DNA of 39,287 nucleotides from a virus: positions 1 to 39,287 of IMG/VR virus record IMGVR_UViG_3300042691_047136; one strand, given 5' to 3'. Positions within the stretch are counted from its first letter, which is position 1. Each line of letters opens with the position of its first letter. Positions 1 to 39,287 of the stretch are shown here, in pieces. The notes below the pieces were generated by a model. It had not been told where the DNA came from and did not search any database. It worked only from the letters and a program-made list of their open reading frames with translations. Made by a program: the position numbers and the translations under genes.

Positions 1-2
1 AT

Positions 3-1400
3 GCCTGCATCGACCTGTGGGCGCGCGAGCACTACAAGAGCACCATCATCACCTTCGGCGGCATCATCCAGGAGGTGCTGTGCGACCCGGAAGTGACCAT
101 CGGCATCTTCTCGCATGTGAAGCCGGTGGCGCGCAAGTTCATGCTGCAGATCAAGCAGGAATTCGAGAGCAACGCCGGGCTCAAGGCGCTGTTCCCGGAC
201 ATCCTCTACGACAGCCCGCAGCGCGAGGCAGTGAAGTGGTCCGAGGAGAAGGGCCTGCAGGTCCGCCGCAAGGGCAACGCCAAGGAAGCGACCATCGAGG
301 CGCATGGCCTGGTCGACGGCATGCCGACCGGCGCGCACTTCCGCCTGCGGGTCTACGACGACGTGGTGACGCTGGAATCGGTCAGCACGCCGGAGCAGGT
401 GAAGAAGACCAGTGATGCCTGGGCCTTGTCGGACAACCTCGGCGCCAAGGGCGCGCACGGCGAGGTCGGCCGCGCGTGGCACATCGGCACCCGCTACAGC
501 TTCGCGGACACCTACCAGGACATCCTGGACCGCGAGATCCTCAAGGCGCGCATCTATCCGGCCACCGACAACGGCCTGGCCGGCGGCACCCCGGTATTCC
601 TGACCCCGGAAGCCTGGGCGCGCAAGAAGGCTACCCAGACCGAGGCCATCATCGCCTGCCAGATGCTGCAGAACCCGGCGGCCGGCAACGAGGCCATCTT
701 CCGCAAGGAATGGGCGAAGTTCACCGACATCCGGCCGGCGACGCTCAACGTGTATGTCACCTGCGACCCGGCCAGTTCGCGCAAGAAGGGCAGCGACCGC
801 ACCGCTGTCGCGGTGATCGGGGTCGATAGCGCCCACAACAAGTACCTGCTGGACGGCTATCACCACAAGATGAGCCTGTCCGAGCGCTGGGCGGCGCTGA
901 AGGGCATGCGCCGGGTGTGGATGAACATGCCGGGCGTGCAGATGGTCAAGGTCGGCTACGAGCGTTACGGCATGACCAGCGACCTCGAATACTTCGAGGA
1001 GCAGATGCTGCGCGAGCGCGATGCATTCGAGATCGTCGAACTGGCTTGGCCGCGCGAGGGGCCGGGTAGCAAGATCGACCGTATCCAGCGCCTGCAGCCG
1101 GACTTCAAGGCCGGCAAGTTCTTCCTCGCGGCCCTGGCGAGCGGCGAGACGGCCAACCAGCGCCGCGTGCGCGAGGCAGGGCAGGCCTTCCGGGTGATGG
1201 CGCCGGTCAAGCGCCGCGACCATACCGGTGACCTGTACTCGCTGAACAAGAATTTCCTGGAGGAGTTCCTCGTGTACCCGTTCTCGGCGCACGACGACTT
1301 CCTCGACGCGGTATCCCGCATTTACGACATGGAGCCGGTACCACCGATCCTGATTGACGAGAAGGATCTTGAACCGGAGGTTTACGTTGACGGCATATAG
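3..1400 (+). CDS. terL: Phage terminase large subunit (5' partial)
   Basis: This is the ATPase/nuclease motor that drives DNA into the procapsid through the portal. The reading frame is open to the left edge, so the start is missing. The visible N-terminus holds the degenerate Walker A-like stretch AREHYKST at residues 7-14 of the fragment, typical of large terminases. The RNase H-like nuclease half begins at TCDPASSRKKGSDRTAVAV, where the Asp is the expected first metal ligand, and ends with an HDDFLDA motif carrying late acidic ligands. About 465 residues are visible, so only a modest N-terminal piece is lost. The stop is followed after 9 bases by the next gene. The small terminase subunit is expected just left of the window. 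Confidence 0.93.
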   Translation, partial: ACIDLWAREHYKSTIITFGGIIQEVLCDPEVTIGIFSHVKPVARKFMLQIKQEFESNAGLKALFPDILYDSPQREAVKWSEEKGLQVRRKGNAKEATIEAHGLVDGMPTGAHFRLRVYDDVVTLESVSTPEQVKKTSDAWALSDNLGAKGAHGEVGRAWHIGTRYSFADTYQDILDREILKARIYPATDNGLAGGTPVFLTPEAWARKKATQTEAIIACQMLQNPAAGNEAIFRKEWAKFTDIRPATLNVYVTCDPASSRKKGSDRTAVAVIGVDSAHNKYLLDGYHHKMSLSERWAALKGMRRVWMNMPGVQMVKVGYERYGMTSDLEYFEEQMLRERDAFEIVELAWPREGPGSKIDRIQRLQPDFKAGKFFLAALASGETANQRRVREAGQAFRVMAPVKRRDHTGDLYSLNKNFLEEFLVYPFSAHDDFLDAVSRIYDMEPVPPILIDEKDLEPEVYVDGI

Positions 1401-1409
1401 GAGCGCGGC

Positions 1410-1583
1410 ATGGCACTGACCACCTACCCCGTGTCCCCCGAGGAAGTCGTGCGCATGTCCGACCAGCTTTGGTCGGAAGTGGTCGGCATCGCCAGCGCGG
1501 AGAATCCGCCGCCGGCGGTCGAGGTCGGCTACCAGTTCTCCAACGGCCGCAAATTCGACGACGCCAAAGGCAGCTACCGATGA
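1410..1583 (+). CDS. Small phage protein of unknown function (57 aa)
   Basis: The protein begins MALTTYPVSPEEVVRMSDQL and ends in a Lys/Arg-rich tail. A ribosome-binding site (GGAG, spaced 6 bases) follows directly after the terminase stop, and the stop overlaps the next start as ATGA, so it is translationally coupled. It has no signal peptide, membrane segment or recognisable domain. Its position between terminase and portal suggests a packaging or head accessory role, which is inference from location only. Confidence 0.72.
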   Translation: MALTTYPVSPEEVVRMSDQLWSEVVGIASAENPPPAVEVGYQFSNGRKFDDAKGSYR

Positions 1584-1741
1584 CGCATCCGGTGCTGGCC
1601 GAGATCGCCCAGCCTGACGACTACGACGAACTCCCGGAAGCGGTAAAGGGCGTTTACTCGCGCGCGGAGTATCTCTGGCTGTCGGACGACCGCAAGGCCA
1701 CGCTGGTGCAGCGTGAAACCGAACCTGACTGGAGGGAATGA
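1580..1741 (+). CDS. Small acidic phage protein of unknown function (53 aa)
   Basis: The start codon overlaps the previous stop as ATGA. A longer in-frame start upstream exists but would run through the previous gene, so 1580 is preferred. The protein is acidic (PDDYDELPEAVKG near the N-terminus, ETEPDWRE at the C-terminus) and has no identifiable domain. The following gene starts at the base after this stop. The tight packing supports it as real, but no function can be assigned. Confidence 0.7.
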   Translation: MTHPVLAEIAQPDDYDELPEAVKGVYSRAEYLWLSDDRKATLVQRETEPDWRE

Positions 1742-2083
1742 ATGGACATCGTCACCGATCGCCCGGCCATTCCGATCCTCGACCAGATCACGGCCGCCAA
1801 CATGGCCGACACGCTGCACAAGCACTACCCGAACTACCGCTGGGCGGTGTACGTGAGCGGCGAGCAGGGCATCGCCAAGGTCTACAACCTCGACCTCACG
1901 GGCCAGCACGCCTGGGTGCTGCATCTGGACGTCATGTTCTCGGCCACCGACTGGGACCGCCGCATCATGCGCGCCGGCGGCGAGATTCTGGAACGCTACC
2001 GCCTGGACCGCGCCCGCTTCGACCTGGACCGCTGGATGGCGCTGCCGACCGACTTTGCCGGCCGCTTCGTGGCCGCAGCGTGA
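1742..2083 (+). CDS. Phage protein of unknown function (113 aa)
   Basis: The gene begins immediately after the previous stop, with a GGAGGG ribosome-binding site 6 bases upstream. The protein is rich in aromatic and charged residues (HKHYPNYRWAVYVSGEQGIA; later FDLDRWMALPTDFAGRF) and looks like a compact soluble mixed alpha/beta fold. No known family is recognised. It ends 13 bases before the portal gene. Its place in the packaging module is the only functional clue. Confidence 0.78.
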   Translation: MDIVTDRPAIPILDQITAANMADTLHKHYPNYRWAVYVSGEQGIAKVYNLDLTGQHAWVLHLDVMFSATDWDRRIMRAGGEILERYRLDRARFDLDRWMALPTDFAGRFVAAA

Positions 2084-2096
2084 TGGTTGACTGCGG

Positions 2097-4232
2097 ATGA
2101 TCGACACCGGCGAGCAGACCACCCCGCAACCCGCGGCGCCGGACTGGCTCACCATCGCGCGCGACGCCTTCGTCGGCTCGACCAACTATTTCGACAACTC
2201 GATCCGCTACGACATCGAGCAGGACATCCGCCAGTTCCAGAGCGTGCACCCGGCCGGGTCCAAGTACCTGACCGACACGTTCCGCGCGCGCAGCCACTTC
2301 TTCCGCCCGAAAACCCGCTCCGCCATCCGCAAGGGTGAGGCCACCGCCGCCGAGGCGCTGTTCGCCACCGAGGACGTGCTCTCGGTCGCCGCCGAGGACG
2401 ACGAAAACCCGGTGCAGCAGGCCTCCGCAGCGGTGATGAAGGAAATCCTGCAATACCGGCTCACCAAGACCATTCCGTGGTTTCTGACGGCAGTGGCGTC
2501 GTATCAGGAAGCCCAGGCGGTGGGCGTGGTGGTGTCCTACCAGTGCTGGGAATACGACGCCGTGCGCGGTATCGACCGGCCGGCCATCAAGCTGCGGCCG
2601 ATCGAGAACATCCGCATCGACCCGGCCTCCGAATGGGTGGACCCGATCGGCAGCAGTCCCTATCTGATCGACATGCTGCCGATGTACGTCAAGGACGTGC
2701 GCGCCCGCATGACCCAGCCTGACCCGAAAACCGGTGCGCCGCGCTGGGCGCCGATCCCGGACAGCGAAATCCTGCAGGCGGTGCGCTCGTATTCCGATTC
2801 CACCCGCCTGACGCGCGAGGGTTCGAAGCGCACCGACTCGAAAGACCAGATCACCACGCTGACTGACTTCACCATCGTGTGGATCCACAAGAACATCGTC
2901 GAGTGGAACGGCCAGGACTGGCTGTACTACACCCTGGGCACCAACCGCCTGCTCTCCAACCCGGTGCCGCTGCGGCAGGTGTACCGCCACGGCAAGCGGC
3001 CCTACGTGATGGGCTTTTGCGCGCTGGAAGCGCACCGCCTGTACCCGGGCGGGGTGGGGCGCCTGACGCGCGACATCCAGGCCGAAATCAACGAAAACGC
3101 CAACCAGCGCTCCGACAACGTCAAGTTCGCGATGAACAAGCGCTACTTCGTCAAGCGCGGCAAGCGTGTCGACCTGCGCAGCCTGGTGCGCAACATCCCC
3201 AGTTCGGTCACCCTGATGGACGACCCGGAAAAGGACGTGCAGGTGCAGGAAACGCAGGACGTGACCTCCAGCGCCTACGCCGAGCAGGACCGCCTGAATC
3301 TGGACTTCGACGACGTGGCCGGCGCGTTCTCCGGCTCCTCCGTGCAGTCCAACCGCAACCTGAATGAAACGGTCGGCGGCATGAATATCCTGACCGCCAG
3401 CGCCAACAAGGTCGAGAACTACCAGCTGCGCACTTGGATCGAGACCTGGGCCGAGCCGGTGCTGCGCCAGGTGACGCTCCTGGAGCAGGAATACGAGACT
3501 GACGACATTATCCTCGCGCTGGCTGGGCGCAAGGCTGAACTGCCGCAGAAGTTCGGGATCGATGCCGTCACCGACGACCTGCTCCAGCAGGAACTCACCC
3601 TCAACATCAACGTCGGCCTGGGCCTCACCAGCCCGCAGGAGCAGGTCAACCGCTTCATGTTCGGCCTCTCGACCCTGCGGGACATCCTGGCCGACGGCGT
3701 GCTCGAACGCTACGGCCTGAAAATCTCCGAGGTCATCAAGGAAATCTTCGGAAAGCTGGGCTACAAGAGCGGCGGCCGCTTTTTTGATGAGAACCAGGAC
3801 CCGGCCGTTACTGGCCTCAAAGCCATGGTGCAGCAACTGGAACAGCGTCTGGCCATGAAGCAGGACCCGGAACTGACCAAAGCGCAGATCAGGAAGGTGA
3901 TGGCCGAGATCGACAACATCCAGGCCGAGCGGGTCAAGAAGGGTGTCGAGTCGGCCTACTCCGCGATGCAGGCGGCCGGCGTCATCGCCGCCACGCCGCA
4001 GACCGCGCCGATCGCCGACACCGTGATGGCCGCGGCAGGTTACCGGGTGCCGGTACCGCCGGGCGTCGATCCGAATTTCGGCGCGGGTGCTGGCGCGCCG
4101 CTCACCGAGGCCGCGCCGGAAGTACCCGCCAATCCGCACACACATCCGAACCTGCCGCAACCGCCGGCATCGGCGGGTGATGGCGCGCAGCAGGGTATTG
4201 AAACCCCGGCCGTGGATGCGGTGCCGGCATGA
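2097..4232 (+). CDS. Phage portal protein, P22-like
   Basis: The portal is the dodecameric ring at one capsid vertex through which DNA is packaged and ejected and to which terminase and tail bind. At 711 aa it matches the length of P22-type portals (about 725 aa). Supporting features are the position directly after terminase, the conserved-looking IKLRPIENIRIDPASEWVDP segment around residue 165, and the long helical C-terminal half (LKAMVQQLEQRLAMKQDPEL and onward). The tail is low-complexity, Ala/Pro-rich and probably disordered. No residue-level catalytic motif is expected. The stop overlaps the next start (ATGA). Confidence 0.88.
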   Translation: MIDTGEQTTPQPAAPDWLTIARDAFVGSTNYFDNSIRYDIEQDIRQFQSVHPAGSKYLTDTFRARSHFFRPKTRSAIRKGEATAAEALFATEDVLSVAAEDDENPVQQASAAVMKEILQYRLTKTIPWFLTAVASYQEAQAVGVVVSYQCWEYDAVRGIDRPAIKLRPIENIRIDPASEWVDPIGSSPYLIDMLPMYVKDVRARMTQPDPKTGAPRWAPIPDSEILQAVRSYSDSTRLTREGSKRTDSKDQITTLTDFTIVWIHKNIVEWNGQDWLYYTLGTNRLLSNPVPLRQVYRHGKRPYVMGFCALEAHRLYPGGVGRLTRDIQAEINENANQRSDNVKFAMNKRYFVKRGKRVDLRSLVRNIPSSVTLMDDPEKDVQVQETQDVTSSAYAEQDRLNLDFDDVAGAFSGSSVQSNRNLNETVGGMNILTASANKVENYQLRTWIETWAEPVLRQVTLLEQEYETDDIILALAGRKAELPQKFGIDAVTDDLLQQELTLNINVGLGLTSPQEQVNRFMFGLSTLRDILADGVLERYGLKISEVIKEIFGKLGYKSGGRFFDENQDPAVTGLKAMVQQLEQRLAMKQDPELTKAQIRKVMAEIDNIQAERVKKGVESAYSAMQAAGVIAATPQTAPIADTVMAAAGYRVPVPPGVDPNFGAGAGAPLTEAAPEVPANPHTHPNLPQPPASAGDGAQQGIETPAVDAVPA

Positions 4233-4531
4233 GCGAGCAGACCACCGAACAAGTCGACCGGCGCGAGCTGATCCGCCTGATTGACATGGGCATCCAGGTC
4301 GAGGCGTTCATCAATTCTGACCTGGGGCGCTACCTTCTGGACCGGTCAAACGCCGAGCAGAAGGCCGCGCTGGAACAGTTGGGCAACGTCGATCCGGATG
4401 ATACCAAGGCGATCCGCCGGCTGCAATTCAACCTGCAAGTGGCAGCGGGGATTCAGAATTGGCTGGCGGACCTGGTGGTGGAGGCGCGGAATGCGGAGGA
4501 AACGTTGCGAGCGGTTGAGCAGTCGAATTGA
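4229..4531 (+). CDS. Small helical phage protein (100 aa)
   Basis: Start and portal stop overlap (ATGA), so the gene is coupled to the portal. The sequence is predicted almost wholly helical, with EQVDRRELIRLIDMGIQVEA near the N-terminus and QVAAGIQNWLADLVVEARNA near the C-terminus. Genes of this size between portal and scaffold are common in phages with this head type, but their function is generally unknown. It is the last gene before the non-phage LysR/cupin insertion, so the next ancestral gene is the scaffold gene about 3.1 kb downstream. Confidence 0.78.
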   Translation: MSEQTTEQVDRRELIRLIDMGIQVEAFINSDLGRYLLDRSNAEQKAALEQLGNVDPDDTKAIRRLQFNLQVAAGIQNWLADLVVEARNAEETLRAVEQSN

Positions 4532-4663
4532 ACGACTGCTGTAGGCTATATTGCTGCCTCTGAAAGGGGCGCTGAATCCGTACGCTGGTCGGCAGGAGGC
4601 CGACTCTTGTCAGTCTGTCCGCGTTCTCTGAAGCGGACGTTTGCGGATTTATTCGGTACGCGA
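4532..4663. other. Left flank of cargo insertion; small hairpins, no gene
   Basis: This 132-base stretch separates the last packaging gene from the convergent LysR gene. It contains two short inverted repeats: GTCGGC/GCCGAC at 4588-4604 with a 5-base loop, and GTCCGC/GCGGAC at about 4617-4638. Neither is followed by a clear T run. Composition here is already lower in GC than the phage genes, suggesting that the insertion boundary lies close to 4532. No coding sequence is visible. Confidence 0.5.
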
Positions 4664-5662
4664 TTACTCCCCTACACGCGCTTCACGCCGTAGCTGCGCC
4701 GCGCTTAGTGAACTCATAGGGCGAACTATTTCTCGAACATTCTCCATGAACAATTCGGCGCTTGCCGCAAGGGTACGGTTCTTCAAACGAATTATTCCAA
4801 TTTGAACGCCGGCTTGCACATTCAGTGGTAGAACGCGCAGAAACCGTGGAGCATTCCCGAACCGAAGCACCGACCCGTACATCACCGTAAGGAACCTGTT
4901 GGTCGCTATCAGCTCATACCTAACGAGCATGGACATCGTGGTAACTACAGACTTCGGCAACTCCAGTTTTTTCCGGTCAAATTCATTTCTAAGCTGCAAA
5001 ATCATTGCACCTTCTGTCGCAGGCAGTAGCCAGCGGTGTTGGGCGGCTTCTTCAAGCGTAACTGATCGTCGGGCTGCCAATGGATGTTTAGCGCCAGCAA
5101 CGATGAACAGTCGATCATCGAACAATCGGTCGAATTCTAGATTGTCGTTGGTGCCGGCATTCTGCTCTCGACCTATGCCGAAATCGAGTGATCTTGTAAG
5201 CACCTCGCTCGCCAATTTTCCCGATTCAAGTTCCGTGATGTGAAACCGGAAGTTAGCGCGTTGATCTAGGACGGTGGCAATAGCGCGGGGTAGAAGACCG
5301 GCGCAGATAGTTGGTGTCGCGCCGATACGCAACTCGCCACGACTTCCATCCTTTAAGCACGCGATTTCATCTACGGCTTGACGCAGTTCTTCAAAAACGC
5401 CAGTTGCGCGGTGTAACAGAACCTCGCCGTGTGGTGTCGGTGTAACCCCCCGATTGGTGCGGTCAAACAACCGCACACCGAACGCATCTTCCAGTTCTGC
5501 AATGCTTTTCGATAGGGCCGGTTGAGTAAGGCCTATTTCATTCGCGGCCTTCAGAATGCTGCCTGATCGCGCAACCGCCAGAAGTAGCCTCAACTCCCGC
5601 AGCGTTATTCGCCGAGCAATCGTGTCCACAGCAGTTATATGGCTCGTTCTGGATGAAACCAT
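4664..5662 (-). CDS. LysR-family transcriptional regulator
   Basis: This is a DNA-binding regulator of about 332 aa. The N-terminal winged HTH (residues about 20-79) includes SILKAANEIGLTQPALSKSI and VRLFDRTNRGVTPTPHGEVL, hallmark LysR sequences. The remainder is a periplasmic-binding-protein-like effector domain. It is transcribed leftward, against the phage late operon, and diverges from the cupin gene, the usual LysR arrangement. The ATG used has no good ribosome-binding site; a start about 11 codons later at GTG is possible. GC content and codon use are clearly lower than in the phage genes, supporting acquisition from elsewhere. The effector is unknown. Confidence 0.93.
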   Translation of the reverse strand: MVSSRTSHITAVDTIARRITLRELRLLLAVARSGSILKAANEIGLTQPALSKSIAELEDAFGVRLFDRTNRGVTPTPHGEVLLHRATGVFEELRQAVDEIACLKDGSRGELRIGATPTICAGLLPRAIATVLDQRANFRFHITELESGKLASEVLTRSLDFGIGREQNAGTNDNLEFDRLFDDRLFIVAGAKHPLAARRSVTLEEAAQHRWLLPATEGAMILQLRNEFDRKKLELPKSVVTTMSMLVRYELIATNRFLTVMYGSVLRFGNAPRFLRVLPLNVQAGVQIGIIRLKNRTLAASAELFMENVREIVRPMSSLSAAQLRREARVGE

Positions 5663-5669
5663 TTGGTTA

Positions 5670-5692
5670 TATCGATCTTGATAAATTCGATA
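5670..5692. promoter_or_regulatory. Candidate LysR operator (TATCGA-N11-TCGATA)
   Basis: A perfect 6-base inverted repeat with an 11-base spacer lies in the divergent intergenic region between the lysR-type and cupin genes. The T-N11-A geometry is the classic LysR-type recognition pattern. A near-direct repeat of 13 bases (CCATTTGGTTATA at 5659-5671 and CCATTCGGCTATA at 5705-5717, 11 matches) flanks it and could be a second binding element. That it binds this regulator is inference. Confidence 0.6.
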
Positions 5693-5759
5693 ACGGGATT
5701 ATATCCATTCGGCTATAGTGACCCGCCTGAAATACCACTCATCGAAATGGAGATTCAAA

Positions 5760-6224
5760 ATGAACAAGCGTCCTAAACTCATTTTTGGCTCAAGCAGAGC
5801 GGCAAGATTTGCGCGATATGTGTTGGCGATGTTCGCTTATATTTTGCTAGCGGTATCTGTGGTTCACGCACAGGATCCGAAAGACAATCCACAAAAATCC
5901 GGAGTGGTCGCTACCGATCTGATAGTGCGCGCGGTGGAGGGCGTAGCGAATCAGGAGTTCACTGTCATAGATGTGAAGTACGCACCAGGTGGCGTCAATC
6001 GTCGCCATTTTCATCCGGCGGCGGTCACCTTCTTTATAGTTTCTGGGACACCGGTTTTCCAGGAGGAAGGCAAGGAACCGATCACTCTAAAACCCGGTGA
6101 CAGCTTGCTCGTTCCTGCCGGCACTACTCATTCACACTGGAACCCAAGTAAGGCTGAAGGCGTTCGATGGCTGGAATTCATCGTGGCTGAAAAAGGCAAA
6201 GGACGATCCATCCGAAAGCCTTAG
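5760..6224 (+). CDS. Exported small cupin-domain protein
   Basis: The protein has 154 aa. The ATG at 5760 has a GGAG ribosome-binding site and is preferred over an in-frame GTG 42 bases upstream. The N-terminus has Arg/Lys residues, a hydrophobic core (YVLAMFAYILLAVSVV) and a likely signal-peptidase site after VHA at residue 37, so export is expected. A single cupin barrel follows. Motif 1 has H83 and H85 but lacks the usual Glu four residues later. Motif 2 is PGDSLLVPAGTTHSHWN with H124. Metal binding may therefore use three His. Substrate is unknown. It is probably controlled by the divergent LysR gene. The IS5-group insertion starts right behind its stop codon. Confidence 0.85.
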   Translation: MNKRPKLIFGSSRAARFARYVLAMFAYILLAVSVVHAQDPKDNPQKSGVVATDLIVRAVEGVANQEFTVIDVKYAPGGVNRRHFHPAAVTFFIVSGTPVFQEEGKEPITLKPGDSLLVPAGTTHSHWNPSKAEGVRWLEFIVAEKGKGRSIRKP

Positions 6225-6228
6225 CTAG

Positions 6229-6244
6229 GGAAACACTGAACAAG
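6229..6244 (+). repeat. IS5-group left terminal inverted repeat
   Basis: This is the 16-base left end of the element, directly inside the CTAG target duplication. It pairs with 7392-7407 at 13 of 16 positions. Confidence 0.85.
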
Positions 6245-6293
6245 TTCCCGATTTTGCTGTCGTAGTGCGAGGCGCAAACGGGAGGGTCGAAAG

Positions 6294-7274
6294 ATGAAGG
6301 GGATGACGCAGATGACGCTGGCGGCATCGAAGCGATTCGAAGTGTACGGCCGGTCGACGCGCAAGGCGGAATTTCTGGCGCGCATGGAAGCGCTGGTGCC
6401 ATGGACCGAGTTCTGTGCGCTCATCGAGCCGCACTACGCCAAGCCCGGCAACGGCCGGCCTCCTGTTGGTCTGGAGCGCATGCTGCGCATGTACTTCGTG
6501 GCCAACTGGTTCAACCTGGCCGATGAAGCCTGCGAAGACGCTCTCTACGACATCGCCGCGTTTCGTGACTTCTGCCGCATCGACTTGGGGCGCGAGCGGG
6601 TACCGGACGCCACCACCCTGCTCAAATTTCGCCACCTGCTCGAAGACAAGAAGATCGGTGCCGCGCTGTTCGCCAAGGTCGGTCAGTTGCTGCAGGCCAA
6701 CGGGATGAAACTCTCCGGCGGCACCATCGTCGATGCCACCCTGATCGCCGCGCCGCCGTCGACCAAGAACAAGGACAAGAGCCGCGATCCGGAAATGCAC
6801 CAGAGCAAGAAGGGCAACGAATGGCACTTCGGCATGAAACTGCACATCGGTGCGGACAGCGCGTCCGGGCTGGTGCACAGCGCCAGCGTCACCGCCGGCA
6901 ATGTGCATGACAGCCAGGAACTCCCCAATCTGCTGCATGGAAACGAAACCCGGTTTTACGGTGACAGCGCCTACCGTGGCAAGGCAATCCGTGAGCGGCT
7001 CAAGGAACTGGCGCCCAAGGCGAAGGACTTCACCAACAAGCGGGCCTACAAGAACCGGCCGCTGACCGATGCAGACAAAGAGACCAATCGGCGCAAGTCG
7101 GCGGTGCGCTCCAAGGTTGAGCATCCGTTCCTGACCATCAAGCGCATCTGGGGCTTCGCCAAGGTCCGGTATCGTGGCTTGAAAAAGAACGCCAACCGGG
7201 CGTTCGCCATGCTGGCGACGCTCAATTTGGTCAAGTGGGGACGACCGCTCACAGGAGAGGTGCGTCCTGCATGA
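6294..7274 (+). CDS. IS5-family transposase
   Basis: This is a DDE transposase of 326 aa, the usual size for the IS5 group. The catalytic triad can be read as D147 in GGTIVDATLI, D224 in FYGDSAYRG and E276 in SKVEHPF, the last within the conserved Y/R-rich C-terminal signature ending near KNANRAFAMLATLNL. The ATG at 6294 has a GGGAGG ribosome-binding site 8 bases upstream. The frame is uninterrupted, so the enzyme may be active. High-GC codon use differs from the adjacent low-GC LysR/cupin genes. Confidence 0.95.
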   Translation: MKGMTQMTLAASKRFEVYGRSTRKAEFLARMEALVPWTEFCALIEPHYAKPGNGRPPVGLERMLRMYFVANWFNLADEACEDALYDIAAFRDFCRIDLGRERVPDATTLLKFRHLLEDKKIGAALFAKVGQLLQANGMKLSGGTIVDATLIAAPPSTKNKDKSRDPEMHQSKKGNEWHFGMKLHIGADSASGLVHSASVTAGNVHDSQELPNLLHGNETRFYGDSAYRGKAIRERLKELAPKAKDFTNKRAYKNRPLTDADKETNRRKSAVRSKVEHPFLTIKRIWGFAKVRYRGLKKNANRAFAMLATLNLVKWGRPLTGEVRPA

Positions 7275-7391
7275 GAAAAATGCATAGAGAAACACCGCGA
7301 TTTCCCTCTTAGCAGAGCCAAAAACCAATGAAATCACGATTCTTTCCGACATTTCAGCTCAATCCCGCTCGGCAGCCGGTATTTTCGACCG

Positions 7392-7407
7392 GTTGATCAG
7401 CGTTTCC
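7392..7407 (-). repeat. IS5-group right terminal inverted repeat
   Basis: This is the right end of the element, adjoining the second CTAG copy at 7408-7411. It is inverted relative to 6229-6244, with 13 of 16 bases shared. Confidence 0.85.
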
Positions 7408-7411
7408 CTAG

Positions 7412-7625
7412 GGAGTATTGACCAGTAATCGCAAAAAGGAGATGTGACTACGACCGGTCGCTTTGGGTTGGGTCCTGCTCGACGCCAAGTTCTCCGTCGT
7501 CAGTCGGTGGCCCGCACTAAGCGGCCGTTGACCGCTTCTCAGAGTAAAGGTTCTCGGCATTTTTGACTCCGGCGTGGTGAGTAGCCTCCCTCCGCCCATT
7601 AATTCCCCGCACCTCGCCGCCCCCC
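7412..7625. other. Right flank of cargo insertion, no gene seen
   Basis: About 210 bases lie between the IS element and the terminator. No ORF with a credible ribosome-binding site or codon use is visible. The first part continues the lower-GC cargo DNA that was interrupted by the IS. The last 50 bases are C-rich and probably phage-derived, so the insertion junction is likely near 7560-7600, but the exact base cannot be fixed from this sequence alone. Confidence 0.45.
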
Positions 7626-7651
7626 AAGCCCGCCCCCAGCGGGCTTTTTTT
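7626..7651 (+). terminator. Factor-independent terminator in front of the scaffold gene
   Basis: An 8-bp stem (AAGCCCGC / GCGGGCTT) with the 5-base loop CCCCA runs directly into a stretch of seven T. Only 16 bases separate it from the scaffold start codon, leaving no room for a downstream promoter, so transcripts for the capsid genes must read through it. Confidence 0.85.
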
Positions 7652-7667
7652 ATTTCTGGAGCAACAC

Positions 7668-8717
7668 ATGAGCGCCATCCTTGATGACGATGAGGACGTG
7701 CTCGCTGGCAACAATGGCGAGCGCACCGTGGTGGTGAATCCGCGCGAGCTTGCCCTGCAGGCGATCGAGGACGGCCGGATCCGCGAATTCGAGCAGGAAT
7801 CCGGCGTCAAGGTGCCGGCACAGCCGGTGGTTGACGAGGACATGGACGCCGACGACGTGGCGGCCGAGCAGGAGCGCGCACGCCTACAGGCGGTCGCGGA
7901 CGGCAAGGCGTCGGCCGCATCCCGCCCGGCCCCTGCCGACGACGACCAGTTGCAGCGCCAGGTGCAGGACGTCGCCCCCACCGTGATCGACAACTTCGAC
8001 AACGTGGTGGTCAAGCGCAAGGTCAACGGCGTCGAGGAACTGGTGCCGCTGGCGGATGTGATGCGCACGCACCAGAAAACCGCCGCCGCCGACCAGCGCC
8101 TGGAAGAGGCCACGCGCCTGCTGCGCGAGGCGGAAGCGCGGGCGCGTGCGGTGCCGGAGGTTGCGGTGCCTGCGGCGACCCCACCAAAGGACGAAGCGGC
8201 GGACATCGCCGCGGAATTGACCACGGCGCTCTTTGCGGGCGACGAGGAAAAAGCGCGAGAACTGCTGCGGCAGGGATTGAGCCGGCCATCGACACCGACG
8301 CCGGCACCAGTCCCTTCCGTGGATGTTCTTGCGGAGCAGGTGGAACAGCAAATCGCGGTCAAAGGTGCATTGAGGGAGTTCCAGCGCGACTACTCGCGGC
8401 TGGTGGACGACCCCGAACTCGCAACGCTCTCCGACATGCGGATCAACCACCTCGTCACGGGCGGCATGCCCATGGCCGAGGCGATCCGCACGGCCGGCCG
8501 GGCGCTCTACGAGAAATTCGGCTGGTCGGCCCCGGCTTCCGAGCGTCCGACGCCGGCACCCGCTTCGACCACCCGGGCCGACAAGCTGAAAGCCAAACAG
8601 GACCTGGACCCCGTGCAGGGCCGCTCGATCGCGGCCACCGCGCTCTCCGACGAGAACACGCCAGAAACCACCTCGGATGTCATCGCGCAGATGCGAAAGG
8701 CACGCGGCCAGATCTGA
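7668..8717 (+). CDS. Probable phage scaffolding protein
   Basis: The protein has 349 aa and is strongly acidic and Ala/Glu-rich, with a low-complexity N-terminal half and helical segments such as RLEEATRLLREAEARARAV. It lies immediately before the major capsid gene, the canonical place for scaffold, which organises capsid shell assembly and then leaves. The ribosome-binding site TGGAG is 8 bases upstream. The C-terminal part (after about residue 240) contains a more globular segment (FQRDYSRLVDDPELATLSDM) that would be the capsid-interacting end. No protease motif is seen, so it is not an obvious scaffold-protease fusion. Confidence 0.8.
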   Translation: MSAILDDDEDVLAGNNGERTVVVNPRELALQAIEDGRIREFEQESGVKVPAQPVVDEDMDADDVAAEQERARLQAVADGKASAASRPAPADDDQLQRQVQDVAPTVIDNFDNVVVKRKVNGVEELVPLADVMRTHQKTAAADQRLEEATRLLREAEARARAVPEVAVPAATPPKDEAADIAAELTTALFAGDEEKARELLRQGLSRPSTPTPAPVPSVDVLAEQVEQQIAVKGALREFQRDYSRLVDDPELATLSDMRINHLVTGGMPMAEAIRTAGRALYEKFGWSAPASERPTPAPASTTRADKLKAKQDLDPVQGRSIAATALSDENTPETTSDVIAQMRKARGQI

Positions 8718-8750
8718 CCGACTGAAACACCCATTTAGGAGAAACACGCC

Positions 8751-9713
8751 ATGTCTACCGGACAAGTCTGGCTGACCAACACTCTCGGCGGCTACATGTG
8801 GAGCCCTGCGCTCTCCAAGGTGCTGCGCGTGGTGGTCCAGCCGCTGGTGAAGTTTCGGCAGTTCGCCGATGTGAAGGACGCCGCGGTGCAGGGCAAGGGC
8901 AAGGGGCAGGAGTTCCACTGGAACGTCTATTCCGACGTGGCCACGCAGGGCACCACCCTGCTGGAAACCACCACCATGCCCGAGACCAACTACACCATCA
9001 CCCAGGGCACGATGACCATTACCGAGTACGGCAACTCGGTACCCTACACCGAGAAGCTCGACGACCTGTCGCTGCACCCGGTGAAGGAAGTGATCGCCAA
9101 GGTGCTCAAGAACGACGCCAAGAAGGCGTTCGATATCGCCGCTTACAACCAGTTCAATGCCACGCCGCTCACGGTGGCGCCGACCTCCGGCACGGCGACG
9201 GACGTGGTGACGCTTACCACCAACGGCACGGTCACGATCACCAACAACGTCGCGCTTGGTAACGGGCATGTGAAGGCGATCGTCGACCTGATGAAGGAAC
9301 GCAACATCCCGCCCTACATGGCGGATGACTACGTGTCCATCGCCCACCCCTCGACCCTGCGCAACTTCAAGAACGACCTGGAGCAGGTGCGCAAGTACGT
9401 CGACATGGGGTTCCAACTGGTGCTGAACGGCGAGGTCGGCCGGCACGAGACCACGCGCTTTGTCGAGCAGACCAACATCTCGAAGGAGAACTGGTCCAAC
9501 GGCAAGAGCAACCAGGCGTTCTTCTTCGGCGCCGACACGGTGGCCGAGGGCGTGGTGATCCCCGAGGAAATGCGCGGAAAGATCCCGACCGACTTCGGCC
9601 GCTCGCGCGGCATCGCCTGGTACTACATGGGCGGTTTCGGCATCGTGCATGCGCTGAACGCGGCCAACAACAGCCGCAACGCGCGGATTGTGAAATGGGC
9701 TTCGGCGGCCTGA
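8751..9713 (+). CDS. Major capsid protein, N4-gp56 family
   Basis: This is the shell-forming HK97-fold protein, 320 aa. The N-terminus (LSKVLRVVVQPLVKFRQFAD), the central EFHWNVYSDVATQGTTLLET and the following TITEYGNSVPYTEKLDDLSL are characteristic of the N4-gp56-type capsid family. The ribosome-binding site AGGAG is well placed. The high expression expected of this gene agrees with its very GC3-biased, uniform codon use. It is followed by a strong RNA hairpin and then a likely capsid-associated protein. Confidence 0.92.
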   Translation: MSTGQVWLTNTLGGYMWSPALSKVLRVVVQPLVKFRQFADVKDAAVQGKGKGQEFHWNVYSDVATQGTTLLETTTMPETNYTITQGTMTITEYGNSVPYTEKLDDLSLHPVKEVIAKVLKNDAKKAFDIAAYNQFNATPLTVAPTSGTATDVVTLTTNGTVTITNNVALGNGHVKAIVDLMKERNIPPYMADDYVSIAHPSTLRNFKNDLEQVRKYVDMGFQLVLNGEVGRHETTRFVEQTNISKENWSNGKSNQAFFFGADTVAEGVVIPEEMRGKIPTDFGRSRGIAWYYMGGFGIVHALNAANNSRNARIVKWASAA

Positions 9714-9731
9714 TGTCCGCCTGCTGACCGA

Positions 9732-9757
9732 GCCGCGTGCCCTGCGGGGTGCGCGGC
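9732..9757 (+). other. Strong RNA hairpin behind the capsid gene
   Basis: An 11-bp stem (9732-9742 with 9747-9757, two G-U pairs) is closed by a C(UGCG)G loop of the stable UNCG class. No T run follows, so it is unlikely to be a factor-independent terminator. It lies 18 bases after the capsid stop and could protect or process the capsid mRNA end. The role is inference. Confidence 0.55.
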
Positions 9758-9781
9758 CGTCAACCTTCAAGGAGAAACACC

Positions 9782-10162
9782 ATGCCTTACGATCATCCGA
9801 ACTACCTCGTGCGCCAGGAGGCGCCGATGGGCGAGATCGGCGGGGCCAACCAGGCCTACGCCAAGTTCATGCGCTTCCAGAAGTTCCGCCTCAAGCGCGT
9901 GTTCTACGAAGTCACCACGGCCGGCACCTCGGCGGCCAACAACACCCAGGTCATCAACCACATCGCCGGCACCGTCACTACCGCGCTGGGGACCATGACG
10001 GCGGGCACGTCGGCCGCGCAATCGCAGATCCAGAGCGCGATTCTCAACCGCGAGGTGCAGTCCGGCGACGTGATCCAGCTGAACCAGGGCGCGGATGTGA
10101 CCGGAAAGGGCGTGGTCTCGTATGAGTTCGAGACCCTGCCTGACTCCGTGCAGACCGCCTGA
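9782..10162 (+). CDS. Capsid-associated protein, possible decoration protein (126 aa)
   Basis: The start at ATG 9782 is chosen because of the AAGGAG site 7 bases upstream; the in-frame start 45 bases earlier lacks one and lies in the hairpin region. The sequence is Thr/Ala/Gln-rich with beta-type repeats (EVTTAGTSAANNTQVINHIA, then TVTTALGTMTAGTSAAQSQI). Position directly after the major capsid gene and small size suggest a decoration or head-completion protein. No family is recognised with certainty. Confidence 0.72.
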   Translation: MPYDHPNYLVRQEAPMGEIGGANQAYAKFMRFQKFRLKRVFYEVTTAGTSAANNTQVINHIAGTVTTALGTMTAGTSAAQSQIQSAILNREVQSGDVIQLNQGADVTGKGVVSYEFETLPDSVQTA

Positions 10163-10176
10163 CCGCGAGGCATCGC

Positions 10177-10404
10177 ATGACTAGCGAAACCTCGGAGGCG
10201 CTGGCGGCCTGCAACCCCACCGACATGGAAGCGGCGGACATGCCGCTGAACATGACCGCGTCGGTGGCGGCCGCCCGTCGCGGCTTTATCCGGATCGCCG
10301 ATCCGGAAACCACCGATGCCGGGATCGACGCCCCCGACCAGAAGTATGGCGGGCGGCTCGATCAAGGCGGATTTCTTGGCCGGCCAAGCGGCTGGTCGCG
10401 CTGA
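10177..10404 (+). CDS. Small phage protein of unknown function (75 aa)
   Basis: It starts 14 bases after the previous stop with a GAGG-like site. The sequence is acidic at the N-terminus and ends in a Gly/Arg-rich tail (GGRLDQGGFLGRPSGWSR). There are no domains or membrane segments. It lies in a series of four small genes between capsid and the methyltransferase-glycosyltransferase gene. Its reality rests on spacing, ribosome-binding site and codon use. Confidence 0.62.
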   Translation: MTSETSEALAACNPTDMEAADMPLNMTASVAAARRGFIRIADPETTDAGIDAPDQKYGGRLDQGGFLGRPSGWSR

Positions 10405-10452
10405 CCGTTACCCAACTGAGTAGCAACACCATTCACCTCAAGGAGAACCACC

Positions 10453-10710
10453 ATGAAAATGGGAATGAACCCCGGCAACAACGCAGTCGCGCCCGATCAG
10501 GCCAACATCAGCGCGCCGATGGCCGACGAGCAGATGTCGGCTGGCGGCATGTCGACTGACTTCACCTTCACCATCGCGCCGATGACGGCTTCGTCGAAAA
10601 GCGACGCGCAGGACATGATGAAGTCGAGCGACGCCTACCTGCGCGCGGACGGGCCGGACGTCAAGGCCTCCGGCCACACCAGCGCCATGCCGGCTGGATC
10701 GGGCAACTGA
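10453..10710 (+). CDS. Small Met/Ala/Ser-rich phage protein (85 aa)
   Basis: An AAGGAG site lies 7 bases before the ATG. The protein begins MKMGMNPGNNAVAPDQANIS and has an unusually high content of Met, with polar low-complexity sequence throughout. It looks largely disordered. The next gene begins 2 bases after its stop. Function is unknown; the head-gene neighbourhood is the only clue. Confidence 0.65.
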   Translation: MKMGMNPGNNAVAPDQANISAPMADEQMSAGGMSTDFTFTIAPMTASSKSDAQDMMKSSDAYLRADGPDVKASGHTSAMPAGSGN

Positions 10711-10712
10711 CC

Positions 10713-10955
10713 ATGGCGCGCACCCTCGATCGCAGCAAGCCCTACGGGGAATTGTTCGGCGACCTCACGGGCCGGCGCTACGAGCAGGACGGGGCCTACT
10801 TCGATGCCGGTGGCATCGAGGTGGGCGCTGACGCCGGCTTGGCCGACGCGGGGGCAGCCGACCCGTCGGCCATCGAGTCCACCACGATCACCCTCAAGGG
10901 CAAGGCCAAAGCTGCGACGACCACGCAAGTGGACGCCCAGCTCGCCGCGCAATAG
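10713..10955 (+). CDS. Small phage protein of unknown function (80 aa)
   Basis: It is separated from the previous gene by two bases, implying coupled translation. The N-terminal third is charged with the look of a short structured region (LDRSKPYGELFGDLTGRRYE). The rest is Ala/Gly/Thr-rich. No domain is recognised. It may serve in head completion or as a small linker in the capsid module, but that is only location-based. Confidence 0.65.
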   Translation: MARTLDRSKPYGELFGDLTGRRYEQDGAYFDAGGIEVGADAGLADAGAADPSAIESTTITLKGKAKAATTTQVDAQLAAQ

Positions 10956-10963
10956 GGGCCGCC

Positions 10964-12601
10964 ATGGCATGGAGCGCCGACGCACCGCAGGGCAACGAGG
11001 CGGCCAAGGTCAAGTACGAGATCGCGCAATACACTCGCGGTCGCGGGCTGGACCTGGGCTGCGGGCCGTCCAAGGCCTACCCGCATTTCATCGGCGTGGA
11101 CAGTCTGGCCGATACGGGCCTGTTCGGCATTCCGATGAAACCGGACGTCACCAGCGACTGCCTGGACCTGCCGTTCAAGTCCGCCAGCATGGACTTCGTG
11201 TTCTCGTCGCACCTGCTGGAGCATGTGGCCGACACGGGCGCCGCGCTGGCGGAGTGGTGGCGGGTCATCAAGCCGGTCGGGCACCTGGTGCTGTACCTGC
11301 CGCACCGTGACCTGTATCCGAATGTCGGCCAGCCCGGCGCGAACTGCGACCACAAGCACGACTTTGTGGAGAAGGACATCGCGCAGGCGATGGCGGCGGT
11401 CGCGGCCGCGTGCGGGGCAGGGTGGGACCTGTTGGTGAGCGAGAAGCGCGACGGCGGCAACGAGTACTCGTTCCTGCAGGTGTTCCGCAAGCGGGCCGAC
11501 GCGGAGTGCGTCAACGTGTTCCGCAATCCCCGGCCGGCCAAAACCGCCTGCGTGGTGCGCTATGGCGGCTTCGGCGACCAGATCCAGGCAGCGAACATCC
11601 TGCCCGAACTGAAGCGCCAGGGCTACCACGTCACCTTCATGACCACGCCGCGCGGCCAGGAGATCCTGCGCCACGACCCGCACATCGATGCGTGGTTCCT
11701 GCAGGACAACGACCAGGTGCCGAACGGCGAACTGGGCCCGTTCTGGAAGGCGCAGGCGCGGCGCTTCGACAAATTCATCAACCTGTCGGAGTCGGTCGAG
11801 GGCACCTTGCTAGCCATGCCGGGGCGGATCGCGTTCAACTGGCCGGACGCCATGCGGCGCAAGGCGCTGGGCAGGAACTACCTCGAATTCACCGCCGACA
11901 TTGCGGGGCTTCCATACAAGTCGGAGGCGAAGTTCTACCCGTCCGATGAGGAGCGGGCTTGGGCGCTGGACTTCATCGCCCAGGGGCGCGCCCATGTGTT
12001 CGACCCCACCTTCAACGTGCTGTGGGCGCTCTCCGGCTCCTCGGTGCACAAGTTCACCCCGCACCAGGACACCATCCTGATGCGCATGCTGGTGAGCATG
12101 CCAGAGGTGCGCATCGTGTTCACCGGCGACGAGGCCTGCCAGATCCTCGAATGCGGCTGGGAGAAGGAATCGCGCATCCGTCGCATGAGTGCCAAGCTGT
12201 CGATCCGCCAGACCCTGGCACTGGCGCAGCAAGTCGATCTGGTGGTCGGGCCGGAAACCGGCGTGCTCAACGCGGTCGCCTTCGAGGACAACGCCAAGCT
12301 GGTGTTTCTGTCGCACTCGTCGGCGGAGAACCTGACCAAGCACTGGGTCAACACGACCGCGATCGAACCGAAGAACACGCCGTGCTACCCCTGCCACAAG
12401 CTGCACTACGGCAAGGGAGACTGCCCGATCCATGAGCCAACCGGTTCGGCCATCTGCCAGTGGAATACCGACCCGGACGAGGCCTATCTGGCGGTGCTGA
12501 AGGTCTATGAAGGCTGGAAACGGGTGCAGCAGTTCCGGCGGACGGTGGCGCATCCTCCCTCGGGGAGGATGTCACGCAGTGACAGGCGGGCAGTCCCGTG
12601 A
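10964..12601 (+). CDS. Fusion of SAM-dependent methyltransferase and GT9 (heptosyltransferase-like) glycosyltransferase
   Basis: The protein has 545 aa and two enzymatic halves. Residues about 15-185 form a class I methyltransferase: motif I GLDLGCGPSK at 28-37, the acidic end of strand 2 in FIGVDS, then DFVFSSHLLEHV and the post-motif region VIKPVGHLVLYLP. From about residue 190 follows a GT9 Rossmann pair: VVRYGGFGDQIQAANILPEL in the acceptor half, then VDLVVGPETGVLNAVA, which carries the family's conserved nucleotide-sugar site. Near the C-terminus a Cys cluster (NTPCYPCHKLHYGKGDC) resembles that of heptosyltransferases. The last 20 residues are encoded by palindromic DNA. Possible roles are sugar modification of virion or host surface. 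The substrate is unknown. Confidence 0.82.
   Translation: MAWSADAPQGNEAAKVKYEIAQYTRGRGLDLGCGPSKAYPHFIGVDSLADTGLFGIPMKPDVTSDCLDLPFKSASMDFVFSSHLLEHVADTGAALAEWWRVIKPVGHLVLYLPHRDLYPNVGQPGANCDHKHDFVEKDIAQAMAAVAAACGAGWDLLVSEKRDGGNEYSFLQVFRKRADAECVNVFRNPRPAKTACVVRYGGFGDQIQAANILPELKRQGYHVTFMTTPRGQEILRHDPHIDAWFLQDNDQVPNGELGPFWKAQARRFDKFINLSESVEGTLLAMPGRIAFNWPDAMRRKALGRNYLEFTADIAGLPYKSEAKFYPSDEERAWALDFIAQGRAHVFDPTFNVLWALSGSSVHKFTPHQDTILMRMLVSMPEVRIVFTGDEACQILECGWEKESRIRRMSAKLSIRQTLALAQQVDLVVGPETGVLNAVAFEDNAKLVFLSHSSAENLTKHWVNTTAIEPKNTPCYPCHKLHYGKGDCPIHEPTGSAICQWNTDPDEAYLAVLKVYEGWKRVQQFRRTVAHPPSGRMSRSDRRAVP
12551..12583 (+). repeat. Double palindrome, REP-like, at a gene junction
   Basis: CATCCTCC-CTCGG-GGAGGATG (8-bp stem) shares its last base with GTCAC-GCA-GTGAC (5-bp stem). 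The pair covers the last codons of the fusion gene and ends 14 bases before the next start. It resembles repetitive palindromic elements, but copy number cannot be judged here. Confidence 0.5.
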
Positions 12602-13266
12602 GTCTGACGCTGTTGCAACTCAACACGCTGTTCCGGCAGGAAACCGACGATCAGAGCGCTCCTTACCTGTGGTCGGATGCGGAAGTCACCGACTACGCCA
12701 ACGATGCGCAGAACGAGGCCTGCCGGCGCGCGCGCCTGATCCGCGATTCGGCCACCGCAGCGGTGTGCCAGTACGCCGTGGCGATCAACAACCCGGTAAT
12801 CGCGCTCGATCTGCGCGTCATCAGCGTGCGCCGCGTAAAACTCGCCAGCCGGTCGCAGCCGCTGACGCGGCGCTACCTGGCGGACATGGATGCGCTCACG
12901 CCTGGCTGGGAGGCGCTGACCGGCCCGGTGACCGACTACGTGGCTGATTACCAGACCCAGGCGATCCGCCTGTTCCGCACACCGACGGCGACGGACACGC
13001 TGAATCTCACCGTGTCCCGCCTGCCGCTGGCCGACCTCGCCGCGAACGGCGACGTGCCGGAAATCAACCCGGCGTATCACCGTTCGCTGCGCTTCTGGAT
13101 GCTCTACCGCGCCTACAGCAAGCGCGATGCCGAGACCAACGATCCCCAGCGCGCCAAAGCGGCGCTGGCGATGTTCGAGGCGGAGTTCGGGCCACGCTCG
13201 CCCGCCTTCGAGGAGGAATGGGCGCGCGAGCAGTACGGCATGGACGGCGCCGACGGGTCGTACTGA
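12598..13266 (+). CDS. Phage head-tail adaptor-like protein (222 aa)
   Basis: The GTG start overlaps the previous stop (GTGA). The sequence has an N-terminal helix (LTLLQLNTLFRQETDD), a YLWSDAEVTDYANDAQNEAC segment, a beta-rich middle, and a C-terminal helical region rich in Ala and Glu (RAKAALAMFEAEF). This layout is seen in podovirus-type adaptor proteins that dock below the portal ring. Gene order (after head genes, before tail genes) agrees. The assignment is from pattern and location rather than a diagnostic motif. Confidence 0.68.
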   Translation: MSLTLLQLNTLFRQETDDQSAPYLWSDAEVTDYANDAQNEACRRARLIRDSATAAVCQYAVAINNPVIALDLRVISVRRVKLASRSQPLTRRYLADMDALTPGWEALTGPVTDYVADYQTQAIRLFRTPTATDTLNLTVSRLPLADLAANGDVPEINPAYHRSLRFWMLYRAYSKRDAETNDPQRAKAALAMFEAEFGPRSPAFEEEWAREQYGMDGADGSY

Positions 13267-14498
13267 TGGACAGTTCCGCGCGGTTCGGTCCCTGGCCCAA
13301 GGGCCTGAACACCATGGCACCGGACCCGGCGCTGGGCCGCGACGAACTGCGCAAGGCGATCAACGTTGACATCCTCACCGACGGCCGGGCAAGGCAACGG
13401 CCCGGCTTCACCCGCGGTTATGCGTCCAGCGCGCCGACCCACAGCGTGTTCGGCTTCGGCAGCGTGATTCTGTTTGTCGAGGGATCGACCCTCAAGTGGT
13501 GGAACCCGGTCCAGAACACCTTCGGCACCCTCCAGACCGGCCTGCAGTTGGGCGCGCGGGTCGCCTACGAGAACGTCAACGGCTCGGTGTACTGGACCGA
13601 GGGCACCAACACCGGGCGCATCGACGCCAACCTGGTGAGCACTCCGTGGGGCTTCGCGGTGCCCAATGCGCCGGTGGTCGCCTACGCATCCGGCGGCGTC
13701 CTGCCGCAGGGCCAGTACCAGGTGCTGTGCGCCTACGCCACCGCGCTGGGCGAGGAATCCGGCACCAGCCTCGCCACCTTCGTCACGACCCCGAGCGACA
13801 ACTGCCAGCTCAACCTGACCTCGATCCAGCAGGCGCCGGCCGGGCAGGGCATCACCACCATCAACGTCTACGTTAGCCAGGCCAACGGCGCCATCGCCTA
13901 CTACCACGGCAGCGTGCCGGTCGGCGCGACCACCTACACCATCCAGTCCACCGCCGCCACCGGCCGCGAGGCGCGCAACCGCTTTCTGGTCAAGCCGCCG
14001 CCGGGCAACCTGCTCACCTACCGGCGCGGGCGGATATTGATCGCGGCCGGCAGCGTGATGTTCCTCACCAACCCGCTGAACTACGGCCTCTACGACCCGT
14101 CCAGCGGCTACGCGATGATGGACTCGACCATCCAGGTGATGCGCGCCGTCACCGGCGGGGTGTGGCTGGTGACGCTGACCGGCACCTACTTCCTACGCGG
14201 CGACCGGCCCGAGGACTTCACCCTCGACCGCCAGGCCGATTTCTCCGCGCCGATGCAAAAGGCCGTCGACATCCTCGACGACAACGACGTTGCCTGGCTG
14301 TCGCACCGCGGCTGGGTGCGCGGTACCAGCGAGGGCGAACTCAAGATTCTCGGGGAAGAGCGGGTGCAGACCAACCTCACCTATGGCTGGGCACCGTCGA
14401 TCCTGCGCGAATCCGCCGGCCACCGCCAGACCCTGGCGCTCGCCCCGGGCAGCGCCAAGCCACCCGTCAACGCCACCGATTTCAACTCCGCCTTCTGA
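13266..14498 (+). CDS. Virion structural protein, probable tail/nozzle component (410 aa)
   Basis: The ATG at 13266 overlaps the previous stop (TGATG). A longer frame upstream lies inside the preceding gene and is not used. The N-terminus (FGPWPKGLNTMAPDPALG) and alternating strand pattern (VFGFGSVILFVEGSTLKWW, VTGGVWLVTLTGTYFLRG) suggest a beta-propeller. A middle segment of about 100 residues (NAPVVAYASGGVLPQGQYQV onward) looks like a fibronectin-III-type insertion. Proteins of this look are found next to the adaptor in podoviruses and form the tail nozzle. No enzyme motif is visible. Confidence 0.65.
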   Translation: MDSSARFGPWPKGLNTMAPDPALGRDELRKAINVDILTDGRARQRPGFTRGYASSAPTHSVFGFGSVILFVEGSTLKWWNPVQNTFGTLQTGLQLGARVAYENVNGSVYWTEGTNTGRIDANLVSTPWGFAVPNAPVVAYASGGVLPQGQYQVLCAYATALGEESGTSLATFVTTPSDNCQLNLTSIQQAPAGQGITTINVYVSQANGAIAYYHGSVPVGATTYTIQSTAATGREARNRFLVKPPPGNLLTYRRGRILIAAGSVMFLTNPLNYGLYDPSSGYAMMDSTIQVMRAVTGGVWLVTLTGTYFLRGDRPEDFTLDRQADFSAPMQKAVDILDDNDVAWLSHRGWVRGTSEGELKILGEERVQTNLTYGWAPSILRESAGHRQTLALAPGSAKPPVNATDFNSAF

Positions 14499-14506
14499 GG
14501 CCTCCC

Positions 14507-15064
14507 ATGAAAATTCCCCTGATCCTCGATCTCGACACCCTGCGCGCGATCAACCAGAACGACGGCCTGGCCGAACTGAGCCGGGTCGGCTTCATCTGGG
14601 ACGTCAAGCACTACCGCCAGGGCCGCCTGCTCGACCACGAGGTGGTCCACAACCTGATGCCCACCGAAGGGCTCAACTACCTGCTCGACACTTCGGTGCG
14701 CGGGGTCGCGCAACTGACCAGCTGGTACATCGGCCTGTTCGAAGGCAACTACACGCCGGTGCTGGCCGACACGGCGGCGACGTTTCCGGCCTCGGCCACC
14801 GAATCGACCGCCTATGCCGAGGCGGCGCGCCAGGCCTTTACCGTGGTGGCGGCCGCCGGCGGCGTGCTGACCAACACCGCCGCCCCCGCGACGTTTACCG
14901 CCAACGCCAGCAAGACCTGGTACGGCGGCTTTATTTCCAGCGCCTCGGCCAAGTCGGCCACCACCGGCAAGCTCTTGTCGGCGGCGCAGTTCTCGACCGC
15001 CAAGGCGGTGGCCAACACCGACCAGCTGGTGGTCACCGCGTCGATCACGCTCACCTCGTCCTGA
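14507..15064 (+). CDS. Phage structural protein of unknown function (185 aa)
   Basis: It starts 8 bases after the previous stop. The protein begins MKIPLILDLDTLRAINQNDG, and contains WDVKHYRQGRLLDHEVVHNL and a long Thr/Ala-rich C-terminal half (AAGGVLTNTAAPATFTANAS) typical of beta-structured tail or fibre-attached proteins. Similar small proteins occur upstream of fibre genes in many phages of this type. The stop overlaps the next start (TGATG). Confidence 0.68.
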   Translation: MKIPLILDLDTLRAINQNDGLAELSRVGFIWDVKHYRQGRLLDHEVVHNLMPTEGLNYLLDTSVRGVAQLTSWYIGLFEGNYTPVLADTAATFPASATESTAYAEAARQAFTVVAAAGGVLTNTAAPATFTANASKTWYGGFISSASAKSATTGKLLSAAQFSTAKAVANTDQLVVTASITLTSS

Positions 15065-17196
15065 TGCTGCGCATCCACGTCCGGCGCTTCGACGGCAACG
15101 CCGACATCGCCGGGGCGGCGCTCACGATCGGGCGCATGTGGTGCAGGCACATTTACGCCATGCAGCAGCGCAACATCCCGGTGCCGCTGTGGCGCAACGA
15201 GGTCGTCAGCTTCGGCGCGGCCAGCGCCCAACTGCGGGTGGAGGTGGCGAAGTCGCTGATCCCGGGGGAATGGATAGCGCAGGTGTGGGTCAACGCCAGC
15301 GGCGGCTGCGCCGAGCTGGCGCCGTTCCTGCTCAAGAAAGCCGGCGCCGCGCACCTGGCCTATTACTCGGACGGCAAGACCGAGGTGATCGGCAGCGGGG
15401 TGCGCTCCAAACAGGTCAAGCTGCCGGCCGAGGTGCAGAGCGGGACCAAGACCGGCGCGATGTTCTCCGGCCTGATGCGCATGGCGGTGCAGTGTTCCCA
15501 CGCGAGAGGCGTGAACACGGTGTTCTCCTACAACTGGGCGAAGACCCATGGCATTGTCGAGTATCTCGATCAAGCGCCCGCCAATGAGGGCAGCAGCGCG
15601 GCTATCGCGGCGCAGTCAGCGAGGAACCGCTACTGGGTGGTGGAGATCAGTGCTGATGGCGTGTTTGCCGCGCCTGTATCGTGGACCGGCAAGTGCTGCG
15701 ACGGATTCCTGGTCCGCAAGTACCTTGCAACCGGGAGCACCGATCTGAGCCTGCAATGGGCTTACAACGCTGGACGCGCAGGGGTCACCCGGTTGCTTAC
15801 CTCTGGCGCAGTGGCATCGGCTTACGCCGCAACCCCTTTCCATACCGAGCATGGATGGGCCTTCAGCCGATCAGGCCTTCACGCGCAGAGCGTGACCGCC
15901 GCATCGACCGGACTTCACTACGACACCAAGCGCTGGAAGATCGACTTCACGATCACGATGGTTAACAACGCGCCGACGCTTTCCGCCGCCGCCATCAGCA
16001 TGGTCGAGAGCGGGCAGGTGGTGTTTCCCGCAACGGACCCGATGTGGATACCGACCGGGGTTGTGGGGGAGTGGTCTGCAATCCCGCGCATCCTGGTATC
16101 GGACCTGACCGGGAGCTACGCCGGCCCGATCCATGTGTTCTATCAGGGCGAGTCGGAGTTCGTTACCCGGTATGAGAACAGTGGCGTGACGGCGTTTCCG
16201 GCCGTCACTACAACGGACGCAACTGCGCTGATTTACTTCGGCGCAGTGGGTCCAATCAGGCAGAAAGGGTCATATGCGGCGCCAACGCGATGCGGTGTTC
16301 CGATGGACCCGACGCACCCACCATTCTTGGCAAGCGAACCGGCATTCAGATTGGTGGAGGGCGCATTCACCGGGGTCAAAAGCGGGTTCACATCCAATCA
16401 CACCAGCGTCGGCGCTACGGCATCAACGACCAAGGATTACGAGACGCAAACGTCAAGATTCAATGGCGTGACGAGTACCTCCAACATCATCCCCGCAGAA
16501 GTGTTCGCATTTTCGTGCTGCTCGGCGGCCATGCACTCGGAAATGTATCGAAACCTTGAAAATCTCGATGTGGATTATGTCTACCGATCTGGTCCGCAAT
16601 CCAGTTATTCGGCGGCTCTTCTTCTTGATGGCGAGCGCGAAGGCATTCTGTTGCTTTCAAAGCTGGCGCAATCCGGGGCATCACAGACCACATGGACGTG
16701 GCATGACATTGGGTACCTGATGCGCAACTGGAATTTCAAGGCGTATGGAACGCCCCCGCCCGGCGCGTGCTGGACGGATTTCAGTGGCGAGGGAACGCCT
16801 CCGGGGTTTGGTGCCCCGATTGACAACTACACGGGCGGCGTACAAGACCCTCCCGCATATTCCGCCTACAACGACGAGAGCGGCACCTTCAACCTGATTG
16901 TCGGATCGCAGCGCTTCACGGGCGCGCTTCCGAAGACGGGCGACTTCATCCGGGCCGATATCAACAAGGCGTTTTCCAACCCGATCCCACCCGTCAACCT
17001 CAACCTGAACCTGCTGGCCTTCCACGGTGCGATGGTCTACGCGCCTGCGGACCCGGCAGCGACGCAACCGACCAACTTCCCGCCGCTCAAGGACCAGAGG
17101 AACAACGCCGTGTGGCTGTTCCCCGACAACCTGTCGACGCTCGGCGGGTTCGCCAGCGACGGCACGCGCCCGGTCGCATTCGTGGGGCAGGCATGA
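15064..17196 (+). CDS. Large tail-associated protein, probable fibre or baseplate-like component (710 aa)
   Basis: ATG 15064 overlaps the previous stop; the open frame extends further upstream but only through other genes. The first 90 residues have regular structured sequence (MLRIHVRRFDGNADIAGAAL; WIAQVWVNASGGCAELAPFL). The rest is beta-rich with many Ser, Thr, Gly and aromatic residues, as in receptor-binding or fibre proteins. The part encoded by 15600-16900 has a lower GC content than its neighbours, which fits exchange of host-specificity domains. No enzymatic motif was recognised. It is coupled to the SPRY gene (ATGA). Confidence 0.65.
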   Translation: MLRIHVRRFDGNADIAGAALTIGRMWCRHIYAMQQRNIPVPLWRNEVVSFGAASAQLRVEVAKSLIPGEWIAQVWVNASGGCAELAPFLLKKAGAAHLAYYSDGKTEVIGSGVRSKQVKLPAEVQSGTKTGAMFSGLMRMAVQCSHARGVNTVFSYNWAKTHGIVEYLDQAPANEGSSAAIAAQSARNRYWVVEISADGVFAAPVSWTGKCCDGFLVRKYLATGSTDLSLQWAYNAGRAGVTRLLTSGAVASAYAATPFHTEHGWAFSRSGLHAQSVTAASTGLHYDTKRWKIDFTITMVNNAPTLSAAAISMVESGQVVFPATDPMWIPTGVVGEWSAIPRILVSDLTGSYAGPIHVFYQGESEFVTRYENSGVTAFPAVTTTDATALIYFGAVGPIRQKGSYAAPTRCGVPMDPTHPPFLASEPAFRLVEGAFTGVKSGFTSNHTSVGATASTTKDYETQTSRFNGVTSTSNIIPAEVFAFSCCSAAMHSEMYRNLENLDVDYVYRSGPQSSYSAALLLDGEREGILLLSKLAQSGASQTTWTWHDIGYLMRNWNFKAYGTPPPGACWTDFSGEGTPPGFGAPIDNYTGGVQDPPAYSAYNDESGTFNLIVGSQRFTGALPKTGDFIRADINKAFSNPIPPVNLNLNLLAFHGAMVYAPADPAATQPTNFPPLKDQRNNAVWLFPDNLSTLGGFASDGTRPVAFVGQA

Positions 17197-19130
17197 GATA
17201 CGACCCGGGAAATACTGCCGCCAATGGCGTGCTTTCCGCGGATGGTCTGACATGCACGATATCGCCTGTCGGTACGGGCGGGCAGACAATGGTGAATGAA
17301 AGAAAGTACAGCGGCAAATGGTACTTTGAACTCAAGTTGGGGGCGCTTACATCTGGCGGCGTTGGTATCGGCGTATGGGAGCCGGTCGTCTCGGGGGCGG
17401 CTGGCGCCCGTTATTACGCCGTGGATGCCACCAACTCCACGTATTCAACCGGAATCGGGACGCCTTATGCCACCCCCCCCTATGGTGGGGCGGCATGGGC
17501 GGCGGGTGGGGTGATTGGTGTCGCCGTTGATCTGGACAACAGCAAAATCTGGTTTTCGCGCAATGGCGTCTATATCGCTGGCGATCCTGCGGCTGGAACA
17601 ACGCCCGCGTATGGGGTCGGTTCCAGTACCGGGATTGCGTTTGCTGCCGCCAATGGCATGGGATGGCACCCTGTTGCGTCATGGAACACTGCCGATGCAA
17701 ACACATCCACCATCCAGTTGTTGAGCAAGACGCAGACGTATTCCCCGCCAAGCGGGTTCACGGCATGGGGCGACAGCAAGAGAACGCTTTCACCTGAAAA
17801 CAAGAGCACCTCGGCCACACTCAGCAATAGCAATCGGACGATTGCCGACGCAGCATCCACGCACCTGACTGGGGCCTATTGCGACGAGGGGATCACCAAT
17901 CGGAAGATTTACTTCGAGGCGAAATTCGATACCCCCGGCGCGGCGGGGAGAACGGCGGTCGGGGTAGCGGTTCAGCACAATCTGGCAGAGAACACGATTG
18001 CCGATTTCAAGGCGTTTAACGGCACCGCTGGGTCTGGTGCGGATCAAATCTGCGTCACAGACGAGGGCAAAGTTTACGAACGCAATGTCCTCAAGTACAC
18101 CGGGACCGCGTTTTCATCCGGCGACACTTGCATGTTCGCTTTCGATTCTTCGACCGGCAATGTGTGGGTTGGGCAAAATGGCACCTGGTTCAATGGCGGC
18201 AACCCGGCCGCCGGCACAGGGGTGGTGCACACCGCCACCGGCACTTCCAACAAAACCTACCACGCCGCCTGCAAGGCCAACAACAGCGCCGGTGCGTGGC
18301 AGGCCACGGTGAACTTCGGCTCGGCGGCCCCGACCTATGCCGTGCCGACCGGGTTCTCCATGATGGGCGTCTGGCGCGACGCCGTCGCCGCGAACGTGGC
18401 GATCGCCGCGCCGCTGGCCAGCATGCGGCGCATTGTGCGCACGCTCAATGCGGCGGTGAGCGCTGCGACGACGTTCACCCCCAGCCTGCGTTTCTTCCGC
18501 AGCCTCAACGCCGCCGTGAATGCGGCCACCGCCCTCACCACCAAAAAGCTGCTGTTCGCGCTGCTGCCTGCCAATGTCGCCGCGCAGACGGCCATGACGC
18601 CGAAGGCGATTCTGCACGCCGCGCTTTCCACCGGCGTGGTGGCGCTTGCCAACCTGGACATCCTCGACGGGCTGTATACCGGCTGGGTGTGCAACCTGGA
18701 CAACGGCGCGCACTCGATGTACCAGGGCTTCAATTTCAATTCCTTCGCTGCCCTCAACGGTGCCTATTACGCCGCCCGCAGCGACGGCCTGTACCTGCTG
18801 GGCGGGACCAGCGACAACGGCGCGCAGATCACCCCGGTGATCCGCACCGGCGCGGACAACCATGACAGCGCCCAGCAAAAGCGCATTCCCGTCGCCTACC
18901 TCGGCATCCGCGCCAACGGCACCGTGATGCTCAAGACCATCACCGACGGCAACATCAACACCTACAACCTCACCGCGGCCAACGCCACGATCGCGGAAGC
19001 GCGCGTGAAGCCCGGCCAGGGCCTGCGCGCCAACTACTGGCAGTTCGAGGTCGCGAATGTGAGCAGCGCCGACTTCGAGCTGGAGTCGGTGCAGGTGTTC
19101 CCGGTCATCCTGCAGCGGAGAGTCAAATGA
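17193..19130 (+). CDS. Tail protein with two SPRY-like domains, probable receptor-binding protein (645 aa)
   Basis: Two successive SPRY/concanavalin-like domains are visible. The first (about residues 33-185) has KYSGKWYFELKLG, GVGIGV and VIGVAVDLDNSKIWFSRNGV. The second (about 205-400) has NRKIYFEAKFDTPGAAGRTA and CMFAFDSSTGNVWVGQNGTW. The paired small-residue/aromatic WFSRNG and WVGQNGTW loops correspond to the usual ligand-binding face. After about residue 405 come imperfect repeats of a helix-like unit (SMRRIVRTLNAAVSAATTFT, then RFFRSLNAAVNAATALTTKK). A C-terminal beta domain contains NGAHSMYQGFNFNSFAALNG. It overlaps both neighbours by 4 bases. SPRY domains bind protein or glycan ligands, so receptor recognition is the inferred role. 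Confidence 0.72.
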   Translation: MRYDPGNTAANGVLSADGLTCTISPVGTGGQTMVNERKYSGKWYFELKLGALTSGGVGIGVWEPVVSGAAGARYYAVDATNSTYSTGIGTPYATPPYGGAAWAAGGVIGVAVDLDNSKIWFSRNGVYIAGDPAAGTTPAYGVGSSTGIAFAAANGMGWHPVASWNTADANTSTIQLLSKTQTYSPPSGFTAWGDSKRTLSPENKSTSATLSNSNRTIADAASTHLTGAYCDEGITNRKIYFEAKFDTPGAAGRTAVGVAVQHNLAENTIADFKAFNGTAGSGADQICVTDEGKVYERNVLKYTGTAFSSGDTCMFAFDSSTGNVWVGQNGTWFNGGNPAAGTGVVHTATGTSNKTYHAACKANNSAGAWQATVNFGSAAPTYAVPTGFSMMGVWRDAVAANVAIAAPLASMRRIVRTLNAAVSAATTFTPSLRFFRSLNAAVNAATALTTKKLLFALLPANVAAQTAMTPKAILHAALSTGVVALANLDILDGLYTGWVCNLDNGAHSMYQGFNFNSFAALNGAYYAARSDGLYLLGGTSDNGAQITPVIRTGADNHDSAQQKRIPVAYLGIRANGTVMLKTITDGNINTYNLTAANATIAEARVKPGQGLRANYWQFEVANVSSADFELESVQVFPVILQRRVK

Positions 19131-20104
19131 GCCTTGCCGACGTCCAGAGCCTGATCAATTCCGCGCAGGGCGCCGCCTCAGACGCGCTGACCCAGGCCGA
19201 GCAGTTCGCCGCCGCCGCCCAGAGCGCGGCCGCGACCATCACCTCGCCGGGATCCTCCGGCAGCATCGTCTGGACCAAGCCGGCGCTGATCGCGCCGATC
19301 ACCGCCAACAACGACCTGGGCGCGGCGTTTCTGGCGCAGGCGGCCAACGAGTTCAACACCCTCGGCCCGGGTTTCCAGACCCAGTTCCAGACCTTCATTG
19401 CCACCTACTTCCCCAACGTCAGCGCCTGCCTACAGGCCAATGCCGATAACTGGATCTGCAACATGATCGTGAATGGCGGCAACGGCATTCCGCAGTCGGT
19501 GTCGGACCAGATCTGGCAGCGCGCCCGCGAGAACGTGTTGAAGGAGGTGGCGGCCACCCGCGACATGGCCTACAACGAGTGGGCGGCGCGCGGCTTCTCG
19601 CTGCCGGTGGGGGCGCTGCAAGCCCGGCTGATGCAGATCGACCAGCAGCGCATCGACAAGACCGCCGAGCTGGCGCGCGAGACCGCGATCAAGAACATCG
19701 AGATCCAGATCGAGAACATCCGCTTCGCGGTAAAGGCCGCGATCGAGGTGCGCATTGCCGCGGCCAGGGCGGCGATCGACTACGTGCGCCAGTACCTGCA
19801 GGCCTACGAGAACGCCACCGAGCGGGCCAAGGCGATGGTCTATGCGCGCTGGCAGTTCTACGGCGTGATCAACGACTACTACCGCGCGGTGGCCGCGATC
19901 GAATCGCTCGATGTCGAGGTGAAGAAGGGCAACGTCCTCAACACCTATCACGACAACGAGCTGTTCGTGAAAGCGGCGGCGGAGGGCACCAAGATCCGCA
20001 CCGACGCGGCCATCGCGGCCGCGCAGGCGCTCGGCCAGGCGGCAGCGGCGGCGCTGGGGGCGCAGAACACCCTGGCGGCGACCATGGACACGACCACTTC
20101 ATAG
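19127..20104 (+). CDS. Helical virion protein, possible internal/ejection protein (325 aa)
   Basis: It is coupled to the preceding gene by an ATGA overlap. The sequence is almost entirely helical, with long Ala/Glu/Ile coiled-coil-like runs (ETAIKNIEIQIENIRFAVKA, then EVRIAAARAAIDYVRQYLQA) and an Ala-rich C-terminus (AAAQALGQAAAAALGAQ). An N-terminal segment is Pro/Gly-rich. Its position between fibre genes and a glycine-rich protein fits internal virion proteins that are injected with DNA. No motif allows a firm call. Confidence 0.65.
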   Translation: MSLADVQSLINSAQGAASDALTQAEQFAAAAQSAAATITSPGSSGSIVWTKPALIAPITANNDLGAAFLAQAANEFNTLGPGFQTQFQTFIATYFPNVSACLQANADNWICNMIVNGGNGIPQSVSDQIWQRARENVLKEVAATRDMAYNEWAARGFSLPVGALQARLMQIDQQRIDKTAELARETAIKNIEIQIENIRFAVKAAIEVRIAAARAAIDYVRQYLQAYENATERAKAMVYARWQFYGVINDYYRAVAAIESLDVEVKKGNVLNTYHDNELFVKAAAEGTKIRTDAAIAAAQALGQAAAAALGAQNTLAATMDTTTS

Positions 20105-20113
20105 GACAGCGGG

Positions 20114-21553
20114 ATGGACACCATCGACTACGGCGTGCAGCCAGACATGACCCAGGTAAACCGGGTGCGCGCGCGCGACCTGGAAGCGGCCAAGGCGGCG
20201 CTGGCCGGGCAACGGCTGACGCCGGCGGTGAACCCGGCGATTCCGGCGCCGGTGGCTTCCGTGGCCGGCCCGAGTTTGGCCGAGCGTGCCAGCGCAGGCT
20301 TGCGGAGCGTGCTGCCGGCCGGCGGCGAACCCGGCGTGGTGTCGAAGCTGGCGCGCGGCGCGGCGGGGGCACTGGCCAAGGGTGGATCAGTGCTGGGCCC
20401 GGCGGTCGAGGCGATCCAGACCGGGCGCGTGGCGCTGGACCCGAACGCGACCGGGATCGACATGGCGACGCAGGGCGCGGAAGGTGTCGGCAAGCTCGGC
20501 GCGGCAGGTGTCGGCGCGGGGCTGGGCGCGATGGTGGGCGGGCCGGTGGGCGCGCTGGCCGGCGGCGCAGCGGGGTACTTCGGCGGGCAGAAGCTGATCG
20601 AGGGGTTGCGGGGTGCGGTGGGGGTGGATACGACCAGCCCGGTGGACCGGGTGCCGGGTGGAATGCCGGCGCCGACGGTTGCGCCGCCGGCCGATTCCGC
20701 TGCGGCGCCGGTGGCTAACATGGCGCCGGGACGTACGCCGCGAGCGCCGGTCAACGTGCCGCTCGCGGCACCGGCCACGCCCGCGCCGGCGGCCGCATCA
20801 AGCCCAGCGGCGCCGTCGCTCAATGTCGCCGCGCCGGGCGGGGGCTACCTTCCGGGTGCGGGCGGCACCTCGCAAGCGCTGTCGGCGGCGCGCATGGCCG
20901 CGGCCGAGCGCGGCGACTTCGATTCGGTCGCGGCGTCGTACCAGAACGGCGGCGGCACCTTCAACGGGCAGACCGCGGCAGAGGACCAGGTGCAGCGCCT
21001 GAACAAGGCGGTCAGCATGAGCGCGCCGGGCAGCAAGCGGCAGCAGAGCTACATGGCGCAGCGCGACGCCATCAGCGCGCAGGGCGCGGCGCGGCAATCC
21101 GGCGAACTGGCCAGGACCAAGGCCGGCGCCGAGGTCGCGAAGACCACCGCCGAAACCGAGAAGGCCCGGGCCGAGACGGCAGGCACCCGAATCGCCAACG
21201 ACCAGAAAACGCGCGTGCAGCAGATGATCCAGCAACTGGCGGACCTTGACGGCAGCACCGATCCGGATGGCACCAAGCGCCGCGCGCTGCAGGACAACAT
21301 CCTTGCCATCGTGCATGGCAAGGACGCCACCGAGCACCAGTACCAGGCGATCGACCTGCCGACCGGCACCGAGAACCCGCTGACCAACGCGCCCAACGTG
21401 ATCAAGGGCATCTTCGACAAGCGGGCCGGGAAAATCGTCAATACGCCAAAGACGGGCGAAGGCGCGCCGGCGGGGATGAAGCAGGTGGGGACGGCGGGGG
21501 GGAGGCCGGTGTACGAGGATGCGCAGGGGAAGCGGTTTCAGGGGGCGCCATAG
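20114..21553 (+). CDS. Gly/Ala-rich probable DNA-ejection protein (479 aa)
   Basis: The ATG has a weak site (ACAGCGGG). The N-terminal half contains a glycine-zipper-like hydrophobic stretch (GVGAGLGAMVGGPVGALAGG), able to insert in membranes. It is followed by a Pro/Ala-rich linker and a helical C-terminal third (KTKAGAEVAKTT-type heptads; VQQMIQQLADLDGSTDPDG). This make-up is typical of ejection proteins forming a trans-envelope channel. It is the last gene of the continuous late block; the convergent receiver gene begins 53 bases later. Confidence 0.65.
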   Translation: MDTIDYGVQPDMTQVNRVRARDLEAAKAALAGQRLTPAVNPAIPAPVASVAGPSLAERASAGLRSVLPAGGEPGVVSKLARGAAGALAKGGSVLGPAVEAIQTGRVALDPNATGIDMATQGAEGVGKLGAAGVGAGLGAMVGGPVGALAGGAAGYFGGQKLIEGLRGAVGVDTTSPVDRVPGGMPAPTVAPPADSAAAPVANMAPGRTPRAPVNVPLAAPATPAPAAASSPAAPSLNVAAPGGGYLPGAGGTSQALSAARMAAAERGDFDSVAASYQNGGGTFNGQTAAEDQVQRLNKAVSMSAPGSKRQQSYMAQRDAISAQGAARQSGELARTKAGAEVAKTTAETEKARAETAGTRIANDQKTRVQQMIQQLADLDGSTDPDGTKRRALQDNILAIVHGKDATEHQYQAIDLPTGTENPLTNAPNVIKGIFDKRAGKIVNTPKTGEGAPAGMKQVGTAGGRPVYEDAQGKRFQGAP

Positions 21554-21606
21554 GGCTCTGGGGTGCATGAATGGGCGGCTTGCGATTGGCCGCTGCGCGG
21601 ACGCAT

Positions 21607-22014
21607 TTAGCCGGGACCAAGTACCGGGGCAAGCAATTCGCTGAATCCGGCCACGTCTAGCGGCTTTTTGCGAATGTCGTAGCCAAGAGATTTCGCGTCC
21701 TGCGCCCTCTTGGAAGTGAGTTCGCTCGTCACGATAGCTACGTTGGTGATGCTACCAAATGCCTTTAGTGCCTTCGCTAAATCAAGGCCATCAAGAGTGG
21801 GCATTTGCAGGTCTGTAATCAATAGCTTCGCTCTGTGACGGGTCTTGATTAACGCAGGAACTACATTCAACGAATTTGAAAGGATGACGGCTTTGATGCC
21901 CAAACGCTCCGCATGCGCGCTAAACAACGCCGCGTAGTCCGGATCATCGTCAACGTAAATTAGTGGCGCGTCGTGTAGCTTCAACAAGAGGGACACCTCG
22001 TCGTCAATAGTCAT
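21607..22014 (-). CDS. Stand-alone response-regulator receiver (REC) protein, canonical active site
   Basis: This is a single REC domain of 135 aa with no output domain. The acidic pocket is D22-D23-D24 (LIYVDDDPD), the phospho-acceptor is D68 in LLITDLQMPTLDG, the switch Ser/Thr is in VAIVTSE and the conserved Lys is in IRKKPL. It should therefore be phosphorylatable, acting by protein-protein contact like CheY/Spo0F types. ATG 22014 is preferred because GGGGGA lies 9 bases upstream; an upstream in-frame GTG has no site. The gene opposes the phage late operon, has lower GC than its neighbours and has its own candidate promoter, so it looks like an accessory gene expressed in the lysogen. Its partner kinase is not in the window. 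Confidence 0.9.
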   Translation of the reverse strand: MTIDDEVSLLLKLHDAPLIYVDDDPDYAALFSAHAERLGIKAVILSNSLNVVPALIKTRHRAKLLITDLQMPTLDGLDLAKALKAFGSITNVAIVTSELTSKRAQDAKSLGYDIRKKPLDVAGFSELLAPVLGPG

Positions 22015-22044
22015 AAAGACGCTTCCCCCATTCGGACGCGGCAC

Positions 22045-22339
22045 GTTGACCGAATCGCGTGTTGTTGTTGTGTGATTCCGTTTGAACTTTGAACGGATTT
22101 ATCGCCAGTCACTAACGATTCATTTAAGGGTAACAGCAATTTTGTTCATTTAATATTTGGTATCGAGTATTTTTATCAAATTCAGAGTCATTTCGAACAT
22201 TCCCGGGCTTCCCACTCGCGCACCGAGAAGCAAGCCCGGCAGTGAGCGGCCACCCTGACATGCCGGCCCTGCGGGCGGCTTGGTCAGCATCAGCGGGCCG
22301 GTTGGGATTCACTGGGGAATCCGTACCAGCGACACGGGG
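22045..22339. other. AT-rich upstream region of the first receiver gene
   Basis: Nearly 300 bases contain no convincing gene. The first half (about 22080-22200) is the most AT-rich DNA in the window and holds a candidate leftward promoter at 22150-22179. Short frames on both strands lack ribosome-binding sites and are not called. Confidence 0.5.
22150..22179 (-). promoter_or_regulatory. Candidate sigma70 promoter for the first receiver gene
   Basis: Read leftward, TTGATA (22179-22174) and TATTAA (22155-22150) are separated by 18 bases, about 135 bases upstream of the ATG at 22014. This is a good match to the housekeeping consensus in an otherwise AT-rich patch. It would allow expression independent of the rightward late operon. 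Confidence 0.5.
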
Positions 22340-22552
22340 TCACCGTTTCGGCGCCTTCGCGAAGTTCGGTCCGAATTGTGGGTCGTTCGGATTGTCAGGA
22401 ACGTACAGCGCCTCTCGCGACTCGACGATTGGTTCAGGGTCGATCATCGGAGACGCGGCTGCAGATTCGGCAGTCATGTGATGCCGGGTTTCGACCCGCT
22501 GGCCTGTGTCGGGGTCAGTGTGCCTGTACCGGTGCTTGATCAGCAATTTCAC
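22340..22552 (-). CDS. Small protein of unknown function between the receiver genes (70 aa)
   Basis: The sequence starts MKLLIKHRYRHTDPDTGQRV (GTG start) and contains ETRHHMTAESAAAS and SREALYVPDNPNDP. The composition, with a TDPDTGQR turn, a following MTAE helix start and a VPDNPND segment, looks like a genuine short domain rather than an antisense shadow. No good ribosome-binding site is seen before the GTG. An internal ATG at codon 26 also lacks one. It is on the same strand as, and between, the two receiver genes, so it may belong to that cassette. Confidence 0.45.
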   Translation of the reverse strand: MKLLIKHRYRHTDPDTGQRVETRHHMTAESAAASPMIDPEPIVESREALYVPDNPNDPQFGPNFAKAPKR

Positions 22553-22642
22553 TTCAGTGCGCAGAGATCGTTCTGAGAGCGGCAGATTACCGCATTCCCC
22601 TACACGTGCGCAGTGATGCCGCGTCGTTCCATGCGGACCCGG

Positions 22643-23032
22643 CTACTCGCAGATGTACCTGATCAACGCCTTGAATTCCTGCGCAGTCGTTGGCTTTGCG
22701 AACACCCTAAAACTGTTCACGCTGGTACGGTCGCCATCTGGTGCTTCAAGGTATCCACCCGCGACGACCGCGAAACGCAGGGAGGACCTTAGCCCCACGA
22801 TTACCTTGGCAATGTCGATCCCGCTCGGCCCGGACATCCATAGCTCTGTGATAACGACATCCCATGCGTCGGGGGTTGCCAGAATCGCGTCTTTCGCTTC
22901 GGCGGAATCGCTGAATGTGGTCGCGCTGTGGCCGAGATGTTCAAGAATCCCCTTCGCGGCCAACCCCTGCACTTCGTCGTCATCGATGTAGACGATCTGC
23001 TTATAGCGGGCCTGCGGCAATACTGCGCCCAT
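22643..23032 (-). CDS. Degenerate receiver (REC) protein with Glu at the phospho-acceptor site
   Basis: This is a single REC-like domain of 129 aa. The acidic pocket D17-D18-D19 (IVYIDDDEVQ) and the conserved Lys (FRVFAKPTT) are present, but the phospho-acceptor Asp is Glu63 in DVVITELWMSGPSG (GAG codon read at 22846-22844). The switch Thr/Ser position reads FAVVAGGY, with Ala/Gly instead. In some receivers an Asp-to-Glu change mimics the activated state, so a permanently on or phosphorylation-independent protein is likely. ATG 23032 is chosen for the AGAGGA site 6 bases upstream rather than the GTG five codons earlier. Same strand and similar composition as the canonical receiver 600 bases downstream. 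Confidence 0.85.
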   Translation of the reverse strand: MGAVLPQARYKQIVYIDDDEVQGLAAKGILEHLGHSATTFSDSAEAKDAILATPDAWDVVITELWMSGPSGIDIAKVIVGLRSSLRFAVVAGGYLEAPDGDRTSVNSFRVFAKPTTAQEFKALIRYICE

Positions 23033-23494
23033 TGTCGGTCCTCTCACATGTGACTCCCACTTGCCCCCACGGGATTAGAGTTCTTACAGCGGCACAAACT
23101 CTGTGCGCCAGCTAACATAGCGACGCACAGCCGGCCTCTCGTTCCTGGTCAAGTTGCCGGCTCGGTGAATGGGCCGATGAGACGAAAGGTAAGGCCGCGA
23201 ACTTCCGTTACGTAGAATTGTGGCCGGCGGGTTCGGGTCGGGGATGGCCCGACGGTGAAGTTTAAGTCGTTCGGCTGTTGACCGCTCGATACCGGTCATT
23301 CGGGGCCGCGAAAGCGCTTTTTAGCGCCAACGCGCCTCTGGGCGGCCTTGCCGCGTCACCGCTGACGCGCCACCCCCTCAAGTAATCCGCGCCCGGCCGG
23401 GATGGCCGGCGCCCGATTCCCTTTCTGTCGCTGGCCGCCGCGCGCGGCGCAACTTCCCTCGTTCATTTTCAACCGCACCCATGGAGCATTCCAC
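23033..23494. other. Intergenic region between receiver cassette and giant gene
   Basis: About 460 bases with no convincing gene on either strand. It contains short palindromes such as GCGCT-TTTT-AGCGC near 23315 and a G/C-rich end. The giant gene's frame stays open upstream as far as an ATG at 23402, but that start has no ribosome-binding site and the encoded extension is Arg/Pro/Phe-rich and atypical. Promoters for the giant gene may lie here, but none matches the consensus well. Confidence 0.5.
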
Positions 23495-26400
23495 ATGGCA
23501 TTGAAGCCATTTACCGGCACGCTCGACCCGCCGCACGGTCTGGCGCCCTTCAACGGCCCGCTCGACGGCGAGGAGCCACAGGCAACGGCCGGCGGGCTGA
23601 TCCGCTCGCTGGCGGCCTCGGCCCTTGACGCTGGCGTCGGCTACCCGCTGCAGGCGGGTGGGGAATTGCTGGCGGCCGGGCTCAACAAGGCGACGGGCAC
23701 TGAGAAGTTCCGCGCCGCGAACCCGGTCGGACCGATCTCCAACCTGATTCGCGAAGGCATGTCGGGCGGCGACCAGTTGGCGGCGCAGGATGGGTTCAAG
23801 GGTGACGTGCTCGCGCCTGCCACCTGGGAAATGCCCAAGACAATCTCGGGGCTGGCGCACCAGTTCGCGCAGGGCGCGGGATCGCTCGCCTCGATGGTGG
23901 TGCCTGGCGCGGCGGCGGTTCGCGCCGGCCGGCTGGCGGCGGGGGCGACCACGGTAGCGGAAAAAGCGGTGGCGGAGGCCGCGATGCGCAGGGCGGCGGG
24001 CATCGGCGCGGTGGCGGGTGGCGCGCCCACGGCGGGGGCGGCGGCGGACGACGTGCGGGCGGGCATCGGCCGCATGAGCGACGCGCAGCTCTACCAGCAG
24101 TCGCCGCGCTTCAGGGCGCTGGTCGATCAGGGCATTGATGCCGGTACCGCGCGCCAGACGGTGGAGAACATGGCGGCGCAGGCGGCCGGGGCGATTTCTG
24201 GCGTTGCGGGGGCGGCATCCGGTGCGCTCAATGCGCGGCTGCTGGAGGACGTGGTCGCCAAGCGCGGCATCCCGGCGCTGATCGGCGGCCTGTCGGAGCG
24301 CGGCGTGGTGCGGGCCGGTGTCGGCGCGGGGCTGGGCGCCATCGGCGAGGGTGTGCAGGAGACGGCGGAGAAGGTCGGGCAGAACGCGGGCGAGAACGTC
24401 GGCTTGGGTGCGCCCGCCGCGCAGGACCTGACGCGCGACACGCTGGGCGACTTCGCGGGCGGGTTCATGGTCGGCGGGCCGATTGGCGCGCTGGGCGGAC
24501 ATGCGTCGCGCGCGCCGGCAGCCGGTGCCGAGCAGCCCGATGGACAAGACGCTGCCGCTTCGAGCCCGCCTTCGGTGCAGAAGCCGGAGCAGCTCGACGC
24601 GAGCATCCTGGCGGCGGCGAATCACCCCGACGCGGGGCCGTTGACGCGCGCCGCGGGTGCCGGCGTGATCAGCGGCGCGGTGCGGGCGGAATGGGCGCGG
24701 CAGAAGGGCGAGCGCGAGGCCGAGCGCGTCGGCATGGTCGACCGCCTGGCCGAACTCGATGAAAAGGCCGCCGGCACGGACGAGCAGCCGGGCCTACTGA
24801 CCCTGGCCGAGCAGAACGAGCGCGAAGAGTTGCGCGCCCAACTGGGCTTCACCGGCCAATTTCCACCCGACGTGGCGTTCTCGCCTGTCGACCTGGCGCC
24901 GAAGGCGGCGGCGGTGCAGCAACTCGACGCCCAAGGCGAGGCGGAGAAGGAAGCGGCGACGGCCGAGGCCGAGCGCGCGTTCGCGGAGCGCGAAGCCAAG
25001 CGGGAAGCCGCGAAGCAGCGCGAACTGGCGCAGGTGGCCACCGCCGGCAAGGAGACGCTGGCCGACGAGCAGATCGCGGTGGCGAACGCCGCGGGGTCGG
25101 GCATCCAGGAGAATGCGCCGCCCAACGCGATGCAATTGGCGTTTCAGCGAGCGCAGGAACGGAAGGCGAAGAAGGCGGCGGCTGCTGCGCCCGGACCTGC
25201 CAATACTGCCGAAACCCCTGCAACGGCTGTAACGGCAGTGCCCGTACCGGTGAAATCCACTGCGACACCTGCGACAGTTGCGACAGGTGGTGGTGAAACG
25301 AGCCCAAGTGTCGCAACTGTCGCACCTGTCACTGCCCCAACCCCCGGTTGGACGCCGCCGGCCGAAAAGGCCGAAGCCGTCGTCCTGCAGAATCGCAACC
25401 GCAGCGATGCGGCCTATGTGCAGCAGGTGGCGCAGATCGCGGGCAATCCGGATCCTCAGCGGCTGTCGTTCTCGCGCGACTTCGCCAGCGGTGCACCGGT
25501 GGTGTTTGTGGAACACGGCACCCAGATCGCGCCGGACCGGCTGGGCCGCGAGGAAAGCGTGACGGCAGCCACCGGGCGCAAGATTCCGGTGCGTTATGCC
25601 GCGGTCGAGGCCGACGAACTGCTGCCGAGCAACCAGGCGGATGGCACCGCGAACCCGGAATACGCGGGTGGCGCGCCCGGGCGCATCCGCGTGGTGGCGG
25701 GCAACGGGCGCGCGGCGGGCATCCAGGGCGCCTATGCCAAGGGCACGGCGGAGGGCTACAAGAACGGCATCGGCGCGGATTCCGCGCTGCATGGCGTGTC
25801 GCCGGAAGTCTGGGCGGCCATGCGCTCGCCTGTGCTGGTGCGCGTGATGCCCGAGGGCGACGTGACGCCCAACATCGGCGACGAATCCAACCAGACGGGC
25901 GTGGCGGAGAAGTCGGCGCTGGAGAAGGCCAAGGACGACGACCGTCGCCTCGATCTTGCCGCGCTGACCTTCAACGAGGAGGGCGACGTCGCGCCGGAGA
26001 CGCTGCGCCAGTTCGTCGATTCGATGCCGGTGGCCGAGCAGACCGGCTTGCGCAACCCGGACGGCACGCCGACGCGCCAGGCCAGCGACCGGCTGATGGC
26101 GGCGATCTTCTGGAAGGCCTACGCCAGCGACGAACTGGTGCGCCTGTTCGCCCAGGCAAGCGACCCGGAGTCGCGCAACGTGATGTCCGGTCTCGCGGCT
26201 GCCGCGCCGCAGATGATGCGCTTGGACGGTGCGGGTGATCTGGATATTCGCCCGCTGGTGGCGGAAGCGGCCGGCGCGGTTATCTCGGCCAAGCGGCGCG
26301 GGATCTCGCTCACCGAATTCGTCAAGCACAAGGACTTCGGCATCGGGCCGGAAACGGCTGCTGTGCTGGACATGCTGGCGCGCAACGTGAGGAGCGCGAA

Positions 26401-29400
26401 GAAGATCGGCGAGGCGCTGCGCTCGGTGGCGACGCTCGCGTATGATGAAGCGAACAAGGCGGAGGACGGATTTTTCGGGCCGGAACCACGCCTGACCCGC
26501 CCTCAGGTACTGGAGAAACTCAATGACACCGCAGGGTCGGAAAATCTGGGGCAGCCGCCAAGGGCAGAATCTCTTGAAGGCAATGCTGGACGGCGGGCCG
26601 CTCAAGCCGGAACACGAGGAGACGGTGGCGCAGTTGAAGAAAAGCGGGCCGCCTACCAAGGCACCGATCGCCAAACAACCGGACGCCAAGCCGGAGACGT
26701 AGCCGGTGAGCCCGAAACCCCGTATACCAAGGACCTTTTCGGCGAGCCGTTCGAGCTTGCGAAGGTACCCAACGCGCCGCGAAGTGGTGGAAATCGGCCA
26801 CGCCAGCAAGCCGCCCCGCCTGGGAACGTACAGCCCGGCCCGGCCGTATCTGACACTGCGCCGCCGCCAGGCGAATACCACGCGAACACCACGGTCGTCT
26901 CGACCGTAAACCGGCAACTCGGCGCCAGCCGCATCCGCTCGGCCGGCGATCTCGCGGCGGCCACCCGCTATCTCTACAAGTCCGCCGTCGAGCGCTTCGA
27001 CGGCATCGTCACCGACAAGAACGGCAAGCCGCTGGCGGTGGTCGGCTCGTTCAAGGGCGCGCTGACGCAGACCTCCGTCTACCCCGCGACCGTGGTGGCC
27101 GAGGCGATCCGCGTGCCGGGGGCGGCTGCGATCTGGTTCTCGCACAATCATCCGTCGGGGACGGCCGAGCTTTCGATGGCGGACCGCATGCTGCACGGGG
27201 CGATGATCGATGCGTTCCGCGGCAGCGGCATCGAGCCGATGGACCTGATCGCGGTGGCGGGTAGCCGATTCGCGGGGCAGGACGGCGGGCGCAACTCGGT
27301 GGGGCCGGCGGATATTCCGGCCGCCATCGGCAACGTCACGGTGCCGGTTATCGAGCGCGAGGTGGATGCTTCGTTCAACCCGGGCCTGGCCGTGTCACTC
27401 TCGTCGCCGGCGCTGGCCAAGGCTATGGCGGCGAATGTGTACGCGCGCAACCAGGGGCCGGGGCTGATGCTCACCGACGCGCGCAACCGTTTCCTCGCCT
27501 GGGTGCCGCTGGATGCGGCGCTGGCCGCGAAGCTGCGCGGCAGCGGGGGCCTGGGGGCGGTGTACCGGGCGATCAGCCAGTCGAACGCGGCGGGCGCGAT
27601 CATCGTTCACGGCGGTGAATATTCCGCGCGCACCCATGGCGTAGCGGTGTTTGCCAACATCGGCGCGGCGTTGAAGCAGGTGGATGTGTCGCCGCTGGAC
27701 GCGATCAACCTCAAGGGCGCGAGTGGCGTCGAGTCGGCGGCGGAACGGGGCTTGAGCTTGGCGGACGGGCCGGTGTATTCGCGCGCGGTGGAGGACGATG
27801 CGTTCGGGGTGCGCGAATTCGGCTTCGATTCACTCGACGACGTGTCGCCGGCCTACCGCACGCCGGAGCGCTGGCGCGCGGTGCCAGGGGCGATGCGCGA
27901 GCGCCACGCGGCGCGTGCCCTGCGGGCGGAAGTGGCGCGGCTGGAAGAAGGACTCAACCGCGACGCCGGCTGGACGCAGGGCTCCGAGCCGGTGGTGCTG
28001 TCGCTGGACGACAACGGCAATATCAATGTCGCGCGCCTGAACCTGCTCGGCGAAGGGCTGGTCACCGCGCTGCGCGACGTGGCGGCGGCGGCCGACCGGC
28101 TGGAACTGGGCGTGGTGTTGCGTGCCTCCGCCTACGGCGACGGCGTGAGCGACCAGTTGCCGCAGCAATTCGGTTTCGACCGTTTCGGTGTCTCGGTGCG
28201 TGCGGCGGCCAGCGACACCTATACCCGCCCAAGCGCGCGCGGGTTTCACAAGGGGCAGGGGCCGCGCAACCGCGTCACCTGGGTGCGCCATGTGCGTGGG
28301 GCGCCGCTGTTCTCGCGCGGGCCGTCGGCGGCGTTTGTCGAGACGACGCACGCCGGCAAGCCGGAGTTCCGCAACGACTTTGTGCACCTGGCCGACCCGG
28401 ACGAGATCAAGCCCGGGCGATTCATGTGGCGCCTGTTGTCGCAGGAATTGACCGACGAGGCCGGGGACCCGCTGTATGTCGGATTCCTGATCGCGGACGT
28501 GAAGGACGGCATCTTTAGCGCGCTGCGCAATATCGAGATCAACCCCGCGCTGCGCGGGCGCGGCCTGGGCGAGACCGTGGTTGGCTCGATGTTGCGCCAC
28601 AACGGCGGCGCGCCGCTCAAGATTCTCGATATCCAGCATGCTCGCCATCGGGGCACCGACCAGGACCCGTTGCCGTTCTGGAAAAAGCTCGGTACGATCC
28701 TCACCAACTACTCGTCCGATCCGCATGTGGAGATGGACGGGATTCTCACCTTCAAGGCCTACCATGACGCCCGAGCAAATCGCGGACCGCAAGCAGATCG
28801 AGGAAGTCTCGGCCCGGATGCGCAAGCCGTCGCCGGCCGAAGCGGCGCGGCGCAAGAAGGCCGCGCAGCGCAGCCGGCAAGAGCGGGACTTGGTCAAGAA
28901 GAAGTAGCGCGCATCGCCGGCGCGGTTTCGTTCGGCAAGCGCATCCACGTCGCGGCAACCGCGGCCGACCTGCCCGCTTCGGCGGGGCGCCTCAAGTCGG
29001 ACAGCAAGACGCGCATTCGCGGCGTCTACATCCCCTCGACCGACGACATCTGGCTGGTAGCGGCGCACCTGCGCACGCTTGAGGAAGTGGCGTTCGTCAC
29101 GCTGCACGAGGGGGCGCACCGCGGACTGCGCAAGTTCTTCGGGCCGGAGATCAAGCCGATGCTGCATCGGCTCTGGCTGGGCAATGCGAACGTGCGCCAG
29201 CAGACGGCCGAATACCAGGCGAAATACAAGATCGGACGCGAGGAAGCGATCGAGGAAGTGCTGGCCGACATGGCGCAGCGCGGCGTCGCGCGCGACCTGA
29301 CCGGATGGGAGAAGCTGGTCGCCTTCATCAAGGAATGGGTGGCGCGCCTGGCGGACAAGGCCGGCATCCGCCTGCGCTTCACCGACGACATGGTGCAGAC

Positions 29401-32400
29401 GCTGGTGGGCGCGGCGGCGCGGCGCGGGCTTGAGGCCGATGCCTCGTTGTTCGACGATGCGATTGCCCGGCAGTATTCGCAGGCGGCGCCGGTTTGGTAT
29501 TCGGAACTGCAGGCCAAGGTGGTGGCCAATGGGCCAGGCGTGGCGATGCCGGGACAGTGGCGTGCCTTCATCAAGGGACTAACCACGCGCGGCGTGAAGG
29601 CGGACGAAATCGCCTGGAGCGGGGTGGACGAGTGGCTGGCCGCGCAAACGGGGCGCATCACCCAGGCGCAGGTGCTCGACTTCCTGCGGTCCGCCAGCGT
29701 GGACCTGGTCGAGACCCACCTGGCCGAACCCAAATGGGAAGACGCCCAGGAGAAAGGGCAGACGCAGAAGGCGATGCTGGCGGCCAAGGATGCCTACGAT
29801 TGGGCGCGCCTGGCGATGCGCGAAACGATGGAGGCGGGCGGCGGCGAGGTGGACGGCACGCTGTGGGCCAACACGGCGTTGTGGACTGCGAGCGTGGCCA
29901 AGGGCCGCATCGATGGCACGAGTGACATGATGTTCGAACGGGACAGCCACCAGAAGCTGATGGATGCCATGCCGACGCCGGAGGCGCGCGACGCGGCGGA
30001 ACGGACCATCGAGAAAGAGATGGATTGGCTGCGCAAGGCGGCCGCGTACAACGCCGTGTCGGACCGCATCCGCCGCGACAACACGCGCTTCGGCACCTGG
30101 CAACTGGCGGGCGGGCGCGACTACCGGGAACTGGCGATCAACCTGACCGAGACGCCCGATGCGCGGCAGATGCGGGCGGCGCTACTGGCGCGCAATGTGG
30201 CGCGTCGGCCGAAGCGCAAGGCGGTGTTCGACAAGTATCAGCCGGCGATCGACGCGATGCGCGTGTCTGTTGACCGGGCAACGGCAGCGGGGGATCGGGA
30301 ATCGGCTGACGCGCACATGGCGCGGATGCACAAGCTGGAGGACCAACGCGACCGCGAGGCGGCGGACGTGGCGGGGGAGATCGAGGACTGGCGCGACCTC
30401 AAGGTGCCGCAGTACGAGGTGCCGCAGCCGCACCGCATGGGCGGCACGGCGGACGTGAACCGGGTGCTGCATGTGCGCTTCAACGAGCGCCGCGACCCGC
30501 AGGGGCGGCGCGTGCTGTTCGTTGAGGAGATCCAGAGCGATTGGGCGCAGGAGGGGCGGGACCGCGGATTCAAGGCCACACGGGCGGAGCGCCGTGAGGC
30601 CGAGGCGTTGCTGAAAAAGGCGGATGCTGCGGGCGGGATGCGCAACTTGTCTGAGGCGGAACAGGCGCGCGGGCGCGAACTGGGCGGGAAGATCGCCAGT
30701 GCCGGGGTTGCGCCGGCGCCGCTGGTGGGCAAGACCGAGGCTTGGGTGGGGCTGGCGTTGAAACGGCTGATTCGGTGGGCGGTTGAGGAAGGCTTCGACC
30801 GGATTGCGTGGACGACCGGGGCGCAGCAGGCGGCGCGGTATGACTTGAGCCAGCAGGTGGACCGCCTCGACTACTCGATGAGCGACGAGGGCGAATACAG
30901 CTTTTCGGCGATCAAGGGCGGTAAGGAAATCATTCAGAAGGTTGGCCTCTCGCGCGAAGACCTGGAAGGCATGGTCGGGAAGGAGATCACCGAAAAAATC
31001 ATCATGGGCGAAGGCAAGGCCGGGGTGACCGATGACGGAGAGACCTATCGCTCCCTGTCCGGCCTCGACCTCACGTTGGGCGGCGACGGCATGAGAGCCT
31101 TCTACGACCGCATCGTGCCCAACGTGGCGGGCGCGGTGCTGAAACGGCTGGGTGGCGAGCGCGTGACCATGGCGCCGGTGAGCATGCGCGACGACGAAGG
31201 CTGGGGCGATTTGGCGACCGGCGAGACCGACTATGCGGAGCAGGCGGGCTTCGACATCACGCCCGCAATGCGCGACCGTGCGCTGGCTGGACTGCCGCTG
31301 TTTAGCCGGCCGGAGGATCTGGCGCAGGGTGACCTGCTTTCAACCTACGACGAGAACGACCTCAAGGCCAAGACCGAGCGTGAAGCGGCGGCGGCCGATG
31401 CGCTCAAGCCACCGCCGGGCAAAAAGGTGACGGCCGATCAGACGGACATGTTCAACGGGCAGGATTCGTTGTTCAGCCGCGCGGATGATGGCGAGCCGAT
31501 GCTTAGCCATCCTGCCGCAGCCAAGGCGTTTCGGGCGATCCGCGAGTCGATCGGCCGTGACGACCTGGCCGGCATCCTGATGAACTGGAACGACTCGGAG
31601 CTTTCCGCGGACGGCGAGCGGATCATCGGCTACGTCGGCCGGGACCGGCACTTCTCGCGCGGGAAGGAAGGCGGAAGCCGGGCCATCCCCAAGAGGGAGT
31701 TCATCGCATGGCTGATGAGCGACTCGCCGTTCGACCCAGCGGTGTATGGCCCCGCGATCCGCAAGGATGCGGAATGGGTGACGCAGATCGAGGCCGCACG
31801 CGCAGCCTCCGGGCTGCCGGGCGGAGATGACGCGCCGCGGGCCAGCCGTGGCGATCCGCTGCCGGGTGATGCCCGAAGCGATGAATCAGTTGCCGACCCG
31901 ACCACGCCGGCCGACGCGCGCACCCGCGTCGATGCCCTCAAGGATTCCGTGCGCGCCATCGCGCTGGGCGGGTTCACTCGCCACCAACTGGCCGACATGT
32001 ATGGTGGCAGCATGCCCGAAGTGGCCGAATACGACCGCATGGCCGGTGACATGGATTCGCTCCGGGCCAATCTGGCGCAGGAGGCCGACCACCTGCTGAC
32101 GGCATGGCGCCGGCTCGGCCGCGACACGGGCGACCGGCTGGCCGACATCATGCATGAGGCGACGCTGGGCCAGTTCGACCCCGACACGGGCAAGAAGGGT
32201 GATGAATTTGCCATGCGTGCCGGGCCGATGAAGACCCTGGTCGACCGCTACAACGCGCTGCCGGAGACGGCCAAGGCGGTGTACCGCCGCTCGCGCGACC
32301 TCTACACCAAGCGCCTGCGCCAGTTGTTCGACGCGCTGGCGGCGCGCATTCAGCGCAGCGGCGCGGATCCGGAAGCGACGCGGCGCACGGTGGACCAGTT

Positions 32401-34609
32401 GCGCATGCAGTACGACCGTCATCTCGCGCGCGGGCCGTATTTCCCGCTGGCACGGTTCGGCGACTACCTGCTGATCGCGGATCGTCTGACGCCGATGGGG
32501 ACCGATGACGACCACATGGTGATGGCGTTCGAGTCGGCGCGGGAGCGCGACCAGGAGGCGGTGCGGATGAAGGGGCGCGGGTATCGCGTGAAATCCACCG
32601 TGGCCAAGGAGTACAGCCGCGCCAAGGACGGCGCTGCCGGGCCTCTGGCGGCGGCGATGAGTGAGGCGATTGCCGAACTCGACATGGACACGCCCGACGT
32701 GCACTCGCCTGAGGGCAAGAACCTGGGCGACATCAAGACGCAGTTGCTGGACGAACTCAACCAGGCACTGATCCGCGGCCTGCCGGAACTGAGCTACCGC
32801 AAGCATTTCATCCACCGCAAGGGCACGCCCGGGTTCTCCAACGACGCGATGCGCGCGTTTGCCGATAGCCACCTGCATGCGGCCAATCACATCGCGCGGC
32901 TGGAATACGGCGACCAGTTGGTGCGCACCCTGGAGCGCCTGCAGGGACGCATCACCGACACGCTGGAAGGCGACGTGACGGTGTTGCAGCAGGTGTCCAA
33001 TGAACTGGTGAAGCGGCACGAGGTGTCCTTGAACCATGTGACGCACCCGGTCGCGGCGATGCTGGGGCAGGTGGGGTTCGTGATGAGCCTGGGCGCCTCG
33101 GTGGCATCCGGCGTGGTCAATCTGATGCAGACGCCGCTGGTGACGTACCCGTGGCTGGCGTCGAAATACGGCTGGGGCAAGGCCAGCGCGGCGCTGCTCC
33201 AGGCGGCGCGCGACTACACCCGCTCGCCGTGGGCGTGGGAGTCGGGGCCGAACGCCGCGCGCAACGCCAAGCTTTCCGGCGACCAACTGGCCATGCTGCG
33301 CGAGTTGGAGAACCGCGGCAAGATCAACACCACGCTCGCACACGACCTGGCTTCGGCATCGAGCACCGACAATCTGAACCAGTTCTCGAAATACGGCAGC
33401 GCCTGGCAGCGGACGCTGCGCATGGTCGGCTGGACCTTCCATGTGCCCGAGGTGGCGAACCGGCAGATCACGGCGCTGGCCACCTACGACCTGGCGCGGC
33501 AGGCCGGGCAGACCCACGAGGCGGCGATCGAGGCGACGGCGGAGGCGGTCGACAAGACCCACTTCGACTACACCAGCGGCAACCGGGCCCGCTACTTCGA
33601 AGGCAATTTCCGCCGCGTGCTGCTGATGTTCAAGCAGTACGGGCAGAACATCGCCTACCTGTACGGTCGGGCCGGGTACCAAGCGTTTCGCGGCGCGAGC
33701 CCCGAGGAAAAAGCCGAATCGCGGCGCCTTCTGGCGGGCATGCTGACGGTGCAGTTCGCGGCCGCCGGGGCGTTGGGTCTGCCGTTCGTGGGCGCGGTGG
33801 CGTCGATCCTGGGCGCGATGATGAACGGCTTCGGCGGCGACGACGAGAAGCGGGATTGGGAGGTCGAGTTCCGCAACTGGCTGGCCGGCACGGTCGGCAA
33901 GGATGCCGGCGAGGCGCTGTCGCACGGCCTGCCGCGTCTGGTGCTGGGCTGGGACCTGGCCAGCCGGATCGGGCAGAACGACCTGTTCATCCGCGCGCCG
34001 AACCGCGAGCAGGAGGGGCGCGACGCCTATTTCGCCTGGATGCAGGCGCTGGCCGGGCCGGTGGCGGGGTATGCACTGAATGGGTATCTGGGTCTATCCG
34101 ACATTGCGCGGGGTGCGGGGTCGCTGAACCGCGGCCTGATGATGCGCGGCACCGAGGAACTGATGCCGGCGGCGATCCGCAACCCGCTGCGCGCGCTGCG
34201 CTACCAGGTGGAGGAGGGCGTGCGCACGCGCGGCGGGGAGAAGCAGATCGAGGTGACGCCGTTCGAGAAGCTGGGCCAGGCTCTGGGATTCACGCCGCGG
34301 CGGGTGGCGGAGATGTACGAGGGCGTGTCGGCGGTGAAGAACCGGCAGCATGGGATCGAGCTGCGGCGCGGAGAGTTGCTGGACCAGTTCGCGGCGGCGG
34401 TGCGGGAGCGGGATTTGCGCGGGCTTGGGGAGGCGATGCGGGAGATTCAGGGATTTAATGCGAGGAATCCGCAGGCGGCGATTACGCAGGAGACGATTCA
34501 GCGGTCGCTCGTGAACCGGCGCAGGCGCCAGATCGAAATGCACGAGGGGATCACACTGCCGCGCCGGCGGGAGCATTTGCGGCAGGAAGGGACATTTGCG
34601 AATTTGTGA
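23495..34609 (+). CDS. Giant large polyvalent protein (about 3,704 aa) with ddrB/ParB-like, RadC/JAB, GNAT-like, metallopeptidase and PLxRFG-like regions
   Basis: ATG 23495 has a TGGAG site 8 bases upstream. Residues 1-380 are Gly/Ala-rich with membrane-active helices. About 410-600 is coiled coil plus linker. About 630-1005 is a ddrB/ParB-like domain (RIRVVAGNGRAAGIQGAYAK). About 1130-1290 is a RadC/JAB domain with H1217, H1219 and D1230 in HNHPSG-x7-D. About 1605-1755 is GNAT-like (INPALRGRGLGE; FWKKLG). About 1840-2000 is a zincin with H1871-E-G-A-H1875 and downstream EEAIEEVLAD. About 2340 has the LPP-type FVEEIQSDWAQEGR segment. The C-terminal third has hydrophobic stretches near 3184-3222 and 3412-3446 and a PLxRFG-like region (ARYFEGNFRRVLLMFKQYGQ). 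Such proteins are thought to be packaged and injected to defend phage DNA. Two internal stretches read better in another frame. Confidence 0.88.
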   Translation: MALKPFTGTLDPPHGLAPFNGPLDGEEPQATAGGLIRSLAASALDAGVGYPLQAGGELLAAGLNKATGTEKFRAANPVGPISNLIREGMSGGDQLAAQDGFKGDVLAPATWEMPKTISGLAHQFAQGAGSLASMVVPGAAAVRAGRLAAGATTVAEKAVAEAAMRRAAGIGAVAGGAPTAGAAADDVRAGIGRMSDAQLYQQSPRFRALVDQGIDAGTARQTVENMAAQAAGAISGVAGAASGALNARLLEDVVAKRGIPALIGGLSERGVVRAGVGAGLGAIGEGVQETAEKVGQNAGENVGLGAPAAQDLTRDTLGDFAGGFMVGGPIGALGGHASRAPAAGAEQPDGQDAAASSPPSVQKPEQLDASILAAANHPDAGPLTRAAGAGVISGAVRAEWARQKGEREAERVGMVDRLAELDEKAAGTDEQPGLLTLAEQNEREELRAQLGFTGQFPPDVAFSPVDLAPKAAAVQQLDAQGEAEKEAATAEAERAFAEREAKREAAKQRELAQVATAGKETLADEQIAVANAAGSGIQENAPPNAMQLAFQRAQERKAKKAAAAAPGPANTAETPATAVTAVPVPVKSTATPATVATGGGETSPSVATVAPVTAPTPGWTPPAEKAEAVVLQNRNRSDAAYVQQVAQIAGNPDPQRLSFSRDFASGAPVVFVEHGTQIAPDRLGREESVTAATGRKIPVRYAAVEADELLPSNQADGTANPEYAGGAPGRIRVVAGNGRAAGIQGAYAKGTAEGYKNGIGADSALHGVSPEVWAAMRSPVLVRVMPEGDVTPNIGDESNQTGVAEKSALEKAKDDDRRLDLAALTFNEEGDVAPETLRQFVDSMPVAEQTGLRNPDGTPTRQASDRLMAAIFWKAYASDELVRLFAQASDPESRNVMSGLAAAAPQMMRLDGAGDLDIRPLVAEAAGAVISAKRRGISLTEFVKHKDFGIGPETAAVLDMLARNVRSAKKIGEALRSVATLAYDEANKAEDGFFGPEPRLTRPQVLEKLNDTAGSENLGQPPRAESLEGNAGRRAAQAGTRGDGGAVEEKRAAYQGTDRQTTGRQAGDVAGEPETPYTKDLFGEPFELAKVPNAPRSGGNRPRQQAAPPGNVQPGPAVSDTAPPPGEYHANTTVVSTVNRQLGASRIRSAGDLAAATRYLYKSAVERFDGIVTDKNGKPLAVVGSFKGALTQTSVYPATVVAEAIRVPGAAAIWFSHNHPSGTAELSMADRMLHGAMIDAFRGSGIEPMDLIAVAGSRFAGQDGGRNSVGPADIPAAIGNVTVPVIEREVDASFNPGLAVSLSSPALAKAMAANVYARNQGPGLMLTDARNRFLAWVPLDAALAAKLRGSGGLGAVYRAISQSNAAGAIIVHGGEYSARTHGVAVFANIGAALKQVDVSPLDAINLKGASGVESAAERGLSLADGPVYSRAVEDDAFGVREFGFDSLDDVSPAYRTPERWRAVPGAMRERHAARALRAEVARLEEGLNRDAGWTQGSEPVVLSLDDNGNINVARLNLLGEGLVTALRDVAAAADRLELGVVLRASAYGDGVSDQLPQQFGFDRFGVSVRAAASDTYTRPSARGFHKGQGPRNRVTWVRHVRGAPLFSRGPSAAFVETTHAGKPEFRNDFVHLADPDEIKPGRFMWRLLSQELTDEAGDPLYVGFLIADVKDGIFSALRNIEINPALRGRGLGETVVGSMLRHNGGAPLKILDIQHARHRGTDQDPLPFWKKLGTILTNYSSDPHVEMDGILTFKAYHDARANRGPQADRGSLGPDAQAVAGRSGAAQEGRAAQPARAGLGQEEVARIAGAVSFGKRIHVAATAADLPASAGRLKSDSKTRIRGVYIPSTDDIWLVAAHLRTLEEVAFVTLHEGAHRGLRKFFGPEIKPMLHRLWLGNANVRQQTAEYQAKYKIGREEAIEEVLADMAQRGVARDLTGWEKLVAFIKEWVARLADKAGIRLRFTDDMVQTLVGAAARRGLEADASLFDDAIARQYSQAAPVWYSELQAKVVANGPGVAMPGQWRAFIKGLTTRGVKADEIAWSGVDEWLAAQTGRITQAQVLDFLRSASVDLVETHLAEPKWEDAQEKGQTQKAMLAAKDAYDWARLAMRETMEAGGGEVDGTLWANTALWTASVAKGRIDGTSDMMFERDSHQKLMDAMPTPEARDAAERTIEKEMDWLRKAAAYNAVSDRIRRDNTRFGTWQLAGGRDYRELAINLTETPDARQMRAALLARNVARRPKRKAVFDKYQPAIDAMRVSVDRATAAGDRESADAHMARMHKLEDQRDREAADVAGEIEDWRDLKVPQYEVPQPHRMGGTADVNRVLHVRFNERRDPQGRRVLFVEEIQSDWAQEGRDRGFKATRAERREAEALLKKADAAGGMRNLSEAEQARGRELGGKIASAGVAPAPLVGKTEAWVGLALKRLIRWAVEEGFDRIAWTTGAQQAARYDLSQQVDRLDYSMSDEGEYSFSAIKGGKEIIQKVGLSREDLEGMVGKEITEKIIMGEGKAGVTDDGETYRSLSGLDLTLGGDGMRAFYDRIVPNVAGAVLKRLGGERVTMAPVSMRDDEGWGDLATGETDYAEQAGFDITPAMRDRALAGLPLFSRPEDLAQGDLLSTYDENDLKAKTEREAAAADALKPPPGKKVTADQTDMFNGQDSLFSRADDGEPMLSHPAAAKAFRAIRESIGRDDLAGILMNWNDSELSADGERIIGYVGRDRHFSRGKEGGSRAIPKREFIAWLMSDSPFDPAVYGPAIRKDAEWVTQIEAARAASGLPGGDDAPRASRGDPLPGDARSDESVADPTTPADARTRVDALKDSVRAIALGGFTRHQLADMYGGSMPEVAEYDRMAGDMDSLRANLAQEADHLLTAWRRLGRDTGDRLADIMHEATLGQFDPDTGKKGDEFAMRAGPMKTLVDRYNALPETAKAVYRRSRDLYTKRLRQLFDALAARIQRSGADPEATRRTVDQLRMQYDRHLARGPYFPLARFGDYLLIADRLTPMGTDDDHMVMAFESARERDQEAVRMKGRGYRVKSTVAKEYSRAKDGAAGPLAAAMSEAIAELDMDTPDVHSPEGKNLGDIKTQLLDELNQALIRGLPELSYRKHFIHRKGTPGFSNDAMRAFADSHLHAANHIARLEYGDQLVRTLERLQGRITDTLEGDVTVLQQVSNELVKRHEVSLNHVTHPVAAMLGQVGFVMSLGASVASGVVNLMQTPLVTYPWLASKYGWGKASAALLQAARDYTRSPWAWESGPNAARNAKLSGDQLAMLRELENRGKINTTLAHDLASASSTDNLNQFSKYGSAWQRTLRMVGWTFHVPEVANRQITALATYDLARQAGQTHEAAIEATAEAVDKTHFDYTSGNRARYFEGNFRRVLLMFKQYGQNIAYLYGRAGYQAFRGASPEEKAESRRLLAGMLTVQFAAAGALGLPFVGAVASILGAMMNGFGGDDEKRDWEVEFRNWLAGTVGKDAGEALSHGLPRLVLGWDLASRIGQNDLFIRAPNREQEGRDAYFAWMQALAGPVAGYALNGYLGLSDIARGAGSLNRGLMMRGTEELMPAAIRNPLRALRYQVEEGVRTRGGEKQIEVTPFEKLGQALGFTPRRVAEMYEGVSAVKNRQHGIELRRGELLDQFAAAVRERDLRGLGEAMREIQGFNARNPQAAITQETIQRSLVNRRRRQIEMHEGITLPRRREHLRQEGTFANL
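25261..25331 (+). repeat. 9-base tandem repeats followed by their inverted copies
   Basis: TGCGACANN occurs three times in tandem at 25261-25287. The complementary TGTCGCANN follows in tandem at 25309-25326, with a further partial copy. The longest perfect inverted pair is 16 bases (25270-25285 and 25309-25324) around a 23-base loop. It lies in the low-complexity Thr/Ala/Val linker before the ddrB/ParB-like region, and the 9-base period keeps the frame. Confidence 0.75.
26523..26702 (+). CDS. Small ORF nested out of frame in the giant gene (59 aa)
   Basis: The +1 frame encodes MTPQGRKIWGSRQGQNLLKA followed by a Lys/Pro-rich C-terminus, with a GGAG ribosome-binding site 7 bases before the ATG. 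A hand count gives about 47 of 59 codons ending in G or C in this frame, against roughly 28 of 60 in the giant-gene frame over the same bases. The giant-gene frame here reads as Gly/Arg/Gln-rich filler between the ddrB/ParB-like and RadC modules. The small frame is therefore the one under coding selection now or until recently. It could be an overlapping gene, or a former separate gene bridged by a fused giant frame. Confidence 0.65.
   Translation: MTPQGRKIWGSRQGQNLLKAMLDGGPLKPEHEETVAQLKKSGPPTKAPIAKQPDAKPET
28764..28907 (+). CDS. Second small ORF nested out of frame in the giant gene (47 aa)
   Basis: The encoded peptide starts MTPEQIADRKQIEEVSARMR and ends in a Lys/Arg-rich helix with KKK at the C-terminus. 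An AAGG site lies 6 bases before the ATG. By hand count 43 of 47 codons end in G or C in this frame, against 22 of 47 in the giant-gene frame, which reads as Arg/Gly/Ala/Gln filler. It sits exactly between the GNAT-like and metallopeptidase modules and is in the same +1 frame as the nested ORF at 26523. Function is unknown; the basic helix might bind nucleic acid. Confidence 0.62.
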   Translation: MTPEQIADRKQIEEVSARMRKPSPAEAARRKKAAQRSRQERDLVKKK

Positions 34610-34652
34610 AAGGAACCGGAATGCCTTTCATGCAAGCGACGCGAACGCGAAG

Positions 34653-35915
34653 TCACTCGCTCTCAGGTGAATACCCCAGGCTCGGCATGTTCTGCACGGC
34701 GCGCTTCTTGGTGTCATCGAACAAGAACGCGTAGTGCTTGCGCGTGATGCGCGTGTCCGCATGACCCAGGATCTCCGCCAGCACGTCGAGCGTATTGCCG
34801 GGGAGATTCGCGATCATGGTGGCGTAGGAATGGCGCAGGTCGTGAAAGCGCGCGGCCGGCGTGATTTGGGCGTCCTGATTGGCTTTCACGAATGCGCGCA
34901 TGTGATGGTTGTGTCCCCAGACCGTGCCGTTTGCTTTCGTGAACACCGAAGCGGTGCCTTCACGGTCGACGACCAGGCTGTTGAAGAGCGCCACGCCTTC
35001 CGGGCTCAAGGGCACGTGACGCCCCTTTCCGGACTTGCTGGCAGGAGACACATAGACGTGCGCTTTTTCGAGCGTTACGTCCGCGACCTTCATCCGCGCC
35101 AGCTCGCCGAATCTCGCGCCCGTGTATAGCGCGCCGCGCACCAATGCGCGCAGGTCGTCCGGGCAGGCTTTGACCAGGCGCTGGGCCTCTTCGGGCGTCA
35201 GGTAGCGGATCGCGCCGTCGTCCGTGGACTTGAACGGTTTGACCTTGCGCCACGCAGCGTCGCTCTTGACCAGATCGTCGTTGAAGGCCTTGTTCAGGAT
35301 GGCTTTCAAGACGGTCAGGACGCGGTTCGCGGTCGCCTTGCGTGCCCGCTTTTCGTCTTCGGTGTGCGGCTTTTCCCGGTAGGCCTGCTTGTGCGAATGT
35401 TTCGAGACGCGCAGGCGGGCGGGCTTGCTGGCGACCTTGTTGAGCCAACCCTGGACGTCATCCTTCGTCAAGTCGGCCACCTCGCGGTCGCCGAAGGCCG
35501 GCAGGATGTGCGCGTCGATGAACCCCTCCGCAGTCGCGATGCCGCCGGCCTTGGCGCGCGCCCGAAAATCCTCCATGTAGCGTTCCGTTGCTTGCGCGAC
35601 CGTCAACGGGCCGCGGGTGATGCCGCGTGACTCCTTGACTTCCTTGTCGAAGGCCTGCGCAGCCTCCTGCGCCTGCGCCCAGTTCAATACCTGGGTGCCG
35701 TCGGCGTCGAGAATGTCATCGGCCTGGCCGAGGTTGCGCCACACGTACTTGCCCTCGTGCAGGCGCCGTACCAGCCAAGCCCGACCGCGCGCCCCCTTGC
35801 GGTAGCCGACGTGCAAGCCCTGGGAGATGGCCCGCCAGTAGGGCACGTTGCGCACCTTCAGCGCCCGGCGCGACTCCCGCGTCTGTAGCGACGCGTCCTT
35901 GACCTTCAATCCCAT
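34653..35915 (-). CDS. int: Phage tyrosine integrase
   Basis: This is a site-specific recombinase of 420 aa catalysing integration and excision at the tRNA-Glu site. The C-terminal catalytic domain shows the first Arg in LYTGARFGELARM, the Lys in PASKSGKGRHVPL, H358 and R361 in HDLRHSYAT, H385 in ILGHADTRITRKHY and nucleophile Y395. The N-terminal part carries an arm-type DNA-binding domain (KGARGRAWLVRRLHEGKYVW) and a SAM-like core-binding domain (PLTVAQATERYMEDFRARAK). ATG 35915 has a GAGGG site 6 bases upstream. It lies at the right prophage border, reading away from attR, which is normal for integrases in tRNA-targeting prophages. Confidence 0.95.
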   Translation of the reverse strand: MGLKVKDASLQTRESRRALKVRNVPYWRAISQGLHVGYRKGARGRAWLVRRLHEGKYVWRNLGQADDILDADGTQVLNWAQAQEAAQAFDKEVKESRGITRGPLTVAQATERYMEDFRARAKAGGIATAEGFIDAHILPAFGDREVADLTKDDVQGWLNKVASKPARLRVSKHSHKQAYREKPHTEDEKRARKATANRVLTVLKAILNKAFNDDLVKSDAAWRKVKPFKSTDDGAIRYLTPEEAQRLVKACPDDLRALVRGALYTGARFGELARMKVADVTLEKAHVYVSPASKSGKGRHVPLSPEGVALFNSLVVDREGTASVFTKANGTVWGHNHHMRAFVKANQDAQITPAARFHDLRHSYATMIANLPGNTLDVLAEILGHADTRITRKHYAFLFDDTKKRAVQNMPSLGYSPESE

Positions 35916-35934
35916 GTCCGGCCCTCGGTAAAAA

Positions 35935-35954
35935 TCTACTTAGATTCTACTTAG
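35935..35954. promoter_or_regulatory. Direct repeat near the integrase start, candidate arm-type or operator site
   Basis: TCTACTTAG occurs twice (35935-35943 and 35946-35954) with an 11-base period, one helical turn, between the integrase start and attR. Such repeats are typical of integrase arm sites or of sites used by an excisionase or repressor. The assignment is inference. Confidence 0.5.
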
Positions 35955-36060
35955 TTTACCGTGCCAAATGCCATTGGACAATATTGCACAAAAAATAATC
36001 GTTTCAGAGGAGAAAGTGAAATTCAAGGATTTCCAATAACGTCCAAAAAGGCCTTATTAC

Positions 36061-36109
36061 TCACTCTTTCACAGTGAGTACCGGGGTTCGAATCCCCGTG
36101 GGGACGCCA
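36061..36109 (+). other. attR: 3' fragment of tRNA-Glu(UUC)
   Basis: The sequence folds as the 3' part of a tRNA: anticodon stem TCACT/AGTGA with loop CTTTCAC (anticodon TTC, Glu), a 4-base variable loop GTAC, T arm CGGGG-TTCGAAT-CCCCG, then acceptor strand TGGGGAC, discriminator G and CCA. The matching 5' half (acceptor strand, D arm) is absent upstream, so it is not a functional tRNA. This is the remnant left when a phage integrates into a tRNA gene; the reconstituted tRNA should lie at the left prophage end. Confidence 0.88.
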
Positions 36110-36155
36110 AAGATATCAATGAGTTACGATTCGATAAGTCGCCGCAATGGCGAAC

Positions 36156-36174
36156 TTACGTAACTTTTACGTAA
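36156..36174. repeat. Two TTACGTAA palindromes, 11-base period
   Basis: Perfect 8-base palindromes at 36156-36163 and 36167-36174 lie one helical turn apart, just outside attR. A partial copy, TACGTAA, lies near 36241. This could be a dimer-binding operator for a host regulator. No known recogniser can be named. Confidence 0.45.
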
Positions 36175-36292
36175 TATCCCGGTTTCAAAAGTCTTTGCCT
36201 CGGTTTGAACTGCGGTGGTATAGCCAATGCCGATATCGGGTACGTAATGGGACTCCAATGGGGTTCACGCGCGCGCCATTGATGCCAGCCGC

Positions 36293-36556
36293 CTATCGCT
36301 TCTTGAAACCTTCTACTACCCAAAGAACCGCCAAGCGAATACCCATAACCGCGACATACATAGCGGGAGGGCCACCGAGGGCAATCATCCAGCCCGTCGA
36401 GTTTAGCTTTGTGAAGCCACCGGACGCGATTGCAACAAACGCGACCCAAGTCATTGCGCCAACGACTACGCCCGCAATCGACAAGCGCCGCATACCCTCG
36501 GAGCGACAGAGGAACGGGTTTATGCCTTCAGGAAAATTGCCCGGTTGTAGGGCCAT
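36293..36556 (-). CDS. Small host membrane protein of unknown function (87 aa)
   Basis: There are two clear hydrophobic segments, IAGVVVGAMTWVAFVAIA (about residues 27-45) and WMIALGGPPAMYVAVMGIRL (about 55-77), flanked by charged ends and finishing GFKKR. It is probably a small inner-membrane protein. Codon use resembles chromosomal genes. The start is the ATG at 36556 with only a modest AGGG-like site. The insertion sequence begins about 20 bases upstream of its start, so its native promoter may have been separated. Confidence 0.65.
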   Translation of the reverse strand: MALQPGNFPEGINPFLCRSEGMRRLSIAGVVVGAMTWVAFVAIASGGFTKLNSTGWMIALGGPPAMYVAVMGIRLAVLWVVEGFKKR

Positions 36557-36575
36557 TAGCGCCCTGACGTGTCGC

Positions 36576-36622
36576 CGCCGACCGAATTTTGACCACCTGT
36601 GCCGATTGAATTTTGACCAGGG
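36576..36622 (+). repeat. IS21 left end: two tandem terminal repeats
   Basis: Two copies of the terminal repeat (36576-36597 and 36600-36622) share the core GAATTTTGACCA and lie 24 bases apart. They are presumed IstA binding sites by analogy with other IS21 elements. Confidence 0.8.
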
Positions 36623-36715
36623 GACGGAAGCCGTTCTGTGAAGGACGGCTGTGGATAAGTGTAGAGGTTTTCGGGGCGCGGGGCCTCCTGCGTTGAAGTT
36701 GCGGGGTTGCCTTTG

Positions 36716-36786
36716 GCGTTCTGGGGCGCAGCGGCGGAAGGCGCAGGGCGAAGCCCGGCGCCTGTAGCCGATGTGCCCCAGAACGC
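36716..36786. terminator. 12-bp inverted repeat behind istB
   Basis: GCGTTCTGGGGC (36716-36727) and GCCCCAGAACGC (36775-36786) form a perfect 12-bp stem enclosing a G/C-rich inner region that can fold further. It lies 10 bases past the istB stop. No T run follows on the istB strand, so a terminator function is uncertain. It may also shield the element from incoming transcription. Confidence 0.45.
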
Positions 36787-36795
36787 GGCGCCGAG

Positions 36796-37629
36796 TCAGG
36801 CGACCGGTTCAGGCGACTCAGCAGCACCGGCCGCCTCACCCGATGACGCCTTCCCCTTCCTGGCCTGCTCGCGTGCCCCGATGCGCTTCCTGGCCGACGC
36901 CGTGCTGTGGCGGAAGCGATAGGACTCGTTGCCGGTCTCGACGATATGGCAATGGTGCGTCAGCCGGTCGAGGAGCGCCGTGGTCATCTTCGCGTCGCCG
37001 AACACCGAGGCCCACTCCCCGAAGGTCAGGTTGGTCGTAATCAGCACGCTGGTGCGCTCGTAGAGCTTGGACAGCAGGTGGAACAGCAAGGCGCCACCCG
37101 CCTGGCTGAACGGCAGATAGCCCAGTTCATCCAGGATTACCAGATCGACATGCGTCAGGCTCAGCGCGATGCGCCCGGCGCGACCTTCTGCCTTCTCCCG
37201 CTCCAGCGCGTTGAACAGATCGACCGTCGAGTAGAAACGCACCCGGCGCCCCAGCTTGGTGATGCCGGCGATGCCGATCGCCGTCGCCAGATGCGTCTTG
37301 CCGGTACCGGGACCACCGACGAACACCACGTTATGAGCGCTGTCGGTGAACGACAGATCGGCCAGTTGCATGACCAGAGGGCGATCCACCTTCGAGGCGT
37401 CGAAGTCGAACCCCGCGAGGTCGCGATGCACCGGGAAGCGGGCCGCGTTCATCTGGTATTTGACCGACCGCAGCGCACGATTGGTGGTTTCAGCCGCCAG
37501 CAAGTGCTCGATCAGCCAGCGCGACGATTCCAGCGACGCGCCACCCGCGCCCTGGGCGGCCAGATCGCCCCAGGCCGCCGCCATGCCGTGCAGGCGCAGT
37601 CCCTTGAGTTCGAGGATGACATCACGCAT
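36796..37629 (-). CDS. istB: IS21 helper ATPase IstB
   Basis: This DnaA/DnaC-like AAA+ ATPase of about 277 aa activates the IstA transposase and selects the target. Walker A is GGPGTGKT at residues 105-112 and Walker B is LVILDELG at about 163-170. The sensor stretch [16 protein letters not shown] follows. ATG 37629 is preferred because a GAGGAGAG site precedes it; the open frame continues upstream inside istA. It overlaps the end of istA by 8 bases, the typical coupled arrangement. The C-terminus is Ala/Glu/Ser-rich and somewhat longer than usual. The gene appears intact. Confidence 0.93.
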
Positions 37630-39148
37630 CGTGGCTCTCCTCGATGGTCTCGCGCAGGCTGTCATAGCGCCCCGCATCGGCACGCGGCGGCTCGGTCAGC
37701 GTCAGATCGGTGTCAACCTGTGCCGGCACCGGCGCGGCGTTGAGCCGCGCCAGGACATTGAGCACATGCTCGGCGCTCACCATGGCAGGCGGCCCCGCCG
37801 CTTCCAGTACCAACTCCACTGCGACCAGCACGGCTTCCAATCCTGCTTCCGGCACCGCGGCCAGCACTTGCGCCATGACCCGGTCTCCACCGGGCTTGCG
37901 CAGTAGCGCGTGCTGCAGGCGCAGTAGTGGTTCCGGCATGTCGGCGAACGGCGCGCCGTTGCGCAGCACGCCCGGTTTGCGCTGTACCAGCGGGATGTAG
38001 TGCCGCCAGTCGTAGGCGGTCTGCCCACGGTCTGCCAGTCGCGCATGGCTGGCCACCACGGCGTCGTGGGCGACGATGTCGATGCGCCCGGGGTAGAGCC
38101 GGGTACTGACCATCTGTCCGGCCAGCTCGCACGGCACCGAGTAGCGGTTGCGCTGCACGACCACCAGACAGGTGCTCGATACCCGCGCCGGGTTCTCGAC
38201 ATAGCCGTCGAACGGCACGGGCATCGGCATCAGGTGCGGCATTTCGTGTTCGAGCATCTCGGCTACGCTGAACTGGCCATGTTCCGGATGACGCAGTTCG
38301 CCCCATAGCGCCCGGCAGCGCGTTCCCAGCCAGGCGTTGAGTTCGTCGAACGAGCCGAAGCGTTGCGCAGCCGCGTCGATCCAGATCCGCCGCCGGCTGT
38401 CCTGCACGTTCTTCTCGACCACGCCTTTCTCCCAGCCGGAGGCGACGTTGCAGAAGTCGGCGTCGATCAGGTAGTGCGCGCACATGACCGAGAAACGGAC
38501 GTTGACCACCCGTCCCTTGCCCTTCTTGACCCGGTCCACGGCGGTCTTCATGTTGTCGTAGATGCCGCGCCGCGGGATGCCGCCCAGCGCGGCAAACGAC
38601 CGGGTGTGGGCGTCGAACAGCATTTCGTGGCCCTGGCTGGGATAGGCCACCAGCCAGAAGGCACGACTGGCACACAGCTTCAGGTGCGATACCTGCAGCC
38701 GCCGGTAGATGCCGCCGACCACCAGCCCTTCCTCGCTCCAGTCGAACTGGAAGGCGTCTCCCAGTTCAAACCGCATCGGCACGAACGCGCCTACGCTCGC
38801 AGTCTTGCCTTGCTCTTCACGCCAGGCGCGTATCGTGTCGGTCAGACGGGAGCAGCTGCCGGTGTAGCCATCAGCCTTGAGCTGGGCATGCAAGGCACGG
38901 GCAGTGCGCCGCTCACGCTTCGGTCGTTGCGCATCAGCTGTCAGCGCATGTTTCAGCGCCTCGACGTACGGCGTCAGCTTCTTCGACACCTCGCCCCGCC
39001 GGTACTTCGGTTCACTCCCTTGCGGGGCCTTCAGCCACTTCTTGATCGTGTTTCTCGACAGACTCGTCAGCCTCGATATCTCGCTGATCGTCTTGCCGTC
39101 GCGGTAATACATCCCGCGTATCTTGCCCAGCATTGCCATGGTGATCAC
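37622..39148 (-). CDS. istA: IS21 transposase IstA
   Basis: This is a DDE transposase of 508 aa. The N-terminal HTH contains [20 protein letters not shown]. The catalytic core has an Asp in [10 protein letters not shown], an Asp in [13 protein letters not shown] and a Glu in [18 protein letters not shown]-terminal Mu-type beta-barrel region follows ([20 protein letters not shown]). The start at 39148 is GTG; an in-frame ATG three codons later has an AAGGTG site and could be used instead. The gene is uninterrupted and, with istB, should form an active unit. Confidence 0.94.
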
Positions 39149-39190
39149 CTTGCATTCCCCTGCTCATTTCTTGAGCAGGCAGGTTAAACA

Positions 39191-39213
39191 CCCTGGTCAA
39201 TTTTCAGTCGGCA
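39191..39213 (-). repeat. IS21 right terminal repeat
   Basis: This is the inverted counterpart of 36600-36622, with 20 of 23 bases identical. Only one clear copy is seen at this end. Confidence 0.8.
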
Positions 39214-39257
39214 TACCGGGGGTGCGGCGAATAACTTGGACTACTTGGAGGTAGTTC

Positions 39258-39287
39258 ATGTATTCGTACGAAGACCGCATTCGAGCC
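39258..39287 (+). CDS. IS3-family OrfA, first ten codons (cut by window end)
   Basis: The last 30 bases encode MYSYEDRIRA, preceded by a GGAG ribosome-binding site 7 bases upstream. This N-terminus is one I recognise from IS3-family OrfA proteins of proteobacteria, where a helix-turn-helix follows. It begins 45 bases beyond the IS21 right end, so the two elements lie side by side or one has inserted near the other. Ten residues are little evidence, so the family call is moderate. Confidence 0.55.
   Translation, partial: MYSYEDRIRA

Follow-up and report, generated by a model that had tools for sequence, protein, structure and literature searches.

A probable gene nested in the +1 frame of a giant polyvalent phage gene, with further nested families in related phages

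We consider it very likely that a small open reading frame (ORF), here called small1, encodes a functional protein from the +1 frame within a giant polyvalent gene, that a second ORF in the same gene (small2) is probably alike, and that the arrangement is general. Judging from the genomes compared, nesting in the +1 frame is a general feature of giant genes of this class and recurs in dozens of related phages, where it comprises at least five nested families (A–E), mutually unmatched and all in the +1 frame. The starting point is a window, meaning the whole stretch of DNA that was analysed. It corresponds to one IMG/VR virus record, 39,287 bases long, is prophage-like and contains portal, head, transposase and integrase genes. 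The features of the giant gene and its nested ORFs are as follows.

23402 to 34609, + strand: giant polyvalent (PLxRFG/DarB-like) gene; 3735 codons if counted from its first ATG, with a possible later start at 23495
25382 to 25846, + strand: ddrB-like ParB domain of the giant protein (PF18763, E 1.6e-17)
26512 to 26515, + strand: Shine-Dalgarno-like GGAG of small1, 7-nt spacer; a site of at least 4 nt is present in 6/6 family members
26523 to 26702, + strand: small1, candidate nested gene, 59 codons, +1 frame, family A (MTPQGRKIWxSxxG...); evidence from GC3, relatives, selection and codon scan
26723 to 27809, + strand: RadC module (Pfam), whose counterpart in plasmid KHPS1 is a frame with its own start (MGGAYEKDLFGYP...)
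28754 to 28757, + strand: Shine-Dalgarno-like AAGG of small2, 6-nt spacer; evidence from sequence
28764 to 28907, + strand: small2, 47-codon nested ORF in the +1 frame with a strong codon signature; searches gave no relatives
28955 to 29521, + strand: peptidase-type region with an HExxH-like motif, where the giant frame resumes after small2; match to the giant gene of Pseudomonas phage Rollin
31937 to 32413, + strand: LPD39 domain (PF18858, E 3e-25), followed by the C-terminal PLxRFG-type module

The giant protein contains ddrB-ParB, RadC and LPD39 domains according to a Pfam search, and a PHROG search matched it to DarB-like giants. It joins several effector domains and an LPD domain in one polypeptide and in a prophage context, as large polyvalent proteins do. 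The third-position GC content (GC3) of the giant frame is mostly 0.80–0.97. Besides the stretches over small1 and small2, a further low-GC3 dip lies at 25140-25380, in a low-complexity linker rich in Ala, Pro and Thr that holds no coding-like nested ORF. Elsewhere in the window, a transposase gene at 6225-7352 (PHROG 3598, E 5e-111) lies between portal-type and head-type genes, and an insertion element therefore seems to sit in the head module.

Both small ORFs are complete, beginning with ATG at 26523 and 28764 and each ending with TAG, and the ribosome-binding sites that the initial annotation had assigned to them were confirmed. Its account of base composition, with high GC3 in the +1 frame where the giant frame drops to about 47%, proved right on recomputation: GC3 is 0.80 in the +1 frame versus 0.475 in the giant frame over small1, and 0.917 versus 0.468 over small2. 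A codon-usage likelihood score was computed for every +1 and +2 nested ORF of the giant gene; the two small ORFs score +42 and +38, while the third-best nested ORF reaches +3. In 1000 protein-preserving recodings of the giant gene, the highest nested-ORF score was +7.9. This recoding null was used because a control with ordinary genes gave no clean false-positive rate, its scan positives mostly overlapping the end of a neighbouring gene through stop-to-stop bounds. The giant gene is homologous up to about 26524 to the ddrB-type gene that plasmid pBVIE05 carries separately, and from about 26723 onward to the RadC frame of plasmid KHPS1, which places small1 between the ddrB and RadC modules. The earlier proposal that both ORFs lie at module boundaries thus holds for small1 and, downstream of small2, for the peptidase-type homology that starts at about 28955; the GNAT module proposed upstream of small2 was unconfirmed by Pfam. 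In the codon-usage scan, small2 gave the strongest score in the window, and it has the same frame and signature as small1, but no relatives of it were found in viral contigs or in the collected giant genes; with a signature and no relatives, small2 is a probable rather than a proven nested gene.

The relatives of small1 form a family (A) of six distinct members including the window, the other five lying in giant genes of Burkholderia-type prophages and one metagenome virus. Two were recruited by a scan of viral contigs, three by a scan of genome contigs (one being the same prophage as a viral contig) and one by a genome search. The six peptides share M-T-P-x-G-R-K-x-W-x-S and other positions, including 14 invariant residues, and conservation of the protein begins at Met1. 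Every member occupies the +1 frame of a surrounding giant ORF (1047–3780 codons) at the end of the ddrB module; the modules further downstream differ, with RadC in the window and a helicase module in locus L007. The start codon is ATG in all six, with a Shine-Dalgarno site of 4–7 nt, and six independent assemblies, isolate genomes among them, place small1 identically. In locus L023 (reverse strand), the giant gene is shortened and most of its ParB domain is missing, and the small1 relative with its Shine-Dalgarno site is intact. A structure model of small1 consists of three short helices (mean pLDDT 76); fold searches with the models of families A and B returned no match with E below 0.8, and comparison of small1 with Pfam, PHROGs, and phage and plasmid records gave no match. 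Several candidate relatives were rejected. A stretch of L002 resembling the start of small1 sits in a tail-fibre-type gene, a match in L018 was spurious, lying in the wrong frame of a different gene whose product resembles a nitrogenase subunit, the likeness of Comamonas 13271 to family A is too weak to claim, and P1 iddB, although annotated inside ddrB, is on the opposite strand and unrelated. The codon scan gave no nested signal in P1 darB and ddrB.

The pattern of substitutions in family A points to purifying selection on the small1 frame. Substitutions at small-frame positions 1/2/3 amount to 0.38/0.31/0.50, a small-frame pattern (bootstrap P about 1e-4) that selection on the giant frame cannot explain, because position 2 of the small frame is position 3 of the giant frame. 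In an upstream control region, giant-frame positions 1/2/3 have 0.33/0.26/0.60, as for a normal gene. Synonymous codon changes occur at 12 of the 14 invariant residues. The giant frame contains 0 stops across family A versus about 13 expected and 0 versus about 117 over families A–E, and the product probability that it is open in all six family A members, given the small protein and local codon usage, is about 3e-7, although these counts and this probability weigh less because the members share ancestry and are less independent than a product of probabilities assumes. An excess of giant-frame identity over recoding was likewise not used to prove selection on the giant frame, since relatedness does not enter into the recoding. 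At the level of sequence comparison, then, the small frame over small1 is conserved as protein and the giant frame is loosely conserved but kept open. This is the opposite of the outcome that the initial annotation had named as evidence against its proposal, namely a protein conserved in the giant frame and not in the small frame.

Nested ORFs of this kind are spread well beyond the window. A scan of 20 giant genes found coding-like nested ORFs almost only in the +1 frame, and four further families (B–E) were identified in PLxRFG/DarB-like phage genes, all in the +1 frame and left out of annotation. The preference for +1 can be traced to the fact that, with a coding nested frame, only the frame one base before it readily stays open in these genomes; the third frame across the nested genes has 2–3 expected stops per gene. 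Family B (about 120–136 codons) was found in nine giant genes, and in L007 and L029 it adjoins the ResIII/SNF2 helicase module of the giant gene on its upstream side. Searches with tblastn located it in Serratia phage Parlo, Ruegeria 45A6, Klebsiella ZX1, Pseudomonas Skulduggery and two Vibrio phages; these six cases are without an annotated gene of their own and in the +1 frame in 6/6, although two of them have only 44–45% GC. Family C (MNLNNWxxQARxHWKE..., about 100–130 codons) is the most widespread, having been found in nine giant genes, in 21 phage records and then in 67 IMG/VR loci. The loci of the two families are as follows.

Family B: L007:8721-9095; L029:8995-9384; L030:9013-9375; L031:9025-9414; L032:9004-9393
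Family B, continued: L033 and L034:9013-9408; L004:14684-15094
Family C: L038:4355-4672; L036:5120-5428; L044:10001-10330; 67 IMG/VR loci L048-L114

Among the 67 IMG/VR loci of family C, 64 are nested, two are cut by contig ends and one (L056), without a long surrounding ORF, is a rearranged remnant; a Shine-Dalgarno site is present in 99% of the 67, and about 263 stops would be expected in their giant frames. Across families A–C, a start codon (ATG or GTG) with a Shine-Dalgarno site of at least 4 nt is present in 24/24 members, compared with 15.7% of 1839 control +1-frame ATGs. Family D is without clear Shine-Dalgarno sites, and its starts are uncertain for that reason. The likeness of L006 6672 to family D was too weak to claim, and L006 10446, with a marginal score, may belong to family C. 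In Pseudomonas phage Itty13 (L043:5905-17163), the gene annotations are on one strand and a 4112-codon giant ORF carrying family C is on the other; the record seems to be misannotated there. The recurrence of these families suggests that phages routinely encode a giant protein and small partner proteins in one and the same stretch of DNA.

The best reading of these observations is dual coding, that is, internal initiation combined with readthrough of the giant frame, with translation inferred from sequence. Ribosomes would start at small1's own ATG behind its own Shine-Dalgarno site and yield a 59-residue protein, and ribosomes in the giant frame would translate these bases into a linker, poorly conserved, that joins the ddrB-ParB module to the RadC module. 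As in a nested overlapping gene, small1 is a complete ORF inside an ORF of another frame, has its own conserved start and ribosome-binding site, and leaves the surrounding frame open. The proposal of overprinted genes in the initial annotation is strongly supported for small1 by the small-frame conservation of family A and is plausible for small2. A different origin of the signature would be a fusion of formerly separate genes, in which small1 and small2 are leftover intergenic genes, unexpressed and read out of frame. The position of both ORFs at module boundaries, the separate RadC frame of plasmid KHPS1 (L003), which begins near where homology starts behind small1, and a codon usage over the overlap that fits the small frame and not the giant frame are all in keeping with such a relic, but purifying selection on small1 in its own frame, the retention of start and ribosome-binding site in six divergent viruses and the failure of searches in phages, plasmids, viral contigs and genomes to turn up a free-standing, intact homologue make it unlikely. 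The three-gene fusion across small genes suggested by the initial annotation was not established: RadC does start a separate frame elsewhere, but none of the 67 family C loci, nine family B or six family A members is an intact free-standing copy, nor was one found for any nested family in the collections searched. Birth inside the giant gene, in its linkers, is equally possible as an origin, since no such copy was found.

Programmed frameshifting, by which ribosomes would slip to +1 at the end of the ddrB module and produce a ddrB protein with a small1 tail, could account for a nested frame that is +1 throughout. Phage PBC5 (L045:3752-19515) is relevant here, as its giant gene is split in two by one frame change: the first half shares its frame with the family C ORF and terminates at the same stop codon, and the second half is open upstream across family C. 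That split may be a single indel, real or from sequencing. Moreover, a product of programmed frameshifting would have no independent start, whereas conservation in small1 begins at an ATG behind a conserved Shine-Dalgarno site, a start codon at Shine-Dalgarno spacing recurs in every member of families A–C, and no shared slippery site was noticed in an informal look; we regard frameshifting as very unlikely. Much the same low probability attaches to separate translation of the downstream modules, with the long ORF only apparently one gene and small1 an ordinary intergenic gene. The codon signature does switch sharply at the boundaries, but the giant frame is open across every nested gene, it offers no ATG, GTG or TTG at 26600-26960 or 28800-29050, and the DarB-like giant protein of phage JC1 has been detected in virions by mass spectrometry (PMC9144972). 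Least credible of all is chance or sequence error, meaning open shadow frames in GC-rich DNA or paired assembly indels that shift two stretches. GC-rich genes often leave another frame open and the window is one IMG/VR record, yet the recodings peak far below the scores of both small ORFs, and the identical placement of small1 in independent assemblies extends to isolate genomes.

If dual coding is correct, small1 would most likely act together with the adjacent ddrB-ParB module, perhaps as a partner of this effector or by chaperoning or inhibiting it. This is a guess from position, suggested by its constant place behind ddrB-ParB; the coupling is weakened by L023, which keeps the small1 relative after losing most of the ParB domain. 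A broader and rather speculative idea, which we hold only tentatively, is that giant virion-borne effector genes carry recurring, position-specific +1 nested genes whose products serve the effector module beside them as dedicated partners or antidotes. The producing cell would make these products from the DNA that encodes the effector, and recombination could then not separate effector and partner. Should the nested genes be translated, giant polyvalent proteins would come with nested partner proteins, their linkers would be constrained by a second frame, and module shuffling would have to respect these joints. Culturable phages would then allow direct tests of how giant phage genes grow and of a whole set of uncharacterised small proteins. 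Standard gene callers drop ORFs lying inside longer ORFs, and conserved phage genes of 50–130 codons have for this reason stayed unannotated in sequenced phages such as Parlo, PEp14, Skulduggery and SopranoGao.

Nested genes as such are already known. The giant gene of the window, with its ddrB-ParB, RadC, LPD39 and peptidase-type modules, is a typical member of the large polyvalent proteins and DarB- and DdrB-like antirestriction giants (Iyer et al., 2017; PMC5512222); the word 'overlap' is absent from the main text of that survey, and no description of nested genes in DarB-like or PLxRFG giants was found in the open-licence literature searched. Embedded Rz1 in Rz spanin genes, stated for Bcep22-like phages (PMC9144972), is likewise a conserved same-strand nested phage gene, but its surrounding gene is short, its function is lysis and there is no sequence relation. 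The traH gene nested in traI of IncP plasmids (RP4) encodes a small acidic protein that works with the product of the surrounding gene (PMC7314908). It resembles the present case in that a small protein is encoded inside a larger gene in a different frame, and differs in being one nested gene in a relaxase gene, whereas here recurrent families lie at module boundaries of giant virion proteins. In the traI-type gene of L003, our codon scan also detected a nested +1 ORF at the place expected for the known traH.
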